64,000 nucleotides of DNA from Agromyces lapidis (GTDB taxonomy: Bacteria > Actinomycetota > Actinomycetes > Actinomycetales > Microbacteriaceae), in assembly GCF_009749405.1 (NCBI RefSeq), contig NZ_WBIQ01000007.1, positions 248,001-312,000 on the forward strand, read 5' to 3'. The notes under the pieces were generated by a model. That model was not told the origin of the DNA. It ran no database searches and saw nothing but the letters and a program-made list of their open reading frames with translations. This document shows positions 1 to 64,000 of this stretch, piece after piece (within the stretch, counting starts at the first letter, position 1; the number at the start of each line of letters is the position of its first letter). The position numbers were made by a program, and so were the translations under genes.

Positions 1-573
<573 letters not shown>

Positions 574-580
574 GCCGCCG

Positions 581-1837
581 GTGCGCTACGCGCCGGCGAT
601 CCTCGTCGGCCGACTCACCCGATTCGCCGCCCGGCTGCGCAAGCCGGGCGGCGGTTCGGCCGTCCCAGGGCTCGTCGTCAACCGCATCGCTCCGAACTAC
701 CTGAAGCGCACCCTCTCGGGCTTTCCGCAGGGGCTCGTGGTGGTCTCGGGGTCAGCGGGCAAGTCGACGACGACGAAGATGCTGGTCGCGATCCTCCGCG
801 AGCACGGCGTCGACGTCTTCACGAACCCGTCGACGGCGAACATCAGCCAGGGGCTGACCTCCGCCCTCCTCGAGCAGGCCGACTGGCGAGGCCGAGTACC
901 CGGCGATGTCGCCGTGCTCGAGATGGACGAAGGCCATGGCGCCCTCGTCATGCAGGGCGTCGACGCTCGCGTCGTCGCGCTCACGAACGTGATGGTCGAC
1001 CAGATCGACCGATTCCACGACTCCGAGATGGTCGCAGGCATGCTCGGCCGCATCGCGGCACGTGCGGGCGAGGCGGTCATCGTGAACGCCGATGACGCCT
1101 ACCTCGAGCGTCTGGCGGCGAAGCTGCGATCGGATGTCGCCGTCCACCGCTTCGGCGTCTCGCAGGCCGTGCTCGACTCCGCCCCTCGCGGGCTCGGCTA
1201 TACCGAGACCGCCGGGCGGCGACTCGCTGCAGGCGGCGGGCTCGTCATCGACGCTGTCGAGGGGCGAGAGGTCGTGCTCGACGACCGCGGCTCCGAGGTG
1301 CGGGCAGGGATTCCGGCCCGAGGCATCCACTACGCGGTCGACGCGGCGTGCGCCTACGAGACCGCGCGCGCCGTGCTCGGCGAACGTTTCTCGCGCGAGA
1401 CGGCCGCGATGGCCCTCAGCGCCATCCCGGCGGTCTTCGGGCGCGGCGAGCGCGTCACGGTGCGCGGCCAGGAGGTCGAGTTCGTGCTCGTGCAGAACCC
1501 GGCGAGCTATCAGCTCAACGTCGACAGCATCGAGCCCGGAACGAGCGACATCCTCTTCGCGATCGGCTCGGACGTGCGGGACCCCTCGTACTTCTGGCCG
1601 GCCGACGCGGCCTCGCTCGGGCGCGTGAAGATCGTCAGCGGGTCGAAGTCCGCCGAGGCTGCGCTCATGCTCGCCTACGACGGCGTCGAGATCGACCGGG
1701 TCGAGCCCGAGCTCGGGGTGGCCCTCGACGACTTCCTCGCTGCGCCCGCACCCGAGCGCGGCGTGAAGACGATCGTCTTCTCGGCCGACTCGATGCGCCG
1801 CACTCGCGCCCACCTCGGACTGACGGGAACGGAATGA
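581..1837 (+). CDS. murT: MurT-like Mur ligase family protein, zinc ribbon missing
   Basis: The product (418 residues, GTG start) is a Mur-ligase-fold ATPase of the MurT type. In the known MurT/GatD complex, MurT activates the alpha-carboxyl of D-Glu in lipid II as an acyl-phosphate and GatD supplies ammonia. Visible features are the P-loop GSAGKSTTTK near residue 57 (most MurT proteins have GTNGKTTT), the central NPST and EMDEGH segments, a QNPASYQLN segment matching the NPAGxNQ region, and SDVRDPSYFWPAD matching the DGRDVSWIWDxD segment that holds the interface aspartate. The Cys4 zinc ribbon of Staphylococcus MurT is absent, and the whole protein has a single cysteine. The stop codon overlaps the gatD start (ATGA), so the two are co-translated. 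The family assignment is firm. The exact reaction is uncertain because the partner lacks its catalytic cysteine. Confidence 0.85.
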   Translation: MRYAPAILVGRLTRFAARLRKPGGGSAVPGLVVNRIAPNYLKRTLSGFPQGLVVVSGSAGKSTTTKMLVAILREHGVDVFTNPSTANISQGLTSALLEQADWRGRVPGDVAVLEMDEGHGALVMQGVDARVVALTNVMVDQIDRFHDSEMVAGMLGRIAARAGEAVIVNADDAYLERLAAKLRSDVAVHRFGVSQAVLDSAPRGLGYTETAGRRLAAGGGLVIDAVEGREVVLDDRGSEVRAGIPARGIHYAVDAACAYETARAVLGERFSRETAAMALSAIPAVFGRGERVTVRGQEVEFVLVQNPASYQLNVDSIEPGTSDILFAIGSDVRDPSYFWPADAASLGRVKIVSGSKSAEAALMLAYDGVEIDRVEPELGVALDDFLAAPAPERGVKTIVFSADSMRRTRAHLGLTGTE

Positions 1838-2571
1838 CCCTCACCATCGTGTCGCTGCTGCCGACGCTGCAGAACACCAACGGCGACGCGCAGAACGCCG
1901 CAGTGCTCGCGCGGCGAGCGCGATGGGCGGGCCTCGAGGCCGAGGTCGTGGCGGTCGACGACCGCGCGGCGCTGCCCGAGCGGGTCGACGCGGTCGTGCT
2001 CGGTTCGGGCAGCGACGCCTCGCTCGAGACGAGCCGCGAAGCGCTGCTCGGCCTGCACGACGAGCTGCGACGCTGGGGCACCGAAGGCGTGCCCGTCCTC
2101 GCCGTCGGCACCGGTTGGGAACTGCTCAGCTGGGGCATCGAGACCGCCGGCGGGCGGAGCATCGAGGGCCTCGGCATCCTGCCCGGGCGCGCGGTGCCCC
2201 GCGACGGCCGGGTCACGGGCGACCTCGTCGTGAAGTCGCCGCTGTTCGGAGCCGTCGTCGGATTCGAGAACCACGCGCGCGACTATGTCGGCGCAGAGGG
2301 CTCGCCGCTCGGCCGTGTGCGCTCGGGCGAGGGCAACGGCCGCGACTCGGGCCAGGAGGGCGTCGTGATGGGCGCCGTCTTCGGAACCCACCTGCACGGG
2401 CCGGTGCTCGCGAAGAACCCCGCATTCGCCGATCACCTGCTCGGCATCATGGCCGAGCGGGCAGGACTCGCCTACGCCCCGGGCGAGCGCGCGGGCGAGG
2501 TCGACGGCTATGCAGCGGCGGCGCGTGCCGCGCAGTTGCGAGCGGCCGGCATCGAGGCGTCCACCGCCTGA
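1834..2571 (+). CDS. gatD: GatD-like class I glutamine amidotransferase lacking the catalytic cysteine
   Basis: The product (245 residues) aligns along its length with GatD, the glutaminase partner of MurT. It keeps GSGSD near residue 57, EGLGIL near 111, GFENHARDY near 143 and THLHGPVLAKNP near 185, including the catalytic-type His188. At the nucleophile elbow, where GatD has LTICGGYQFLG, this protein reads LAVGTGWELLS. The cysteine is replaced by Gly92 (codon GGC at 2107-2109) and the following Gln by Glu96. Without that cysteine it cannot hydrolyse glutamine by the normal mechanism. The frame is intact and co-translated with murT, so it is unlikely to be a decaying pseudogene. Inference: it may act as a structural subunit, or help attach an amino acid instead of ammonia to D-Glu. 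A perfect hairpin terminator follows. Confidence 0.85.
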   Translation: MTLTIVSLLPTLQNTNGDAQNAAVLARRARWAGLEAEVVAVDDRAALPERVDAVVLGSGSDASLETSREALLGLHDELRRWGTEGVPVLAVGTGWELLSWGIETAGGRSIEGLGILPGRAVPRDGRVTGDLVVKSPLFGAVVGFENHARDYVGAEGSPLGRVRSGEGNGRDSGQEGVVMGAVFGTHLHGPVLAKNPAFADHLLGIMAERAGLAYAPGERAGEVDGYAAAARAAQLRAAGIEASTA

Positions 2572-2604
2572 CCGCTCGATGGGTCTTCGCGAGCCCGTCA
2601 ATCA

Positions 2605-2635
2605 GAAACGCCCCGGGGATGACCCGGGGCGTTTC
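2605..2635. terminator. Bidirectional hairpin terminator between gatD and the small zinc protein gene
   Basis: A perfect 13-base stem (2605-2617 with 2623-2635, GAAACGCCCCGGG arm) closes a 5-base GATGA loop. The A and T bases at the stem ends serve both strands. It lies between convergent genes. Confidence 0.85.
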
Positions 2636-2653
2636 TCGTGCGATCGGTGGCGC

Positions 2654-2890
2654 TCAGCGCTTGTCGTCGGCGAGCAGGCGGCTCGACTCGTCGTGCCAGC
2701 TGTGGGCGATCTGCGAGAGCTTCTCCTGGTGCTTGCGACCGTGGTGGGCGCAGAAGAGGAGTTCGCCGCTCGCGACGACGACGCGGATGTACGCCTGCGC
2801 GCCGCAGGCGTCGCAGCGGTCGAGCGCGGTGAGCTCGTAGGGGGTCTCGAGTTCATCGACCGCACCGGTGGTCTCGGTGTACTGGGTCAT
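2654..2890 (-). CDS. Small zinc-binding protein, DUF7455-like
   Basis: This is a 78-residue protein with a CDACG motif near residue 26 and an FCAHH motif near residue 46, spaced like a treble-clef or zinc-ribbon site of three cysteines and a histidine. A polar C-terminal helix (KHQEKLSQIAHSWHDES) follows. Genes of this type are common next to topoisomerase genes in actinobacteria, but no reaction is known to me. The ATG is preceded by a strong GGAGGAGG ribosome binding site (plus-strand 2893-2900), which fixes the start. It is convergent with gatD and divergent from parE. A DNA- or RNA-related role is only a guess from the neighbours. Confidence 0.85.
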   Translation of the reverse strand: MTQYTETTGAVDELETPYELTALDRCDACGAQAYIRVVVASGELLFCAHHGRKHQEKLSQIAHSWHDESSRLLADDKR

Positions 2891-3017
2891 GGCTCCTCCT
2901 CCGTGCTCATGAATGTCCGTTCATCAATGAAAACATGCGGGGGAGCGGCTGCCTTCCATGTCGCCGGGCATTTCGCTCAGCGCGTAGCGCCTGCACGACG
3001 GTGTCGGTGACGCTCAC

Positions 3018-3023
3018 TAGGCT
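3018..3023 (+). promoter_or_regulatory. Probable -10 box of a leaderless parE transcript
   Basis: TAGGCT matches the actinobacterial TAnnnT -10 and ends 8 bases before the GTG at 3032. No ribosome binding site lies before that codon, so transcription may begin at the start codon. No good -35 is seen. Confidence 0.45.
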
Positions 3024-3031
3024 TGTTCGAC

Positions 3032-5110
3032 GTGAGCTCCGACTATTCCGCCCGCCATCTCTCCGTCCTCGAAGGGCTCGAGGCGGTGCGCAAGCGACCC
3101 GGCATGTACATCGGCTCGACCGACTCGCGCGGCCTCATGCACTGCGTCTGGGAGATCATCGACAACTCGGTCGACGAGGCGCTCGCGGGCCACGGCTCCG
3201 AGATCGGCGTGCTCCTCCATCACGACGGCAGCGTCGAGGTGCGCGACCGCGCGCGCGGCATCCCCGTCGACGTCGAGCCGAAGACCGGCCTCTCCGGCGT
3301 CGAGGTCGTGTTCACGAAGCTGCACGCCGGCGGCAAGTTCGGTTCTGGCTCGTACGCAGCCTCCGGCGGCCTGCACGGTGTCGGCGCGTCGGTCGTGAAT
3401 GCGCTCTCCGAGCGGCTCGACGTCGAGGTCGACCGCGACGGCAAGACGTGGGCGATGTCGTTCCATCGCGGCGAGCCGGGCATCTTCGCCGACACCGGCG
3501 CCCCCTCGCCCGATGCGCCGTTCACCCCCTTCGAGGAGCGCAGCGAGCTCCGCGTCGTCGGCAAGGTCAAGAAGGGCGTCACCGGCACTCGCATCCGCTA
3601 CTGGGCCGACCGGCAGATCTTCACGAAGGGCGCCGAGTTCCAGACCGATGAACTGCTCGGGCGCGCTCGGCAGACCGCGTTCCTCGTTCCGGGTCTCGCG
3701 ATCGACGTGACCGACGAGCGCGGCGAGACCCCGCACACCACCTCGTTCCAGTTCGAGGGCGGCATCTCCGAGTTCGTCGACCACCTCGCCCCCGACTCGG
3801 GCATCACCGACATCTGGCGCCTGAGCGGGGCCGGCAACTTCACCGAGACGGTGCCTGTGCTGAGCGAGGGCGGTGCGATGGTGCCCACCGAGCTCACCCG
3901 CACCTGCGACGTCGACATCGCCCTGCGCTGGGGCACCGGCTACGACACGGTCGTGCGCTCCTTCGTCAACATCATCTCGACGCCGAAGGGCGGCACGCAC
4001 CAGGCCGGGTTCGACCAGGGCCTCCTGAAGTTCCTGCGCCAGCAGGTCGAGCAGAACGCACGGCGCCTCAAGGCGGGCAACGACAAGCTCGACAAGGACG
4101 ACGTGCTCGCCGGCCTCACCGCCGTCATCACCGTCCGACTGCCCGAACCGCAGTTCGAGGGCCAGACGAAAGAGGTGCTCGGCACCCCCGCCGTGCGCAA
4201 CATCGTCTCGAGCGTGCTCGCGAAGGAGCTGGGCGCCCGGTTCGCCTCGACGAAGCGCGACGACAAGGCGCAGTCCGCGCTGCTGCTCGACAAGGTCGTC
4301 GCCGAGATGAAGTCGCGCATCTCCGCGCGGGCTCACAAAGAGACCCAGCGCCGCAAGAACGCCCTCGAGAGCTCGTCGCTGCCGGCGAAGCTCGTCGACT
4401 GCCGCTCGAACGACGTGGCGCACAGCGAGCTCTTCATCGTCGAAGGCGACTCGGCCCTCGGCACGGCGAAGCTGGCCCGCGACAGCGAGCACCAGGCGCT
4501 GCTGCCGATCCGGGGCAAGATCCTCAACGTGCAGAAGGCGAGCGTCGCCGACATGCTCGGCAACGCCGAATGCGCCTCGATCATCCAGGTCATCGGTGCG
4601 GGCTCCGGGCGCAGCTTCGATCTCGCGCAGGCACGCTACGGCAAGGTGATCCTGATGGCCGACGCCGACGTCGACGGCGCCCATATCCGAACGCTGCTGC
4701 TCACCCTCTTCTTCCGCTACATGCGCCCGATGATCGAAGAGGGGCGCGTGTTCGCGGCCGTGCCACCGCTGCATCGCGTCGTCGTGATGAACCCGGGCTC
4801 GAAGCCGAACGAGACGATCTACACGTACTCCGAGGCCGAGCTGAAGGGCGTGCTGGCGGGGCTCGACAAGCAGAAGAAGCGCTACCAGGATCCGATCCAG
4901 CGATACAAGGGCCTCGGTGAGATGGACGCCGACCAGCTCGCGACGACCACCATGGACCGCCGGCACCGCACGCTCCGCCGGGTCGGTATCGGCGACGCCG
5001 AGAACGCCGGGCGGGTCTTCGAACTGCTCATGGGCAACGACGTCGCCCCCCGCAAGGAGTTCATCATCGAGAGCTCCGACGCGCTCGAGCGCGACCGCAT
5101 CGACGCCTGA
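3032..5110 (+). CDS. parE: DNA topoisomerase IV subunit B
   Basis: This is the ATPase subunit of the type IIA topoisomerase that separates daughter chromosomes. The order is a GHKL ATPase domain (RPGMYIGSTD, EIIDNSVDEA, GGLHGVGASVVN), a transducer domain with the QTK motif (GQTKEVLG near residue 385), and a TOPRIM domain with LFIVEGDSALG and LMADADVDGAHI, ending in YKGLGEMDADQL. It is about 692 residues long, normal for ParE, and lacks the insert seen in some GyrB proteins. Being paired with a nearby GyrA/ParC homologue next to sigA is the usual actinobacterial topoisomerase IV setting. I chose GTG 3032 (VSSDYSARHL) rather than TTG 3023 because a -10-like box overlaps the TTG and conserved sequence begins at SDYSARHLSVLEGLEAVRKR. 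It converges on parC with a shared terminator. Confidence 0.95.
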   Translation: MSSDYSARHLSVLEGLEAVRKRPGMYIGSTDSRGLMHCVWEIIDNSVDEALAGHGSEIGVLLHHDGSVEVRDRARGIPVDVEPKTGLSGVEVVFTKLHAGGKFGSGSYAASGGLHGVGASVVNALSERLDVEVDRDGKTWAMSFHRGEPGIFADTGAPSPDAPFTPFEERSELRVVGKVKKGVTGTRIRYWADRQIFTKGAEFQTDELLGRARQTAFLVPGLAIDVTDERGETPHTTSFQFEGGISEFVDHLAPDSGITDIWRLSGAGNFTETVPVLSEGGAMVPTELTRTCDVDIALRWGTGYDTVVRSFVNIISTPKGGTHQAGFDQGLLKFLRQQVEQNARRLKAGNDKLDKDDVLAGLTAVITVRLPEPQFEGQTKEVLGTPAVRNIVSSVLAKELGARFASTKRDDKAQSALLLDKVVAEMKSRISARAHKETQRRKNALESSSLPAKLVDCRSNDVAHSELFIVEGDSALGTAKLARDSEHQALLPIRGKILNVQKASVADMLGNAECASIIQVIGAGSGRSFDLAQARYGKVILMADADVDGAHIRTLLLTLFFRYMRPMIEEGRVFAAVPPLHRVVVMNPGSKPNETIYTYSEAELKGVLAGLDKQKKRYQDPIQRYKGLGEMDADQLATTTMDRRHRTLRRVGIGDAENAGRVFELLMGNDVAPRKEFIIESSDALERDRIDA

Positions 5111-5180
5111 GCCGCACCGCGCGCCGCCGCGCGCGCCGCGCTGTGGTCGCACGTTGCTCACGCCTCGCGCCACATGCGCA

Positions 5181-5205
5181 CCCGCGCCACGTGAAGTGGC
5201 GCGGG
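5181..5205. other. Perfect 10-bp hairpin of unknown role downstream of parE
   Basis: CCCGCGCCAC (5181-5190) pairs perfectly with GTGGCGCGGG (5196-5205) around a GTGAA loop. Shorter outer arms CATGCG (5173-5178) and CGCATG (5211-5216) extend the structure. No T-run follows. It sits 38 bases before the stronger terminator. Confidence 0.5.
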
Positions 5206-5242
5206 CTCGACGCATGTTGCGTGATCGAAGGGGATCAGCACG

Positions 5243-5278
5243 AAGGAGGCGGGCACCCGATCGGGTGCCCGCCTCCTT
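5243..5278. terminator. Bidirectional terminator between parE and parC
   Basis: A perfect 18+18 base inverted repeat without spacer (arm 5243-5260, AAGGAGGCGGGCACCCGA) is flanked by AA and TT ends. It lies between the convergent topoisomerase genes, and the loop must form from central bases. Confidence 0.85.
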
Positions 5279-5296
5279 TCTGCGTCTCTGAGGCCG

Positions 5297-7774
5297 TCAG
5301 CCGACTCGGCGCCCGACCGCCGCGACGACCGACTCGAGCGGCTGGCCCGAGCCGTCGCGCTTCGCACCCGAGTCGGGCAGCTCGCGCGTGCTGCCGTCGG
5401 GGCCGACGGCGAGCGCGGGGGAGGGCCCGACCCAGGCGAGGTGCAGTGCGTCCTCGCCCTTCAAGAAGCGCTGCGCCCGCACGCCGCCGGTCGCGCGGCC
5501 CTTGGCCGGGAACTCGGCGAAGTCGCTCACCTTCGCACTGCCCGGGTCGGTGCCGAGCAGGGTATCGGTCGATGCGGCCACGGTCACGACGACGGAGTCG
5601 GCGGTCTCGTCGGCGGAGATGCTCGTGAAGTGGATCACGTGCGCGCCCGAACCGAGGTTGATGCCCGCCATGCCGCCCGCGGGGCAGCCCTGCGGACGTA
5701 CCGACGACGCGGAGAAGCGCAGCAGTTGCGCATCGGAGGCGACGAACACGAGCTCGTCGCTCTCGTCGCCCTGCACGGCGCCGACGACCTCGTCACCGGC
5801 CTTGAGGCCGATGACCTCGAACTCGGGCTTGTTCGGGTAGCCGCCCGTCGCGACGCGCTTCACGACGCCCTGCTTCGTGCCGATGGCGATCGACCGGTCG
5901 GCGTCGAGCGACACGATCGCGAGCACTCGCTCATCGCGGTTGGGCAGCGCGAGGTAGTCGGCGACCTTCACCCCGGCGCCGAGCTGCACCGAGGTGGGCG
6001 GAAGCATCGGAAGGTCGACGGGCGTGAATCGGATGAGCCGCCCGCGACTCGTCACCGCGCCGATCTCGGCCCGGCTCGTCGTGTCGAGCGTCGACGCGAT
6101 CGCGTCGTGCTTGCTGCGACGGGCGGGCACCGTGATGGTCGGCGCGCCCTCCGCGCCCTCGGGCAGATCGACGCGCGCGATGCGGCCCGTCACCGAGAGG
6201 AAGACCCGGCAGGGGACATCCGCCACCTCGAGCGCTGCCGCGGCGGCCCGCTTGGCCGCAGCGCCAGCGATCGACGGACGCGCATCGGTGAGCAGGGTGC
6301 GGCGCGGGGTGCCGTAGCGCTCGGCCGTCTCGGCGAGCTCGTCGGAGACGAGGGCCTCGATGCGGTGGCGGCTCGCAAGCAGCGCCTCGAGCTCGGCGAT
6401 CTCGGCGCGCAGCTTGTCGCGCTCGGTCTCGAGCTCGATGCGCGAGAACTTCGTGAGGCGGCGCAGCTGCAGCTCGAGGATGTACTCGGCCTGCACTTGG
6501 CTGAGGTCGAAGACCTCCATCAGCCGGCTGCGGGCGGCCGCCGTGTCGTCGGAGCCGCGGATGAGCTGGATGACCTCGTCGATGTCGAGGATCGCGATGA
6601 GCAGGCCGTCGACGAGGTGCAGCCGTTCGCGACGTCGTGCGAGACGGTACTCGGAGCGGCGCGTGACGACCGAGATGCGGTGGCCGACGTACACCTGCAG
6701 GAGTTCGCGCAGCCCGAGCGTCTGCGGGCCGCCGTCGACGAGGGCGACGTTGTTGATGTTGAACGAGTCTTCGAGCGGGGTCAGCCGGTAGAGCTGCTCG
6801 AGCACCGCGTCGGGGCTGAAGCCGGTCTTGATGCCGATGACGAGCCGCAGGCCGTTGGTGCGGTCGGTGAGGTCGGTGACGTCGGAGATGCCGTTGATCT
6901 TCTTGGCGTTGACGCCGTCCTTGATCTTCTCGATGACCTTCTCGGGGCCGACGAGGTAGGGCAGCTCGGTGACCACGAGGCCGGTCTTGCGCGCCGTGAT
7001 CTGCTCGACCGAGACCTTCGCGCGCGTCTTGAAGCTGCCGCGACCGGTGGCATAGGCGTCTTTCACGCCGGCGAGGCCGACGATCGTGCCGCCCGTGGGC
7101 AGGTCGGGGCCGGGCACGAACTCCATGAGCTCGTCGAGCGTGGCATCGGGGTTGGCGATGAGATGGCGGGCGGCGCCGACGACCTCGATGAGGTTGTGCG
7201 GCGCCATGTTCGTCGCCATGCCGACGGCGATGCCGGCCGCGCCGTTCACGAGCAGGTTCGGGTACGCAGCAGGCAGCACCTCGGGCTGGGTGAGCTGGTT
7301 GTCGTAGTTCGGCACGAAGTCGACGACATCCTCGTCGAGACCCTCGGTCATCGCGAGCGCCGTCGAGGCGAGTCGCGCCTCGGTGTAGCGGGGGGCGGCG
7401 GGGCCGTCGTCGAGCGAACCGAAGTTGCCGTGGCCGTCGATGAGCGGCACGCGCAGGGTGAACGCCTGCGCCATGCGCACGAGCGCGTCGTAGATGGCGG
7501 TGTCGCCGTGCGGGTGGAGCTTGCCCATGACCTCGCCGACGACGCGGGCGGACTTCACGTGGCCCTTGTCGGGCCGGAGGCCCATCTCGCTCATCTGGTA
7601 GAGGATGCGCCGCTGCACGGGCTTCAGGCCGTCACGGGCGTCGGGGAGGGCTCGCGAGTAGATCACCGAGTAGGCGTACTCGAGGAACGAGCCCTGCATC
7701 TCGGTGGCGACGTCGACGTCTTCGATGCGCTCGACGATCGGTTCGTCGGCGGGCTGCGATGTGGCTCGGGTCAT
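5297..7774 (-). CDS. parC: DNA topoisomerase IV subunit A
   Basis: This is the DNA-cleaving subunit that works with ParE (825 residues). The winged-helix region contains the quinolone-resistance segment [13 protein letters not shown], with Thr where enterobacterial GyrA/ParC have Ser, and Asp four residues on. The catalytic tyrosine is in [10 protein letters not shown] near residue 130. A tower domain, coiled coil ([20 protein letters not shown]) and a C-terminal beta-pinwheel follow. The C-terminal half lacks a clear GyrA box (QRRGGKG), supporting ParC over GyrA. It is convergent with parE, which suggests the two are transcribed separately. The first 14 residues are poorly conserved, so the start could be slightly further in. 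Confidence 0.95.
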
Positions 7775-7849
7775 CCGTGGTTTCTGGTCCGTGCGTGCCG
7801 GGCACGCGGGGGAACGGGGGCGCGCCCTGCCTGTGCCAGACTGGGCGCG

Positions 7850-8998
7850 ATGTCTGCCATGCTACCGGTGCCCGCCGACACCGCCCCGCGCCTCACCGCG
7901 GTGCTCGGCAGTTCGCTCGCGAGCCTCACCGGGGCGCCGAACCCGCTCGGACTCGCGCCGGCGCGCAGCGCGGTCGTCGTGCTCGTCGACGGGCTCGGCG
8001 CGGCGAATCTGCGGCAGCGCGCCGGCCACGCCCGCCATCTCGCCGGCAGCATGTCGAAGCGCGATGTCATCCACACCGTCTTCCCGTCGACGACGGCTGC
8101 CGCCCTCGCGAGCCTCACGACCGGCACGATGCCCGGCGCCCACGGTCTCGTCGGCTACCGCACGCTCGATCGCGAGCACGATCGACTCGTCAACCAGCTC
8201 AACGGCTGGGACTCCGGCATGCGTCCCGAGACCTGGCAGCTGCGCCCGACGATCTTCGAGTCCGCCGCGGCCGAGGGCGTCGACGCGGTCGCGATCGGTG
8301 CGCCGCGATACGCCGAATCCGGCTTCACCCGCGCCGTGCTGCGCGGAGCGCGCTACGTGGCCGGCCAGAGCATGGCCGATCGCTTCGAGGCCGCACTCGG
8401 CGTGCTCGACGGGGGAGTGCCGGCCCTCGTCTACCTGTACATCCCCGAACTCGATCGGGCGGCGCACGCCGACGGCTGGGAGTCGGCCCGCTGGTTGGGG
8501 CTGCTCGAGCAGCTCGACGCCGAGGTGGCGGCGTTCGAACGACGGATGCCACGGGGCACCGGCCTGCTCGTCACGGCCGACCACGGCGTGGTCGACGTGC
8601 CCGCCCACCGGCACGTCTTCATCGACGCGAAGCCCGAGCTCGTCGACGGCGTCCGCCATGTCGGCGGCGAGCCCCGGTTGCTCCAGCTCTACTTCGAGGA
8701 GAGCCTCGATGCCGCATCGCGTGCGCGACTCGTCGAGCACTGGCGCGCAGCCGAGTCGGACCGTTCGTGGGTGATGACCCGCGAGGAGGCGATCGCCGCA
8801 GGGCTCTTCGGCGAGGTGGCTCCCGAGGTGGAGTCCCGCATCGGCGAGCTCCTCGTCGCGGCGCGATCGGGCATCGCCTACTACGACCGGCGGGCCGCCG
8901 ACCGGCAGGCCGAGTCCATGATCGGCCAGCACGGTTCGCTGAGCGACGAGGAGATGCGGGTCCCGCTCATCCGCCGGGGTGCGTACGAGCGCTCCTGA
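7850..8998 (+). CDS. Alkaline phosphatase superfamily protein (type I phosphodiesterase / nucleotide pyrophosphatase)
   Basis: The product (382 residues) has the metal-dependent phosphodiesterase fold. Motifs are [13 protein letters not shown] near residue 41 (first metal Asp), [15 protein letters not shown] near 82 (Thr nucleophile region), GAHGLVGY, the [11 protein letters not shown] segment near 202 and TADHGVVDV near 241. The absence of a signal peptide or membrane segment suggests a cytoplasmic enzyme, and the substrate cannot be told from sequence. ATG 7850 is chosen because CAGACT, a -10-like box, ends 7 bases upstream and no ribosome binding site is present, which fits a leaderless start. 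A second ATG at 7859 is possible. It is divergent from parC with a 75-base spacer. Confidence 0.9.
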
Positions 8999-9011
8999 CG
9001 TCGCCGAAACG

Positions 9012-9051
9012 CGAGGATGCCACGTGGCCGGCCGGCCCCGTAGCATCCTCG
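9012..9051. terminator. Possible weak terminator between convergent genes
   Basis: CGAGGATGC (9012-9020) can pair with GCATCCTCG (9043-9051) around a 22-base loop that itself contains GGCCGGCC. There is no T-run. Its position between two convergent genes is the main support. Confidence 0.35.
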
Positions 9052-9064
9052 GTGCTCGAATCGA

Positions 9065-9652
9065 TCAGGCGGGGTACTGACGACGCTTGACCTGCGGCTT
9101 CGGCAGACGCAGGGCGCGCAGCTGGAGCGCGCGCATCGCCGCGTACCAGCGCACCTTCTCGACCTTGTCGGCGCCGAACTTCGCCGCGAGCTTGCGGGTC
9201 AGCACCTGGCCGAGGATGATCACGTCGATCACCGCGACGAGGAAGAACGCCCAGAGCGACATGATGCCGATGGCCTGCACCTCGGCGCTCGGGATGAACG
9301 TCAGCACGATGACCGCGAACATGACGGGGATGAGCACCTCGCCGATGCTGAAGCGCGCGTCGACGTAGTCGCGCACGTACTTCTTCTGCGGGCCCCGGTC
9401 GCGGGCGGGCAGATACCGCTCGTCGCCCATGGCCATGCCGACCCGGGCCTTCTCGCGGGCGTCAGCGGCCTTCACGCGCGCCTGCTTGGCCGCCTCTTTG
9501 CGGTCGTTCGGCACGAGGGGGCGCTTGTTGGCGGCCTCGCGTTCGGCACGCGTCGGAGTCGGCGCGCCCTTGCCGCCGCTCTTCAGTCGTGCCTGGGTCT
9601 CTTCGAGCGTCTCGGCGCTCGGCTGCTCGGTGCTGTTGGGTTGCTTTGCCAC
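9065..9652 (-). CDS. DUF3043 family membrane protein
   Basis: The product (195 residues, GTG start) has a long charged N-terminal region rich in Lys, Arg, Ala and Glu up to about residue 100. It includes ERYLPARDRGPQKKYVRDYVDAR, typical of the actinobacterial DUF3043 family. Two hydrophobic segments follow (VLIPVMFAVIVLTFI and IMSLWAFFLVAVIDVIIL), then a basic tail (LRLPKPQVKRRQYPA). It is probably an inner-membrane protein with both ends in the cytoplasm. Its function is unknown. The frame stays open far upstream, but GTG 9652 is preceded by GAGGACC and starts the conserved part. It is divergent from the dipeptidase gene with only 36 bases between starts, so the two promoters overlap. Confidence 0.85.
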   Translation of the reverse strand: MAKQPNSTEQPSAETLEETQARLKSGGKGAPTPTRAEREAANKRPLVPNDRKEAAKQARVKAADAREKARVGMAMGDERYLPARDRGPQKKYVRDYVDARFSIGEVLIPVMFAVIVLTFIPSAEVQAIGIMSLWAFFLVAVIDVIILGQVLTRKLAAKFGADKVEKVRWYAAMRALQLRALRLPKPQVKRRQYPA

Positions 9653-9675
9653 GGGGTCCTCGAATCGGTTCCCCT

Positions 9676-9681
9676 TAAGAT
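9676..9681 (+). promoter_or_regulatory. -10 box of a leaderless dipeptidase transcript
   Basis: TAAGAT ends 7 bases before ATG 9689 and no ribosome binding site is present. The geometry matches leaderless actinobacterial promoters. Confidence 0.6.
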
Positions 9682-9688
9682 TACCGGC

Positions 9689-11134
9689 ATGACCGACTCT
9701 CTCCCCACTGTCGCCGGAGCCGATGCGGCGAACCCGCAGGTCGAGGCGATCCGTGCGGCCGTCGCCGACGGATTCCCGTCGACGATCGCCGACCTGACCG
9801 ACCTCGTCAAGATCCCCTCGGTGTCCTGGCCCGCATTCGATCCCGCCAACCTCCAGGCGAGCGCCGAGGCCGTCGCCGAGCTCGTTCGCGGCCTCGACGT
9901 CTTCGACCTCGTCGACGTCCGCCGCGCCCCGGTCGCCGGTGCCGAAGGCGACGACGACCCGCAGCTCGGCTCGCCGGCCGTCATCGCCCACCGCGCGGCC
10001 CGCAACGGCCGCCCGACGGTGCTGCTCTACGCGCACCACGACGTGCAGCCGCCCGGACGCGACGAGGACTGGGACTCCTCGCCGTTCGAACCGACGCTCC
10101 GCGGCGACCGTCTCTACGGCCGCGGCGCCGCCGACGACAAGGCCGGGATCATGGCGCACGTCGGCGCGATCCGCGCCCTCACCTCGGTGCTCGGCCACGA
10201 CCTCGACCTGGGCATCGCCCTCTTCATCGAGGGCGAGGAGGAGTACCTCTCGCAGTCGTTCGGCAACTTCCTGCACGCACATCGCGACCTCCTCGCGGCC
10301 GACGCGATCATCGTCGCCGACTCGGGCAATTGGGATCTCGAGACGCCAGCCATCACCGTCGCGCTACGTGGCGCGGTCGCGTTCAACCTCCGCATCGACA
10401 CGCTCGCCCACGCCTCGCACTCGGGCATGTTCGGCGGCGCGGTGCCCGACGCGATGTTCGCTGCGATCCGACTGCTCGACACCCTCTGGGCGGCCGACGG
10501 CTCCGTGGCGGTCGACGGGCTCACCTCGGCCGGGCTCGAGACGCCCGACTACGACGAGGCGCAGCTGCGGGCCGAGACCGGACTGCTCGAGGGCGTCGCC
10601 CCCGTCGGCAACGACACGATCCTCTCGCGCATCTGGTCGCAGCCGGCCATCACGATCACCGGCATCGACGCGCCCGACATCGCGAACGCCTCGAACACCC
10701 TGGTGCCCGGCGTGCGCGTGCGCGTGAGCGCGCGCGTCGCGCCCGGCCAGGACGCCCGCGAGGCCTATGAGGCCATCCGCGCGCACCTCGAGCGCAACGT
10801 GCCTTTCGGCGCGAAGCTCACCTTCGAGGACGTCGACACCGGTCAGCCGTTCCTCGTCGACACGAGCGGATGGGCGGTCGCCGAGACCCGCGGTGCGATG
10901 GAGGACGCCTGGGGCACGGCGCCGGTCGAGATCGGCGTCGGCGGTTCGATCCCGTTCATCGCCGAGCTCGTCGACGAGTTCCCCTCGGCGCAGATCCTCG
11001 TGACCGGCGTCGAGGACCCGGATTCGCGGGCGCACAGCCCGAACGAGTCGCTGCACCTGGGCGTCTTCCAGCGCTCACTGCTCGCCGAGGCGCTCTTCCT
11101 CGCGCGGCTCGACGCGCGCGACGGAGATTCCTGA
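9689..11134 (+). CDS. M20 family dipeptidase
   Basis: The product (481 residues) is a zinc dipeptidase/carboxypeptidase of the M20 family. Visible motifs are YAHHDVQPPG near residue 114 (metal His and Asp), LYGRGAADDKAGIMAH near 143 (bridging Asp) and FIEGEEEYLSQSF near 177 (catalytic Glu and metal Glu). The dimerisation lid and a late SPNESLHLG histidine follow. The length and the insert after the first motif fit the PepV/CNDP-like dipeptidases rather than the smaller DapE enzymes. No signal peptide is seen, so it probably hydrolyses imported or internal dipeptides in the cytoplasm. The start is set by the -10 box TAAGAT just upstream. erpA follows after an 80-base gap with its own promoter-like sequence. 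Confidence 0.92.
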   Translation: MTDSLPTVAGADAANPQVEAIRAAVADGFPSTIADLTDLVKIPSVSWPAFDPANLQASAEAVAELVRGLDVFDLVDVRRAPVAGAEGDDDPQLGSPAVIAHRAARNGRPTVLLYAHHDVQPPGRDEDWDSSPFEPTLRGDRLYGRGAADDKAGIMAHVGAIRALTSVLGHDLDLGIALFIEGEEEYLSQSFGNFLHAHRDLLAADAIIVADSGNWDLETPAITVALRGAVAFNLRIDTLAHASHSGMFGGAVPDAMFAAIRLLDTLWAADGSVAVDGLTSAGLETPDYDEAQLRAETGLLEGVAPVGNDTILSRIWSQPAITITGIDAPDIANASNTLVPGVRVRVSARVAPGQDAREAYEAIRAHLERNVPFGAKLTFEDVDTGQPFLVDTSGWAVAETRGAMEDAWGTAPVEIGVGGSIPFIAELVDEFPSAQILVTGVEDPDSRAHSPNESLHLGVFQRSLLAEALFLARLDARDGDS

Positions 11135-11213
11135 GCGCTCCCTGCCGTCGGCCAGGCTCCGGCGGTTACCATTGGATGAGGATCACGCGTTTCCAGACGC
11201 ATCGAGGAGAGAC

Positions 11214-11564
11214 ATGAGCGACACGATCACCGACACCACGCACGGCGTGAAGCTGAGCGACCCCGCCGCCGACAAGGTGCGCAGCCTGCTGTCGCAGGAG
11301 GGCCGCGACGACCTGCGTCTGCGCGTCGCGGTGCAGCCCGGCGGCTGCTCGGGGCTGATCTACCAGCTGTACTTCGACGAGCGCCTGCTCGACGGCGACG
11401 CAGTCGTCGACTTCGAGGGCGTCGAAGTGGTCGTCGACAAGATGAGCGTGCCCTACCTCGACGGAGCCTCGATCGACTTCGAGGACTCGATCCAGAAGCA
11501 GGGCTTCACGATCGACAACCCCAACGCGCAGGGCAGCTGCGCGTGCGGTGACTCGTTCCACTGA
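11214..11564 (+). CDS. erpA: Iron-sulfur cluster insertion protein ErpA (A-type carrier)
   Basis: This is a 116-residue A-type carrier of the HesB/IscA family that passes Fe-S clusters to target enzymes. The three ligand cysteines are visible: Cys45 in QPGGCSGLIY, and Cys109 and Cys111 in GSCACGDSF. ATG 11214 is preceded by a GAGGAGAG ribosome binding site. A -10-like TACCAT at 11167-11172 could start a transcript with a leader of about 35 bases. A perfect terminator follows, so the gene is probably monocistronic. Nearby respiratory Fe-S proteins such as the Rieske protein are plausible clients, but that is inference. Confidence 0.95.
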   Translation: MSDTITDTTHGVKLSDPAADKVRSLLSQEGRDDLRLRVAVQPGGCSGLIYQLYFDERLLDGDAVVDFEGVEVVVDKMSVPYLDGASIDFEDSIQKQGFTIDNPNAQGSCACGDSFH

Positions 11565-11581
11565 GCCATACGCCATCCCGC

Positions 11582-11620
11582 CGAAAGGAGGCCGCGAAAA
11601 GCGGCCTCCTTTCGTGTTTT
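11582..11620 (+). terminator. Intrinsic terminator of erpA
   Basis: A perfect 14-base stem (11582-11595 with 11601-11614, arm CGAAAGGAGGCCGC) closes a GAAAA loop and is followed by TGTTTT. It is one of the clearest Rho-independent terminators in the window. Confidence 0.92.
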
Positions 11621-11699
11621 CTGCAGATCGAACACGATTTCCGCCGCGCGGCACGCCCGACACCGCCCTCGGATGCACACCTCGGGGGCGGAGTCGGAG

Positions 11700-11757
11700 T
11701 AGGCTAGACAACGATCAATGCGCTTCGCTGTGAAGCGCCTTCGAGTCTCCCGAAAGG
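11700..11757 (+). promoter_or_regulatory. ctaC promoter and leader with a small hairpin
   Basis: A -10-like TAGGCT lies at 11700-11705. The leader then holds a 7-base hairpin (GCGCTTC 11720-11726 with GAAGCGC 11732-11738, loop GCTGT), and the ribosome binding site GAAAGG (11752-11757) stands 6 bases before GTG 11764. No -35 was recognised. Confidence 0.45.
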
Positions 11758-11763
11758 TCACCG

Positions 11764-12666
11764 GTGCGCCACAATCGCCGTCTCCGATGGGCTGCAATCC
11801 CGATCGCAGCGTCACTCAGCCTCGTACTCGCCGGGTGCACGCAGGCTCAGTTGAACGGATTCCTCCCCGGCTTCGTCGAAGGCGAGGCACCGGTCACGAA
11901 CCACACCGAGCGAATCTCGGGCCTGTGGGTCACCTCGTGGATCGTGCTGCTCATCGTCGGCGTCATCACGTGGGGTCTGACGATCTGGGCGGTCATCGCA
12001 TACCGCCGCCGCAAGGGCCAGACCGGCCTTCCGGTGCAGCTGCGCTACAACATGCCGATCGAGGTCTTCTACACGATCGTCCCGCTCATCCTCGTGCTGG
12101 GGTTCTTCGCGTTCACCGCGCGTGACCAGCAGGCGATCGAGCAGCGCTTCGCCGAAGACGAGGTCGAGGTCAAGGTCGAGGTCATCGCCAAGCAGTGGGC
12201 GTGGGACTTCAACTACGTGAACGAAGACGTCTACTCGCCCGGCATCCAGGGCCAGCTCGACGACGAGGGCCCCAAGGGCTCGCTCGTCCAGTCCGAGCTG
12301 CCGACCCTGTACCTGCCCGTCGGCAAGAACGTCGAGATCGAACTCGAATCGCGCGACGTCATCCACTCGTTCTGGGTCGTCGACTTCCTCTACAAGAAAG
12401 ACATGTTCCCGGGCAAGACGAACTACATGTCGTTCGTCCCCGAGCGCGAGGGCACCTACGCCGGCAAGTGCGCCGAGCTCTGCGGCGAGTACCACTCGCT
12501 CATGCTCTTCAACGTCGAGGTCGTCTCGGAGGCCGAGTACGAGGACTACATCGAGTCGCTCCGCGACGCGGGCCAGGAGGGCCAGCTGTCGAGCGAGTTC
12601 GACCGCAATCAGAACCTGCCCGGCACGGGCGCGCCTGAACTGAATGAGGAGCACGAAGCCGAATGA
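11764..12666 (+). CDS. ctaC: Cytochrome c oxidase subunit II
   Basis: This is the 300-residue CuA subunit of the aa3 oxidase, which accepts electrons from the bc1-complex cytochrome c. A lipoprotein signal ends at the lipobox VLAGC (Cys25), so the mature protein should be lipid-anchored outside. Two transmembrane helices follow (about 55-75 and 100-116), then the cupredoxin domain. The CuA ligands are His201 (DVIHSFW) and Cys236, Cys240, His244 and Met247 in [20 protein letters not shown] near 144 is the conserved electron-entry patch. The gene overlaps ctaD by ATGA. The GTG start has a GAAAGG ribosome binding site. Confidence 0.97.
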
Positions 12667-14399
12667 GCACCACGACCGCACCGGCTCGACCTCAGTCGAG
12701 CAGCCTGCCGTTCGGCGCCTCGAAGGTCGAACGCAAGGGCAACATCCTCGTGAAGTGGATCACGTCCACCGACCACAAGGTCATCGGGTACATGTACCTG
12801 ATCACCGCGTTCATCTACTTCTGCATCGGCGGCGTGATGGCGCTGATCATCCGCGCCCAGCTGTTCGAGCCCGGCCTCGAGCTGATCCAGACCCGTGAGC
12901 AGTACAACCAGCTGTTCACCATGCACGGCACGATCATGCTGCTGATGTTCGCGACCCCGCTGTTCGCGGGCTTCGCGAACGTACTGATGCCGCTGCAGAT
13001 CGGTGCGCCCGACGTCGCGTTCCCGCGTCTGAACGCCTTCGCGTACTGGCTCTTCAACTTCGGTTCGCTCATGGCGGTCGCCGGCTTCTTCACCCCGCAG
13101 GGTGCCGCCTCGTTCGGATGGTTCGCATACCAGCCGCTCGCATCGACGACGTTCTCGCCGGGTGTCGGCGGCAACCTCTGGATGATCGGTCTCGGTCTCT
13201 CGGGCTTCGGCACCATCCTCGGTGCGGTGAACTTCATCACCACGATCATCACGATGCGCGCCCCCGGCATGACCATGTTCCGCATGCCGATCTTCACGTG
13301 GAACACGCTCGTCACCTCGATCCTCGTGCTGATGGCGTTCCCGGTCCTGGCCGCCGCGATGCTCGCGGCCGCCGCCGACCGCGTGTTCGGTGCCCACATC
13401 TACGACCCCGCGAACGGCGGCGTCATCCTGTGGCAGCACCTGTTCTGGTTCTTCGGCCACCCCGAGGTCTACATCATCGCGCTGCCGTTCTTCGGCATCG
13501 TCTCCGAGATCTTCCCGGTCTTCAGCCGCAAGCCGATCTTCGGTTACAAGACGCTGATCTACGCGACGATCGCGATCGCGGCCCTGTCGGTCACCGTGTG
13601 GGCCCACCACATGTACGTCACCGGCTCGGTGCTGCTGCCGTTCTTCGCCCTCATGACGATGCTCATCGCGGTCCCGACCGGTGTGAAGATCTTCAACTGG
13701 GTCGGCACGATGTGGCGCGGATCGATCACCTTCGAGACGCCGCTGATCTGGTCGCTCGGCTTCCTCATCACCTTCGTCTTCGGTGGTCTCACCGGTGTCA
13801 TCCTGGCGTCGCCGCCGCTCGACTTCCACGTCTCCGACACCTACTTCGTCGTCGCCCACTTCCACTACGTGGTGTTCGGTACCGTCGTGTTCGCGATGTT
13901 CGCCGGCTTCTACTTCTGGTGGCCGAAGTGGACCGGCAAGATGCTCAACGAGACGCTCGGCAAGTGGCACTTCTGGCTGCTCTTCATCGGCTTCCACACG
14001 ACCTTCCTCGTCCAGCACTGGCTGGGTGTCGTGGCCATGCCCCGCCGGTACTACTCGTACCTGCCCGAAGACAACATCACCTGGATGAACCAGCTGTCGA
14101 CGATCGGCGCGGGAATCCTCGCCGTCTCGATGATCCCGTTCTTCCTCAACGTCTACATCACGGCTCGTCGTGCGCCCAAGGTCACGGTCAACGACCCGTG
14201 GGGCTACGGCGGCTCGCTCGAGTGGGCGACCAGCTGCCCGCCGCCGCGGCACAACTTCACGTCGATCCCGCGCATCCGCTCGGAGCGTCCCGCGTTCGAC
14301 CTGAACCACCCCGAGGCCGGCATCCCGGTCGGCATCGGACCCGCGAAGGACGCCCCTGAGGCACCGACGTACGACGCCGCCACGGAGGAGATCAAGTAA
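12663..14399 (+). CDS. ctaD: Cytochrome c oxidase subunit I
   Basis: This is the 578-residue catalytic subunit with twelve hydrophobic helices. The heme a ligand segment is [12 protein letters not shown] near residue 80. The heme a3-CuB region has [13 protein letters not shown] near 260 (CuB histidine cross-linked to Tyr), AHHMYVTG near 311, and [10 protein letters not shown] near 397 with the heme ligands. The D-channel NxxxxxD segment and the K-channel lysine region look present. The length is normal for actinobacterial CtaD. The start overlaps the ctaC stop (ATGA) and the stop overlaps the ctaF start (TAATG), giving a tightly coupled ctaC-ctaD-ctaF unit. ctaE lies 6 kb away on the other strand with qcrCAB. 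Confidence 0.98.
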
Positions 14400-14830
14400 T
14401 GCGCGCCAACGTCATCCTGTTCTGGATCCTGACGGTCTTCTTCGTGATCATGGCCGGCGTCTACGTGGCGTGGAGCTGGGTCGACAACGCCTCGCACGGG
14501 CTCAACCACCCCGAGTGGGCAGGCACCGTCACGATCAGCCTCAGCGCCATCCTCTCCGGGTTCATCGCGTTCTACCTCGGACGGGTGCACAAGGCCCAGG
14601 GCGCCGAACTGCCCGAAGACCGCCTCGACGCCAACATCGACGACGGTGACGCCGAGCTCGGCTTCTTCAGCCCGTGGAGCTGGTGGCCGATCATGCTCGC
14701 CGGCGCAGCCGCGCTCCTGTTCCTCGGCCTCGCGGTCGGATTCTGGATCTCGTTCATCGCGGTCGGCATCGGACTCATCAGCCTCGTCGGCTGGGTCTAC
14801 GAGTACTACCGCGGCAACTTCGCGCGCTGA
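14399..14830 (+). CDS. ctaF: Actinobacterial cytochrome c oxidase subunit IV
   Basis: This 143-residue protein is the small fourth subunit found in actinobacterial aa3 oxidases. Four hydrophobic helices are seen (about residues 3-24, 37-56, 96-113 and 114-130), with an acidic loop LPEDRLDANIDDGDAEL between helices two and three and a conserved GFFSPWSWWPI before the last pair. It has no cofactor site and helps assemble or stabilise the bc1-aa3 supercomplex. It is translated by coupling with ctaD (TAATG overlap) and is followed by a strong terminator, which closes the operon. Confidence 0.95.
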   Translation: MRANVILFWILTVFFVIMAGVYVAWSWVDNASHGLNHPEWAGTVTISLSAILSGFIAFYLGRVHKAQGAELPEDRLDANIDDGDAELGFFSPWSWWPIMLAGAAALLFLGLAVGFWISFIAVGIGLISLVGWVYEYYRGNFAR

Positions 14831-14843
14831 CCTCTCGAACGCC

Positions 14844-14880
14844 CGAAGCCCTCGACACCACTGCGGTGTCGAGGGCTTCG
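14844..14880. terminator. Bidirectional terminator after ctaF
   Basis: A perfect 16-base stem (14844-14859 with 14865-14880) closes an ACTGC loop. It separates the ctaCDF operon from the convergent methyltransferase gene. No long T-run follows on the plus strand. Confidence 0.85.
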
Positions 14881-14901
14881 TCGTCTGCGCGAGCGCGCCG
14901 G

Positions 14902-15594
14902 TCAGCGTCGCGCGCCGACGATGCACCACGCACGATCGTGACGCCGATAGTCCGCCTGCAGCCCGTGGGCCGCGACGACCGAGACCATGGCCTCGGGGGA
15001 GTGGACGAATCCGCGGTAGCTCCGCCCGACGAGCCACATCATCAGATTCACCGATGCGGCACCGGTTCGGCTGATGAGATTCCTCGGCGGATGGCTGAAG
15101 ACGAGCGCCGAGGTCGCACGGTCGGCCGCTGCGGAGAGCAGCCGTTCGGCGTCGGGGTAGCAGCAGACCACACGATGCAGCACGACGATGTCGGCAGAGC
15201 CGACCGCGTTCGGGCGCTCGGCGAGATCCACTCCGACCGTTCTGGTCATGCGATCGATCACACCCGCTTCGGACGCGAGTCGGTTCGCGGTCTCCTCATA
15301 GGCGGCGGACAACTCGAGATTGACCGTGCTCGATGCGCCGCGTTCGAGCAACGCCAGCTGCAGCTCGCCGACGCCGCCGCCGATCTCGAGGATCCGCGCG
15401 CCGTCGATGCCGACCTCGTCGACGAGGTAGTCGACGATCCGCTGTTCCGGCAGCGTCAGGCCCCGCTTGGTGTACTGCCGCGCGACACGATGGGCGAACC
15501 GCTCGTCGAAGACGGCGTCGTAGCGCTCGTTGCCGCCGGCCCCGGTCTCCCTGTGAGCACGGCCGTCGTCACCGGCGCTGCAGCAGTCGTCCAC
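14902..15594 (-). CDS. Class I SAM-dependent methyltransferase
   Basis: The 230-residue product has a Rossmann methyltransferase core. Motif I is ILEIGGGVGELQLALLERG near residue 68, the motif II acid is the Glu in NLELSAAY near 92, and ADIVVLHRVVCCYPD near 133 is the motif IV segment. The N-terminal 20 residues are Cys- and Gly-rich (MDDCCSAGDD) and may be untranslated. A start at a later codon before ERYDAVFDERFA is possible. The substrate cannot be told, and a small-molecule target is more likely than RNA because no RNA-binding domain is seen. It lies downstream of rlmA on the same strand with a 54-base gap, between the two respiratory gene groups. Confidence 0.82.
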   Translation of the reverse strand: MDDCCSAGDDGRAHRETGAGGNERYDAVFDERFAHRVARQYTKRGLTLPEQRIVDYLVDEVGIDGARILEIGGGVGELQLALLERGASSTVNLELSAAYEETANRLASEAGVIDRMTRTVGVDLAERPNAVGSADIVVLHRVVCCYPDAERLLSAAADRATSALVFSHPPRNLISRTGAASVNLMMWLVGRSYRGFVHSPEAMVSVVAAHGLQADYRRHDRAWCIVGARR

Positions 15595-15648
15595 GCAGTC
15601 AGTATGGAACCGCGAACCTGGTTTCGCACGCCACCCGTGCCAGTCGTC

Positions 15649-16536
15649 TCAGGTGTGCGCGGCCAGAGTGAAGTGAAGGAGTTCGATCGAGACCGTGACG
15701 GACTCGATGGCGTCGGACTTCGCGCGCCCGCCTGCGGCGTCTTGGGCGAGTGCCGCGGCGTGGTGCGCAGACGGCCCCATCTCGGCGAGCAGCAGTCTCG
15801 TCGTCGCATCAGAATCGAGGGCGTACTCGACCGGGGCGTTCGAGCTCAACGCGAAGCCGGCCTCTGCGAGCTGCTCGATCAGACGTGAGGATTTGCCGCC
15901 GGGGATGTCGAGCATGAGGCCGTCGCGGCGCAGTTCCATCAGGTGCCGCTCGGTGGGCACGACGGTGAGCAGGTTTCCGCCAGGGACGAGTACACGCGCG
16001 AACTCCTCGAGGTTGCGCGGTGCGAACACGTTGAGGATGACGTCGACGCGGCCGGTGCGGATCGGGAGCGGACGCCAGATGTCGAGCACCACTCCGGTCG
16101 CGGCGGGGAGCCCGCGCAGGCTCGCGCGGACCGCGTCGGGGGAGCGGTCGGCGAGCAGGAACTCGAGTTCGGGCAGGGCACGAGCGAGTTCCGACGAGTA
16201 GTGCCCGGTGCCGCACCCGAGGTCGGCGACGCGCAGCCCGGATCCGGGGCGACCGGCGGGGTTCGCCTGCGTCGCATCGGGAATCGAGCGGACGGCGTCG
16301 ACGAGGGCAGTGGAGATCGGGGCGTACGCACCGCTGCCGAGCAGATCGGCGCGGGCGCGCAGCATCGCTGGATCGTCGCCCACTGTGCGCGGCGCCTTCG
16401 GAGGGAGCAGCGTGAGGAAACCGTGCTTCGACCGGTCGAATCGATGGCCCGTCGCGCACCCGAACGTGCGGTCGTCGACGGGGGAGAGGTCGAGGAAACA
16501 GTTCGGGCACCGAAGCCAAGTCGAGTCGATCGACAT
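15649..16536 (-). CDS. rlmA: 23S rRNA (guanine-N1)-methyltransferase, RlmA/TlrB type
   Basis: The 295-residue product combines an N-terminal zinc site and a SAM-binding domain, the layout of RlmA (G745) and TlrB/RlmA-II (G748) methyltransferases. The zinc ligands are Cys10, Cys13, Cys27 and His31 (CPNC and CATGH). DRSKHGFLTLL follows and is typical of the family. Motif I is VADLGCGTGHYSSEL near residue 103, then DIWRPLPIRTGRVDVILNVFAPRN near 150. Members methylate a guanine near the peptide exit tunnel, and the G748 type can give tylosin resistance. Which guanine this one uses cannot be told here. It is 32 bases downstream of qcrB on the same strand, with no terminator between, so read-through is likely. 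Confidence 0.85.
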   Translation of the reverse strand: MSIDSTWLRCPNCFLDLSPVDDRTFGCATGHRFDRSKHGFLTLLPPKAPRTVGDDPAMLRARADLLGSGAYAPISTALVDAVRSIPDATQANPAGRPGSGLRVADLGCGTGHYSSELARALPELEFLLADRSPDAVRASLRGLPAATGVVLDIWRPLPIRTGRVDVILNVFAPRNLEEFARVLVPGGNLLTVVPTERHLMELRRDGLMLDIPGGKSSRLIEQLAEAGFALSSNAPVEYALDSDATTRLLLAEMGPSAHHAAALAQDAAGGRAKSDAIESVTVSIELLHFTLAAHT

Positions 16537-16568
16537 GGTTCGGTGCCCGGAACTGTCAGACGAGTGCG

Positions 16569-18176
16569 TCAGTGGTGGCCGTCGTGGCCGGCTTCGAGCT
16601 CGCCCTTCGAGACCGGTGCGATGCGGTCCTCGAAGAACCAGCGCGAGAACGAGGCGCGGATCCGCTGTCCGACCGTGATCTTGCCACGGGCGTTCGGACG
16701 GATCATGAGCGGCTCGTAGCTCTCGAAGCTCACCAGACGCCAGCGCTCGTACTCGTCGAGCGGCTGGTGCACCTCGATGAACTCACCACCGGGGAGCTTG
16801 ACGATGCGACCCGACTCGTAGCCGTGCAGCACGATCTCGCGGTCCTTCTTCTGCAGGGCGATGCAGACGCGCTTCGTGATGAAGTACGCGATGAACGGCC
16901 CGATGATGACCGTGGCCTGGAGCGCGTGGATCACGCCCTCCATGGTCAGCCAGAAGTGGGTTGCGAGGATGTCGGAGCTCGCTGCGGCCCAGAGGCCGGC
17001 GTAGAACGTGACACCGGCGGCGCCGATGGCGGTGCGGGTCGGGGCGTTGCGGGGACGATCGGCGATGTGGTGCTCGCGCTTGTCGCCCTTCACCCAGGCC
17101 TCGATGAACGGGTAGATGAGCACCGTGACGATGAATCCACCGAGCACGATGAGCGGCACGAGGATGTTGAACGACCAGGTGCGGTCGAGCCACACGAACT
17201 CCCAGCCCGGCGGGATGAGACGCAGGGCGCCGTCGGCGAAGCCGATGTACCAGTCGGGCTGCGTACCGGCCGAGACGGGTGACGGGTCGTACGGGCCGTA
17301 GTTCCAGATCGGGTTGATCGTGAACATCGAAGCGATGAGCGCGAGCACGCCGAAGACGATGAAGAAGAACCCGCCGGCCTTGGCCGCGTAGATCGGGAGG
17401 ATGGGCGGGCCGACGGCGTTCTGCTGGGTCTTGCCCGGGCCTGCGTACTGGGTGTGCTTGTGCACGACGACGAACACGAGGTGGAGCGCCACGAGCGCGA
17501 CCACGAGCGCCGGGAGGAGCAGGATGTGCAGGGTGTAGAGACGACCGACGATCTGCGTACCGGGGAACTCACCGCCGAAGAGGAGGAACGAGGTCCAGGT
17601 GCCGATCAGCGGGATGCCCTTGACCATGCCGTCGATGATGCGGAGGCCGTTGCCCGAGAGCAGGTCGTCGGGGAGCGAGTAGCCCGTGAAGCCCTCGGCC
17701 ATCGCGAGGATGAAGAGGATGAAGCCGATCACCCAGTTCAGCTCGCGCGGCTTGCGGAACGCACCGGTGAAGAAGATGCGCAGCATGTGCAGGCCGATGG
17801 CGGCCACGAACAGCAGCGCGCCCCAGTGGTGCATCTGACGGACGAAGAGACCTCCGCGGATGTCGAAGGAGATGTCGAGCGTCGAGGCCATCGCCACCGA
17901 CATCTCGACGCCCTTGAGCGGCACGTAGGAGCCGTCGTAGTGGACCTCTGCCATCGACGCCTGGAAGAAGAACGTCAGGAAGGTACCCGAGATGAGCACC
18001 ACGACGAAGGCGAAGAGGGCGACCTCACCGAGGAGGAAGGACCAGTGGTCGGGGAACGCCTTGCGACCGAGCTCCTTGACGAAGCCGGCGACACTCGTCC
18101 GTTCGTTGACGTAGACGGAGGCTGCCGCGGTGAACGACCGCTTCTGCGGCGCTGTGGCGGACGGTGCGGTGCTCAA
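16569..18176 (-). CDS. qcrB: Cytochrome bc1 complex cytochrome b subunit
   Basis: The 535-residue product is the menaquinol-oxidising cytochrome b. The heme histidine pairs are visible in MHHWGALLFVAAIGLHMLR and HILLLPALVVALVALHLVFVVVHKH. The Qo-site region carries PPILPIYAAK and, in place of the mitochondrial PEWY, PDWYIGFADG. As in other actinobacteria, there is an extended C-terminal part after the eight core helices, ending in a histidine-rich tail (GHDGHH). It is the last gene of ctaE-qcrC-qcrA-qcrB, and its start overlaps the qcrA stop by 4 bases. The product joins CtaCDEF in the actinobacterial bc1-aa3 supercomplex. Confidence 0.97.
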   Translation of the reverse strand: MSTAPSATAPQKRSFTAAASVYVNERTSVAGFVKELGRKAFPDHWSFLLGEVALFAFVVVLISGTFLTFFFQASMAEVHYDGSYVPLKGVEMSVAMASTLDISFDIRGGLFVRQMHHWGALLFVAAIGLHMLRIFFTGAFRKPRELNWVIGFILFILAMAEGFTGYSLPDDLLSGNGLRIIDGMVKGIPLIGTWTSFLLFGGEFPGTQIVGRLYTLHILLLPALVVALVALHLVFVVVHKHTQYAGPGKTQQNAVGPPILPIYAAKAGGFFFIVFGVLALIASMFTINPIWNYGPYDPSPVSAGTQPDWYIGFADGALRLIPPGWEFVWLDRTWSFNILVPLIVLGGFIVTVLIYPFIEAWVKGDKREHHIADRPRNAPTRTAIGAAGVTFYAGLWAAASSDILATHFWLTMEGVIHALQATVIIGPFIAYFITKRVCIALQKKDREIVLHGYESGRIVKLPGGEFIEVHQPLDEYERWRLVSFESYEPLMIRPNARGKITVGQRIRASFSRWFFEDRIAPVSKGELEAGHDGHH

Positions 18177-19249
18177 TGGCGCTCCCAGAAGCTCGGGCCG
18201 ACGGGTTCGGTGAAGTCGCTCTGCGCGATGAGGTAGCCCTCATCGTCGACGGCGATCGGCAGCTGCGGCAGGGGCCGCTTGGCCGGGCCGAAGATGACCT
18301 CGCAGTGGTTCGCCACATCGAACTGCGACTGGTGGCAGGGGCAGAGCAGGTGGTGCGTGTGCTGCTCGTACAGGGCGACCGGGCAGCCGACGTGGGTGCA
18401 GATCTTGGAGTAGGCGACGATTCCCTCGTACGACCAGCTCTCGCGCTCGGGAAGCTCGTTGAGCTCCTCGGGGTTCAGGCGCATGAGCAGCACTGCCGCC
18501 TTGGCCTTCTCTTCGAGCTTGCCGTGCTCGAGCTCGGTGAGGCCCTCGGGGATGACGTGGAACGCGCTGCCGATGGTGACGTCGGCGGCCTTGATCGGCG
18601 TGCCCGAGGGGTCGAGCGCGAGGCGCGTGCCCTTCTTCCACATGGTGTGGCTGAGCAGCTCGACGGGGATCTGGTCTTGCGGGGCGAACCCGCGGAACAG
18701 AACGACGGCCGGGAGCGGGAAGACCAGCAGGGCACCGATGAGGCTGTTGCGGATCGCTGCACGACGGGTGAAGCCCGACTCGCGGTCGGCGTCGGCGAAG
18801 ACTTGCGCGGCCGCCGCCTGCGTCTCGGGGGAGCCGCCGATCGGGTGGCGCTCGTCGGCGAGCTCGACGTCGGTCATGATCGCCTTCGCCCAGTGCACTG
18901 CGCCGAAGCCGATGCCGAACAGCGCGAGCGTCGCACCGAGGCCGATGAACATGTTGTTCAGTCGCACGTCGCCGACGTTGTTCGACTCCATCGGGAACAG
19001 CATGTAGGCGGCGATGGCCCAGACGCTGCCGAGGATCGACAGGTAGAAGAGCGTGTAGACGGTGCGCTGCGCACGCTTCTCGCGCTTCGGGTCTTCGTCG
19101 GTGACGCGGGGCCGGTGCGGCGGGAATCCGGGGTTCTCGAACGCGTCAGCGGCGATGACCGCGGTACCCGGCGAGACGGCTGAATCGTGCGCGGCGTGCG
19201 ACGAGTCGGCAGCGGCGATCTCCGCGCTGCTGTGGTCGTCCTGTGCCAT
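18173..19249 (-). CDS. qcrA: Cytochrome bc1 complex Rieske iron-sulfur subunit
   Basis: The 358-residue product has an N-terminal extension with three hydrophobic helices (near residues 68-84, 100-121 and 166-186), the actinobacterial form of QcrA. The Rieske fold follows. The 2Fe-2S ligands are in CTHVGCPVALYEQ and LCPCHQSQFD, each giving one Cys and one His, with the disulfide cysteines also present. The first 30 residues are acidic and His-rich and not conserved. It is positioned between qcrC (38-base gap) and qcrB (ATGA overlap). The cluster accepts an electron from menaquinol and passes it to the QcrC hemes. Confidence 0.97.
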   Translation of the reverse strand: MAQDDHSSAEIAAADSSHAAHDSAVSPGTAVIAADAFENPGFPPHRPRVTDEDPKREKRAQRTVYTLFYLSILGSVWAIAAYMLFPMESNNVGDVRLNNMFIGLGATLALFGIGFGAVHWAKAIMTDVELADERHPIGGSPETQAAAAQVFADADRESGFTRRAAIRNSLIGALLVFPLPAVVLFRGFAPQDQIPVELLSHTMWKKGTRLALDPSGTPIKAADVTIGSAFHVIPEGLTELEHGKLEEKAKAAVLLMRLNPEELNELPERESWSYEGIVAYSKICTHVGCPVALYEQHTHHLLCPCHQSQFDVANHCEVIFGPAKRPLPQLPIAVDDEGYLIAQSDFTEPVGPSFWERH

Positions 19250-19286
19250 GGTTCTCCTTCGTAGCTTCTTCAGTGCCGGGCGTGCG

Positions 19287-20081
19287 CTAGTTGGACTTCG
19301 CCGTGATCCACACGGTGATCGCGACGATCGCGCCGAGACCGAAGATCCAGATGAACAGGCCCTCCGCGACCGGGCCGAGCGAGCCGAGCTCGAATCCGCC
19401 GGGGGAACGGTTGTCCTGGACGTACTTGAGGTACGTGATGACGTCGCGCTTGTCTTCGGGCGAGATGTTCAGGTCGTTGAACACCGGCATGTTCTGCGGG
19501 CCCGTGACCATGGCCTCGTAGATGTGGACGCCCGAGACATCCGTGAGCGGGGGAGCGAACTTGCCTTCGGTCAGCGCGCCGCCGGCGCCCGCGACGTTGT
19601 GGCACATCGCGCAGTTGATGCGGAAGAGCTCAGCACCGTTGGCTGCGTCACCGCCTCCGTTGACGAGGTGGTCGCTCGGGATCTCGGGGCCGGGGCCCAG
19701 CGAGGCGACGTAATAGGCGAGCTGCTTGACCTGCTCGTCGGTGAACTGCACGGGCTTCTGCTGAGCCTGCGGGCCCTGCATCTGCATCGGCATGCGGCCG
19801 GTGCCGACCTGGAAGTCGACGGATGCGGCGCCGACGCCGATCAGGCTCGGGCCGTTGTCGGTGCCCTGGGCCTCGAGGCCGTGGCAGGTCGCGCAGTTCG
19901 CCTGGAAGAGCTTCTTGCCCTCTTCGATGGTCTGCTGCGAGTTCGGGTCGACTTCGGCCTGGGCGACGGTGCCGGTGCTGAGCGCTGCGTAGGCGCCGCC
20001 GGTGAAGACGAGACCGAGCGCGAGGAGCGCGGCGGTGGCGAGCGGGTGCCGGCGTCCGGCGCGTCGCTTCGAGCGAGTCAT
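19287..20081 (-). CDS. qcrC: Cytochrome bc1 complex diheme cytochrome c subunit
   Basis: The 264-residue product carries two heme c sites (CATCHG and CAMCHN), an N-terminal membrane anchor (LATAALLALGLVFTGGAYA) and a C-terminal helix (LFIWIFGLGAIVAITVWI). This is the fused cytochrome cc of actinobacteria, which replaces both c1 and the soluble cytochrome c. I chose ATG 20081 because AGGAAGAA stands 6 bases before it. An upstream in-frame ATG at 20105 has no ribosome binding site. The gene lies between ctaE (49-base gap) and qcrA, so the oxidase subunit III and the bc1 genes form one operon. Confidence 0.95.
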   Translation of the reverse strand: MTRSKRRAGRRHPLATAALLALGLVFTGGAYAALSTGTVAQAEVDPNSQQTIEEGKKLFQANCATCHGLEAQGTDNGPSLIGVGAASVDFQVGTGRMPMQMQGPQAQQKPVQFTDEQVKQLAYYVASLGPGPEIPSDHLVNGGGDAANGAELFRINCAMCHNVAGAGGALTEGKFAPPLTDVSGVHIYEAMVTGPQNMPVFNDLNISPEDKRDVITYLKYVQDNRSPGGFELGSLGPVAEGLFIWIFGLGAIVAITVWITAKSN

Positions 20082-20130
20082 GTGGTTCTTCCTGTTCACG
20101 GGCATGAGGGTTGACGCTTCTCGGGGCGGC

Positions 20131-20766
20131 TTACTTCAGTACGTAGATGACGAGGAAGAGGCCGATCCAGACGACGTCGACGAAGTGCCAGTAGTACGAG
20201 ACGACGATTGCGCTCGTGGCTTCGCGGTGGCCGAAGTTCTTGACGGCGAACACGCGGCCGATGATGAGCAGGAACGCGATCAGGCCGCCCGTGACGTGGA
20301 GACCGTGGAAGCCGGTCGTCAGGTAGAACGCGGAGCCGTAGGCGTTGGAGTCGATCGCGATGCCCTCCGAGACGAGGGTCGCGTACTCCCAGACCTGGCC
20401 GGCGACGAAGATCGAGCCCATGGCGAAGGTGAGGAAGAACCACTCGACCATGCCCCACTTCGCCACGTTGTACCACGCGCCGGTCGCGTACGGCTGCATG
20501 CGCTCCGCCGCGAAGACGCCGAACTGGCACGCGAACGACGAGAGCACGAGGATGATCGTGTTCGTCAGCGAGAACGGGAAGTTGAGTCGATCGGCCTCGA
20601 ACGCCCAGAGTTCGGGCGACGTCGATCGCAGCGTGAAGTAGATCGCGAAGAGGCCGGCGAAGAACATGACCTCGCTGCCCAGCCAGACGATCGTTCCCAC
20701 CGCTACGGTGTTCGGTCGATTGATCACGGGCGCGCTCGCCTGATAAGTGATTGAGGTGCTCGTCAC
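20131..20766 (-). CDS. ctaE: Cytochrome c oxidase subunit III
   Basis: The 211-residue product has five predicted membrane helices and the subunit III landmarks [17 protein letters not shown] near residue 28, [14 protein letters not shown] near 153 and [16 protein letters not shown] at the end. It contains no metal site and stabilises the oxidase core. The GTG start is separated from CATAAT (minus strand, 20778-20773) by six G residues, so this operon may begin with a leaderless mRNA. It is the first gene of ctaE-qcrCAB and diverges from trpD. Confidence 0.96.
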
Positions 20767-20892
20767 CCCCCCATTATGGCCGAAATCAGGCCTGAGTTTT
20801 CGTCATCCGTGCGGACCGTGTCGCGCGAGCGAGGTAAGGGAACCCTAAGTCGGGCTGTGGGAAGCCCGTGAATCCGCCGCGAATCCGGCGGA

Positions 20893-20898
20893 TAGGAT
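20893..20898 (+). promoter_or_regulatory. -10 box of a leaderless trpD transcript
   Basis: TAGGAT ends 6 bases before ATG 20905 and no ribosome binding site is seen. No -35 was recognised. Confidence 0.55.
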
Positions 20899-20904
20899 CG
20901 GGAC

Positions 20905-21957
20905 ATGCCCGCTCACCAGAATTGGCCCGACATCCTGAACTCCCTTCTACAGGGGGTAGATCTGAGTGTTTCGGATGCTGCCTGGTGCATGGAGCAGGTC
21001 ATGACCGGCGTCGCGACCGAGGCGCAGCTCGCAGCTTTCCTCGTCGCCCTCCGCATCAAGGGGGAGACGGTCGACGAGATCGTGGGCTTCCGCGATGCCG
21101 TGCTCGAGCACGCCGTTCCGCTCGACGCCGACCCGATGGCGCTCGACATCGTCGGCACGGGCGGCGACCGCTTCGGCACCGTGAACGTCTCGACCATGGC
21201 GTCCATCGTCGCCGCGGCCGCGGGCGTCCCCGTGATCAAGCACGGCAACCGCGCGGCGAGCTCGGCGTCGGGCTCCTCCGACGTGCTCGCGGCGCTCGGA
21301 CTCGACCTCGCGCTGCCCGCCGAGCGCGTGACGAAGGTGCTCGACGAGGCGGGCATCACCTTCGCCTACGCCGCAGCGTTCCATCCCGGATTCCGCCATG
21401 CCGGAGCCGTCCGGGCTCAGCTCGGGGTGCCGACCGTCTTCAACTTCCTCGGTCCGCTCTGCAACCCTGCCCGACCCGAGGCCTCTGCGGTCGGCGTCGC
21501 GCACCTCGACCGTGTGCCGCTCATCGTCGGCGTCTTCCAGACCCGCGGCGCCACCGCATTGGTCTTCCGTGGCGACGACGGGCTCGACGAGCTGACGACC
21601 ACCGGACACAGCCACATGTGGGAGGTGTCGGGCGGCACGGTGAAGGAGCACGACCTCGACCCCCGCGACCTCGGCATCGCCCGCGCGAGCATCGACCAGC
21701 TCACCGGCGGCGACGCCGCGCACAACGCCGCGATCGTGCACGAGGTGCTCGGCGGTGCGCGCGGACCAGTCCGAGACATCGTGGTGCTGAACGCGGCGGC
21801 CGGTCTCGTCGCCTTCGAGCTCGCGAAGGACCCGTCGCAGTTCCAGCGGCCGATCCTCGACCGCTTCCGCGACAAGATGGCGATCGCCGAGGAGACCATC
21901 GACCGGGGCGCCGCCGCCGCGAAGCTCGACGAGTGGATCGCGGCGACCAAGCGCTGA
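20905..21957 (+). CDS. trpD: Anthranilate phosphoribosyltransferase
   Basis: The 350-residue product joins anthranilate to PRPP, the second step of tryptophan synthesis from chorismate. The PRPP site is GTGGDRFGTVNVSTMAS near residue 84 and the anthranilate site KHGNRAASSASGSSD near 112. NFLGPLCNPARP near 182 and the metal-binding D-E pair (DDGLDELTT) near 229 follow. The length is normal. It stands alone here, apart from the other trp genes, a common arrangement in actinobacteria. It is convergent with glpK and has a shared hairpin terminator. Confidence 0.97.
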   Translation: MPAHQNWPDILNSLLQGVDLSVSDAAWCMEQVMTGVATEAQLAAFLVALRIKGETVDEIVGFRDAVLEHAVPLDADPMALDIVGTGGDRFGTVNVSTMASIVAAAAGVPVIKHGNRAASSASGSSDVLAALGLDLALPAERVTKVLDEAGITFAYAAAFHPGFRHAGAVRAQLGVPTVFNFLGPLCNPARPEASAVGVAHLDRVPLIVGVFQTRGATALVFRGDDGLDELTTTGHSHMWEVSGGTVKEHDLDPRDLGIARASIDQLTGGDAAHNAAIVHEVLGGARGPVRDIVVLNAAAGLVAFELAKDPSQFQRPILDRFRDKMAIAEETIDRGAAAAKLDEWIAATKR

Positions 21958-21968
21958 CCCCGACAGCG

Positions 21969-22001
21969 GCGAGGGCCCCGTGGCATCCACAGGGCCCTCG
22001 C
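21969..22001. terminator. Hairpin terminator between trpD and glpK
   Basis: GCGAGGGCCC (21969-21978) pairs with GGGCCCTCGC (21992-22001), and GTGG/CCAC extends the stem inside after one mismatch. It lies between convergent genes. Confidence 0.75.
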
Positions 22002-22018
22002 GCGGTCTTCGACGTGTG

Positions 22019-23533
22019 CTACTTCACGTCCTCGTCGACCCAGTCGAAGGTCTTCGAGACCGCCTTCTTCCAGAGCCGGAGCTGCCGGTCGCGCTCCGCG
22101 GCGTCCATCGACGGCTCCCAGCGGGAGTCCTCCTGCCAGTTCGCGCGCAGCTCGTCGAGGCTCGACCAGAAGCCGACCGCGAGACCGGCAGCGTAGGCCG
22201 CGCCGAGCGCGGTCGTCTCCGCGACGACCGGGCGCACGACCGGCACGCCCAGAATGTCCGCCTGGAACTGCATGAGCGTGTTGTTCGCGATCATGCCGCC
22301 GTCGACCTTCAGCTCCGTGAGCTCGACGCCCGAGTCGGCGTTCACCGCATCGAGCACCTCCCTCGTCTGGAACGCGGTCGCCTCGAGTGCCGCCCGGGCG
22401 ATGTGGCCCTTGTTGACGAAGCGGGTGAGTCCCACGAGTGCACCGCGGGCGTCGGGTCGCCAGTACGGCGCGAAGAGCCCCGAGAAGGCCGGCACGAAGT
22501 ACGCGCCGCCGTTGTCCTCGACCGACTTCGCGAGGTCTTCGACCTCGGGGGCGCTCGAGAACAGGCCGAGGTTGTCGCGCAGCCACTGGATCAGCGATCC
22601 GGTGACGGCGATCGAGCCCTCGAGCGCGTAGTGCGGCGGCTGGTCGCCGAGTTTGTAGCCGAGCGTGGTGAGCAGCCCGTTCTTCGAGTGGACGATCTCC
22701 TCGCCCGTGTTGAAGATCAGGAAGTTGCCCGTGCCGTAGGTGTTCTTCGACTCGCCGGCGTCGAACGCGGCCTGACCGAAGGTCGCCGCCTGCTGGTCGC
22801 CGAGGATTCCGGCGACCGGGACCTCGCGCAGCAGGCTCGAGGGTTCGACGGTGCCGTAGACCTCGGACGAGCTCTTGATCTCGGGGAGCATCGAGCGCGG
22901 CACGCCGAACGCGGCAAGGATGCCGTCGTCCCAGGCGAGGGTCTCGAGGTCCATGAACATCGTGCGGCTCGCGTTCGTGACATCCGTCGCGTGCACGCCG
23001 CCGTCGGGGCCACCGGTCAAGTTCCAGAGCACCCAGGTGTCGGTGGTGCCGAACAGCAGGTCGCCGGCCTCGGCCTTCTCGCGCGCGCCGGGCACGTTCT
23101 CGAGGATCCAGACGATCTTCGTGCCCGAGAAGTACGTCGCGAGCGGCAGGCCGACCTGCTCCTTGAACCGCTCGACTCCGCCGTCGGCCGCGAGCCGGTC
23201 GACGATGGGCTGGGTGCGGGTGTCCTGCCAGACGATCGCGTTGTAGACCGGTTCGCCGGTCGTCTTGTCCCACACGACGGCGGTCTCGCGCTGGTTCGTG
23301 ATGCCGACCGCGGCGATGTCGTGCCGGGTCAGATCGGCCTTGCCGAGGGCCTGGCCGATCACCTCGCGGGTGTTACGCCAGATCTCGGCGGGGTCGTGCT
23401 CGACCCAGCCCGCCTTCGGGAAGATCTGCTCGTGCTCGAGCTGCCCGGTCGAGACGATCGATCCGGCCTTGTCGAAGATGATCGCGCGGGAACTGGTCGT
23501 GCCCTGGTCGATCGCCAGGATGTAGTCGGCCAT
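22019..23533 (-). CDS. glpK: Glycerol kinase
   Basis: The 504-residue FGGY kinase phosphorylates glycerol to glycerol 3-phosphate. [12 protein letters not shown] at residue 8 is the ATP-binding phosphate-1 motif. [14 protein letters not shown] near 80 and VWQDTRTQ near 101 form part of the glycerol site. [13 protein letters not shown] near 255 and the C-terminal signature [18 protein letters not shown] near 400 follow. The start has GAGGAAG 5 bases upstream. It is downstream of the aquaglyceroporin gene glpF in the same orientation with about 100 bases between, so uptake and trapping of glycerol are co-expressed. No glpD-type dehydrogenase is in the window. Confidence 0.97.
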
Positions 23534-23635
23534 GACTTCCTCTCATTCATGCGCGCGAGGCCCGTCGCCGCGCACGCTCGTTTCGATGGCTGGGCGGTTC
23601 GGCGGCGGAGCCGGAACCGGCCCCGCCGCCGCTGG

Positions 23636-24394
23636 TCACCCGAGCACGGGGAGCAGCGCGAGCGCCGACCACCCGGCGATGAGACCGCCGATGATGGGGC
23701 CGACGACCGGCACCCACGAGTAGGACCAGTCGCTGCCGCCCTTGCCCTTGATGGGCAGAATGGCGTGCGCGATACGTGGACCGAGGTCTCGGGCCGGGTT
23801 GATCGCGTAGCCGGTCGGACCACCGAGCGACGCACCGATCGCGATCACGAGGAAGGCGACGGGAATCGCCCCGAGCTCGGCCGGGGTTCCGCCGTAACCG
23901 AATCCGAGGATGACGAACACCAGCACGAAGGTGCCGATGATCTCGGTGACGAGGTTCCACCCGTACGAACGGATCGCCGGGCCGGTCGAGAACACGCCGA
24001 GCTTGTTGGCGGCCTCGGGTTCCTCGTCGAAGTGCTGCTTGTACGCGAGCCAGCAGAAGATGGCACCCAAGAACGCGCCGACCATCTGCGCACCGATGTA
24101 GGTCGCGATGGACGCCCCGTCGATGGGGATGCCTGGAACGAACTCGGTCTCGCCCTTGCCGAGGAAGTTCGCAGTGAGACCGAGCGTGACCGCCGGGTTG
24201 ATGTGGGCCCCGGACGCATACGACACGATGACGCCGGCGAAGACCGCGAGGCCCCAGCCGATGTTCACCATGAGGAACCCGCCGTTGTGACCCTTGTTCC
24301 TGATGAGCGCGACATTGGCGACCACGCCGCAACCGAGCAGCACCAGCATCGCCGTGCCGACCATCTCCGAAAGGAAGATGACTCCGAGATTCAT
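23636..24394 (-). CDS. glpF: Glycerol facilitator (aquaglyceroporin)
   Basis: The 252-residue MIP-family channel has six membrane helices and the two half-helix motifs, NPA in GAHINPAVTLG and NPA in YAINPARDLGPR. The Asp after the second NPA-Arg is the mark of glycerol-conducting GlpF rather than water-only aquaporins. An insert between helices 3 and 4 (HFDEEPEAANKLG) is also GlpF-like. The ATG at 24394 has a strong GGAGGGGG ribosome binding site, so the in-frame ATG 42 bases upstream is not favoured. It leads glpF-glpK and faces dhaKLM across a shared promoter region. Confidence 0.95.
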   Translation of the reverse strand: MNLGVIFLSEMVGTAMLVLLGCGVVANVALIRNKGHNGGFLMVNIGWGLAVFAGVIVSYASGAHINPAVTLGLTANFLGKGETEFVPGIPIDGASIATYIGAQMVGAFLGAIFCWLAYKQHFDEEPEAANKLGVFSTGPAIRSYGWNLVTEIIGTFVLVFVILGFGYGGTPAELGAIPVAFLVIAIGASLGGPTGYAINPARDLGPRIAHAILPIKGKGGSDWSYSWVPVVGPIIGGLIAGWSALALLPVLG

Positions 24395-24440
24395 TTCAAC
24401 CCCCTCCGATGCGGGAGCTTCGTCGCCCCCGCTCAAGGGT

Positions 24441-24455
24441 CACGATAGTCTCGTG
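24441..24455. promoter_or_regulatory. Candidate operator in the glpF-dhaK divergent region
   Basis: CACGA-TAGTC-TCGTG is a perfect 5+5 inverted repeat with a 5-base spacer. On the minus strand it covers a GACTAT stretch that could be the glpF -10. Its position suggests a glycerol or catabolite regulator site; no regulator gene is adjacent. Confidence 0.4.
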
Positions 24456-24500
24456 GCCCCATCGGGGGGAATGGCCGGGCCGGAATCGTCGGAATGCCCC

Positions 24501-24530
24501 TTACATACGAGGCGCTCGCGGGCGTAGGTT
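24501..24530 (+). promoter_or_regulatory. Candidate dhaK promoter
   Basis: TTACAT (24501-24506) and TAGGTT (24525-24530) are spaced by 18 bases. A transcript would start near 24537, leaving a leader of about 65 bases before dhaK. Confidence 0.5.
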
Positions 24531-24602
24531 GGCGGAGGAGTGCTGCGTCGGGGTCGATGCATAGCCGCACGACCCCAGGCAGCCGCGGCGGAAGGGGTTT
24601 CC

Positions 24603-25604
<1,002 letters not shown>

Positions 25605-25626
25605 AACGAGAAGCGAGGGGGAACCG

Positions 25627-26274
25627 GTGGGATTGGACATCACCTGGGCGGTCGACTGGGTCAGGCGGAGCGCGGATCAGATGGCAGAGAACCGTGTCGA
25701 GCTGATCAGGCTCGACCGCGAGATCGGCGACGGCGACCACGGCGAGAACATGGACCGCGGATTCCAGGCGGTCGGTGCGAAGCTCGACGACCTGCCCGCC
25801 GGCTCGACGCCGGGTGACGTGCTGAAACTCGTCGCGACGACCTTGATCTCGACGGTCGGCGGGGCAGCGGGGCCGCTGTACGGCACGGCGTACCTGAAGG
25901 CCTCCGGCGCGGTCGGCGGGGCGACCTCGCTCGACGGCGCGGCCGTCGCCGGCCTGCTCGCCGCCGCCCGCGACGGCATCGTCAGCCGTGGCAAAGCCGA
26001 GCTCGGCGACAAGACGATGGTCGACGCGTGGACGCCGGCCGTCGAGGCCGCCGCGGCCGCGGCGAGCGCGGGCGCCGACGCCGCCGAGGTGTTCGCCGCC
26101 GCGGCGACCGCCGCAGAAGCGGGAGCCGTCGCCACCGAGCCGCTCGTCGCACGCAAGGGACGGGCAAGCTACCTCGGTGAGCGCTCGGCCGGCCACCGCG
26201 ACCCCGGCGCCGAGTCGAGCGCGCTGCTGCTGCGCGCCGGGGCGGACGCCGCGGCCGACGGGGCCGGAGCATGA
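25627..26274 (+). CDS. dhaL: Dihydroxyacetone kinase subunit DhaL
   Basis: The 215-residue nucleotide-binding subunit keeps a permanently bound ADP that is phosphorylated by DhaM. Motifs are the Mg-binding REIGDGDHGENMDRG near residue 35, GGAAGPLYGTAYL near 79, and GDKTMVDAW near 128. The closing motif RKGRASYLGERSAGH near 177 is also present. The GTG start has a GAGGGG ribosome binding site 6 bases upstream. The C-terminal 20 residues are Ala-rich and may be disordered. The stop overlaps dhaM (ATGA), which couples their translation. Confidence 0.95.
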   Translation: MGLDITWAVDWVRRSADQMAENRVELIRLDREIGDGDHGENMDRGFQAVGAKLDDLPAGSTPGDVLKLVATTLISTVGGAAGPLYGTAYLKASGAVGGATSLDGAAVAGLLAAARDGIVSRGKAELGDKTMVDAWTPAVEAAAAAASAGADAAEVFAAAATAAEAGAVATEPLVARKGRASYLGERSAGHRDPGAESSALLLRAGADAAADGAGA

Positions 26275-27005
26275 GCGGAGGGACCCCGGGCAAGGTCGGT
26301 CTCGTCTTCGTCTCGCACTCGTCGCAGATCGCCGCGGGCCTCGTCGAACTCGCCCGCCAGATGGCGCCGACCGCGGCGCTCGAACCCGCGGGCGGCACCG
26401 ACGACGGTCGCATCGGCACGAGCTTCGACCTCGTCTCGGCCGCGATCGCCGCCGCCGACTCGGGCAGCGGGGTCGTGGTGCTCTGCGATCTCGGCTCGGC
26501 GATCCTGACGACGGAGACGGCGCTCGACTTCCTCGACGACGAGCTGCGCGCACGCGTGCGGCTCGTCGACGCGCCCCTCGTCGAAGGCGGGGTCGCGGCG
26601 TCGGTGGCGGCTGAGGCCGGTGACGCGCTGGACGCCGTGGTGGCTGCAGCCGAGTCGGCACGCGGCGATCGTGGCGAGGGAGGCGGTGGGTCGGCGGAGC
26701 CGGCCGCGGCGGACGCCGACCTCCCGAGCAGCGCCGGCGCCGGGGCATCCGGCTATTCGCGGACCGTGACGCTCGTGAACGCCGACGGCCTGCACGCCAG
26801 GCCCGCTGCCGAACTCGCGAAGCTCGCGGCGACATTCGCGCACCGGGTGACCGTCAACGGCGCCGATGCGAAGAGCCTGCTCGGCATCATGTCGCTCGGG
26901 CTGACGAAAGGCGCGGAGGTCGAGATCGCCACGGACGACGTCGCCGGGTCGGACGAGGTCGACGCCCTCGCCGAGCTCGCCGCCTCGGGATTCGGCGAGC
27001 ACTGA
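26271..27005 (+). CDS. dhaM: PTS-dependent dihydroxyacetone kinase phosphotransferase subunit DhaM (EIIA plus HPr)
   Basis: The 244-residue product fuses two PTS domains. Residues 8-135 are a mannose-type EIIA domain with the active-site His16 in LVFVSHSSQIAAG and VVLCDLGSAILTTETAL near 71. After an acidic, Gly/Ala-rich linker, residues 164-244 form an HPr domain with active-site His175 in GLHARPAAELAK and a KSLLGIMSLG segment around the regulatory serine. E. coli DhaM also carries an EI-like domain, but here it is missing and the frame closes normally, so phosphate must come from a separate EI encoded elsewhere. It is co-translated with dhaL. Confidence 0.94.
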   Translation: MSGGTPGKVGLVFVSHSSQIAAGLVELARQMAPTAALEPAGGTDDGRIGTSFDLVSAAIAAADSGSGVVVLCDLGSAILTTETALDFLDDELRARVRLVDAPLVEGGVAASVAAEAGDALDAVVAAAESARGDRGEGGGGSAEPAAADADLPSSAGAGASGYSRTVTLVNADGLHARPAAELAKLAATFAHRVTVNGADAKSLLGIMSLGLTKGAEVEIATDDVAGSDEVDALAELAASGFGEH

Positions 27006-27042
27006 CCGGGCGCTCGTCGCTGCGAGCGCTCGCAGGAAGCGC

Positions 27043-27807
27043 TCAGTTGCCGCCGGCGATGCGGATGTCGGCCCCCGAGGTGTAGCTCGCGTCGGAGGAG
27101 AGCAGGTAGGCGACGGCGCCCGCCATCTCGTGAGCTTCGCCGGGGCGGCGCATCGGGATGCCGGGGGCGCGCTCATCGGGCGCGTCGGGGCGACCGGCCG
27201 CCGCGTGGATCTCGGTGCGCGTCGTGCCGGGCGAGACGGTGTTGACGCGCACGCCGACCGGCCCGAACTCCTTCGAGGCGCCGGTCGTCAGCGCGTTCAG
27301 CGCGGCCTTGCTCATCGCGTACGGGATGTAGGTGTTCGGTGCGCCCGACTTCGCCGCGCCCGAGGAGATGTTGACGATCGACCCGCCCGCACCGCCGCGG
27401 TCGGTCGCCATGTGCGCGACGGCCGCCCGCGTGAGCACGATCGGCGCGAGCACGTTCACGCGGAAGAGGAGCTCCGTCTCCTCGAGCGGGGCGTCGAGGA
27501 ACGGGCCGATGCGGCCGGTGATGCCGGCGTTGTTGACGAGACCGGTGACCCGCCCGAACGCGGCGATCGCCGCGGGGACCACGTTCGCCGCCGCGTCGAG
27601 GTCGCCGAGGTCGGCCTGGAGGAGCAGCACCTTCGCACCTGCGGCACTGCAGCGCTGCGCGACGGCGTCGGCCTCGTCGGCGCGTTCGCGATAGGTGAGC
27701 ACGAGATCGTGGCCCTCGGCGGCGAGGCGTTCGGCGATCGCAGCGCCGATACCGCGGCTCGCGCCGGTGATGATCGTGACCGGGCGGGGGAGCGAGGCAT
27801 CCGTCAT
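27043..27807 (-). CDS. SDR family oxidoreductase
   Basis: The 254-residue classical short-chain dehydrogenase has the cofactor motif TGASRGIG near residue 14, NNAG near 92, the catalytic serine in VNISSG near 147 and YAMSK near 163. An Arg in TYRERADEADA suggests NADP(H) preference. It resembles FabG-like and glucose-dehydrogenase-like enzymes, but the substrate cannot be assigned. It is convergent with dhaM and divergent from the small zinc protein gene at 27869, with 61 bases between their starts. Confidence 0.9.
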   Translation of the reverse strand: MTDASLPRPVTIITGASRGIGAAIAERLAAEGHDLVLTYRERADEADAVAQRCSAAGAKVLLLQADLGDLDAAANVVPAAIAAFGRVTGLVNNAGITGRIGPFLDAPLEETELLFRVNVLAPIVLTRAAVAHMATDRGGAGGSIVNISSGAAKSGAPNTYIPYAMSKAALNALTTGASKEFGPVGVRVNTVSPGTTRTEIHAAAGRPDAPDERAPGIPMRRPGEAHEMAGAVAYLLSSDASYTSGADIRIAGGN

Positions 27808-27868
27808 GCAGTCAGCCTACGACCGCGACACTGGCAATGAGGATGCCTCAGGGCGTAGCATCTGGCGT

Positions 27869-28204
27869 ATGGCACGCGACGCAGCGAGCCGCCCTGATGA
27901 CGGCAACGCATTCACCCGGTTCTTCGATCGAGTCGATCACGCACTCGAGCCGATCTTCGGCGCCCCGCCCATCACCGAAGGGATCGAGCAGGACGATCCC
28001 GCGGAACTGCAGACCCGGCCGTGCCCGGTCTGCGGAGAGGCGATCTCCGAGCATCGATTCGACGACACGGCGGGCAACATCGTGATGACGTGCCCGACTG
28101 AGGAGCGATTGCCCGAGCGGCCCACGAACGCCCCGCTGAACGAGCTCGGCATGCCGCTGAGCGGCCGGCGCGCCGAGCGGGCGGCGCAGTCCTCGGCGGG
28201 CTGA
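27869..28204 (+). CDS. Small protein with a possible zinc site, unknown function
   Basis: The 111-residue product is hydrophilic. Its middle has RPCPVCGEAISEHRFD near residue 49 and VMTCP near 74, a possible zinc site made by two Cys, His and a later Cys. The C-terminus is Arg-rich (SGRRAERAA). No family is recognised with confidence. ATG 27869 is chosen because TAGCAT ends 7 bases upstream, a leaderless arrangement, and conserved-looking sequence starts there. It is divergent from the SDR gene and precedes tRNA-Gly by 160 bases. Confidence 0.7.
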   Translation: MARDAASRPDDGNAFTRFFDRVDHALEPIFGAPPITEGIEQDDPAELQTRPCPVCGEAISEHRFDDTAGNIVMTCPTEERLPERPTNAPLNELGMPLSGRRAERAAQSSAG

Positions 28205-28311
28205 CGTCGATCGTCCCGCGCGGCGGCGGCCGCCGGGGCGCGGGGCCGGTCGCGGCGTCTCGGACGCCCGGCGAGCATGCCGCGCGGCGAATGGATGTAT
28301 CCCGTTTCAGG

Positions 28312-28317
28312 TATACT
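28312..28317 (+). promoter_or_regulatory. -10 box of the tRNA-Gly gene
   Basis: TATACT is an excellent -10, with the mature tRNA starting 49 bases further on. The matching -35 is not clear. Confidence 0.5.
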
Positions 28318-28365
28318 CATTCGAGTCGGCCCTCACCGGGTCGATACCGGGGTGAACGCCCCATT

Positions 28366-28438
28366 GCGGACGTAGCGCAGCTGGTAGCGCGTCACCTTGC
28401 CAAGGTGAAGGTCGCGGGTTCGAACCCCGTCGTCCGCT
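28366..28438 (+). tRNA. tRNA-Gly (GCC)
   Basis: A 73-base cloverleaf is visible. The acceptor stem GCGGACG pairs with CGTCCGC, the anticodon stem TCACC/GGTGA encloses the loop TTGCCAA (anticodon GCC), and the T arm is GCGGG-TTCGAAC-CCCGT. The discriminator is T at 28438 and the CCA end is encoded (28439-28441). Confidence 0.97.
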
Positions 28439-28460
28439 CCATTCCACTCGACCGGCACCG

Positions 28461-28961
28461 ATGTGCTGTGCCAGCATGGCTCGCATGGTGACGGTGACCG
28501 TACGAACGATGGCTCCGGTCGAGTACGCCGACTGGCAGCGCGACCTCGCCGAGGCGTACGCCGACGAACAGGTGACGGCCGGGCGCTGGCCGCGCGAGGG
28601 CGCCGTGCAGCGGGCGCTCGACGAGAACGCGGCCGCGCTCCCGCAGGGTGTCGACACGCCGCGCATGCTCGTGCTGCGCGGCGTCGACGCAGCGGGCGAA
28701 CCGGTCGGCCGCGCCTGGGTCGGGCTCGACCACCCGCGCGGTGCACCCGACGTCGCCTTCCTCTACGACATCGAGATCGTCGAGGAGCGGCGGGGGAGCG
28801 GGCTCGGACGAGCGCTGCTCGCCGCTGTCGAGGAGGCGGTGCGTCAGGCGGGAGTCGGGGCGCTCGAGCTCAACGTGTTCGGGCCGAACGCCGTCGCCAT
28901 CTCGCTGTACGACTCGGCGGGCTACGTGGTCACGACCCAGCAGATGCGCAAGTCGCTCTGA
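28461..28961 (+). CDS. GNAT family N-acetyltransferase
   Basis: The product (about 166 residues from the first ATG) has the GNAT fold. LYDIEIVEERRGSGLGRALL near residue 103 contains the acetyl-CoA pyrophosphate loop (RRGSGLG), and NVFGPNAVAISLYDSAGYV near 141 is the typical C-terminal strand-helix. The N-terminal half (REGAVQRALDENAAALPQG) is less conserved. Start choice is uncertain: ATG codons at 28461, 28476 and 28485 are all in frame, with no clear ribosome binding site. The substrate is unknown. It follows the tRNA-Gly gene and converges on an AraC-type regulator gene. Confidence 0.85.
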   Translation: MCCASMARMVTVTVRTMAPVEYADWQRDLAEAYADEQVTAGRWPREGAVQRALDENAAALPQGVDTPRMLVLRGVDAAGEPVGRAWVGLDHPRGAPDVAFLYDIEIVEERRGSGLGRALLAAVEEAVRQAGVGALELNVFGPNAVAISLYDSAGYVVTTQQMRKSL

Positions 28962-29001
28962 GCGGGCGACGCGGCGGGCGACCGCGAGGTCGTGCGAAGC
29001 G

Positions 29002-29877
29002 TCACGTCGTCTCGGCGCGTTCGACCGGCAGCCACAGTTCGCACGTCGCCGTGCTGAAGTCGGGGGAGCGGTCGAGGATCGACACGATCGACGGCCCTGG
29101 CCGCAGTCGCCACGGATTCGACGGGAACCACTCGGTCGCCGTCGCAGCCCAGGTCGCCTGCAACGTCGCCGGGTACGCGCCGTCGCTGCGGAACACCGCC
29201 CACGTGCCGGCCGGCACGTCGATCCGGTCGAGATCGTCGGGGGCGTCCGTCGCTTCGCCGACGGCCACGCCGTGCAGATAGGTCAGTTCGCTGCCTTCCA
29301 TGGCGTCGGGGTCGACGTCGGCGGCGACCTGCAGGAGGCCGGCAGGCTCGGCGGAGCTCAGTGCCTTGAGCCGGGCATGCTCCTCGAGGGGGAGGGCGGC
29401 GATGTGCGCTTGGATGTGCGGATTGGCGCCGTGGTGGATGAGCGGCACTCGCGCGGCGTGGCCGATCAGCCGGAAGTTCGGGCGGTCGACGATTCGGGTG
29501 TGCATCGGGGTGGACCCTTCGACGGTCAGGCGGAACCTGAGTTGCGGTTGTGTGCGAAGGGGGCCGCCGGCTCGGCGAACCTCGCCGGGCATCGCGCCGT
29601 GCATCGCCCGGAACGCACGGCCGAACGCCTCGGTGGAGCCGTAGCCGTAACGAACCGCGATGGTGAGCAGTTCGTCGTCGCCGAGCACCTCGGCCGCGGC
29701 GACGGTCATGCGCCGTCGTCTGACGTACTCGGACACCGGCATGCCGGCGAGCGACGAGAACATTCGCCGGAGGTGGTACTCGGTGGTGCCGAGCTCTCGC
29801 GCGAGCACGGTGAGGTCGAGGTCGTCGGTGAGATGGGCCTCGACGGCGTCGATGACCCGGTTCAGTGCGGTGATCAC
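29002..29877 (-). CDS. AraC family regulator with GyrI-like effector domain
   Basis: The 291-residue product has an N-terminal AraC/XylS DNA-binding domain of two helix-turn-helices (LTVLARELGTTEYHLRRMFSS near residue 22 and TIAVRYGYGSTEAFGRAFRAMHG near 72). A C-terminal GyrI/SOUL-like small-molecule domain follows from about residue 125 (MHTRIVDRPNFRLIGHAARV) and ends in CELWLPVE. This Rob/SoxS-BmrR-like combination usually senses hydrophobic or cationic compounds and controls efflux. No efflux gene is adjacent, so its target is open. The start is the first ATG in the conserved region, and upstream GAAGGAGGCACC gives a ribosome binding site. Confidence 0.93.
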   Translation of the reverse strand: MITALNRVIDAVEAHLTDDLDLTVLARELGTTEYHLRRMFSSLAGMPVSEYVRRRRMTVAAAEVLGDDELLTIAVRYGYGSTEAFGRAFRAMHGAMPGEVRRAGGPLRTQPQLRFRLTVEGSTPMHTRIVDRPNFRLIGHAARVPLIHHGANPHIQAHIAALPLEEHARLKALSSAEPAGLLQVAADVDPDAMEGSELTYLHGVAVGEATDAPDDLDRIDVPAGTWAVFRSDGAYPATLQATWAATATEWFPSNPWRLRPGPSIVSILDRSPDFSTATCELWLPVERAETT

Positions 29878-30111
29878 GGTGCCTCCTTCGTCATCAAGTC
29901 TCGTCGTTCGGGCGGCGCTGCACCCGATCTTCGCGGACCGGATCGATCAGCGGACGGTCAGTGGCATCCTCGTCGAAGAAGCGGCTTCGATGAAGGTCCT
30001 GACCCGGCCTTCCGCGATGCTCCCAGTGCGAACCGGACAGCAGGGACGCCGCCGCCGATCGCATTCGTGGCCCGCTGACAACTCCTCTCCGCTGATTCGC
30101 GCGGGGAGTGG

Positions 30112-30525
30112 TCAGGCCGATCGCATTGCCATTCCGAGGCTCGGGGTGACGTCGTTGAAACCGAGCGAACGATAGAGGCGCTGCCCGGGAGGATCTCCGA
30201 TGAGGCTGACGTACGCGCCTGCCGGGGCACGCTCGAGCACGTCGGCGATGAGCCATTCCATGACCTGTCGGCCGAGACCCCGGCGCTGGTGTGCCGGGTT
30301 GGTGGCGATGTCGACGATGTGGAAGTACCAGCCGCCGTCGCCGATGGTGCGGCCCATGGCGACCACGGTGCCGGCGGTGTCGACGATGTGGCACGCCGAC
30401 CAGCTGCCGGCGATCGCACCGGCACCCTGCTCAGGGGTCTTGGGTGACAATCCTGATTCGCGACGAAGGCGCAGGTAGTCCTCGAGGGGAGGGGCGTCGC
30501 TGATCAGCATGTAGGGCTCGGTCAT
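30112..30525 (-). CDS. GNAT family N-acetyltransferase
   Basis: The 137-residue product is a compact GNAT enzyme. HIVDIATNPAHQRRGLGRQV near residue 69 carries the acetyl-CoA loop QRRGLG, and YVSLIGDPPGQRLYRSLGF near 105 is the last strand-helix pair. ATG 30525 is favoured because CAGACT lies 6 bases upstream on the minus strand (plus 30532-30537), giving a leaderless start. The frame stays open further upstream without similarity. The substrate is unknown. The 234 bases between it and the AraC gene hold no convincing ORF. Confidence 0.88.
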   Translation of the reverse strand: MTEPYMLISDAPPLEDYLRLRRESGLSPKTPEQGAGAIAGSWSACHIVDTAGTVVAMGRTIGDGGWYFHIVDIATNPAHQRRGLGRQVMEWLIADVLERAPAGAYVSLIGDPPGQRLYRSLGFNDVTPSLGMAMRSA

Positions 30526-30691
30526 GCAACCAGTCTGGTGGACTCGATCACCGTCGCCTGCGGCAGCGGGTCTTTCGCAACATCCCGGTGACGCTCTGGA
30601 CAATCGGCCGCCGATCGCCGATCGGCTTCTTTACAAGCGCGACAGCTCACGACACGCTTGCTCTGGGGCACCCGACGCAGAGGAGAGCACC

Positions 30692-31282
30692 GTGGGCAGA
30701 ATCGTCATGTACGCCTCCGTGTCAATCGACGGCTTCATCGCGGACGAGAACGACCAGCCAGGACCACTGTTCGATTGGTTGACCAGCGGGGATGTCCCAT
30801 TGGACGAGAGCGGCGTGCTGAAGGTGTCGCAGGCGTCCTACGACTACACCCGGCAGTACTGGGATCAGATCGGGGTGACGATCGCCGGCCGGCACGTCTT
30901 CGATCTGACGGACGGCTGGGATGGGACGCCTCCGAGCGGGATCGACCACGTGGTGGTCGTGACGAACCGCCCCGCGCCCGAGGGCTGGAATCTCGAGGCG
31001 CCGTTCCACTTCGTCGACGGGGTCGAGGCGGCCGTGGCCAAGGCGCAGGAGCTTGCGGGGGACCGCATGATCGAGGTCGCCGCCGGTGACGTCGGCGGCC
31101 AGATGCTTGCCGCGGGTCTGGTCGACGAGGTGCGTATGGACGTCGTACCCGTCGTGTTCGGGTCCGGCAAGCGCTACTTCGGATCGGTCGACGCGCAGCA
31201 TCTGCTGGAGGATCCCGAGGTGGTGATTCAGGGCAACCGGGTGCTTCACCTGCGCTTTCAGGTGCGCCGTCAACCGAGCTGA
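30692..31282 (+). CDS. Dihydrofolate reductase family protein (RibD C-terminal-like)
   Basis: The 196-residue product matches the bifunctional deaminase-reductase C-terminal family. IVMYASVSIDGFIADEN opens the fold, VTIAGRHVFDLTDGW near residue 63 is the middle strand, and DRMIEVAAGDVGGQMLAAGLVDEVRMDVVPVVFGSGKRYF (from about 126) is the strongly typical NADPH-binding end. These stand-alone proteins are common in actinobacteria. Few have a known substrate, and they are not the main folA enzyme. GTG 30692 has GAGGAGA upstream. Convergent with the lipoprotein gene at 31328. Confidence 0.9.
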   Translation: MGRIVMYASVSIDGFIADENDQPGPLFDWLTSGDVPLDESGVLKVSQASYDYTRQYWDQIGVTIAGRHVFDLTDGWDGTPPSGIDHVVVVTNRPAPEGWNLEAPFHFVDGVEAAVAKAQELAGDRMIEVAAGDVGGQMLAAGLVDEVRMDVVPVVFGSGKRYFGSVDAQHLLEDPEVVIQGNRVLHLRFQVRRQPS

Positions 31283-31327
31283 GCCCGCGCGGCACACTGG
31301 ACAATCCATGCGCGCGAGGGTGAGCGC

Positions 31328-31735
31328 TCAGCTGCTCACGGTCTGCCAGACGGCGAACTCGTCGCCCAGACGGCATTCCTCCGGCATGTTTGACAGGTGG
31401 ATGTAGCCGCCGCCGCCGCCTTCGATCGGATCGTCGAGGTGCACGGTTCCGATCTCGGGCACCTCGACGCTCTGCCCGGCTTCCGCGAGCGTGGAACCGA
31501 ACGGGAACACGAGAACATGCAGCTCACTGCCGGAGGCGACCGCGAGACATCCCTGCGCGGTGCGGGTCAAGATACCGACGATCTGGGCCTCCATCACGGC
31601 GTCGGGTTCGGTCGAGGCGGCGATCATGATCGAACCGCCGGCACGTTGCACAGAAAGACTCGTCGCACTAGATACCCCGCACCCCGACAGAAGCGTCGCG
31701 ATCGCGCCAACCACGAGCGCGAGCGTCAGCTTCAT
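31328..31735 (-). CDS. Small putative lipoprotein, unknown function
   Basis: The 135-residue product starts with a lipoprotein signal (MKLTLALVVGAIATLLSGCG), with lipobox cysteine at residue 19. The mature part is short, acidic and beta-rich, with a Gly run (EGGGGGYIHL) and a closing EECRLGDEFAVWQTV. No family is recognised. TATCCT lies 6 bases before the ATG on the minus strand (plus 31742-31747), a leaderless arrangement. It borders the accessory patch and its codon use is less GC-rich at third positions than the housekeeping genes. Confidence 0.75.
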   Translation of the reverse strand: MKLTLALVVGAIATLLSGCGVSSATSLSVQRAGGSIMIAASTEPDAVMEAQIVGILTRTAQGCLAVASGSELHVLVFPFGSTLAEAGQSVEVPEIGTVHLDDPIEGGGGGYIHLSNMPEECRLGDEFAVWQTVSS

Positions 31736-31896
31736 ACCGTCAGGATAGGAGCGCGCGGCGAGCCCTGCTAGAGGTGGGCTTCCGGCGATTGGGGGAACGC
31801 TACCACTCTGGAGGACCGAGGCCTCGGGTTCCTCCTTCAGCTGCGAGGCGAGCTGAACGGAGTCGCGGAGGTGCGGCGGGAGTTCTTGAACAATAC

Positions 31897-32094
31897 CTAG
31901 CTGGTCGAGTTTCCCGGCCTGGGGCGACGCCGGCGCAGGCCCATCTGGCCGAGAAGCAGGAGTCCGCCGACGGTCAGCGCGAGACCCGCAGCGAAGGATG
32001 GCCCGTGGCCACCTGTTCCCGTCGCAGCCAGGGTCCCGCCGCCTGACGGTGGGCACGACTCGTTGCTGTCTACGACAGATGCTGCGGCCGACGC
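31897..32094 (-). pseudogene. C-terminal remnant of a sortase-anchored surface protein (LAATG sorting signal)
   Basis: The minus strand encodes, after an in-frame stop at 32097-32095, a stretch ending in a near-perfect cell-wall sorting signal. SCPPSGGGTLAATG (the LAATG codons lie at 32031-32017) is followed by a hydrophobic helix FAAGLALTVGGLLLLG and the basic tail MGLRRRRPRPGNSTS, then TAG at 31899-31897. LAxTG is the common actinobacterial variant of LPxTG for class E sortases. There is no start, signal peptide or ectodomain, so only the 3' end of a larger gene remains. It directly abuts the truncated regulator remnant in the same frame, pointing to a deletion junction. Confidence 0.6.
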
Positions 32095-32272
32095 TCATCT
32101 CACTCCGGCCCGAGCCTGCCGGAGGAAGGGGGAGGAGGTGTCATTGGCGTTGTTCGACAGAGTGCACAATCTGACGTTCGCAGGCGTGATGCCGATCGCC
32201 TCGTCGAAGTCGCCGACGCTCATACCGCGCCCGATCAGCACGCGGTCGATCGATCGAGATGCGGATCGGCAT
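32095..32272 (-). pseudogene. Frameshifted and truncated HTH (XRE/YozG-like) regulator
   Basis: The ATG at 32272 overlaps the DUF2975 stop (TGATG), the usual coupling of DUF2975 genes with a small HTH regulator. It reads MPIRISIDR and then leaves frame within a TCGATCGATCG repeat at 32247-32257. Removing one 4-base unit restores RVLIGRGMSVGDFDEAIGIT followed by PAN, which matches the first two helices of YozG-type regulators. After GITPANV, the conserved rest (LKNGRARAIRFSTL-type in relatives) is lost and replaced by LCTLSNNANDTSS up to a stop. So the gene appears both frameshifted and missing its 3' half. Confidence 0.6.
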
Positions 32273-32766
32273 CAGATGACCTCATCCTGTTCGACGCGCA
32301 TCGGGATCGCGCGCCGAATCAGCGATCGGAGGACGAAGGCAACGCGGGCCAACACGACGAGAACGAGACAGACGATCACCTGAATGAGGCCGAGGAACGG
32401 GCTGCCCGCCTGCCCGTTGCTGACTACGACGACGCTGGTGATCACGATGACCACCGCCCCTCCGAGCGAGGTGACGAGCAAGTCGGCCCAGAGCATTGAT
32501 GTGTGGGCAAGCACTGGTCCGCAGTAGATGCGGTGCACGAGCAGTGAGAGCGCGCCCAGCGCGACGAGTGTGAGAACAATGAACGCAGTCGACAAGGCGA
32601 GAAGCGGCATGCGCAGATCAGCGTACTCCGGGAGGCTCGCCGCGATCTCCGCACTGATGCCGGGTAGGAGGACGATCGCCCCAACGCCGACGAGGAACAG
32701 CACACCCAGAAGCGACTGGGTGAAGATCACGAGTCTACGAGATGGGCGTGGAAGGCCGTGATCCAT
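32272..32766 (-). CDS. DUF2975 family membrane protein
   Basis: The 164-residue product has four hydrophobic helices (near residues 12-32, 51-74, 88-113 and 124-143) and a basic end (RSLIRRAIPMRVEQDEVI). This is the layout of DUF2975 proteins, which are usually paired with a small HTH regulator. Here the partner is a frameshifted remnant immediately downstream. No function is established that I can cite. The start is ATG 32766, just downstream of a perfect palindrome that probably serves as operator. An upstream in-frame extension would run through that palindrome and is rejected. Confidence 0.8.
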   Translation of the reverse strand: MDHGLPRPSRRLVIFTQSLLGVLFLVGVGAIVLLPGISAEIAASLPEYADLRMPLLALSTAFIVLTLVALGALSLLVHRIYCGPVLAHTSMLWADLLVTSLGGAVVIVITSVVVVSNGQAGSPFLGLIQVIVCLVLVVLARVAFVLRSLIRRAIPMRVEQDEVI

Positions 32767-32774
32767 CCATCGAT

Positions 32775-32797
32775 TTTCGATAGGCGTCCTATCGAAA
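32775..32797. promoter_or_regulatory. Perfect 10+3+10 palindromic operator upstream of the DUF2975 gene
   Basis: TTTCGATAGG (32775-32784) and CCTATCGAAA (32788-32797) are exact inverted arms around CGT. On the minus strand a -35-like TTGACT (plus 32797-32802) abuts one end and the ATG is 8 bases beyond the other, so a bound protein would block transcription. Confidence 0.75.
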
Positions 32798-32896
32798 GTC
32801 AATAGACACAGCCGGTGTGCCGGAGTCGCGAACTGCCGATCGATCGTTACGGTCACCGCCTGATGAGAGTCCGGTGGGCACCCGCTATCGGGCCGG

Positions 32897-33001
32897 TCAG
32901 GCGGTCGGTTCGTTCCTCGGATCGGGGAGATAGTCGGTGATATCGACCGGCTGAGTAGGCGGCAACGAGATAGCGGCCGGGTCGATCGGTTGTGCATTCA
33001 C
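32897..33001 (-). CDS. 34-residue YLPDP mini-protein, coupled to the sigma factor gene
   Basis: GTG at 33001 overlaps the sigma factor stop by 4 bases (GTGA), and a 35-codon frame ends with TGA at 32899-32897. The C-terminal 19 residues, TQPVDITDYLPDPRNEPTA, match TQPIDFTAYLPDPADEPSA of the small frame at 33947 at 13 of 19 positions, and both end at the same residue. Most matching codons differ at third positions, which points to selection on the peptide. The protein is Pro/Asp-rich, has no membrane segment or cysteine, and looks unstructured. Known families of this size do not come to mind. Coupling suggests a role tied to the sigma factor, such as an adaptor or inhibitor, but this is inference. 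Confidence 0.7.
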   Translation of the reverse strand: MNAQPIDPAAISLPPTQPVDITDYLPDPRNEPTA

Positions 33002-33513
33002 GGCGTGTTCCCTTCGTATTGGTGCTCATGGAGGAGTTCGCGGAGTTGGGCGCGGGCTCGTTGGTATCGACCGCGCGCGGTCGAATCGCTGATTCCGAGG
33101 ATTGTGGCTGCCTCGGGCACGGTGAATCCGTCCCAGAGGACGAGACGTACCAGTTCGGATTGGTCGTCGGGGATGGCGTCGAGAGCGGCGCGGATGTCGA
33201 GGGCTTCTGTGTCGACATGCTCGGTCGGCAGCGAATCGAGATGCGCGCGCAGCTTGTCCGTGAGGTTGGAATGGCGGGCGGCGCCACGGGCGGCGTTCGC
33301 GAGGACCCGCCTCGCGACGCCGAACAGCCACATCCGGGCTTGCTGGGGCTCAACGGGCATTCGGTCGCCGCGCCGCCACGCCACGATGAACGTCTCGCTG
33401 AGTAGATCCGCCGCGTCGGCCGGGATCCGCACTCGCCGGCCGAAATAGCTCAGCCGTTCGCATTGCGTTGGCCGCGCAGTTCTTCGTCGATGCTGCGGCC
33501 ATCCTTCACTCAC
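32998..33513 (-). CDS. ECF-type RNA polymerase sigma factor
   Basis: The 171-residue product has region 2 as YFGRRVRIPADAADLLSETFIVAWRR (from residue 25) and region 4 as DDQSELVRLVLWDGFTVPEA followed by ATILGISDSTARGRYQRARAQL (from about residue 116), the layout of extracytoplasmic function sigma factors. The segment before residue 22 (MSEGWPQHRRRTARPTQCE) does not look like a normal region 2.1, so the N-terminus may be shortened or the start wrong. GTG 33513 is the first plausible start, since a longer frame to 33630 shows no similarity. It is followed, with 4-base overlap, by the 34-residue YLPDP protein rather than a recognisable anti-sigma factor. Confidence 0.82.
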   Translation of the reverse strand: MSEGWPQHRRRTARPTQCERLSYFGRRVRIPADAADLLSETFIVAWRRGDRMPVEPQQARMWLFGVARRVLANAARGAARHSNLTDKLRAHLDSLPTEHVDTEALDIRAALDAIPDDQSELVRLVLWDGFTVPEAATILGISDSTARGRYQRARAQLRELLHEHQYEGNTP

Positions 33514-33946
33514 CGACCGCGGGAGCGCGTCGCTCCACGAGAAATAGCAGATCAGACTCAATATATGGCGTAGAACAGGGGATGAGCAGATCTTCCAGAT
33601 CCTGCATGCTCCTGCAAGTTCTGGATTCACTTGCCGACATAATGTGCATTATCGGCATTGTCTTCTTTTGCGGGATTGGCGCGTCGTTCTGCCGTTCAGC
33701 GTCGCTAATTCGCCCAGGTCGACATCCGATTCGCGGTTGATATCGAACGAGCGCGGAAGAGCGATGCCGTGCACGCAGCGCGTGACGACGGCTCGTCGCA
33801 TCCTTTCCGACATAATCACGAGCGTTCGAGAACGAATGAACAAATGGTGGAACCGATCGGTCATTGCCGGACATATCCATGTACCAGCGGTTGGCTGCAC
33901 GATCTCGTCGCATCAGTCGCGCTTCCGGCAGAGAAAGGAATCGACG
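33514..33946. other. 433-base intergenic region with repeats, no convincing gene
   Basis: No ORF here looks coding on either strand. The stretch is less GC-rich than its surroundings. CCGACATAAT occurs twice in the same direction (33634-33643 and 33807-33816). The first copy leads into ATAATG-TG-CATTAT (33639-33652). CGTTC-GA-GAACG (33823-33834) and ACAT-ATCC-ATGT (33871-33882) are further small palindromes. The region must hold promoters for the divergent sigma factor and YLPDP/lipoprotein genes. A ribosome binding site AGAAAGGA stands at 33931-33938. Confidence 0.6.
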
Positions 33947-34045
33947 ATGCTCCCACGCGGGCCGATCGACTCGGAGCAACCGACGACCCAACCGATCGAC
34001 TTCACGGCATACCTCCCCGATCCTGCCGATGAGCCCAGTGCCTAA
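33947..34045 (+). CDS. 32-residue YLPDP mini-protein, upstream of a lipoprotein gene
   Basis: ATG 33947 has AGAAAGGA 8 bases upstream and opens a 33-codon frame ending in TAA. The C-terminus TQPIDFTAYLPDPADEPSA is related to that of the 34-residue protein encoded about 950 bases away on the other strand, and PID occurs near the start of both (GPIDSEQ here, QPIDPAA there). It is Pro/Asp/Glu-rich, lacks membrane segments, and ends exactly where its relative ends. The next gene, a lipoprotein, begins 4 bases after the stop or, with an upstream ATG at 34029, overlaps it. The conserved C-terminal motif suggests a binding peptide. Function unknown. Confidence 0.7.
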   Translation: MLPRGPIDSEQPTTQPIDFTAYLPDPADEPSA

Positions 34046-34049
34046 CGGG

Positions 34050-34544
34050 ATGCGCCGACTGTCCGCTGCTGAAGTCGAGCCGCACAAGATCGTCTCGGCC
34101 GGCATCGCCTGCGCCTTCGTTGCGCTGCTGGTGGGATGCACCCAGACCGGTGCCGGTGCGCCCGCCTCCACGGCGCCGCCATCGCCGGCCGTGACGGAGG
34201 ATGCCGAAGCGTGCGATCAACTCACGACTCCCCTGTCGCTGATCTTCAATGTGCAGGCTGCGCCCGAGGGCGCCATCGACGCCGAAACCGCTGGTGGTCT
34301 CTACTTCACGGCAGCGTGGGACCTGAATCGCATCGACGAATCGTTGGAGGATTCGGGACTCGACGCTCCGGTGACCCGGCTGAAAGAGGCGGCGAATGCG
34401 ATGAACGTCCACTTGGGCAGGTCGGACGACCCGGCGACGTGGTCCGACCAGCTCGACAAGATCGGAGCAGCTCAGGACGAGATCAACGCGATCTGCGGTG
34501 CCGTCGACGCTGAGTGGGGAATCATCGGATGGTACGGCGGTTGA
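34050..34544 (+). CDS. Putative lipoprotein, unknown function
   Basis: The product (164 residues from ATG 34050) has a signal with lipobox LLVGC at about residue 30. A low-complexity Ala/Pro/Thr linker and a helical domain with EACDQLTTPLSLIFNVQ near 51 and a closing CGAVDAEWGIIGWYGG follow. The two cysteines of the mature domain may pair. No family is recognised. An in-frame ATG at 34029 would overlap the mini-protein gene by 17 bases, and GTG 34038 is a third choice; none has a good ribosome binding site. Close packing implies co-expression with the 32-residue YLPDP protein. Confidence 0.75.
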   Translation: MRRLSAAEVEPHKIVSAGIACAFVALLVGCTQTGAGAPASTAPPSPAVTEDAEACDQLTTPLSLIFNVQAAPEGAIDAETAGGLYFTAAWDLNRIDESLEDSGLDAPVTRLKEAANAMNVHLGRSDDPATWSDQLDKIGAAQDEINAICGAVDAEWGIIGWYGG

Positions 34545-34717
34545 CCGATCGGGAACTGGCCGGTCAGCTCCAGGCGTGGGCCGAGCAGGGATGAAGCGGT
34601 CGATTCAACGGGAAGCCGGCCCGGAACTGAAGAAGCGCCTTCACGATCGTGCTTCTCCCCCGTTGCAGCCGGAATCTCGGGCTCCAAGGCGGCTCGGAAC
34701 CTCGATAATGTGGGCCG

Positions 34718-35620
34718 GTGATCGCGGACAAGGAACTAACCCGGTGGTTGGACACCGTTCGTCGGGAGCCGGAGGCTGAGCCCGTGCTCCGAGAACTCCG
34801 TGCTGGGCGGTTCCGCCCGCGAGGCCCAGAGCTGCCGATGGTCGAGGACTCGTTCGTGGAAGGCGAGGTGCGCGTCCCCGTTCGCCGGTACCTGCACCTG
34901 GATCGCCCCCGGCCGACCTTGGTTTACGTTCACGGCGGAGGCTTCGTGTTCGGGGACCTCGAATCGCATGACCGCGCCTGTCGACGGCTCGCCGTGCTGG
35001 GCGATGTGGACGTCGTCGCCGTGGCCTACCGCCTTGCTCCGGAGCATCCGGCGCCGGCGGCCGTCGACGATGTCGTCGCGGTGTTGGAGGCGATACTCGG
35101 TGAGCTGCCGACGACCCCGCTCGGCCTTGCGGGTGACAGCGCAGGCGCTCTCATCGCGTACCTTGCCGCTCGTCGGCTTGTCGCGCACGGCACGATGCCG
35201 AAGGGGCTGCTCCTCCTGAACCCGAACGCCGACCTCGAGTTGAGCCGCGAGAGCACCCGCTCGAAGGCGCGCGGGTGGGGCCTGACGACCGAGGCGCTCC
35301 AGTGGTTCATCGAGAAGTGGCTTCCCGGTGTACGACCCGATGCAGACGCCTACAGCCCCTTGACCCTTCCGGTCACTCGGATGCCTCCGACGATCGTCGT
35401 CACAAGCGAACATGATCCGCTCCATGATGAGGGCGCAGAGCTGGCGGATCGTCTCGAGGCCGCGGGAAGTCTCATCGCCCACCACGATCTCGAGGGAATG
35501 GTCCACGGCTTCGTCAACCTCGACACGGTGTCGCCGTCTGCCCGACGCTCCGGTGACCTGGTCTTCGCCGAATTCGGACGACTGCTGATCTCGCCGACCG
35601 CCGCGAGCGGTGCGGCGTAG
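34718..35620 (+). CDS. Alpha/beta hydrolase, hormone-sensitive-lipase family
   Basis: The 300-residue esterase has the HSL-family oxyanion motif HGGGFVFGD near residue 71. The nucleophile serine is in GLAGDSAGALIAY near 138, the acid in SEHDPLHDEG near 230 and the catalytic His in MVHGFVNLD near 262. Such enzymes cut short-chain esters, and the natural substrate is not evident. There is no signal peptide. The GTG start lies 8 bases after GATAAT (34704-34709), again a leaderless pattern. It is convergent with the DUF1801 gene. Confidence 0.92.
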   Translation: MIADKELTRWLDTVRREPEAEPVLRELRAGRFRPRGPELPMVEDSFVEGEVRVPVRRYLHLDRPRPTLVYVHGGGFVFGDLESHDRACRRLAVLGDVDVVAVAYRLAPEHPAPAAVDDVVAVLEAILGELPTTPLGLAGDSAGALIAYLAARRLVAHGTMPKGLLLLNPNADLELSRESTRSKARGWGLTTEALQWFIEKWLPGVRPDADAYSPLTLPVTRMPPTIVVTSEHDPLHDEGAELADRLEAAGSLIAHHDLEGMVHGFVNLDTVSPSARRSGDLVFAEFGRLLISPTAASGAA

Positions 35621-35700
35621 TACGACGACAGCACCCTCTCCCCCACCACATCCACCCGTATCCCCGGAGGTCGGGCGGTTGAGTTCTGAGCTCTGGCTGA

Positions 35701-36168
35701 TCACACGACGGCGCGCGTGATGAGATCGACGAAGCGGGCCTCATCGGCCTCGCTGAGCGAGGTGATCGCGAACGAGGTCGCCCACATCGTGCCGTCGTCG
35801 AGCTTCGCCACGTCGTTGAAGCCGAGGGTCGAGTAGCGGAGCTTGAACTTCGTCGACTCCTGGAAGAAGCAGAGCACCTTGCCGTTCAGCGCGTAGGCGG
35901 GGCTTCCGTACCAGAGTCGCGGTGCGAGCTGCGGTGCGTGCTCGAGGACGAGGGCGTGGATGCGCTCGGCGATCAGTCGATCGGCGTCCTCCATCTCGGC
36001 GATCTTGTCGACGACCTCCTGGGCGGCCGCGGCCGCCTTCTCTGCGGCCGTACCGGCGCGCGCGCTCTTCTTGAGCTCAGCGGCGCGCTCCTTCATCGCC
36101 GCGCGCTCCTCCTCGGTGAACCCGTCGTACGACTTCGTCTTCGCAGCGGTCGCCTTCGTCTCGGCCAT
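35701..36168 (-). CDS. DUF1801 / YdhG-like domain protein
   Basis: The 155-residue product has a charged N-terminal half (TEEERAAMKERAAELKKSARAG), then the DUF1801 fold with PQLAPRLWYGSPAYALNGKVLCFFQESTKFKLRYSTLGF from about residue 80. This domain family includes YdhG and YdeI-like proteins, sometimes annotated as iron chaperones, though firm evidence is limited. The ATG is preceded by AAGGGG. It stands alone on the minus strand between convergent and unrelated genes. Confidence 0.85.
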   Translation of the reverse strand: MAETKATAAKTKSYDGFTEEERAAMKERAAELKKSARAGTAAEKAAAAAQEVVDKIAEMEDADRLIAERIHALVLEHAPQLAPRLWYGSPAYALNGKVLCFFQESTKFKLRYSTLGFNDVAKLDDGTMWATSFAITSLSEADEARFVDLITRAVV

Positions 36169-36283
36169 ATCGATCCCCTTCGGGCGGTTGGGTGTTGAAG
36201 CTCTCGTCTCCGACACTATCGACGGGTGCACCGATTGGTCTTCTCTGAAACTGATCGATTCGCTTGCGTGCGGGAATACCCGG

Positions 36284-36948
36284 TCAATCGGCGATTCTGA
36301 TGCCGAGGTGGCTCGCGAGACTCGGGGCGAGCAGTGCGACCTGCATGTGGTCGAGCGTCGCGCCGCGAAGACCGGCAATGCCGTCGAGCGTCGACATCGC
36401 GGTGAAATCGAGCCCTCGGAGATCGACATCACGGAGCGTCGCCCCGGTGACGGCGAGCGCTCGGAGCTCGCAGCCGTCGAATGCGACACGCTCGGCCCGG
36501 GCATTGCCGAGATCGAGCTCCTCGATGTCGCAATCGGTGAAGCGGAGATCGCGGAGTTCGGAGCCGCGGAGGTTGACGAATCCGAGCTTGCAGCCGACGA
36601 ACCGCACCGACTGCCAGCGGTTGTCGATGAACTCGACGGAACCGAGGCGAGATCCTGAGATCTCCACGTCGCGCAGCTCGGCGCGCGGTGCGTGCAGCAC
36701 CGGCGCTTCGAGCCGCTCGATCAGGGTCTCCCTGATGACCGAGCCGCGAAGCCGTGCGTCGTGCGCGACGACTCCGCGCAGCTCGCACTCGGTGAGCCGG
36801 AGACCGGTCAGGTCGCGCTCGCTGAGATCGAGGCCGGTGAACCGCCGCCCTTCGAGCGCCTGGCTCGCCGACAGCTCGGCCTCGTCGCCCTCGACGAGGT
36901 CGACGAGTCGGAGTTCATCGATGCGGGGCGCAGCGAGACGAGGCTGTT

Positions 36949-36952
<4 letters not shown>
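36284..36952 (-). CDS. Pentapeptide-repeat protein
   Basis: The 222-residue product is made largely of A(D/N)LxX-type repeats, e.g. FTGLDLSERDLTGLRL near residue 38, ARLRGSVI, and repeats spanning about 100-190 (LGFVNLRGSELRDLRFTD). Such proteins fold into a right-handed beta-helix, and the Qnr and MfpA members mimic DNA to protect gyrase or topoisomerase IV from quinolones. Its start overlaps the stop of the UvrA-like gene (ATGA), so it is co-translated with a DNA-damage or drug-resistance type ATPase. A role in protection from DNA-targeting compounds is plausible but inferred. Confidence 0.9.
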
Positions 36953-39305
<2,353 letters not shown>

Positions 39306-39309
<4 letters not shown>

Positions 39310-39494
39310 CGGTTCTCCATCGCGAGTCGGGGGTCGGGCACCTGCGCAGCTCGCGCCTCGGGCCCGCCCTGTTCGAGGTCGATCATTCGATCTAAGCAGT
39401 TCGCACCGACATCGTCAGGTGACGCGGAACCCGCGCCGTCGGCGGTCACGGGCTCGTCGACCGGCAATTCACGGGCGCGGATGATGAGGCACAT
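39306..39494 (-). CDS. Possible 62-residue leader protein of the UvrA-like operon
   Basis: ATG 39494 follows TACCGT by 6 bases (leaderless pattern on the minus strand), and the frame ends in a TGA that overlaps the UvrA-like ATG by 4 bases. The predicted protein (MCLIIRARELPVDEP to DPRLAMENR) is acidic with no recognised domain. Its third-position GC is lower than that of neighbouring genes, so it may be only a translated leader that couples initiation of the ATPase gene. No other ribosome binding site for the ATPase gene is seen, which supports coupling. Confidence 0.4.
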
Positions 39495-39680
39495 GGCGTC
39501 ACGGTAGTCCGCCCGAGGCATCCGCGGCTTCTCGATTCATGACCGATGCGAGGCGCGGCGTCGGCGAACGGCACTCCTCCGACGCACTCCGTCGCATTGC
39601 GACGCGCGCATTCACATCCAATGCCCAGCTTGCATTCGGCCATAACCTTGCCTCAACTCGCCCCACGAAAGGACACACCC

Positions 39681-40283
39681 ATGTCGAACCCGCAGAGCAC
39701 CGGGCTCTTCGCCACGTTCTCACTGGACTCCGAAGAACTCTCGAAGTCAGCGATCAACACCGTCCGCGCGACCCTCGGGATCAGCGGCGCGGTGGCGCTC
39801 ATCGTCGGAATCCTGATCACCTTCTGGCCGAAGGACTCGGCCGTCGTGCTCACTGCGATCCTCGCGGTGTACTTCCTCATCGCGGGCATCGCCTACCTCG
39901 GCCTCGGGATCTTCTCGAAGGGGATCTCGGGCGGCGCGAGGGCGCTCGACATCATCCTCGGCCTTCTGTTCATCGTCGGTGCAGTGCTGGCGTTCGCGAA
40001 CCTCGGTGCGACGACCGCCTTCCTCGCGGTCTTCATCGCGATCCTGATCGGCGTGCTGTGGATCGTCGAGGGCGTCGTCGCGCTCGTGCAGGTCGGCGAC
40101 GCACCGTCGAAGGGCTGGGCGATCTTCTTCGGCCTGCTCAGCATCGTCGCCGGCATCGTGCTGCTCTTCTCGCCGATCTGGGGCGCCGTCGTGCTCTTCA
40201 TCATCGTGGGCATCAGCCTCATCGTGCTCGGCATCGTGCAGATCGTGCGTGCATTCACGTTCGGTCGCGGCGCGACCGCCTGA
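39681..40283 (+). CDS. HdeD/DUF308 family membrane protein
   Basis: The 200-residue product has six hydrophobic helices in three similar pairs (ISGAVALIVGILITFWP, VLTAILAVYFLIAGIAYLGLG, and so on), the layout of HdeD/DUF308 proteins. E. coli HdeD belongs to the acid-resistance island, but in actinobacteria the role is unknown. ATG 39681 is preceded by GAAAGGA. It stands alone and is followed by a very strong terminator shared with the convergent SDR gene. Confidence 0.9.
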   Translation: MSNPQSTGLFATFSLDSEELSKSAINTVRATLGISGAVALIVGILITFWPKDSAVVLTAILAVYFLIAGIAYLGLGIFSKGISGGARALDIILGLLFIVGAVLAFANLGATTAFLAVFIAILIGVLWIVEGVVALVQVGDAPSKGWAIFFGLLSIVAGIVLLFSPIWGAVVLFIIVGISLIVLGIVQIVRAFTFGRGATA

Positions 40284-40302
40284 GCGCCCGCCTCTCGGCG
40301 AT

Positions 40303-40343
40303 GAAGAAGGCCGGCCCCGGATGCTCCGGGGCCGGCCTTCTTC
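40303..40343. terminator. Bidirectional terminator between the HdeD-like and SDR genes
   Basis: A perfect 18-base stem (40303-40320 with 40326-40343) closes an ATGCT loop. GAAGAA and TTCTTC ends serve both strands. It is the longest perfect stem-loop seen in the window. Confidence 0.93.
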
Positions 40344-40362
40344 TCGTTCTCGCCTGGTCGGC

Positions 40363-41130
40363 TCAGGCTTCGGGGGCGAAGCCCGAGACATCCCCCACAT
40401 AGCGCGTGTGGTCGGCGGGCACCGGGTCGACGACCGCTGCGGCGACCTCGGCGGCGAACTCGGCCACGTTGTAGAGGCGGCCGGCGTCCTGCTTGCGAGC
40501 GTCGATGGCACCCGGGTTCGCGCGCTCCAGGAGCGTCGCCGTGATCGTGCCCTCGATCATGTCGCCCGAGACGACGACGAACTCGACACCCGCGGCGTCG
40601 AACTCGGGGAGCTTGGCGCGCAGGGCGTCTTCTCCGGCGCGCTTGGAGAGCGCGACGGGCTCGTACTCGGGCATCGTCGGCGTCGTGCGGATGAAGTGCG
40701 CCTGGTGGCTGGTGACGAAGACGATGCGCGCGCCCTCGGCGAGGTGCGGGAGCGCCCCGTCGACGACGTTGACCTGCGCGTCGCGGTTCAGGCGCATCGC
40801 GTAGTCCTCGCCCATGCCGGTCTCCATGCCGCCCGAGGCGTTCAGCACGAGCACGTCGATCGGCCCGATCTCGGCGACCGTGCGCTCGAACATCTCGGCG
40901 ACCGAGGCGGGGTCGGTGAGGTCGGCCCCGACGGCGATCGCGGTACCGCCGGCCGCGACGATCTCGGCGACCACCTTGTCGGCGCGCGGGGCCTTGCTGC
41001 GGTAGTTCACGACCACCGAGGCGCCGGCTGCGGCGAGGGAACGGACGGTGTCGGCGCCGATTCCGCGCGACGATCCGGTCACGAGCGCGACGCGGCCGGC
41101 GAGCGAGCCGGGAGCGAGAGGGTTGGTCAC
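40363..41130 (-). CDS. Divergent SDR family protein lacking the usual catalytic tyrosine
   Basis: The 255-residue product has a good cofactor motif (VTGSSRGIGADT near residue 18), but the rest departs from the classical pattern. NNAG is replaced by NASGGM near 97, and the active-site YxxxK reads VALSK within EYEPVALSKRAGED near 157. The Tyr position therefore holds Val, with a Tyr three residues earlier. The nearby VTSHQAHF occupies the catalytic Ser region. It may be a non-enzymatic or altered-mechanism SDR. Similar annotated oxidoreductases occur in actinobacteria without known substrates. It is divergent from the NfeD gene. Confidence 0.85.
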   Translation of the reverse strand: MTNPLAPGSLAGRVALVTGSSRGIGADTVRSLAAAGASVVVNYRSKAPRADKVVAEIVAAGGTAIAVGADLTDPASVAEMFERTVAEIGPIDVLVLNASGGMETGMGEDYAMRLNRDAQVNVVDGALPHLAEGARIVFVTSHQAHFIRTTPTMPEYEPVALSKRAGEDALRAKLPEFDAAGVEFVVVSGDMIEGTITATLLERANPGAIDARKQDAGRLYNVAEFAAEVAAAVVDPVPADHTRYVGDVSGFAPEA

Positions 41131-41265
41131 TGGAGGTCTCCTCGAAGTTCAGAGCGGGCCGGCGCACGAGCGTCGCCGCGGCGAACCGAGACTATCAACT
41201 CCCCCATGCCGCTCCCGGCACTGCTAGTTTCGAATCAGCCGACCCGCGTGCGAAGGAGACCCGAT

Positions 41266-41739
41266 TTGGATGTGCTGACCCAGTACGCGTGGATCGCATG
41301 GCTCGTGCTGATTCTCGCGTTCGCGACGATCGAGGTGTTCACGCTCGAGATGACGTTCCTCATGCTCGCGCTCGGCAGCGTGGCCGGACTCCTGTCGGGC
41401 CTCTTCGGCATCCCCTGGTGGGCGCAGTTCGTCATCGCCGCGATCGTCGCGGTCGCCCTGATCCTGGTGCTCAGGCCGCCGCTGCTCCGCGCGCTCAGGC
41501 GGGGTTCAGACCCGGCGCGCAGCAACGTCGATGCACTGATCGGCGCCGAGGGCACCGTCGTGCACACGGTCGGCGGGCACGGCGGCCAGGTCCGGCTGCA
41601 GAACGGCGAGACCTGGACGGCCCGGTTGTCGCCGGCGACCGAGCAGGCGGATGTCGCGGTCGGCGGGCGTGTGCTCGTCACCGGCATCGATGGTGCGACG
41701 GCCGTCGTCGTGCCCGTAGAGAGGAGAACGGCCGAGTAA
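41266..41739 (+). CDS. NfeD family membrane protein
   Basis: The 157-residue short-type NfeD has two or three hydrophobic helices in the first 70 residues (WIAWLVLILAFATIEVF, AQFVIAAIVAVALILVL). A cytoplasmic OB-fold domain follows (NVDALIGAEGTVVHTVGGHG to VLVTGIDGATAVVV). NfeD partners are typically encoded beside stomatin-like SPFH proteins, as here, where the stop overlaps the SPFH start by one base. TTG 41266 is chosen because AAGGAGAC stands 7 bases upstream. It is the first gene of a three-gene membrane operon. Confidence 0.92.
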   Translation: MDVLTQYAWIAWLVLILAFATIEVFTLEMTFLMLALGSVAGLLSGLFGIPWWAQFVIAAIVAVALILVLRPPLLRALRRGSDPARSNVDALIGAEGTVVHTVGGHGGQVRLQNGETWTARLSPATEQADVAVGGRVLVTGIDGATAVVVPVERRTAE

Positions 41740-42698
41740 TGGACGTGTCCGGCATCATCGTGACGATCGTCGTCGTCGCGATCGTCATCTTCGTGATCGT
41801 GGTCATCGCCCGATCCGTGCGAATCATCCCCCAGGCGTACGCGGGCGTCGTCGAACGACTCGGCCGCTATCACAAGACGCTCACGCCGGGCCTCAACATC
41901 CTCGTGCCGTTCATCGATCGGCTGCGTCCGCTCGTCGACATGCGCGAGACCGTCGTCTCGTTCCCTCCGCAGCCCGTCATCACGGAGGACAACCTGGTCG
42001 TCTCGATCGACACGGTCGTCTACTTCCAGGTCACCGACGCCCGCGCGGCGACGTACGAGATCGCCAACTACCTCGGCGCGGTCGAGCAGCTGACGACGAC
42101 GACCCTGCGCAACGTGGTCGGCGGCCTCAACCTCGAGGAGGCGCTGACCTCGCGCGACAACATCAACGGACAGTTGCGCGTCGTCCTCGACGAGGCGACC
42201 GGCAAGTGGGGCATTCGCGTGTCGCGCGTCGAGCTGAAGGCGATCGACCCGCCCATCTCGATCCAGGATTCGATGGAGAAGCAGATGCGCGCCGAGCGCG
42301 ACCGCCGCGCGCTCATCCTCACGGCCGAGGGCACCAAGCAGTCCGCCATCCTCACCGCGGAGGGGCAGCGGCAGGCCGCGATCCTCCAGGCCGAAGGCGA
42401 CGCGAAGGCGGCCGTGCTGCGCGCTCAGGGCGAGGCCGAGGCGATCCTCACGGTGTTCGACGCCATCCACAAGGGCGACCCCGACCCGAAGCTGCTCGGC
42501 TACCAGTACCTGCAGATGCTGCCGCAGCTGGCGCAGGGCGACGCGAACAAGCTCTGGGTCATCCCGAGCGAGCTGACCGAGGCGCTCAAGGGCATCGGCC
42601 GGGCCTTCACTCCCCCGGCGGCGGGTGCCGCCCCGGCGAGCGGTGCTGGGCCAGCCGCAGCCGCGGCCCCGCCCGGAACTCTCCCGCCGCAGGCGTGA
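41739..42698 (+). CDS. SPFH/band 7 stomatin-like membrane protein
   Basis: The 319-residue product has an N-terminal membrane hairpin or helix (IIVTIVVVAIVIFVIVVIA) and the SPFH domain (IIPQAYAGVVERLGRYHKTL, then DMRETVVSFPPQPVITEDN). A long Ala/Glu-rich coiled coil carries repeated AEG-x(5)-AIL units (TAEGTKQSAILTAEGQRQAA). The tail is Pro/Ala-rich. Such proteins form oligomeric rings in lipid microdomains and work with NfeD. Translation is coupled on both sides (TAATG at the start, GTGA at the end). Confidence 0.95.
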   Translation: MDVSGIIVTIVVVAIVIFVIVVIARSVRIIPQAYAGVVERLGRYHKTLTPGLNILVPFIDRLRPLVDMRETVVSFPPQPVITEDNLVVSIDTVVYFQVTDARAATYEIANYLGAVEQLTTTTLRNVVGGLNLEEALTSRDNINGQLRVVLDEATGKWGIRVSRVELKAIDPPISIQDSMEKQMRAERDRRALILTAEGTKQSAILTAEGQRQAAILQAEGDAKAAVLRAQGEAEAILTVFDAIHKGDPDPKLLGYQYLQMLPQLAQGDANKLWVIPSELTEALKGIGRAFTPPAAGAAPASGAGPAAAAAPPGTLPPQA

Positions 42699-43462
42699 GT
42701 CACCGAGTGGCCTCCACGTACTTCGAGCCCACGGGGCCCCGCGTGCTCGCGCACCGGGGCCTCGCGGTCGATGCGCCCGAGAACACCCTGCTCGCGTTCG
42801 CGAAGGCGATCGCGGTCGGCGCCGCCTACCTCGAGACCGACGTGCACGCCAGCCACGACGGCATCGCGGTCGTGTCGCACGACCCGTCGCTCGAACGCGT
42901 CGCGGGCCGCAAGGTCGCCGTCGGCCAGCTGACCATGCATGAGCTCGGCCGGATCGACCTCGGCCACGGGCAGGGGTTCTCGTCGCTCGAGGCGACGCTC
43001 GACGCCTTTCCCGACGCCCGGTTCAACATCGACGTCAAAGAGGAGGCGGCGGTCGAACCGACCATCGCCGCGATCGCACGCACGCGGTCGGCGAACCGGG
43101 TGCTGCTCACGAGCTTCTCGGAGCGTCGTCGGCAGCGCCTCGCGCAGCTCGCGCCGGGCGCCGTCACCTCGGTCGGCGGCAGCGCAGTGCTCCGATTCCG
43201 GAGCGCCGCATTCCTCCGCTCCCCGGGTTCGGCCACTCGCGCCCTCCACGGCGGGCTCGCGCTCCAGATCCCCGAGCGCAGCGGGCCGGTGCGGCTCGCG
43301 ACGCGTCCGCTCATCGATCTCGCGCACCGCGTCGGCGCGGAGGTGCATGTCTGGACGGTGAACGATCCCGCCGACATGAACCGTCTCCTCGACCTCGGCG
43401 TCGACGGGCTCGTCACCGATCGCGCCGACCTCGCGATGCAGGTCATCGCGGCTCGAAGCTGA
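42695..43462 (+). CDS. Glycerophosphodiester phosphodiesterase family protein
   Basis: The 255-residue TIM-barrel enzyme has the GDPD residues VLAHRGLAVDAPENT near residue 18 (catalytic His, Arg, Glu), LETDVHASHDGIAVVSHD near 48 (metal Glu/Asp and second His), and the late KEE and VWTVND segments near 112 and 224. No signal peptide is present. The start GTG overlaps the stomatin stop, so it belongs to the same operon. A later GTG at 42707 is possible. It would release glycerol 3-phosphate from deacylated phospholipids, which fits the membrane-lipid setting. Confidence 0.92.
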   Translation: MSHRVASTYFEPTGPRVLAHRGLAVDAPENTLLAFAKAIAVGAAYLETDVHASHDGIAVVSHDPSLERVAGRKVAVGQLTMHELGRIDLGHGQGFSSLEATLDAFPDARFNIDVKEEAAVEPTIAAIARTRSANRVLLTSFSERRRQRLAQLAPGAVTSVGGSAVLRFRSAAFLRSPGSATRALHGGLALQIPERSGPVRLATRPLIDLAHRVGAEVHVWTVNDPADMNRLLDLGVDGLVTDRADLAMQVIAARS

Positions 43463-43549
43463 GAATTCCCCGCAAAACATCAGGCTGCGGAAAGGGAACG
43501 CCCAGCTTGATCGTTGACAATGTCAGACGATCGAGTAAGGGAGCACACC

Positions 43550-43915
43550 ATGGCGGACCGGAGCCTTCGAGGCATGCGAATCGGCGCACAGAGCCTGCAG
43601 AGCGAAGACGGCGTGGTGTTCGCCGACCGTGCGGAGCACACGTATCGTTGCGAGGCCTGCGGCCACGAGACGGTCATGACCTTCTCGGCCGACGCCGAAC
43701 TTCCCGAGACCTGGGAGTGCCGTCAGTGCGGCGCCGCAGCGACCCTCCTCGTCGACTCCAAGCCGGTCGAGATCGACCGCTCGGGCGAGAAGGTCGCCCG
43801 TACCCACTGGGACATGCTGCTCGAGCGCCGTACGCGCGCCGAGCTCGAAGAGCTGCTCGAAGAGCGTCTCACGTACCTGCGCGCGCGTCGCGGCCAGCAG
43901 AAGATCGGCGCCTGA
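43550..43915 (+). CDS. rbpA: RNA polymerase-binding protein RbpA
   Basis: The 121-residue actinobacterial transcription factor binds the primary sigma factor and helps promoter opening. The central zinc site uses Cys34, Cys37, Cys57 and Cys60 (RCEACG, ECRQCG). The basic N-terminal tail (RSLRGMRIGAQSL) reaches the core enzyme, and the C-terminal sigma-interaction helix is THWDMLLERRTRAELEELLEERL. ATG 43550 has AAGGGAG upstream. A TTGACA at 43514-43519 may be the -35, though no good -10 is seen at the right distance. Convergent with lnt. Confidence 0.96.
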   Translation: MADRSLRGMRIGAQSLQSEDGVVFADRAEHTYRCEACGHETVMTFSADAELPETWECRQCGAAATLLVDSKPVEIDRSGEKVARTHWDMLLERRTRAELEELLEERLTYLRARRGQQKIGA

Positions 43916-43938
43916 GCCGAGCGCTCGGCGACGAATTC

Positions 43939-45489
43939 TCAGTCGCGCGGTACCCGACGCGACCCTGATCGGGTCGCGAGCACGCCCGCAGCGATGAGCC
44001 CCGCGAGCGCCGCGAGCACGATCGTGATCGGCACCCATCCCGCGAGTGCCACCGACGGGGTGATGCCCTGCCGCAACTCGACGTCGGTCACCATCGCGCC
44101 CGGCTCGTCCGCGGGCAGGGCGTCGATCGCCCGACCCGTCGGATCGATGACCTGACTCGTGCCGACCGTCGAGATGTTGACCACCGAGCGACCGGTCTCG
44201 ATCGCTCGCAGCCGGGCGATCGCGAGCTGCTGCTGGTTCTCGTCGGTGCCTCGGAAGTCGGCGTTGTTCGTCTGCAGCAGGTAGACCTCCGCGCCGTCGC
44301 GGGCGCCCTCCCAGATCACTTCGTCGTAGATGACGTCGAAGCAGATCGCCAGGCCGGCGACGGCCGGGCCGAGGTCGAACACCGGCGGGTTCACACCGGG
44401 CGAGTACCCGCGCTGCACCAGCCCGGTCAGCTCGGGAACGATGGCGTCGTAGAACCAGCGGTCGGGGATGTACTCACCGAAGGGCACGGGATGCCGCTTG
44501 TCGTAGCTGTCGACGGCGCCCTCCCCCGCACGCCAGAGCAGGGACGTGTTGAAGTACTCCTCCCCGCGCACCGTGACGGTGTTCAGCACGACCGGGGCGT
44601 CGAGGGCGGTGCCGAGCGAGTCGAACACCTCGGCCGCGGCCGCGCTGCGGGTCGGGTCGATGTCGGAGCCGCCCTCGGGCCAGAGGAGGACGTCGACGCC
44701 CTCCTCGTCGAGGATCGGCTCGGTCGCCGCGAGCTGAGCTGCGAGCACATCGCCGGGGGCGCGCTCGTCGAAGTAGCCGGAGGGGCCGTTGCCCTGCACG
44801 CTCGCGACGCGGAGCTCGCCGACCGCAGTCGTCGGCCACGCCGGCAGCACGACGGCCACGACGAGCAGCGCGGCGACCGGCACCGCGGTGCGGAGGTCGC
44901 GCCATCCGTGAAGCCGCACCCACTCGATGACCCCGGCGACGATCGCGACCATCACGAAGCCGAGACCGGTCGACCCCACCCATGAGACGAGTTCCGCCAA
45001 GGGACTCTCGGCCTGACTGAGCGCAGCGCGCCCCCACGGGAACCCGCCGTACGGCAGAGTGCCGGTCGCCGTCTCGCGCACGATCCAGAGGCCGGCCACG
45101 AGCAGCGGCAGCACGATCAGGCGGACCCAGCGCGAGTCGTTCGCGCGGGGCACCCACCGGTATGCGAGGGTGATGAGCACCGCCCCGCCCGCGACGAAGA
45201 GCGCCTCGAGCATCGAGAGCGCGAGCCACGGGATCGGGCCGAGATAGAGCGTGGTCCACGACACCTGCTGCAGGTAGAACGCGAGCCCGAAGACGAACCC
45301 GACGAGCGCCGCGTCCCACGCCCGTCGACCGATGAGGCTGAGGAGTGCGAGCGCGATGCCGACGAAGGCGAGCGGCCAGATGCCGAGCCCGGGGAACCCC
45401 ATGTCGTAGACCGAACCGCCCACCGCGGCGGCGAGCAAGGCGGCCCAGAGTGGCAGCGGCAGGAGGCGACGTGTGGGGCTCTCGGGCAC
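43939..45489 (-). CDS. lnt: Apolipoprotein N-acyltransferase
   Basis: The 516-residue membrane enzyme adds the third acyl chain to lipoproteins. The first 220 residues hold about six helices; a nitrilase-fold domain follows. Its catalytic triad is visible as Glu272 (LLWPEGGSD), Lys331 (SYDKRHPVPFGEYIP) and Cys383 (AICFDVIYDE). A last helix near 490-508 anchors the C-terminus. The window encodes several putative substrates (CtaC, FKBP and two small lipoproteins). In mycobacteria the same gene is often fused to or paired with ppm1; here it stands alone, convergent with rbpA, 54 bases downstream of helY. Confidence 0.96.
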   Translation of the reverse strand: MPESPTRRLLPLPLWAALLAAAVGGSVYDMGFPGLGIWPLAFVGIALALLSLIGRRAWDAALVGFVFGLAFYLQQVSWTTLYLGPIPWLALSMLEALFVAGGAVLITLAYRWVPRANDSRWVRLIVLPLLVAGLWIVRETATGTLPYGGFPWGRAALSQAESPLAELVSWVGSTGLGFVMVAIVAGVIEWVRLHGWRDLRTAVPVAALLVVAVVLPAWPTTAVGELRVASVQGNGPSGYFDERAPGDVLAAQLAATEPILDEEGVDVLLWPEGGSDIDPTRSAAAAEVFDSLGTALDAPVVLNTVTVRGEEYFNTSLLWRAGEGAVDSYDKRHPVPFGEYIPDRWFYDAIVPELTGLVQRGYSPGVNPPVFDLGPAVAGLAICFDVIYDEVIWEGARDGAEVYLLQTNNADFRGTDENQQQLAIARLRAIETGRSVVNISTVGTSQVIDPTGRAIDALPADEPGAMVTDVELRQGITPSVALAGWVPITIVLAALAGLIAAGVLATRSGSRRVPRD

Positions 45490-45542
45490 CAGATCAGCCT
45501 ATGCGACGCACCGCCGGGTCACGCGCGCCGATAGCGCCGTCG

Positions 45543-47975
45543 TCACGCGACCGTGCCGTAGGCGACGACGCCGCGACGGACCGCATCGATCGCAGCGCGC
45601 GCCGTGGCTCCGAGCTCGGCGTCGGCCACGATCGAGATCTGGTCGAGCAGATCGACGACCTGCTTCGTCAGCCGCACGAAGTCGCCCGCCGCGAGTTCGG
45701 TGTCCTCGAGCACCCCGCCGAGGTCGCCGCCTCGCGCCCACGAGTGCATCGCCGACGCGAGCGCGGGTGACGGCTGGTCGCTGCCCGGCAGGCGGTGATC
45801 CCGCTCGAGGTCGTCGAGCGCGCTCCAGACGTCGAGCGTGCGATCGAAGGCCTCCCGGAAGCCGCCGCGCGGCAGACGGAAGTCGACGTTGCGATCGTCG
45901 CGTCGCGGCTCGTAGACGAGCGATGCGGCCATCGCGGCCACCCCCGCGACATCCAGGCCGTTCCACAGGCCGTGCCGGAGGCACTCGGCGACGAGCAGAT
46001 CGCGTTCGCCGTAGATGCGCTTCAGGGTTCGACCGGCCGGCGTCGAGACGACCGCCCCCTGCTCGTCGCGTTCGAGATAGCCGAGCTTCGTCAGCACCTC
46101 GGCGACCTTGTCGAACTGCTTCGCGATCTGCCCCGTACGCGTGCGGATCTGCCGGAGGAGCTCGTCGTGCTCCTGCTTCAGACGCCACCAGCGCTCGGCC
46201 CAGCGCGCGTGCTGCTCGCGTTCGGCGCAGCCGTGGCACGGATGGGCGCGAAGCGCCTTGCGGGCGGCGACGAGCTCCCGCTGCATGCGCTCGCGCTGGG
46301 CGTGGGACGGATTGCCCTTCGACGACTGCCGCTCGATCCGGCCGATCTCGCGGCGCAGCGTCGCGTACTCGGCGAAGTCGCCGAGATGGCAGCGCATCGC
46401 GTCTTCGAACCCCGCCATCGACTCCTCCTGCTTGCGGAGGGTTCTGGCGAGGTCGACGACGGCGCGGTCGGCCTGGAACTGCGCGAAGGAGAGTTCGAGG
46501 ATCTGGCGGGTGCGGTCGCGCCCGAACTGGTCGATGAGGTTCACCGCCATGTTGTACGTCGGCTTGAAACTCGAGTTCATCGGATAGCTGCGCCGCGAGG
46601 CGAGCGCCGCGACCGACTCGGGATCGAGGCCGTCGACCCATTGGATGACGGAGTGCCCCTCGACATCGATGCCGCGCCGACCGGCCCGACCGGTCAGCTG
46701 CGTGTACTCCCCCGGGGTGATGGGCACGCGCGCCTCGCCGTTGAACTTCTCGAGCTTCTCGAGCACGACCGAACGGGCCGGCATGTTCACGCCGAGCGCG
46801 AGCGTCTCGGTCGCGAAGACCACCTTCACGAGCTTCTGCTGGAAGAGATCCTCGACGATCTCCTTGAACGCGGGCAGCATGCCCGCATGGTGGGCGGCCA
46901 CGCCGCGCTCGAGCCCCTCGAGCCACTCCCAGTAGCCGAGCACCGCGAGATCCTCGTCGCGGAGCATCCTCGCCCGTTCTTCGACGATCGCGCGGATCTC
47001 GCTGCGTTCGTGCGCCTCGGTCAGCCGGATGCCCGAACGGAGCACTTGGCGGACCGCCTGGTCGCACCCGGCGCGGGAGAAGATGAACACGATCGCGGGC
47101 AGCAGGTTCTTGCCCTGCAGCAGGGCCACGACCTCTGGCCGGTCGAGCCGCCCCGAGCCCGGCCCGCCCTGGTGGAACCGGCCGCGGTCGCCGCCACGCC
47201 GACCTCGCTGCGAACGCTGCGAGATCGAACGCCCGCCCATGCGCGCCAGCTGCTTCAGCTCGGGGTTCACCCGATGCGTCGCGGCCTGCCCCGAGGAGTC
47301 GAAGAGATCGACGAGCTTCTGCTTGACGAGCACGTGCTGCTCGAGCGGCACCGGCCGGTCCTCGGACACGATGACATCGGTGTCGCCGCGCACCGCCTGC
47401 AGCCAGTCGCCGAACTCCTCGGCGTTCGACACCGTCGCGCTGAGCGAGACCAGTCGCACCGCCTCGGGGAGGTGGATGATGACCTCCTCCCACACGGCGC
47501 CGCGGAAGCGGTCGGCGAGGTAGTGCACCTCGTCCATGACCACGTAGGCGAGGCGGTCGAGCAGCGGCGACTCGGCGTAGAGCATGTTGCGCAGCACCTC
47601 GGTCGTCATGACGACGATGCGGGCACCCGAGTTGACGTTCGTGTCGCCGGTGAGCAGGCCGACGTTCTCGGCGCCCCACGCGTCGACGAACTCCTGGTAC
47701 TTCTGGTTGGAGAGCGCCTTGATCGGCGTCGTGTAGAAGACCTTCGCGCCGGGCTCCTGCATGGCGAGGTAGACCGCGAACTCGGCGACCACCGTCTTGC
47801 CGGCCCCGGTCGGCGCCGCGACGAGCACGCTCCGGCCGTCGTCGAGCGCGGCGCAGGCGGCGCGCTGGAACGGGTCGAGGTCGAAGCCCACCGACGCGGC
47901 GAACTCGGCGAGCCGGGGCTGCCGGCGTTGCTGACGGGACAGCGCATAGCGCTCGGCCGGCGAGAGGCTCATCAC
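45543..47975 (-). CDS. helY: Ski2/Mtr4-like DEAD/DEAH-box RNA helicase HelY
   Basis: The 810-residue product has helicase motifs in order: APTGAGKT (Walker A, near residue 52), TPIKALSNQKY, the DEVH box in VVMDEVHYLAD near 145, SATVSNAEEFGDW near 172, and the second RecA domain with VFATETLALGVNMPARSV and QLTGRAGRRGID near 417. A C-terminal DSHCT-like region follows. It resembles HelY of mycobacteria, related to exosome helicases and thought to act on RNA. GTG 47975 lies 6 bases after TAGGCT within the tatC end; ATG 47972 is equally possible. The gene order tatA-tatC-helY is conserved in actinobacteria. Confidence 0.94.
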   Translation of the reverse strand: MMSLSPAERYALSRQQRRQPRLAEFAASVGFDLDPFQRAACAALDDGRSVLVAAPTGAGKTVVAEFAVYLAMQEPGAKVFYTTPIKALSNQKYQEFVDAWGAENVGLLTGDTNVNSGARIVVMTTEVLRNMLYAESPLLDRLAYVVMDEVHYLADRFRGAVWEEVIIHLPEAVRLVSLSATVSNAEEFGDWLQAVRGDTDVIVSEDRPVPLEQHVLVKQKLVDLFDSSGQAATHRVNPELKQLARMGGRSISQRSQRGRRGGDRGRFHQGGPGSGRLDRPEVVALLQGKNLLPAIVFIFSRAGCDQAVRQVLRSGIRLTEAHERSEIRAIVEERARMLRDEDLAVLGYWEWLEGLERGVAAHHAGMLPAFKEIVEDLFQQKLVKVVFATETLALGVNMPARSVVLEKLEKFNGEARVPITPGEYTQLTGRAGRRGIDVEGHSVIQWVDGLDPESVAALASRRSYPMNSSFKPTYNMAVNLIDQFGRDRTRQILELSFAQFQADRAVVDLARTLRKQEESMAGFEDAMRCHLGDFAEYATLRREIGRIERQSSKGNPSHAQRERMQRELVAARKALRAHPCHGCAEREQHARWAERWWRLKQEHDELLRQIRTRTGQIAKQFDKVAEVLTKLGYLERDEQGAVVSTPAGRTLKRIYGERDLLVAECLRHGLWNGLDVAGVAAMAASLVYEPRRDDRNVDFRLPRGGFREAFDRTLDVWSALDDLERDHRLPGSDQPSPALASAMHSWARGGDLGGVLEDTELAAGDFVRLTKQVVDLLDQISIVADAELGATARAAIDAVRRGVVAYGTVA

Positions 47976-47984
47976 CCCTCCAGC

Positions 47985-48788
47985 CTAGACAGCGTCGCCG
48001 AACTCCAGTCGGTTGCGACGCTCGACACGGCGATCATGCAGGCTCGCGATGAACCAGGCCGCGAAGTACAGGCCGATCATCGGGATGGCGAGCATGAACA
48101 TCGAGACCACGTCGGCCGAGGGCGTCGCGATCGCCGTGAACAGCACGATCACGAGGATGGCGACGCGCCACGACTTGATGATCGCCGCAGCGCTGAACAC
48201 GCCCGCGAAGTTGAGCAGCACGATGAACACCGGCACGACGAAGGCGATGCCGATCGCGACGACGAGCTTCAGCACGAAGTCGATGTACTCCTTCGCCGTG
48301 AGCAGCGACATCGCACCCTCGGGCACGAAGCTCGTCATCAGCTCGACGATGTTCGGCAGCACGAACCAGCCTGCCGCGCAGCCCGCGAAGAAGAGCGGGA
48401 TCGCCGTCATGAAGAACGCGAGCGTGAAGCTGCGCTCCTTCTTGTTCAGGCCGGGCACCAGGAACGCGAAGATCTGGTACAGCCACACCGGGCTCGAGAT
48501 CACCAGGCCGAGGGTCAGTGCGATCTGCAGGCGCAGATCGAACGCGCTCGAGATCGTCGGGAAGACGATCGCCGTCGCCGCGTCCTGCCCACGTGCTTCG
48601 GCGACGCGGACGACCGGCTCCTGGATGGCGTCCCAGACGTACAGGTCGGTGAGCACCCAGCCGGCGACCATGCCGACGACGATCGCGATCGCGGAGATGA
48701 ACAGCCGCTTGCGCAACTCGATGAGGTGCGCGCCGAGCGACATGCGCTTCTCGCGGTTCTTCTCTCCGCGATCCTTCACCGCGGTCAT
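47985..48788 (-). CDS. tatC: Twin-arginine translocase subunit TatC
   Basis: The 267-residue receptor subunit has six membrane helices. The N-terminal signature is MSLGAHLIELRKRLF, with the conserved Glu and Arg that contact the twin-arginine signal. FLVPGLNKKERSF near 115 is the cytoplasmic loop, and VVPVFIVLLNFAGVFS and ATPSADVVSMFMLAIPMIGLYF are typical late helices. It is five bases downstream of tatA, so co-transcribed. The C-terminus is short and charged. Confidence 0.97.
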   Translation of the reverse strand: MTAVKDRGEKNREKRMSLGAHLIELRKRLFISAIAIVVGMVAGWVLTDLYVWDAIQEPVVRVAEARGQDAATAIVFPTISSAFDLRLQIALTLGLVISSPVWLYQIFAFLVPGLNKKERSFTLAFFMTAIPLFFAGCAAGWFVLPNIVELMTSFVPEGAMSLLTAKEYIDFVLKLVVAIGIAFVVPVFIVLLNFAGVFSAAAIIKSWRVAILVIVLFTAIATPSADVVSMFMLAIPMIGLYFAAWFIASLHDRRVERRNRLEFGDAV

Positions 48789-48793
48789 CGAGG

Positions 48794-49009
48794 TCAGGCG
48801 CTCTTGCCGGAACCCGGCTCTTCTGACTTCGGCTGCTCGTCAGCGGCGGCTGCGTCGCCGTCACCCTTGTCGGAGCGCACTTCGGTCTTCAGGATCTTCA
48901 TCGACTGCCCGAGGCTGCGGGCGAGCGCCGGAAGCTTGGGGGCGCCGAACAGCAGCAGGATGACCACGAGGATGATCAGCGCGTGCCAACCGGTGAAGCC
49001 TTGCCACAT
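48794..49009 (-). CDS. tatA: Twin-arginine translocase subunit TatA
   Basis: The 71-residue product has the single N-terminal helix (WHALIILVVILLLFGAPKLP), the FGxxKLP hinge, an amphipathic helix (ALARSLGQSMKILKTEVRSD) and an acidic disordered tail. These are the marks of TatA, the pore-forming subunit. No tatB is near. Position tatA-tatC after pafBC is the usual actinobacterial order. Confidence 0.96.
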   Translation of the reverse strand: MWQGFTGWHALIILVVILLLFGAPKLPALARSLGQSMKILKTEVRSDKGDGDAAAADEQPKSEEPGSGKSA

Positions 49010-49113
49010 AGGTATTCGTCCGTTTCTCGGGGGATGTTGGCGACAGTCTACCTGTCGGAGGTTTCCGTCCGTCCACTCCCGTGGACGGATGCCCGCGCGT
49101 CGCGTCGGGCGGG

Positions 49114-50124
49114 TCAGCGCGGGGGGTCGTCGGAGCGTGCGGGGTCTTCGGCATCGGAGTAGCCCGCGAGGCCCGCTTCAGCCCATCCCGCCACCGCGGC
49201 GCGCGCCTCGGGAGGCCCGACGACGGTCACCAGGCCGGGAAGCCCGGCGACGAGCCGTTTCAGGCCGTGCACGTGCGCGAGACGCAGGGTGACGCGCAGG
49301 CGCCCGTCGACCTCGACGGTCGTCGAATCGGCGAGATAGTCGGCGAGGAGCGGCAGCGCCTCGGGCGCGACGTCCACGACGACGTCGAAGTCGGATTCCG
49401 AGGTCTGGAACAGGGTGTCGGGCACCTCGCGCTCGGGGTGCTCGTCGATCGGCACCTCGGAGACGACGAGGTCGCTCATGCGGTCGACACGGAAGTTGCG
49501 CACGTCCTCCCGGGTGTGGCAGTAGGCCTGCAGGTACCAGTCGGCGTCCTGCGAGAGGATGCGCAGCGGGTCGACGCGGCGGCGCCCGCCGACGCCGAGC
49601 GCATTGCGGTAGTCGAACTCGAGCTGGCGGCCGCCCGCGACAGCCTCGCGGATGCGCGCGAGCGAGGCATCGGCCTCGGATTCGGCGACGGCGAGGCGGC
49701 TCGGCGCCGCTGAGGCGCCGGCGGTGAGCTTCTGCATGAGCGCGGCGAGCGAGGCGCTCCCGGCGTTCTCGGGAAGGGCGGAGAGGTACTGGAGGCCGGC
49801 GATGAGCGCGGACGCCTCGCGCGCGGAGAGCCGCGGCGCGTCGTCGATCGCGACATGATGCACGATGACGATGACATCGTCGTCCTCGAAGGAGTCCCAG
49901 TCGATGTCGAAGAGGTCGTTCGGCTGATACGTGCCGGTCGCACCGGGAAGCCCGGAGGTCGCGATCAGCCGCACCGCATCACGGATCTCCTCCGCGCCGA
50001 TGCCGAAATGCGCGGCGGCCTCGTCGACGTCGACGACCTGCTGCTCGAGCAGGTACGGCACGAACGAGAGCAGGAAGACGAGCTTGTCGGGCGCCTTCAG
50101 CGGGCGGGCGCGCTTCGCGCTCAT
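49114..50124 (-). CDS. pafC: WYL-domain transcription regulator PafC
   Basis: The 336-residue product has an N-terminal winged helix (KAPDKLVFLLSFVPYLLEQQVVDV followed by DEAAAHFGIGAEEIRDA), a middle WCX-type region and a WYL domain near 175-230 (LEFDYRNALGVGGRRRVDPL, WYLQAYCHTREDVRNFRVDR). PafB and PafC together form the LexA-independent DNA-damage activator known from mycobacteria, which senses single-stranded DNA through the WYL domains. The start overlaps the pafB stop by 4 bases. tatA follows after a 104-base gap. Confidence 0.93.
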   Translation of the reverse strand: MSAKRARPLKAPDKLVFLLSFVPYLLEQQVVDVDEAAAHFGIGAEEIRDAVRLIATSGLPGATGTYQPNDLFDIDWDSFEDDDVIVIVHHVAIDDAPRLSAREASALIAGLQYLSALPENAGSASLAALMQKLTAGASAAPSRLAVAESEADASLARIREAVAGGRQLEFDYRNALGVGGRRRVDPLRILSQDADWYLQAYCHTREDVRNFRVDRMSDLVVSEVPIDEHPEREVPDTLFQTSESDFDVVVDVAPEALPLLADYLADSTTVEVDGRLRVTLRLAHVHGLKRLVAGLPGLVTVVGPPEARAAVAGWAEAGLAGYSDAEDPARSDDPPR

Positions 50125-51113
50125 CGGATGTCTCCTTCGCGATGCGCCTCGGCGACCGCCGTGAGCCGCGCTCGCACGGCGTCGCGGAGCGAGCCGGGCG
50201 AGAGCACCCGGACCTCGGGTCCGTACGCCGCGAGCTCATCGGCGAAGACGGCGGCATCGGTGTAATGGAGCCGGATCACGCCCGCGTCCTCGTCGCGCAG
50301 TGCCGCGCGCTTGCCGAGGCGCACCTCTGCATCGCTGCCCGCGGAGACCGCGAGATCGGCGGCGTTCGCGAGGCGCAGCGCGCTGAGGTCGGCGATCACC
50401 TGGTCCTGGATGCCCGGCGGCGGCGCCTCGAAGCTCGATCCGGGCACGGTGGTCACCTCGCCGACGATGCGCGAGAGGAGGAAGGTTCGGGGCTCCTGCG
50501 CGTCGAGGTCGAAGGCGTGCAGATGCCAGCGACCCTCGTGCAGCACGACCGCGAGCGGGTTCGCCGTTCGCTGGCGCGGCGCCTGCTCACCCGGTTTGAA
50601 GTATCGGAATCGCACCGCCTGCCGACGATCGAGGGCCTGGCGCAGCGGCTCGAACGCCGCATCGCGAACCCGCAGGCGCGGCGCGTAGCCGATGACGGGC
50701 TCGTGCGGCTCGATGCCGAGCGAGCGCAGCTTCGTGAGCGCGCGCTGCGAGTCGGCCGACAGGGATGCCTCGCGCCAGACCTCGGCCGCGAGGCCGAGGA
50801 GCGCGAGCTCGTCGGGCGTGAACCGCACCTCTTCGGGGAGCTCGTACTGCCCTTTCGGGATGCGGTAACGCAGTGCCTGGTTGTCGCCCGGTCGATCGGG
50901 CGATTCGACGGTCTCGAGCGGGATGCCGAGTTCGCGGATGTCGTCTTTGTCGCGCTCGAACTGCCGCTCGAGGTTCGCGTTCGCCCCCGCGGAGTCGAAT
51001 CGCTCGGCGTAGCCGCGCACGGTCGAGAGGATCTCGGACTTCAAGAGCCCCGTCTCGGTCGCGAGCAGCGCCAGCACCAGACTGAACAGTCGGTCTTCGA
51101 CCGGCACCTTCAC
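50121..51113 (-). CDS. pafB: WYL-domain transcription regulator PafB
   Basis: The product (330 residues) starts with a winged helix (VPVEDRLFSLVLALLATETG, EILSTVRGYAE). A WYL domain follows near 175-225 (AVRFRYFKPGEQAPRQRTANPL, GRWHLHAFDLDAQEPRTFLLSR), then a WCX-like end. I chose GTG 51113, with AGGAG just upstream. The further-upstream ATG at 51152 lies inside TATGAT (plus 51148-51153), a good -10 whose transcript would begin downstream of that ATG. With PafC it should activate DNA-repair genes after replication stress. Confidence 0.92.
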   Translation of the reverse strand: MKVPVEDRLFSLVLALLATETGLLKSEILSTVRGYAERFDSAGANANLERQFERDKDDIRELGIPLETVESPDRPGDNQALRYRIPKGQYELPEEVRFTPDELALLGLAAEVWREASLSADSQRALTKLRSLGIEPHEPVIGYAPRLRVRDAAFEPLRQALDRRQAVRFRYFKPGEQAPRQRTANPLAVVLHEGRWHLHAFDLDAQEPRTFLLSRIVGEVTTVPGSSFEAPPPGIQDQVIADLSALRLANAADLAVSAGSDAEVRLGKRAALRDEDAGVIRLHYTDAAVFADELAAYGPEVRVLSPGSLRDAVRARLTAVAEAHREGDIR

Positions 51114-51189
51114 TTCGCTCCTGCGCTCTCCCCCGGCCACAGGAGCGATCATACTGAACCGCTCGCGTCGGTCGGACGCGCAGGCGCGA

Positions 51190-52134
51190 TCAGAGCACGC
51201 CCAGGATGTCGACGACGAAGAAGAGGGTCGACCCGGCGGGGATCTTCGCGTTCGCCTGGTCGCCGTAGCCGTCTTCGGGCGTGACGATGACGCCCACCTG
51301 GGAGCCGACGGTCTGGCCGATGATCGCCTTCGAGAAGCCGGGGATCACCTGCGAGCCCTCGCCCTCGGCGACCGTGAACGTCACCGGGCTGCCGTTCTCC
51401 CAGCTGGAGTCGAACACGCTGTTGTCGTCCCAGAGGACGCCCGTGTACTGCACGACCACCGTGTCGCCCGACTCGACGACCGGGCCGGAACCCTCTTTCA
51501 GCACCTCGACCTCGGTCTGCTCGGGCGGGTCGTTCTTCGGCACCGTGATGCCGGGACGCCCGTCGGGTGCGAGCACGACCGCGGGGAACCCGTCGCGACT
51601 GAGGCGCACGGCGCCGTCGGCCCGCGAGGGGAATGCGCGCTGCACGTCGAGGACCATCACGAGGCTGTCGCCGGGGGCGATGCCGATCGACTCGTTGCCG
51701 TTCGGCCCGAAGCCGTCCTTCTCGGGGACGACGACGGCGACGCGCGAACCCTCGCGTGCGCAGGTGAGGCCCTTCATCAGGCCGGGCAGCGTCGTGTCCG
51801 AGACCGTGAGCGGCACGGCGTCCTCATCGCCGAAGCCCGTGACCTGCAGCTCGTCGCCGGTGGCGCCGTTGTAGACGGCGAGTCCGACGAGGGCCATCTG
51901 CCCCTCGGTGAGCAGCGGCCCCTCGCCCTCGATGATCTCGGTGCACTCGGTCTCGCTCGGCATGAGCGGAGTCGGGAAGTCGACCTTCGGCGCGGAGCCG
52001 AACTCACCGGTCGCCTCGACCAGCTCGGACGAGCCGCCCGTGGTGGCCTCGGGCGCGGGCGCCTGGGCGGTGCAGCCGGTGAGGGCGACGGCGACGAGGC
52101 CGGCCGTGGCGATGAGCGCGAATGACGAGCGCAC
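51190..52134 (-). CDS. FKBP-type peptidyl-prolyl isomerase lipoprotein
   Basis: The 314-residue exported protein has a lipobox LTGC at Cys21 and two FKBP-like halves. The second half is canonical (VVESGDTVVVQYTGVLWDDN, VFDSSWENGSPVTFTV, VIPGFSKAIIGQTVGSQVGV, IPAGSTLFFVVDIL). The first half (PLLTEGQMALVGLAVYNGATG, PGLMKGLTCAREGSRVAVVV) is divergent and may lack activity. It would assist folding of secreted proteins at the membrane surface. GTG start. It sits between pafB and trmI, where the pupylation genes are often found in other actinobacteria. Confidence 0.92.
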   Translation of the reverse strand: MRSSFALIATAGLVAVALTGCTAQAPAPEATTGGSSELVEATGEFGSAPKVDFPTPLMPSETECTEIIEGEGPLLTEGQMALVGLAVYNGATGDELQVTGFGDEDAVPLTVSDTTLPGLMKGLTCAREGSRVAVVVPEKDGFGPNGNESIGIAPGDSLVMVLDVQRAFPSRADGAVRLSRDGFPAVVLAPDGRPGITVPKNDPPEQTEVEVLKEGSGPVVESGDTVVVQYTGVLWDDNSVFDSSWENGSPVTFTVAEGEGSQVIPGFSKAIIGQTVGSQVGVIVTPEDGYGDQANAKIPAGSTLFFVVDILGVL

Positions 52135-52177
52135 TGATCCTCGATTCTTCGATGGGTCGCGGAGGGGCGATGAAAGC

Positions 52178-53200
52178 CTACCCGTCCGAGTCGGACGGGG
52201 AGGTCTCGTCGGCGGGGCTTGTGGAACCGGCCTTGCGCGCCGCGGCGCCGGCCGCGCGCACGCGCTTGCGGAGGCTCTTGTCGCTGACCTGCCGCTCGCC
52301 GAGCGCGCCGGGCGTCCATGCCTCGACGTCTTCGGCCGAGAACTCGGTCTTCGAGGGCCGGCGCTTGAGCTCGGGCAGTACGGTGTCGGGCGCCAGGCGG
52401 CGAGCCGTGATGAGGAACCCGGTGTGGGCGATCATGCGGTGGTCGGGGCGGACCGCGAGGCCCTGCACGTGCCAGCCGCGCACCATCGTCTCGGAGGACT
52501 GGGGCTCGGTGTACTCCCCCGTCGCCCGGATCGCCTCGGCGACGCGCGAGAGCTGGGTGGCGGTCGCGATGTAGCAGAGCAGCACGCCGCCGGGCTTCAG
52601 TGCGGCCGACACGGCGTCGAGGCACTCCCACGGTGCGAGCATGTCGAGCACGACCCGGTCGACGCTGCCGTCGTCGACCGTCTCGGGCAGCACCTCGGCG
52701 AGGTCGCCGAGGCCGATCGACCAGTTCTCGGGCACCGCGCCGTGGAAGGTCGCGACGTTGCCGCGGGCGACCTCTGCGAAGTCGTCGCGCCGCTCGAAGG
52801 AGTGGAGTCGCCCGTTCGCGCCGATCGCCCGGAGCAGCCACAGGGAGAGCGCCCCCGAACCGACACCGGCCTCGACCACGGTCGCACCCGGGAAGATGTC
52901 GGCCTGCGCGAGGATCTGCGCGGCGTCCTTCGGGTACACGATCGCCGCGCCGCGGGGCATCGACATCACGAAGTCGCTGAGCAGCGGGCGCAGTGCGAGG
53001 TACTCGATGCCGACCTGGTTCGCGACGACCGAGCCGTCGGGCAGGCCGATGAGGTCGTCGTGCGCGATGAGGCCCTTGTGCGAGTGGAACATCTGGCCCG
53101 GCTCGAGGGTGATGGTGTGCATGCGGCCCTTGGGGCCGGTGAGCTGCACACGGTCGCCGACGCGGAAGGGCCCGCTCTGCTCGCCGCGGCTCGCGTTCAT
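52178..53200 (-). CDS. trmI: tRNA (adenine-58-N1)-methyltransferase
   Basis: The 340-residue product has the TrmI layout: an N-terminal beta-barrel (FRVGDRVQLTGPKGRMHTITL, GQMFHSHKGLIAHDD) and a SAM-binding domain with ATVVEAGVGSGALSLWLLRAIG near residue 100. RVVLDMLAPWECLD near 175 and GVLLCYIATATQLSRV near 200 follow. The C-terminal 40 residues are a charged, Ser/Ala-rich extension with nuclear-like basic clusters (KSLRKRVRAAG) that may bind tRNA. It methylates A58 in the T loop. The start overlaps the stop of the HAD gene (ATGA). In mycobacteria this gene sits just upstream of mpa-dop-pup. Confidence 0.94.
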   Translation of the reverse strand: MNASRGEQSGPFRVGDRVQLTGPKGRMHTITLEPGQMFHSHKGLIAHDDLIGLPDGSVVANQVGIEYLALRPLLSDFVMSMPRGAAIVYPKDAAQILAQADIFPGATVVEAGVGSGALSLWLLRAIGANGRLHSFERRDDFAEVARGNVATFHGAVPENWSIGLGDLAEVLPETVDDGSVDRVVLDMLAPWECLDAVSAALKPGGVLLCYIATATQLSRVAEAIRATGEYTEPQSSETMVRGWHVQGLAVRPDHRMIAHTGFLITARRLAPDTVLPELKRRPSKTEFSAEDVEAWTPGALGERQVSDKSLRKRVRAAGAAARKAGSTSPADETSPSDSDG

Positions 53201-53871
53201 CGTGCGACCTCTTCTTCGGTGAGGAGCGCGGCGACGTCGGCGACGGTCGTGCCCTCGAGCGTCGGCCAGATGACCGTCGAGGGTGCGTCGTCGAGCTCGA
53301 GGATGTTGGGGATGCCGACGGCGACCGCACCGGCGGTGAAGGCCGAGGTGAGACCCGTCGGCGAGTCCTCGAAGGCGACGCACCTGGCGATGTCGACACC
53401 GAGTGCTTCGGCCGCCTGCAGGTACGGCTGCGGGTGCGGCTTCGCGTGCTCGACCGAGTCGCCGGTGACGATCACGTCGAACGCGGTGAAGGGGATCGCC
53501 GAGACGATCTCATCGGCCATCGAGCGCAGCGACATGGTGACGAGCGCGGTGGGCACGGATGCCTCGCGCAGCGCCTCGAGCAGCTCGCGGGCCCCCGGAC
53601 GCCACGGCACCCCATGCTCGACGAGCATCTCGCTGACCCGGCCGGTCAGGCGGTTCACGATCGTGTCGGCGTCGAGGTCGACGCCCTTCGCCTGGAAGAC
53701 CCGGGCCGACTCCCAGAGGCCGCTGCCGACGAGCGCGAGCGCCTCGTCGTGGCTCCAGCTGCCGCCGAAGGCCTCGACGAGCTCCTCCTCGGCGGCCATC
53801 CAATAGCGTTCGGTGTCGACGAGGGTTCCGTCCATGTCCCAGAGGGCGGCGGCAGGCAGGCGTGTGGTCAC
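53197..53871 (-). CDS. HAD family hydrolase (phosphoglucomutase-like subfamily)
   Basis: The product (224 residues) has motif I ALWDMDGTLVDTERYW near residue 10, a helical cap, motif II ALVTMSLRS near 111, the lysine in SVEHAKPHPQPYLQAAEALG near 142 and motif IV CVAFEDSPTGLTSAF near 165. This is the beta-phosphoglucomutase or phosphatase type, with an unknown sugar-phosphate or nucleotide substrate. GTG 53871 is chosen because TAGACT (plus 53880-53885) ends 8 bases upstream. GTG 53892 would place that promoter inside the gene. It is co-translated with trmI. Confidence 0.9.
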   Translation of the reverse strand: MTTRLPAAALWDMDGTLVDTERYWMAAEEELVEAFGGSWSHDEALALVGSGLWESARVFQAKGVDLDADTIVNRLTGRVSEMLVEHGVPWRPGARELLEALREASVPTALVTMSLRSMADEIVSAIPFTAFDVIVTGDSVEHAKPHPQPYLQAAEALGVDIARCVAFEDSPTGLTSAFTAGAVAVGIPNILELDDAPSTVIWPTLEGTTVADVAALLTEEEVAR

Positions 53872-53879
53872 AACCCCCA

Positions 53880-53885
53880 AGTCTA
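53880..53885 (-). promoter_or_regulatory. -10 box of the HAD-trmI transcript
   Basis: On the minus strand TAGACT stands 8 bases before GTG 53871 with no ribosome binding site. It fits a leaderless start for the HAD-trmI operon. Confidence 0.5.
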
Positions 53886-53946
53886 CGGGCACGCCCTATT
53901 GTGGAGAGGACCCCGGGCGTCCGGGGCGGGAAGCGGGGCACCAGCA

Positions 53947-54855
53947 GTGAATCAGCCGGCCGGATTCGAAGGTCGAAGGCTGCTCGTCGTCGCCTTCGAG
54001 GGCTGGAACGACGCCGGTGAGGCGGCGACCGGTGCCGCGAAACTGCTCAGCGAGCGGCTCGGCCTGGTCGAGATCGCCGCGGTCGACCCCGAGATCTACT
54101 TCGACTACCAGTTCACCCGCCCCACGATCGTCACGGGCGACGACGGTGCGCGCCGGATCGAGTGGCCGGGGGCCGCGATCCTCGGCCCCAGCGGCCGGGT
54201 CGACCTCGACGACCCGGTGACCGGCCCCGGGGCATCCGGACTGCACGTGCTCATGGGCGCGGAACCCGCGCGCAGCTGGAAGGCCTTCGCCGCCGAGCTC
54301 GTCGACGCGGCCCTCGCCGCCGACATCGACGGCGTCGTGCTGCTCGGTGCGATGCTCGCCGACGCCCCGCACACGCGGCCCTTGACCGTCTTCGCGTCGA
54401 GCGAGAACCCCGAGGTTCGCGACGCCCTGGGCGTCGAGCGCTCGACGTATGAGGGCCCTGTGGGCATCCTCAGCGTCATCGCCGACCAGGCCGAGCGCGT
54501 CGGCATCCCGACCGTGTCGCTCTGGGCGTCCGTCCCCCACTACGTGCACAACGCGCCGTCGCCGAAGGCGGTGCTCGCCCTCCTCGGCAAGCTCGAGGAG
54601 CTCACCGGGCTCTCGATCCCCCGCGGCAGCCTCGAGGTCGACGCACAGGCCTGGGAGGCCGGTGTCGACGCGCTCGCCGCGGAGGACGAGGAGATGGCCG
54701 GTTACATCACGCAGCTCGAGCAGGCCCGCGACGCGGTCGACGCCCCCGAGGCGAGCGGCGAGGCGATCGCGAAGGAGTTCGAGCGCTACCTCCGTCGCCG
54801 CGGCGACGGACCCGAGGGACGCGCCGACGGGCGCGGCGGCCCCGCCGCCCCCTGA
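53947..54855 (+). CDS. PAC2 family protein
   Basis: The 302-residue product belongs to the PAC2 (proteasome assembly chaperone-like) family widespread in actinobacteria. Typical segments are LLVVAFEGWNDAGEAATGAAK near residue 11, YFDYQFTRPTI, VLMGAEPARSWKAFAAELVD near 100 and SLWASVPHYVHNAPSPKAVLAL near 198. The function in bacteria is unknown, and members occur in species with and without proteasomes. The C-terminal end is low-complexity (GPEGRADGRGGPAAP). GTG 53947 is the start. TATTGT (53897-53902) may be its -10 with a leader of about 38 bases. Confidence 0.9.
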   Translation: MNQPAGFEGRRLLVVAFEGWNDAGEAATGAAKLLSERLGLVEIAAVDPEIYFDYQFTRPTIVTGDDGARRIEWPGAAILGPSGRVDLDDPVTGPGASGLHVLMGAEPARSWKAFAAELVDAALAADIDGVVLLGAMLADAPHTRPLTVFASSENPEVRDALGVERSTYEGPVGILSVIADQAERVGIPTVSLWASVPHYVHNAPSPKAVLALLGKLEELTGLSIPRGSLEVDAQAWEAGVDALAAEDEEMAGYITQLEQARDAVDAPEASGEAIAKEFERYLRRRGDGPEGRADGRGGPAAP

Positions 54856-54976
54856 CGGGCGCGGCGGGCTGAGGCTCGCGCCACGAGGCGCGCGAGAACC
54901 CGACGGCGCGCGAGGACGCTCCCGACGTACCCGGGCGGCACTCCCGCGCGCATCGGGCGACGCGGCGACGGGCGAA

Positions 54977-55795
54977 TCAGGCCTGGATGGTGCCGGTGCC
55001 GAGCAGGACGAAGATGAGCCCGCCGAGCACGATGCGGTAGATCACGAACGGCAGGAAGCTGTGCTTCGAGATCCAGCTCATGAAGAACGCGATCACGAGG
55101 ATGCCGACGACGAAGGCGACGAGGGTCGCCGCCGCGGTCTCGACGGGGCCGTAGACCGAGGGCTCGTCGAGGCTCTTCACGAGCTGGAAGAAGCCGCTGC
55201 CGAAGACGGCGGGGATCGCGAGCAGGAACGCGTAGCGGGCGGCCGCCGCGCGCTCGTAGCCGAGCAGGAGCCCCATCGTGATCGTGCCGCCCGAGCGTGA
55301 GACGCCCGGGATGAGCGAGAGCGACTGCGCGAAGCCGTAGAGCACGCCGTGCGGATACGTGAGCTGGTCGAGCCTGCGGCGCTTCGCCCCCGCCCAGTCG
55401 GCGAGGCCGAGGATGATGCCGAAGACGACGAGCATCGTCGCCGTGATCCAGAGCGAGCGGAGCGTCGATTCGATCGCGTCCTGGAAGAGGATGCCGAACA
55501 CCACGATCGGGATCGAGCCGATGATGATGAGCCAGCCCATGCGCGCATCGGGGTCGTTGCGGGGCACGCGGCCCGTGAACGAGCCGAACCAGTGCGAGAC
55601 GATGCGCACGATGTCGCGCCAGAAGAACACGACCACGGCCGTCTCGGTGCCGAGCTGCGTGATGGCGGTGAACGCCGCCCCCGGGTCCTGCGCGCCGGGC
55701 AGGAACTCCCCCAGGATGCGCAGGTGTGCGCTCGAGGAGATCGGGAGGAACTCGGTCAGGCCCTGGACGAATCCGAGGATGAGCGCTTCGATCAC
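54977..55795 (-). CDS. uppP: Undecaprenyl-diphosphatase
   Basis: The 272-residue integral membrane phosphatase recycles the lipid carrier of cell-wall synthesis. The active-site signatures are [20 protein letters not shown] near residue 13 and [22 protein letters not shown] near 160, which include the conserved Glu, Ser and Arg residues. Seven or eight helices are predicted. Loss or overexpression of this family changes bacitracin sensitivity in other bacteria. It is monocistronic, with 121 bases of GC-rich DNA without features before the PAC2 stop, and 63 bases from the M20 gene. Confidence 0.96.
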
Positions 55796-55858
55796 GTGGT
55801 GCTGTCGCCTTCCGTCTCCGCGCGCGGCGGATCTCTGCTTCGGCCTGCGGCGGGCCGG

Positions 55859-57205
55859 TCAGTACTCGAGGAGCAGGTCGCGGAGGACCTGCCTCCCGAA
55901 GACTAGTGCGTCGAGCGGCACCCGCTCGTCAACACCGTGGAACATCGCAGGGAAGTCCAAGCCTTCGGGCAGCCGGAGCGGAGCGAAGCCGTAGCCGTCG
56001 ATGCCGAGCCGGCTGAGCGCCTTGTTGTCGGTGCCGCCCGACAGCAGGTACGGGAACACCGGCGCACCCGGATCGTGCACCGCGAGCGAGTGCTTCACCG
56101 CGTCGACGAGGCTGCCGGAGGTCGAGCTCTCGAGCCCGACGTCGCGGTGCACGATCTCGATCTCGATGTCGTCGCCCACGAGCGCCTGCACCTCGGCGAG
56201 CACCGCCTCCTCCTCGCCCGGAAGGGTGCGGATGTCGATGAGCGCCTCGGCCCGGTCGGGGATGACGTTGTGCTTGTAGCCGGCCTCGAGCAGGGTCGGG
56301 TTGGAGGTCGTGCGGAGCGTGGCCGTGATGAATCCCGAGGCCGAGCCGGTCGCGAGGGCGAGCTCGTCGGGCGAGACCTGCTCGGGGTCGACGCCGAGCA
56401 CACCCGCGATCTCGCCGAGGAGTTCGCGCGTCGTGTCGGTGAGCCGGATCGGCCAGTCGGTGCGACCGAGCACCGCGACGGCCTCGGCCAGTCGCGTGAT
56501 CGCGTTGTCGCGGATGCGACGCGATCCGTGCGCCGCGACACCGCGGGCGACGAGCTTGATCCAGAGCAGCGACTTCTCCCCCGTCTGCAGCAGGTACGCC
56601 CTCCGGCCGCCGACGGTGATCGAGTACCCGCCGACCTCGCTGATGGCCTCGGTCGCCCCGGCGAAGAGCTCGGGGTAGTGGTCGACGAGCCAGCTCGAAC
56701 CGGCACCGCCGCCGGCCTCCTCGTCGGCGAAGAAGGCGAAGACGAGCTCCCGCTCGGGCAGCCGGCCCGACTTCAGGATGTCGCCGAGGGCGGCGAGCAT
56801 CATCGCGTCCATGTCCTTCATGTCGACGGCTCCGCGTCCCCAGAGCAGTCCGTCGCGGATCTCACCGGCGAAGGGGTCGACGCTCCAGTTGCGGGCGTCG
56901 GCGGGGACCACGTCGAGGTGGCCGTGCACGACGAGCGCCGGCTTCTCGGGGTTGCTGCCGGGCACTCGAGCGACGACGCTCGTGCGCCGGGGCTCGGGCT
57001 CGAACATCTGGGGCGCCAGCCCGAGGGCGGCGAGCCTCGCCTCGACGTACTCGGCGGCCTCGCGCTCGCCGTTCGCCTTGCCCGAGCCGTAGTTCGACGT
57101 GTCGAACCGGATGAGATCGCGGGCGATCACGGCCGTCTCGTCGAGGGCAGCCCCCGTCGGGTTCGTCACGGGGTTCGTCGCTGAATTCTCGGATGCCTCG
57201 GCCAT
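55859..57205 (-). CDS. M20 family metallopeptidase
   Basis: The product (448 residues) has LVVHGHLDVVPADARNWSVDPF near residue 87 (metal His/Asp), GRGAVDMKDMDAMML near 117 (bridging Asp), and FADEEAGGGAGS near 152 (catalytic and metal Glu). LLSGGTDNKALS follows near the end. The layout is closest to the ArgE/DapE/ACY1-like group of M20 rather than to the dipeptidase at 9689. The substrate is unknown. ATG 57205 is used because TAGCGT (plus 57213-57218) ends 7 bases upstream, fitting a leaderless start. Upstream in-frame sequence is not conserved. Confidence 0.92.
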   Translation of the reverse strand: MAEASENSATNPVTNPTGAALDETAVIARDLIRFDTSNYGSGKANGEREAAEYVEARLAALGLAPQMFEPEPRRTSVVARVPGSNPEKPALVVHGHLDVVPADARNWSVDPFAGEIRDGLLWGRGAVDMKDMDAMMLAALGDILKSGRLPERELVFAFFADEEAGGGAGSSWLVDHYPELFAGATEAISEVGGYSITVGGRRAYLLQTGEKSLLWIKLVARGVAAHGSRRIRDNAITRLAEAVAVLGRTDWPIRLTDTTRELLGEIAGVLGVDPEQVSPDELALATGSASGFITATLRTTSNPTLLEAGYKHNVIPDRAEALIDIRTLPGEEEAVLAEVQALVGDDIEIEIVHRDVGLESSTSGSLVDAVKHSLAVHDPGAPVFPYLLSGGTDNKALSRLGIDGYGFAPLRLPEGLDFPAMFHGVDERVPLDALVFGRQVLRDLLLEY

Positions 57206-57354
57206 GTGCTCCACGCTAGTCGCTGGCCCCGATCCGCGGCTCCAGACGTCGGGGAAGGTCGTCCGGAACCGGTTTTTCGGCATGCCATCCGGGGTTTCAT
57301 CGGGGTGGGCCAGCGCAGGGCGCCGTTTGGTCAAAACGGCCCCGGAAACCGTGC

Positions 57355-57360
57355 TAATCT
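57355..57360 (+). promoter_or_regulatory. -10 box of the tRNA-Leu gene
   Basis: TAATCT stands 37 bases before the mature tRNA. TTGGTC at 57327-57332 is too far (22 bases) to be a standard -35. Confidence 0.4.
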
Positions 57361-57397
57361 CTTCTACGGCCGCTGAGAGATCAGCGGAGAAACACAA

Positions 57398-57481
57398 GCG
57401 CGGGTGGCGGAAATGGCAGACGCGCTAGCTTGAGGTGCTAGTGCCCTAACGGGCGTGGGGGTTCAAGTCCCCCCTCGCGCA
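57398..57481 (+). tRNA. tRNA-Leu (GAG)
   Basis: An 84-base type II tRNA. The acceptor GCGCGGG pairs with CTCGCGC (one G-U), the anticodon stem CTAGC/GCTAG encloses TTGAGGT (anticodon GAG), and a long variable arm TGCCCTAACGGGCGT precedes the T arm GGGGG-TTCAAGT-CCCCC. The discriminator is A at 57481 and CCA is not encoded, unlike in tRNA-Gly. Confidence 0.96.
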
Positions 57482-57492
57482 CGCTTGTGTCG

Positions 57493-57525
57493 AGAAGGCC
57501 GGATCAGATGCTGATCCGGCCTTCT
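57493..57525 (+). terminator. Terminator of the tRNA-Leu gene
   Basis: A perfect 15-base stem (57493-57507 with 57511-57525, arm AGAAGGCCGGATCAG) closes an ATG loop and is followed by TGCGTTT. Confidence 0.88.
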
Positions 57526-57681
57526 TGCGTTTCCGGGGTCGGAACCCACGGTGCGTCGTCGGAGTCTCGACCCCTGGGGTACCCGCGTCAACCGAGCGGT
57601 CGGGTTACTCCGCCCACTGCAGGTGAAGGCCGAGTACCTCGGCGTGACCGAGCAGGCCCGTCTGGTGAGTCGAAGCCGCGT

Positions 57682-58641
57682 TCACCGCGCTGCGGGCTCG
57701 AGCCAGGGCCGCCGCCCCGGCCCGGTCGGGTGCGTGCCGGTCACGCCCATCATGACCGAGTACAGGCTGGTCTCTGCCGCGATGAAGAGGCGGTTGCGCT
57801 TGGCGCCGCCCCACGAGATGTTGGCGACCGCCTCGGGAATATTGAGACGGCCGATCAAGGTGCCGTCGGGGTCGTAGCAGTGCACGCCGTCGTCCATCGC
57901 GGCGACCCACAGGCGGCCGCCGTCGTCGAAACGGAGGTTGTCGAAGCGGGCACGCTCGCGTTCCGCCGCTTCAGCGAAGACACGGCCGTCGGAGAGTGTG
58001 CCGTCGTCACGCACAGCGAAGACCCGGATGACGCCCGCTCGAGTGTCGGAGACGAACAACTGCCGCTCGTCTGACGAGAACACCAGTCCGTTCGGCGCTC
58101 CGAATCCGTCCGCGACGAGGCGCACCCCGCCCGTGTCCGGATCGATCCGGTAGACGTTGTTGGAGCCGATCTCGCTCTGGGCGCGATACCCCTCGTAGTC
58201 GCTCGTGATTCCGAAGTCGGGGTCGGAGAACCAGATCGAACCGTCGGACTTCACGGCCGCATCGTTCGGGCTGTTCAGGCGTTTGCCGTTCCACCGGTCG
58301 GCCAGCACCGTCACGGTGCCGTCGTGCTCGGTCCGGGTCACTCGTCGATTGCCCTGCTCGCAGGTGATCAGCCGGCCGCACCCGTCAAGGGTGTTGCCGT
58401 TGCTGTGCCCGGCGGAGCGGCGGAAGACGCCGACCGCACCCGTCTCCTCATCCCACCGGAGCATCCGGTCGTTGGGGATGTCGCTCCAGACCACCTGTCG
58501 CCACGTCGGCACGTAGATCGGCCCCTCGGCCCAGCGGCAGCCGGTGAACAGGACCTCGAGCGCCTCGTCGCCGTTCATGCACCTTCCGGTTCGGAACCGC
58601 TCATCGAGCATCTCGTACAGCCCCACGCGATCGCCGCTCAT
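57682..58641 (-). CDS. SMP-30/gluconolactonase family sugar lactonase
   Basis: The product (319 residues) is a six-bladed beta-propeller lactonase. Metal-site segments include GCRWAEGPIYVPTWRQVVWSD near residue 34 (metal Glu), LNSPNDAAVKSDGSIWFSDPDFG near 123 (Asn and Asp) and FGAPNGLVFSSDERQLFVSDT near 179 (Asn). Such enzymes hydrolyse sugar lactones in oxidative sugar breakdown. ATG 58641 is preceded by GAGGAG 8 bases upstream, so the GTG at 58650, which overlaps that site, is rejected. It is divergent from an Lrp-type regulator gene, which may control it. Confidence 0.9.
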   Translation of the reverse strand: MSGDRVGLYEMLDERFRTGRCMNGDEALEVLFTGCRWAEGPIYVPTWRQVVWSDIPNDRMLRWDEETGAVGVFRRSAGHSNGNTLDGCGRLITCEQGNRRVTRTEHDGTVTVLADRWNGKRLNSPNDAAVKSDGSIWFSDPDFGITSDYEGYRAQSEIGSNNVYRIDPDTGGVRLVADGFGAPNGLVFSSDERQLFVSDTRAGVIRVFAVRDDGTLSDGRVFAEAAERERARFDNLRFDDGGRLWVAAMDDGVHCYDPDGTLIGRLNIPEAVANISWGGAKRNRLFIAAETSLYSVMMGVTGTHPTGPGRRPWLEPAAR

Positions 58642-58696
58642 CGTGTCCACTCCTCAAACCCATACTCCGAATGTCAACCAATGATGCTGACGAATC

Positions 58697-58713
58697 ACAG
58701 TATGGGATACTGT
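58697..58713. promoter_or_regulatory. Palindromic operator between the SMP-30 and Lrp genes
   Basis: ACAGTAT-GGG-ATACTGT is a perfect 7+3+7 inverted repeat. It overlaps a possible plus-strand -10 (GATACT, 58706-58711) of the regulator gene. Its place between divergent genes suggests autoregulation and control of the lactonase gene. Confidence 0.6.
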
Positions 58714-58742
58714 CACAAGCACTTCAAGCCGAATGGAGAACT

Positions 58743-59195
58743 GTGGATGACCTCGACCGCCTCCTGCTGGCTCGGCTCCAGGAGGACGCCACCCAGCCCT
58801 ATGCCGCGCTCGGTCAGGCCGTCGGCCTGTCGGCCGGCGCGGCCCATGAGCGCGTCCGCAAGCTGCGGGAACGTGGCGTCATCAAGCGCACCACCGTCGA
58901 CCTGGACCCGGCTGCCGTCGGCAGGAACGTCCTCGCCTACGTCATGGTCGACTCGACGTCCTGGATGGGAGATTCGGCGCCGGACTTCGCCGCGCTGCCC
59001 GAGATCCTGGAGGCGCATGTCATCGCCGGCAGCGCCTCGGTGCTGGTGAAGGTGAGGACCGCGACCACTGAGCAGCTGCAAGACGTGCTGCGCCGGATCT
59101 ATGCCATCCACGGAGTGAGCGGCACGCAGGCGACCGTCGTCCTCGAGACCTTCTTCGAGCGGCCGCTCTCACCGTTGGCGAACGACCAGCCGTAA
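58743..59195 (+). CDS. Lrp/AsnC family transcription regulator
   Basis: The product (150 residues) has an N-terminal helix-turn-helix (VDDLDRLLLARLQEDATQPY, LGQAVGLSAGAAHERVRKLRERGVI). A RAM effector domain follows (VGRNVLAYVMVDSTSWMG, HVIAGSASVLVKVRTATTEQLQDVL) and ends in TVVLETFFERPL. Its length is that of single-domain Lrp proteins. GTG 58743 with GGAG upstream is chosen. An in-frame ATG at 58671 would put the palindromic operator inside the gene and give a non-conserved extension. It probably responds to an amino acid or sugar acid and controls the divergent lactonase gene. Confidence 0.9.
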   Translation: MDDLDRLLLARLQEDATQPYAALGQAVGLSAGAAHERVRKLRERGVIKRTTVDLDPAAVGRNVLAYVMVDSTSWMGDSAPDFAALPEILEAHVIAGSASVLVKVRTATTEQLQDVLRRIYAIHGVSGTQATVVLETFFERPLSPLANDQP

Positions 59196-59264
59196 TCCTC
59201 CTCGGCTCGTCTGCGCTTCGCTGCGCGACGGGTGATGCGGCCTGTTGCTGCTCAAAGCGGTGCG

Positions 59265-59975
59265 TCAGAGCGTCTCGCTCGGCTCGACGGGCTCGATGAG
59301 CTCGGGGCCGTTGTCGCCGAGCGGTGCGACCTCGTGGAAACGCAGCTCGGGCACCATCGGCCTCGACGCGGCGACGGCCTCATCGACGAGCGACTGGTCG
59401 CCCCTCGTCTCGGGATCGAGCCAGGTCGACCAGAACTCGGGCGGCAGCATGACCGGGATGCGGTCGTGGATGTCGGCGAGCCCGCCCGTCGCGTCGGCGG
59501 TGATGATCGTCGCGGTGAGCACCCAGCGCGCCGGGTCGTCGTCGGCCTTCGTGCGGTCGCGCCACCACGAGTACAGCCCGGCGAAGGCGATGGGGCCCTC
59601 GCCCGAGTGGATGAAGTACGGCGTCTTGCGCTTGCCGACCGTGTGCCACTCGTAGTACCCGTCGGCGGGGATGAGGGCTCGCTTGCCCTGCAGCGAGGCG
59701 CGGAACGCCGAGGAGGTCGCGACCCCCTCTGACCGGGCGTTGAAGGTCGGGTACTTGAGCTTCAGCTCCTTCGAGAACGAGGGGACGAGCGACCAGCGCG
59801 CCGACTCGAGGCGCCGTACGACCGGCCCCTCTTTGTTCGACTCGATGACGACCGGGATCTGCTCGGTCGGCCGCACGTTCCAGCTCGGCTCGGGCAGCCC
59901 CTCGCCGACCGTGTCGATGTCGAAGAGCGCCACCAGGTCGGGGGCGGTATCGGAGATGACGAAGCGTCCGCACAT
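59265..59975 (-). CDS. SOS response-associated peptidase family protein (SRAP/YedK-like)
   Basis: The 236-residue product is the HMCES/YedK type that shields abasic sites in single-stranded DNA by a covalent bond. The essential Cys2 follows the initiator Met (MCGRFVISD), with NARSEGV near residue 78, IPADGYYEWH near 101 (Glu) and IHDRIPVML near 167 (His). TAGCCT (plus 59982-59987) lies 6 bases before the ATG, so the message may be leaderless, and the Met would be removed to expose Cys2. No LexA box of its own was seen, but it is divergent from the LexA-controlled mutasome operon 95 bases away. Confidence 0.95.
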   Translation of the reverse strand: MCGRFVISDTAPDLVALFDIDTVGEGLPEPSWNVRPTEQIPVVIESNKEGPVVRRLESARWSLVPSFSKELKLKYPTFNARSEGVATSSAFRASLQGKRALIPADGYYEWHTVGKRKTPYFIHSGEGPIAFAGLYSWWRDRTKADDDPARWVLTATIITADATGGLADIHDRIPVMLPPEFWSTWLDPETRGDQSLVDEAVAASRPMVPELRFHEVAPLGDNGPELIEPVEPSETL

Positions 59976-60043
59976 GGCGTCAGGCTACCCCGCCCCGCCG
60001 ACATCCGAACCGGGTGGACGGTCGGTGCATCCGACTTGCCGTA

Positions 60044-60061
60044 TTCGAACATTTGTTCGAA
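60044..60061. promoter_or_regulatory. LexA (SOS) box upstream of imuA'
   Basis: TTCGAAC-ATTT-GTTCGAA is a perfect palindrome containing the actinobacterial LexA consensus TCGAACnnnnGTTCGA. It lies 9 bases before the chosen imuA' start and so would block the operon until DNA damage. Confidence 0.93.
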
Positions 60062-60070
60062 ACTGAAGAG

Positions 60071-60835
60071 GTGACCCCGGCTGCTCCGCTCCGCTCCTCG
60101 ACCGCTCGGCTCGAGCGCGTCGACGAGCTGCAGGCGCGCATCCAGGGCATGCAGTCCACCCGGCTCGAGACCCGCGCGGTGCCCACCCACCCGGCCTTCG
60201 CGGGGCTCCTGCCGGGCGGCAGCCTGCGCGAGGGCACCGTCGTCGAGGCGCAGGGGTCGACCACCCTCGTGATGGCGCTGCTCGCGGCGCCCTCGGCGAG
60301 CGGGCGCTGGGTCGCCGTCGTGGGCATGCCCGAGTTCGGCGTCGAGGCGGCCGCCCGCTTCGGCATCGAACTCGAACGGCTCGTGCTCGTCCCCGAGCCC
60401 GGCCGGCAGTGGCTCGCGGTGGTGGCGGCCCTGGCCGACGTCATCCCCGTCGTCGCCGTCCGGCCGGCCGATCGGGTCGCTCCCGCCGAGGCGTCACGGC
60501 TCGCGGCCCGCCTGCGCGAGCGCGGCGCCACGCTCATCGCCGCAGGGGCCTGGCCCGGCGCCGACGCGAGCCTCGGCGTCGAGATGAGCGAATGGCACGG
60601 CCTCGAACTGGGGCACGGCCTGCTCGACGAGCGCGAGGTCGTCGTGAGCGCGGCCGGCCGGGGCGGGTTCGCGAAGCGGCGGCGTTCGAGGCTGCGCCTG
60701 CCCGATCGCGCGCTCGGGTTCGCGGTGGCCACCGAGTCGGCGAACGACCCGGACGGGGCGGGCACGGGGCGCCCGTCCACTGCGGCATCGAGGCTCGCTC
60801 CGGTGCTCCACGCCGACTTCCGGAGACCGGCATGA
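60071..60835 (+). CDS. ImuA'-like mutasome accessory protein
   Basis: The product (254 residues) resembles ImuA', the RecA-like partner of ImuB. HPAFAGLLPGGSLREGTVVEAQ near residue 39 matches the RecA-fold entry, but the usual Walker A is lost (EAQGSTTLVMALLAAP), so ATP binding is doubtful. GRQWLAVVAALADVIPVVAVRP near 112 and a basic C-terminal region (AKRRRSRLRLPDRALGFAV) follow. GTG 60071 is used because a start at 60014 would place the LexA box inside the gene. It overlaps imuB by ATGA and should be induced by DNA damage. Confidence 0.85.
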   Translation: MTPAAPLRSSTARLERVDELQARIQGMQSTRLETRAVPTHPAFAGLLPGGSLREGTVVEAQGSTTLVMALLAAPSASGRWVAVVGMPEFGVEAAARFGIELERLVLVPEPGRQWLAVVAALADVIPVVAVRPADRVAPAEASRLAARLRERGATLIAAGAWPGADASLGVEMSEWHGLELGHGLLDEREVVVSAAGRGGFAKRRRSRLRLPDRALGFAVATESANDPDGAGTGRPSTAASRLAPVLHADFRRPA

Positions 60836-62376
60836 CCGCCGTCTCCCCCGCCCGGGCGATCGTGCTCTGGTGCCCCGACTGGCCCGTCTTCGCGGCAGCC
60901 CGCGAGGCCGGGCTCGACCCCGAGGCGCCGCTCGCGCTCACCGAGGGCGGCGCGGTGCACTCGTGCTCGGCGGCCGCCCGTCGCGACGGGGTCGTGCGGG
61001 GGCTCCGGCTGCGCGAGGCGCAGTACCGCTCCCCCGCGATCACGGTGCTGCCGTACGACCCGGTGCTCGACGTGCGCGCCTTCGAACCGGTGGTTCGGCA
61101 GGTCGAGCAGACCGTGCCCGGGGTGCAGATCGTGCGCCCCGGCACGCTCGCGATGCGCGCGCGTGGGCCGGCGAGGTACTACGGCGGTGAGGATGCCGCG
61201 GCGCAGGCCCTCCTCGAGACCGTCGAGCGGCTCGGGGTGGCCGGCGCCCGGGTCGGCATCGCCGACGGCCCCTTCGCGGCCGAGCAGGCGGCGCGGGCCG
61301 TGCGCTCCTCGCCCGTGGGCATCGTAGCGCCGGGCGGCTCCGCTGCGTTCCTCGCGCCGCTGCCCGTCGGTCTCGTCGTCGACGAGCGCACCCGCACGCT
61401 GCTCAACCGGCTCGGCGTGCGCACGCTCGGCGAGTTCGCCGCGCTGCCGCACGGCGACGTGCGCCGGCGCTTCGGCGCCGCAGGCGCCTTCGGCCACGAT
61501 CGCGCGGCCGGGCGCGAGGCGACCGGAGTCGCGGCCCGCACTCCCCCGCCCGAGTTCGAGATCACCGCAGAGTTCGAGCCGCCGCTCGACCGCATCGACC
61601 AGCTCGCCTTCGCGTTCCGGGTACGGGCCGAGGAGTTCATCGACCGCATGCGTGCGGCGCGGCTCGTATGCACGGCGATCCGGGTCGAGCTCGACGACGA
61701 ACGGGGCGGGCACTCCGCCCGCAGCTGGCTGCACCCGCGCTGGTTCACCCCGGCCGACGTGGTCGACCGGGTGCGCTGGCAGCTGCAGGGCGCAGGCCTC
61801 GCCGACACCGGGCTCGCCTCGCCGATCACGAAGCTGCGGGTGATCCCCGAGAGGGTCGACGGCACCGCGAACCACGAGGCCGGGCTCTGGGGTCAGGGGC
61901 CCGACGAGCGCGTGCACCACGCGCTGACCCGGGTGCAGAGCATGCTCGGGCACGAGGGCGTGGTGACGGCGGCGGTCGGCGGCGGGCGCATGCTCGCCGA
62001 CCGTCAGGTGCTCGTGCCGTGGGGCGATCGCGCACCCGAGCGCCGTGAGGCGCCGTGGCCCGGCAGCCTGCCCGCGCTCGCGCCGGCGAGCGTGTTCCGC
62101 GAGCGGCATCCGGTCGCCCTGCTCGACGCGGCCGGTGCCCCCGTCGCGATCGACGAGCGCGGAGCGATCTCGGCCCCGCCCGTGCGTTTCGCGGTCGGCA
62201 GCGGCGCCTCCGCGCAGGTGCGGGCGTGGGCGGGGCCGTGGCCCGTCGTCGAACGCTGGTGGGACGCCGAACGGGCCCGCCGCGTGCACCGCTTCCAGAT
62301 CGTCGACCACGACGGCTGCGCGTGGCTGCTCGTGCGCGACGACGAGGGCTGGTGGGCCGAGGCGAGGTACGACTGA
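60832..62376 (+). CDS. imuB: ImuB, inactive Y-family polymerase-like mutasome hub
   Basis: The 514-residue product has a Y-family polymerase fold, but the catalytic acidic motifs are missing. The start reads IVLWCPDWPVFAAAREAG where active enzymes have DMDAFFA, and GPARYYGGEDAAAQALLE is the later palm region. In mycobacteria ImuB is the hub that binds the beta clamp, ImuA' and DnaE2. The clamp motif QLPLWG of Mycobacterium aligns with EAGLWG near residue 347 here, a weakened form. The C-terminus ends in HRFQIVDHDGCAWLLVRDDEGWW, typical for ImuB. It is co-translated with imuA' (ATGA) and dnaE2 (TGATG). Confidence 0.92.
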   Translation: MTAVSPARAIVLWCPDWPVFAAAREAGLDPEAPLALTEGGAVHSCSAAARRDGVVRGLRLREAQYRSPAITVLPYDPVLDVRAFEPVVRQVEQTVPGVQIVRPGTLAMRARGPARYYGGEDAAAQALLETVERLGVAGARVGIADGPFAAEQAARAVRSSPVGIVAPGGSAAFLAPLPVGLVVDERTRTLLNRLGVRTLGEFAALPHGDVRRRFGAAGAFGHDRAAGREATGVAARTPPPEFEITAEFEPPLDRIDQLAFAFRVRAEEFIDRMRAARLVCTAIRVELDDERGGHSARSWLHPRWFTPADVVDRVRWQLQGAGLADTGLASPITKLRVIPERVDGTANHEAGLWGQGPDERVHHALTRVQSMLGHEGVVTAAVGGGRMLADRQVLVPWGDRAPERREAPWPGSLPALAPASVFRERHPVALLDAAGAPVAIDERGAISAPPVRFAVGSGASAQVRAWAGPWPVVERWWDAERARRVHRFQIVDHDGCAWLLVRDDEGWWAEARYD

Positions 62377-64000
62377 TGGGCTGGAACAACCCCGAGATCC
62401 CCTGGTCGGAGCTCGAGCGCACGCTCTCCGACCGGCGTCGCCCGAACCCCGGCGCATCGAAGCTCATCGCCGACGGCGGCGACGGCCCGGCGTTCAGCCG
62501 CAAGCGCCAGCCGTACCGGCCGAGCGAGGGCCTCGCCGCACCCGACGGGCCGGTGGTGCCCTACGCCGAGTTGCACGCGCACTCGAACTACAGCTTCCTC
62601 GACGGCGCCTCGGCGCCCGAGCAGCTCGTCGAGGAGGCGCATCGGCTCGGCCTCGCCGGACTCGCGATCACCGATCACGACGGCTTCTACGGCATCGTGC
62701 GCTTCGCCGAGGCGGCCGAGAGCTTCCCAGAGCTCGGCACCGTCTTCGGTGCCGAGCTCTCGCTCGGACTCAGCGCCCCGCAGATGGGCGCCGCCGACCC
62801 CGAGGGCGAGCACCTGCTCGTGCTCGCCCGCCGCGAGGAGGGCTACCATCGGCTCGCCGCGGCGATCACCGCCGGGCAGCTCGCGGGCGGTGAGAAGGGC
62901 CGTCCCGTCTACGGGCTCGAGGAGCTCGCCGAACGCGCGGGCGGCGAATGGGTCATCCCCACCGGGTGCCGGAAGGGCGCGGTTCGCCGCGCCCTCGACC
63001 TCGGCGGCGCGGAGGCCGCGTGGCGCGAGCTCGACCGCCTGATCGCGCTCTTCGGACGCGAGCAGGTCGTGGTCGAGCTCTTCGATCACGGGGCCCCGGC
63101 CGACCAGCGCGCGAACGACGTGCTCGCGGGGCTCGCAGAACGGGCGGGGCTCCCCCTCCTCGCGACGAACGCCGTGCACTACGCGACCCCGCCCGAGCAT
63201 CGGCTCGCGAACGCCCTCGCGGCGGTGCGCGCCCGGCGCAGCCTCGACGAGCTCGACGGGTGGCTGCCGGCCTCCGACGGCATGCACCTGCGCAGCGGCG
63301 CCGAGATGGCGGCCCGCTTCGCCCGCTACCCGGGTGCGGTCGAGCACTCGGTCGTGCTCGCGGGCGAACTCGGCTTCACGCTGCGCAGCGCCCGTCCGCG
63401 GCTGCCCCGGCAAGAGGTCCCAGCGGGGCACACCTCGATGAGCTGGCTGCGCGAACTCGTCTGGCAGGGCGCCGCAGAGCTCTATCCGGGGGTGCCCGAG
63501 CAGGTGCGCGCGCGGCTCGAGCACGAGCTCGCGGTGATCGAGCAGAAGGACTTCCCCGGCTACTTCCTGATCGTGCACGATCTCGTGAGCGAAGCCCGGC
63601 GGCGAGGCATCCTCTGCCAGGGGCGCGGTTCGGCGGCGAACTCGGCCGTCTGCTACGCGCTGCGCATCACCGCCGTCGACTCGATCAAGTTCGACCTGCC
63701 CTTCGAACGCTTCCTCTCGGCCCTGCGCGACGAGGAGCCCGACATCGACGTCGACTTCGACTCCGATCGGCGCGAGGAGATCATCCAGTACGTCTACGCG
63801 AAGTACGGCAGGCAGAACGCCGCGCAGGTGGCGAACGTCATCAGCTACCGGCCGAAGGTCGCGGTGCGTGACATGGCCAAGGCGCTCGGCTACGGCGCCG
63901 GGCAGCAGGACGCGTGGTCGCGGCAGGTCGAACGCTGGGGGGCCGTCGTCGAGACCGACGACCACGACATCCCCGCGCCGGTGATCGCGCTCGCCGAGCA
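62376..64000 (+). CDS. dnaE2: Error-prone DNA polymerase DnaE2 (truncated by window end)
   Basis: The first 541 codons of a C-family polymerase are present. A 60-residue N-terminal extension precedes the PHP domain (YAELHAHSNYSFLDGAS, AITDHDGFYGIV). The palm follows with QGRGSAANSAVCYALRIT near residue 412 and the catalytic PDIDVDFDSDRREEI near 455. Position after imuB and the MGWNNPEIPW start are typical of DnaE2 rather than of the replicative DnaE1. It performs damage-induced translesion synthesis with ImuB. Its ATG overlaps the imuB stop. The remaining half lies beyond base 64000. Confidence 0.95.
   Translation, partial: MGWNNPEIPWSELERTLSDRRRPNPGASKLIADGGDGPAFSRKRQPYRPSEGLAAPDGPVVPYAELHAHSNYSFLDGASAPEQLVEEAHRLGLAGLAITDHDGFYGIVRFAEAAESFPELGTVFGAELSLGLSAPQMGAADPEGEHLLVLARREEGYHRLAAAITAGQLAGGEKGRPVYGLEELAERAGGEWVIPTGCRKGAVRRALDLGGAEAAWRELDRLIALFGREQVVVELFDHGAPADQRANDVLAGLAERAGLPLLATNAVHYATPPEHRLANALAAVRARRSLDELDGWLPASDGMHLRSGAEMAARFARYPGAVEHSVVLAGELGFTLRSARPRLPRQEVPAGHTSMSWLRELVWQGAAELYPGVPEQVRARLEHELAVIEQKDFPGYFLIVHDLVSEARRRGILCQGRGSAANSAVCYALRITAVDSIKFDLPFERFLSALRDEEPDIDVDFDSDRREEIIQYVYAKYGRQNAAQVANVISYRPKVAVRDMAKALGYGAGQQDAWSRQVERWGAVVETDDHDIPAPVIALAE

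Follow-up and report, generated by a model that had tools for sequence, protein, structure and literature searches.

A MurT/GatD pair without the glutaminase cysteine is a candidate ligase for the B-type cross-bridge in Microbacteriaceae

Directly downstream of sigA, the window (the whole 64,000-nucleotide stretch of DNA analysed here) carries a murT-like and a gatD-like gene whose products probably act together as a Mur-type ligase, joining an amino acid to the α-carboxyl of D-Glu and so starting the B-type cross-bridge. A wider proposal, which we regard as evenly balanced, is that the enzyme still missing for the start of the B-type bridge is MurT with an inactive GatD, placing a diamino acid on the D-Glu α-carboxyl, and that the sigA-parE interval is a swap site for interchangeable cassettes that set which B-type wall is made. 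The core of such a cassette would be either MurT/pseudo-GatD or a CofE-like ligase, to which an ATP-grasp ligase, a racemase split over two genes and a diaminobutyrate transaminase may be added. At this locus GatD has lost its nucleophile and often its catalytic His as well; the pair is conserved, has an intact ATP site and a fixed position, and is exchanged there for an unrelated ligase. What the pair acts on, which amine it takes and how it relates to the cross-bridge are inferred. The locus consists of the following parts:

1–573, + strand: C-terminal part of sigA/rpoD (primary sigma factor), an open frame with sigma-factor sequence
581–1837, + strand: murT-like gene (class III MurT), GTG start, 418 aa; PF08245, E 4.7e-13
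1834–2571, + strand: gatD-like gene without the catalytic Cys, ATG start, 245 aa; PF07685, E 8.8e-19
3023–5110, + strand: parE/gyrB-type gene, from the ORF list; right border of the sigA-parE interval

The sigA/rpoD gene starts upstream of the window and forms the left border of the locus; sigA also precedes the Cys-less pairs of relatives. As the preliminary description of this DNA had reported, murT and gatD are both intact and share the ATGA at 1834–1837. For comparisons within the family parE was used as the anchor of the locus, and it was located in 38/38 further same-family genomes.

The GatD of the window was assigned to GATase_3 (PF07685, 68.3 bits against a cut-off of 27) and has the class I glutamine amidotransferase fold, its AlphaFold model superimposing on S. 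aureus GatD (5n9m) with a TM of 0.89 at 29% identity. Alignment with the S. aureus protein (phmmer E 2.5e-30) places LTICGGYQFL opposite LAVGTGWELL, so that Cys94 is replaced by Gly92, and the whole protein is free of cysteine. The catalytic His (H188, corresponding to His189 of the reference system) and Arg126 are retained. The earlier observation of a Gly at the nucleophile site in an otherwise preserved fold, with His188 kept, thus holds in both alignment and model. We propose that GatD is an inactive glutaminase retained as a partner subunit. It is the only GatD-like protein among the six GATase_3 matches of the genome; the other five gave no match to the window MurT or GatD. With a single MurT_C match and the GATase_3 matches compared, the genome yielded no further murT/gatD, so the second copy that would have spoken against the preliminary description was not seen.

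MurT was recognised as Mur_ligase_M (PF08245, 50 bits) and matched MurT_C (PF08353) weakly, its 20.2 bits falling short of the cut-off (25). By E-value the best PDB match of its model is S. aureus MurT (7q8e, E 2.3e-22, TM 0.50), followed, in fold and profile alike, by the Mur ligases MurC-MurF and the archaeal pseudomurein ligases. Its ATP site is intact, with K61 of the P-loop, the Mg-binding E114 and D334 (the Asp349 equivalent), all three conserved in 86/86 class III MurT rows; an H250 plus D254 signature is a further change in the natural family. Both proteins score far below the thresholds of the NCBIfam MurT and GatD equivalogs (85.1 and 83.4 bits where 800 are required; 122.5 bits where 450 are, and 88.8 bits where 400 are). 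MurT contains a single cysteine, C257, and hence no CxxC pair and no Cys4 zinc ribbon, which bears out the preliminary description on the four absent zinc cysteines. That description had also counted the loss of the ribbon as part of the signal, and this we reject: CxxC is missing from MurT in most Cys-bearing pairs too (11/14 in the family and 25/27 of the first order-level loci), so the absence of the ribbon is unconnected to the loss of the GatD Cys.

Across the family, MurT occupies the sigA-parE locus in 89/124 genomes, and the Cys is absent from all 88 same-family GatDs read there, the His being kept in 54/88 and lost as well in 34/88. A chance mutation does not account for a loss shared by all 88. 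In 10 close pairs dN/dS is 0.09–0.21 for GatD and 0.01–0.13 for MurT; the pair is under purifying selection, and together with the 88/88 count this rejects a pseudogene or a mutation of one strain. The pair is not found throughout the family, nor in every B-type organism if the wall type is assumed from the family: 18/124 genomes carry a CofE-like cassette instead, and 17/124 have neither MurT/GatD nor a CofE-like ligase in the interval, all of these family counts disregarding shared ancestry. In one genome (G064) the interval is empty, and in another (G057) it is absent from the contig examined. A normal Cys-bearing pair lies elsewhere in the genome in 11/17 genomes without a cassette, compared to 3/107 with one. 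In the class-level sample no match came from G426, which shares its genus with the window; since only 9 candidates were scored per genome in this sample, such absences are weak.

Outside the family the Cys is kept in every GatD read. It is present in 39/39 GatDs of the order sample (at most 23 candidates scored per genome) and in 9/9 pairs of the named genomes from outside the family, 14 in all, of which 8 have a pair and 6 have none. We take these named genera, assigned by genus, to have A-type walls; among the A-type relatives read no Cys-less pair was found, and the pairs are canonical where present. The Cys loss that the preliminary description had asked about in A-type species was thus not seen in either sample.

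The CofE-like glutamyl ligase (PF01996), found by reading the sigA-parE intervals of genomes without MurT/GatD, takes the place of the pair directly after sigA in its 18 genomes. Both ligases occur together in 2/124 genomes only (Fisher p 3e-10, relatedness ignored). One of the CofE-like proteins scored 24 bits against true CofE, whose cut-off is 180.65. Each of the 18 genomes has an ATP-grasp gene and/or racemase-like genes in the interval; ATP-grasp genes accompany both cassette types, and in two genomes (G053 and G018) the interval includes an EctB-type diaminobutyrate transaminase above its NCBIfam cut-off. In most MurT/GatD genomes, that of the window included, no racemase, ATP-grasp or transaminase gene was found in the stretch read. 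The family-wide loss of the Cys, the exchange with a CofE-like ligase at one locus, and the racemase, ATP-grasp and diaminobutyrate transaminase neighbours in relatives all support the repurposing into an amino-acid ligase that the preliminary description had put forward; its interpretation as a whole is upheld in part.

Mur ligases convert a carboxyl into an acyl phosphate and couple it to an amino acid. The pair would spend ATP to activate the D-Glu α-carboxyl of the wall precursor and link this carboxyl with an amino acid through the latter's amino group, ammonia no longer being the amine; the B-type cross-bridge, which runs from D-Glu to D-Ala, would begin with this bond. GatD would have lost glutamine hydrolysis and, we propose, have been retained because MurT needs its partner, while the old glutamine pocket may stand open and position the incoming amine. 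In S. aureus neither MurT nor GatD is active alone, and MurT/GatD-C94G loses glutamine-dependent amidation and keeps ammonia-dependent amidation at pH 8.5 (PMC3266927). A pair with Gly at position 94 can accordingly be a working ligase that accepts a free amine. The mutant carries the identical Cys to Gly change as the window GatD; unlike the natural family, which has changed further (H250, D254), it is laboratory-made, and it was tried with ammonia, ammonium and glutamine only.

In the window organism the amino acid would most likely be L-2,4-diaminobutyrate (L-Dab). The closest named MurT (71%) is from an Agromyces MAG, and the wall of Agromyces aureus is B2γ, D-Glu-L-Dab (PMC5217419). The window genome also has an EctB-type gene, at a separate locus (L339), beside genes for a CHY zinc finger, an Orn/Lys/Arg decarboxylase-like protein, a cupin protein and a LysR regulator. 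None of the 8 other ORFs scanned at L339 is an ectoine gene, which rejects an ectoine operon. The window genome and five relatives each have a single PF00842 gene, which fits L-Dab and proves nothing. The idea that a racemase pair signals a D-residue in the bridge was dropped: Rhodoluna lacicola, shown by wall chemistry to be B-type and to contain D-Ala-D-Dab, also has a single PF00842 racemase, and any link to racemases is therefore less than straightforward. In Alr the residue numbers are Lys39 and Tyr265. The genome taken as R. lacicola (G009) has the Cys-less pair, with Ala for Cys, and is the one direct case in which a proven B-type wall and the pair coincide; the others are matched by genus or family only.

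Several observations count against the preferred reading of an amino-acid ligase. A Cys-bearing and a Cys-less pair occur together in G050, G060 and G113, and Cys-less copies lie outside the locus as a second copy in G111 and in Amnibacterium (one each) and as a divergent pair in G005. The single racemase of R. lacicola counts on the same side, as does the lack of racemase, ATP-grasp and transaminase genes from the stretch read in most MurT/GatD genomes. So do muropeptides of Clavibacter michiganensis, some of which were assigned amidated D-Glu by mass (PMC9603630). If the reading holds, another route to the bridge must exist, since 17/124 genomes have neither ligase and no MurT match was found in Agrococcus lahaulensis. 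The Agrococcus wall is B-type.

The main rival, which we consider unlikely, is that the pair still makes D-isoglutamine and uses free ammonia as the C94G mutant does at high pH. The activity of that mutant and the amidated D-Glu of C. michiganensis speak for it. Against it, C94G is active with ammonia at pH 8.5 and not at 7.5 (PMC3266927). It would also leave unexplained both the swapping with a CofE-like ligase and the presence of racemase and transaminase genes beside the ligase in relatives, and normal Cys pairs are rare in genomes with a cassette (3/107).

It is likewise improbable that the pair adds an amino acid such as glycine to the D-Glu α-carboxyl as a first spacer or plain substituent, with another ligase, for example of the ATP-grasp type, adding the cross-linking diamino acid. 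Glycine stands beside D-Glu in B-type and some A-type walls, and ATP-grasp genes accompany both cassette types; however, most MurT/GatD genomes, including that of the window, lack an ATP-grasp gene in the stretch read, and the Agromyces B2γ bridge is written D-Glu-L-Dab, with no spacer (PMC5217419).

We give a low probability to a ligase for a non-wall substrate whose neighbours are unrelated or belong to another small-molecule pathway. CofE proper does work on a cofactor, but the pair is close kin to MurT, is confined to a family known for its B-type wall and is anti-associated with normal lipid II amidase genes, and the interval in relatives holds racemase-like and diaminobutyrate transaminase genes. 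Least probable is a non-catalytic remnant or regulatory subunit, as the loss of the Cys and often of the His might suggest, given the low dN/dS of both genes and the invariance of the MurT ATP-site residues checked.

Among known systems the closest is the MurT/GatD lipid II isoglutaminyl synthase of S. aureus, S. pneumoniae and mycobacteria. It shares with the window pair two adjacent genes, the Mur-ligase fold, the ATP site with the D349 equivalent, and the GATase_3 fold with its His and Arg, whereas the window pair differs by a GatD without Cys, a MurT without zinc ribbon, sub-cut-off NCBIfam scores and the fixed sigA-parE position. MurC-MurF and the archaeal pseudomurein ligases are alike in fold and profile, but they carry an N-terminal domain of their own that binds UDP and do not pair with a GatD. 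Vertebrate carbamoyl phosphate synthetase I retained its glutaminase domain after loss of the Cys and uses free ammonia; unlike the proposed ligase, it is an unrelated synthetase whose amine is still ammonia. The CofE-like ligase of relatives occupies the same place after sigA but belongs to an unrelated family, and its function is putative. Other substituents on D-Glu include the glycine of Micrococcus luteus and the cadaverine of Veillonella and Selenomonas, and B-type walls also occur in Bacillota.

B-type peptidoglycan is said to have served Microbacteriaceae taxonomy since Schleifer and Kandler in 1972, and Dab isomers were reportedly the subject of work by Sasaki in 1998. Our literature search, with most subscription journals outside its reach, found neither a paper naming B-type cross-bridge genes nor a described family of B-type cross-bridge ligases; the pair offers concrete gene candidates for this step. 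If the preferred reading is true, a glutamine amidotransferase has lost its glutaminase and taken an amino acid as substrate. The findings speak against labelling Cys-less pairs as D-isoglutamine-forming in annotation, and the content of the sigA-parE interval may serve as a genome marker that predicts wall type in Microbacteriaceae. As to the origin of Cys-less GatD, the MurT trees favour two independent losses, one in class III and one in class IV, but a single Cys-less clade still passes the AU test (p 0.0515).

The MurT/GatD pair of the window is encoded by two overlapping genes:

581-1837, + strand, murT, its ATGA at 1834-1837 shared with gatD
1834-2571, + strand, gatD, its ATGA at 1834-1837 shared with murT

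Alignment to S. aureus GatD, which covers most of the length (E 2.5e-30), placed Gly92 opposite the nucleophile Cys94, with the His and Arg126 retained, confirming the preliminary description's account of a Cys replaced by Gly92 and a kept His. Window GatD contains no cysteines and MurT contains one. Profile searches assigned both proteins consistently to their families, at scores far below the NCBIfam equivalog cut-offs, and the AlphaFold models of the two proteins were confident (mean pLDDT 95 and 87). Ranked by E-value or TM, the best solved matches of the models were S. aureus GatD (5n9m, TM 0.89) and S. aureus MurT (7q8e, TM 0.50). We looked for a second murT/gatD in the window genome and found none: there is one MurT_C match, and one of the six GATase_3 matches is GatD-like.

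Dead GatD is a family-wide trait of Microbacteriaceae. Among 120 sampled genomes of the family (numbered with G), 95 had a GatD match; for reading loci (numbered with L) we used 124 family genomes, that is, 119 of the 120 (G057 left out, its locus not lying on the contig examined) plus five from an order-level sample; 99 of these genomes yielded a GatD that was read and aligned. A Cys-less GatD lies at the sigA-parE locus in 88 of these 99, with Gly (60), Ala (15), His (7), Ser (3), Asn (2) or Thr (1) at the Cys site, while a normal Cys,His GatD lies away from that locus in 14 family genomes, three of which also have a Cys-less pair. The catalytic His is retained in all 14 Cys-bearing GatDs and in 54 of the 88 Cys-less ones, being substituted in the other 34. 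The GatD of G035 is interrupted by a contig end, and that of G005, with Asn for Cys, is very divergent and not at the sigA-parE locus. In ten close pairs dN/dS was 0.09-0.21 for GatD and 0.01-0.13 for MurT, indicating that the pair is kept and not decaying. The named Microbacteriaceae with the Cys-less pair are an Agromyces MAG, Labedella populi, Humibacter albus, Microbacterium sp. 69-10, Amnibacterium setariae (two copies), a Schumannella MAG and one further Microbacteriaceae MAG.

Outside the family we searched for Cys loss and found none in the GatDs read. The Cys is present in all 39 strong GatD matches outside Microbacteriaceae in the order-level sample (119 genomes), every one of which was read, and in 9/9 pairs from the eight of 14 named outside genomes that have a MurT match (Ornithinimicrobium, Actinomyces urogenitalis, Pseudarthrobacter, Nocardiopsis, Glycomyces, Streptomyces, Actinomadura and, with two pairs, Amycolatopsis); the other six have no match. 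A MurT_C match was absent in 33 of 35 order genomes picked for having no strong or only a doubtful GatD match. In a class-level sample (196 genomes, nine candidates per genome scored), a MurT profile of the window kind (class III) scored 570-615 bits in seven family genomes and no higher than 403 bits elsewhere; for 13 of the 63 matches outside the family the GatD was read, and all 13 bear the Cys, five of them coming from genomes already counted.

The Cys-less pairs are located in the sigA-parE interval, as judged from one visible border or both, and the Cys-bearing pairs away from it. The exceptions off locus are an additional Cys-less copy each in G111 and Amnibacterium, and the G005 pair; G049 has no border in view and the same gene order, CofE-MurT-GatD, as its sister G112. 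By anchoring on parE we read the interval of pair-less family genomes; the genes found there are those of a glutamyl ligase resembling CofE (PF01996) and of an ATP-grasp enzyme (PF14397), two alanine-racemase-like genes and, in G053 (L172, 603 bits) and G018 (L184, 602 bits; cut-off 552), an EctB-type diaminobutyrate transaminase gene, which in both adjoins the ligase genes. MurT/pseudo-GatD occupies the interval in 89/124 genomes, two of them with CofE too. CofE without it occurs in 18, accompanied by the ATP-grasp gene in 16, by racemase-like genes in 12 and by at least one of these in each. The two ligases avoid each other (Fisher p 3e-10 over 124 genomes, kinship ignored). The 17 genomes with neither have short intervals (15 genomes, about 16-705 bases) or ~3 kb of other sequence (G045, G108), and 11 of the 17 have a normal Cys pair elsewhere, versus 3 of the 107 with a cassette (MurT/pseudo-GatD or CofE in the interval; kinship again ignored). 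No cassette genes lie between sigA and parE in nine named outside genomes with both borders in view (Arthrobacter, Pseudarthrobacter, Promicromonospora, Brachybacterium, Streptomyces, Glycomyces, Nocardiopsis, Actinobaculum and Pengzhenrongella).

The CofE-like ligase directly follows sigA in MurT/GatD's place, usually with a PF14397-type ATP-grasp gene (L162-L177, L183, L184, L208, L210, L216, L234, L368), and the one such PF01996 protein tested scored far under the true CofE cut-off. It replaces the Cys-less pair in Microbacterium murale, Salinibacterium sp. NG253 and three Microbacterium-like records, one of which has Stenotrophomonas in its title. Contig JACEFY010000023.1 (L211), recorded as Stenotrophomonas maltophilia P13, has a sigA-CofE-parE locus resembling those of Microbacteriaceae and is probably a contaminant or mislabelled.

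In the MurT tree the 86 class III sequences form one clade (FastTree support 0.94; SH-aLRT 100 in a 60-row IQ-TREE analysis with 26 of the 86) adjoining the Cys-bearing pairs of the order, and nine sequences of a second Cys-less kind (class IV) form their own, which suggests two Cys losses; a tree joining both classes in one clade was not rejected (p 0.0515). All 86 class III MurT rows keep the Lys of the P-loop, the Glu that binds Mg and the equivalent of D349, and they share a signature of His250 (86/86) and Asp254 (83/86), position 254 being Asn in all 50 Cys-bearing pairs. Class IV pairs (L097, L154-L161, L196-L201, L204) carry, in GatD, His or Gly in place of the Cys and Ile or Leu in place of the His, and by the same alignment their MurT lacks the D349 equivalent (9/9 rows). 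The missing zinc ribbon of MurT, initially counted with the signal, does not belong to the Cys-loss change, since most Cys-bearing pairs read lack it too.

The D-Glu alpha-carboxyl amidated by MurT/GatD is also the bridge site in B-type walls, where MurT/dead GatD would act as the bridge ligase. As described in PMC3266927, neither S. aureus subunit is active alone, and MurT/GatD-C94G loses glutamine use while ammonia amidation of lipid II persists at pH 8.5 (mutants are also reported in PMC6113224). This mutant has Gly94, as the window protein has Gly92 at the equivalent position; because it still amidates with ammonia, a Gly94-type pair is expected, by analogy, to be a ligase accepting a free amine. 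That the pair simply continues to amidate, with free ammonia, we regard as improbable. In Clavibacter michiganensis D-Glu and D-Ala are bridged by D-Dab (PMC9603630). We lean towards the cross-bridge ligase. Wall type is matched directly to genotype in one case only, Rhodoluna lacicola, whose wall was determined chemically as B2beta with D-Ala-D-Dab and whose genome measures 1,430,433 bp (PMC4156110); G009, taken as this species, has a Cys-less pair with Ala for Cys and the His retained. The closest named MurT to the window's is from an Agromyces MAG (71%), and the Agromyces aureus wall is given as B2gamma with D-Glu-L-Dab (PMC5217419). The EctB-type gene and single PF00842 racemase of the window genome would fit an L-Dab bridge; all these links are circumstantial. 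Against a bridge ligase stand the 17 family genomes with neither ligase in the interval; Agrococcus lahaulensis, which has no MurT match and, within the 3.2 kb in view, neither a Cys-less pair nor a CofE-like cassette; the assignment of some D-Glu in C. michiganensis as amidated (PMC9603630); racemase genes that do not simply track D-residues; and the majority of MurT/GatD genomes, where the stretch read is free of racemase, ATP-grasp and transaminase genes. Our literature search, which mostly did not reach subscription journals, found no paper on B-type bridge genes. The preliminary proposal of an amino acid ligase was probably right in direction, and the finding is larger than it first seemed: GatD is dead across the family, at a locus where it is swapped with another ligase family.

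The EctB-type gene of the window genome lies on a contig other than that of murT/gatD:

G000:C13:87144-88379 (L339), EctB-type diaminobutyrate transaminase gene, 624 bits

Among its neighbours are genes for a CHY zinc finger, a protein like Orn/Lys/Arg decarboxylases, a cupin protein and a LysR regulator; none of the eight other L339 ORFs scanned is an ectoine gene. The adjacent racemase-like genes of the sigA-parE interval, AlrA and AlrB (L162, L164, L174, L177, L023, L076 and others), have complementary motif losses: AlrA has the VSYG tyrosine motif in 31/35 and the PLP-lysine motif in 0/35, and AlrB has the lysine motif in 34/36 and the tyrosine motif in 0/36 (one mislabelled L043 frame excluded), a looser tyrosine pattern giving a short match in four of the 36. 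Judged from these motifs, the two seem to be obligate partners in a heterodimer that shares a single active site. Six genomes (G023, G031, G065, G095, G100, G010) have two tandem PF00842 hits ~1.1 kb apart and an interval that reads without the split pair. In G013 (L093, 927,303 bases), which we take to be Tropheryma whipplei, the sole PF00842 hit lies in the AlrA/AlrB-like pair beside a Cys-less murT/gatD.
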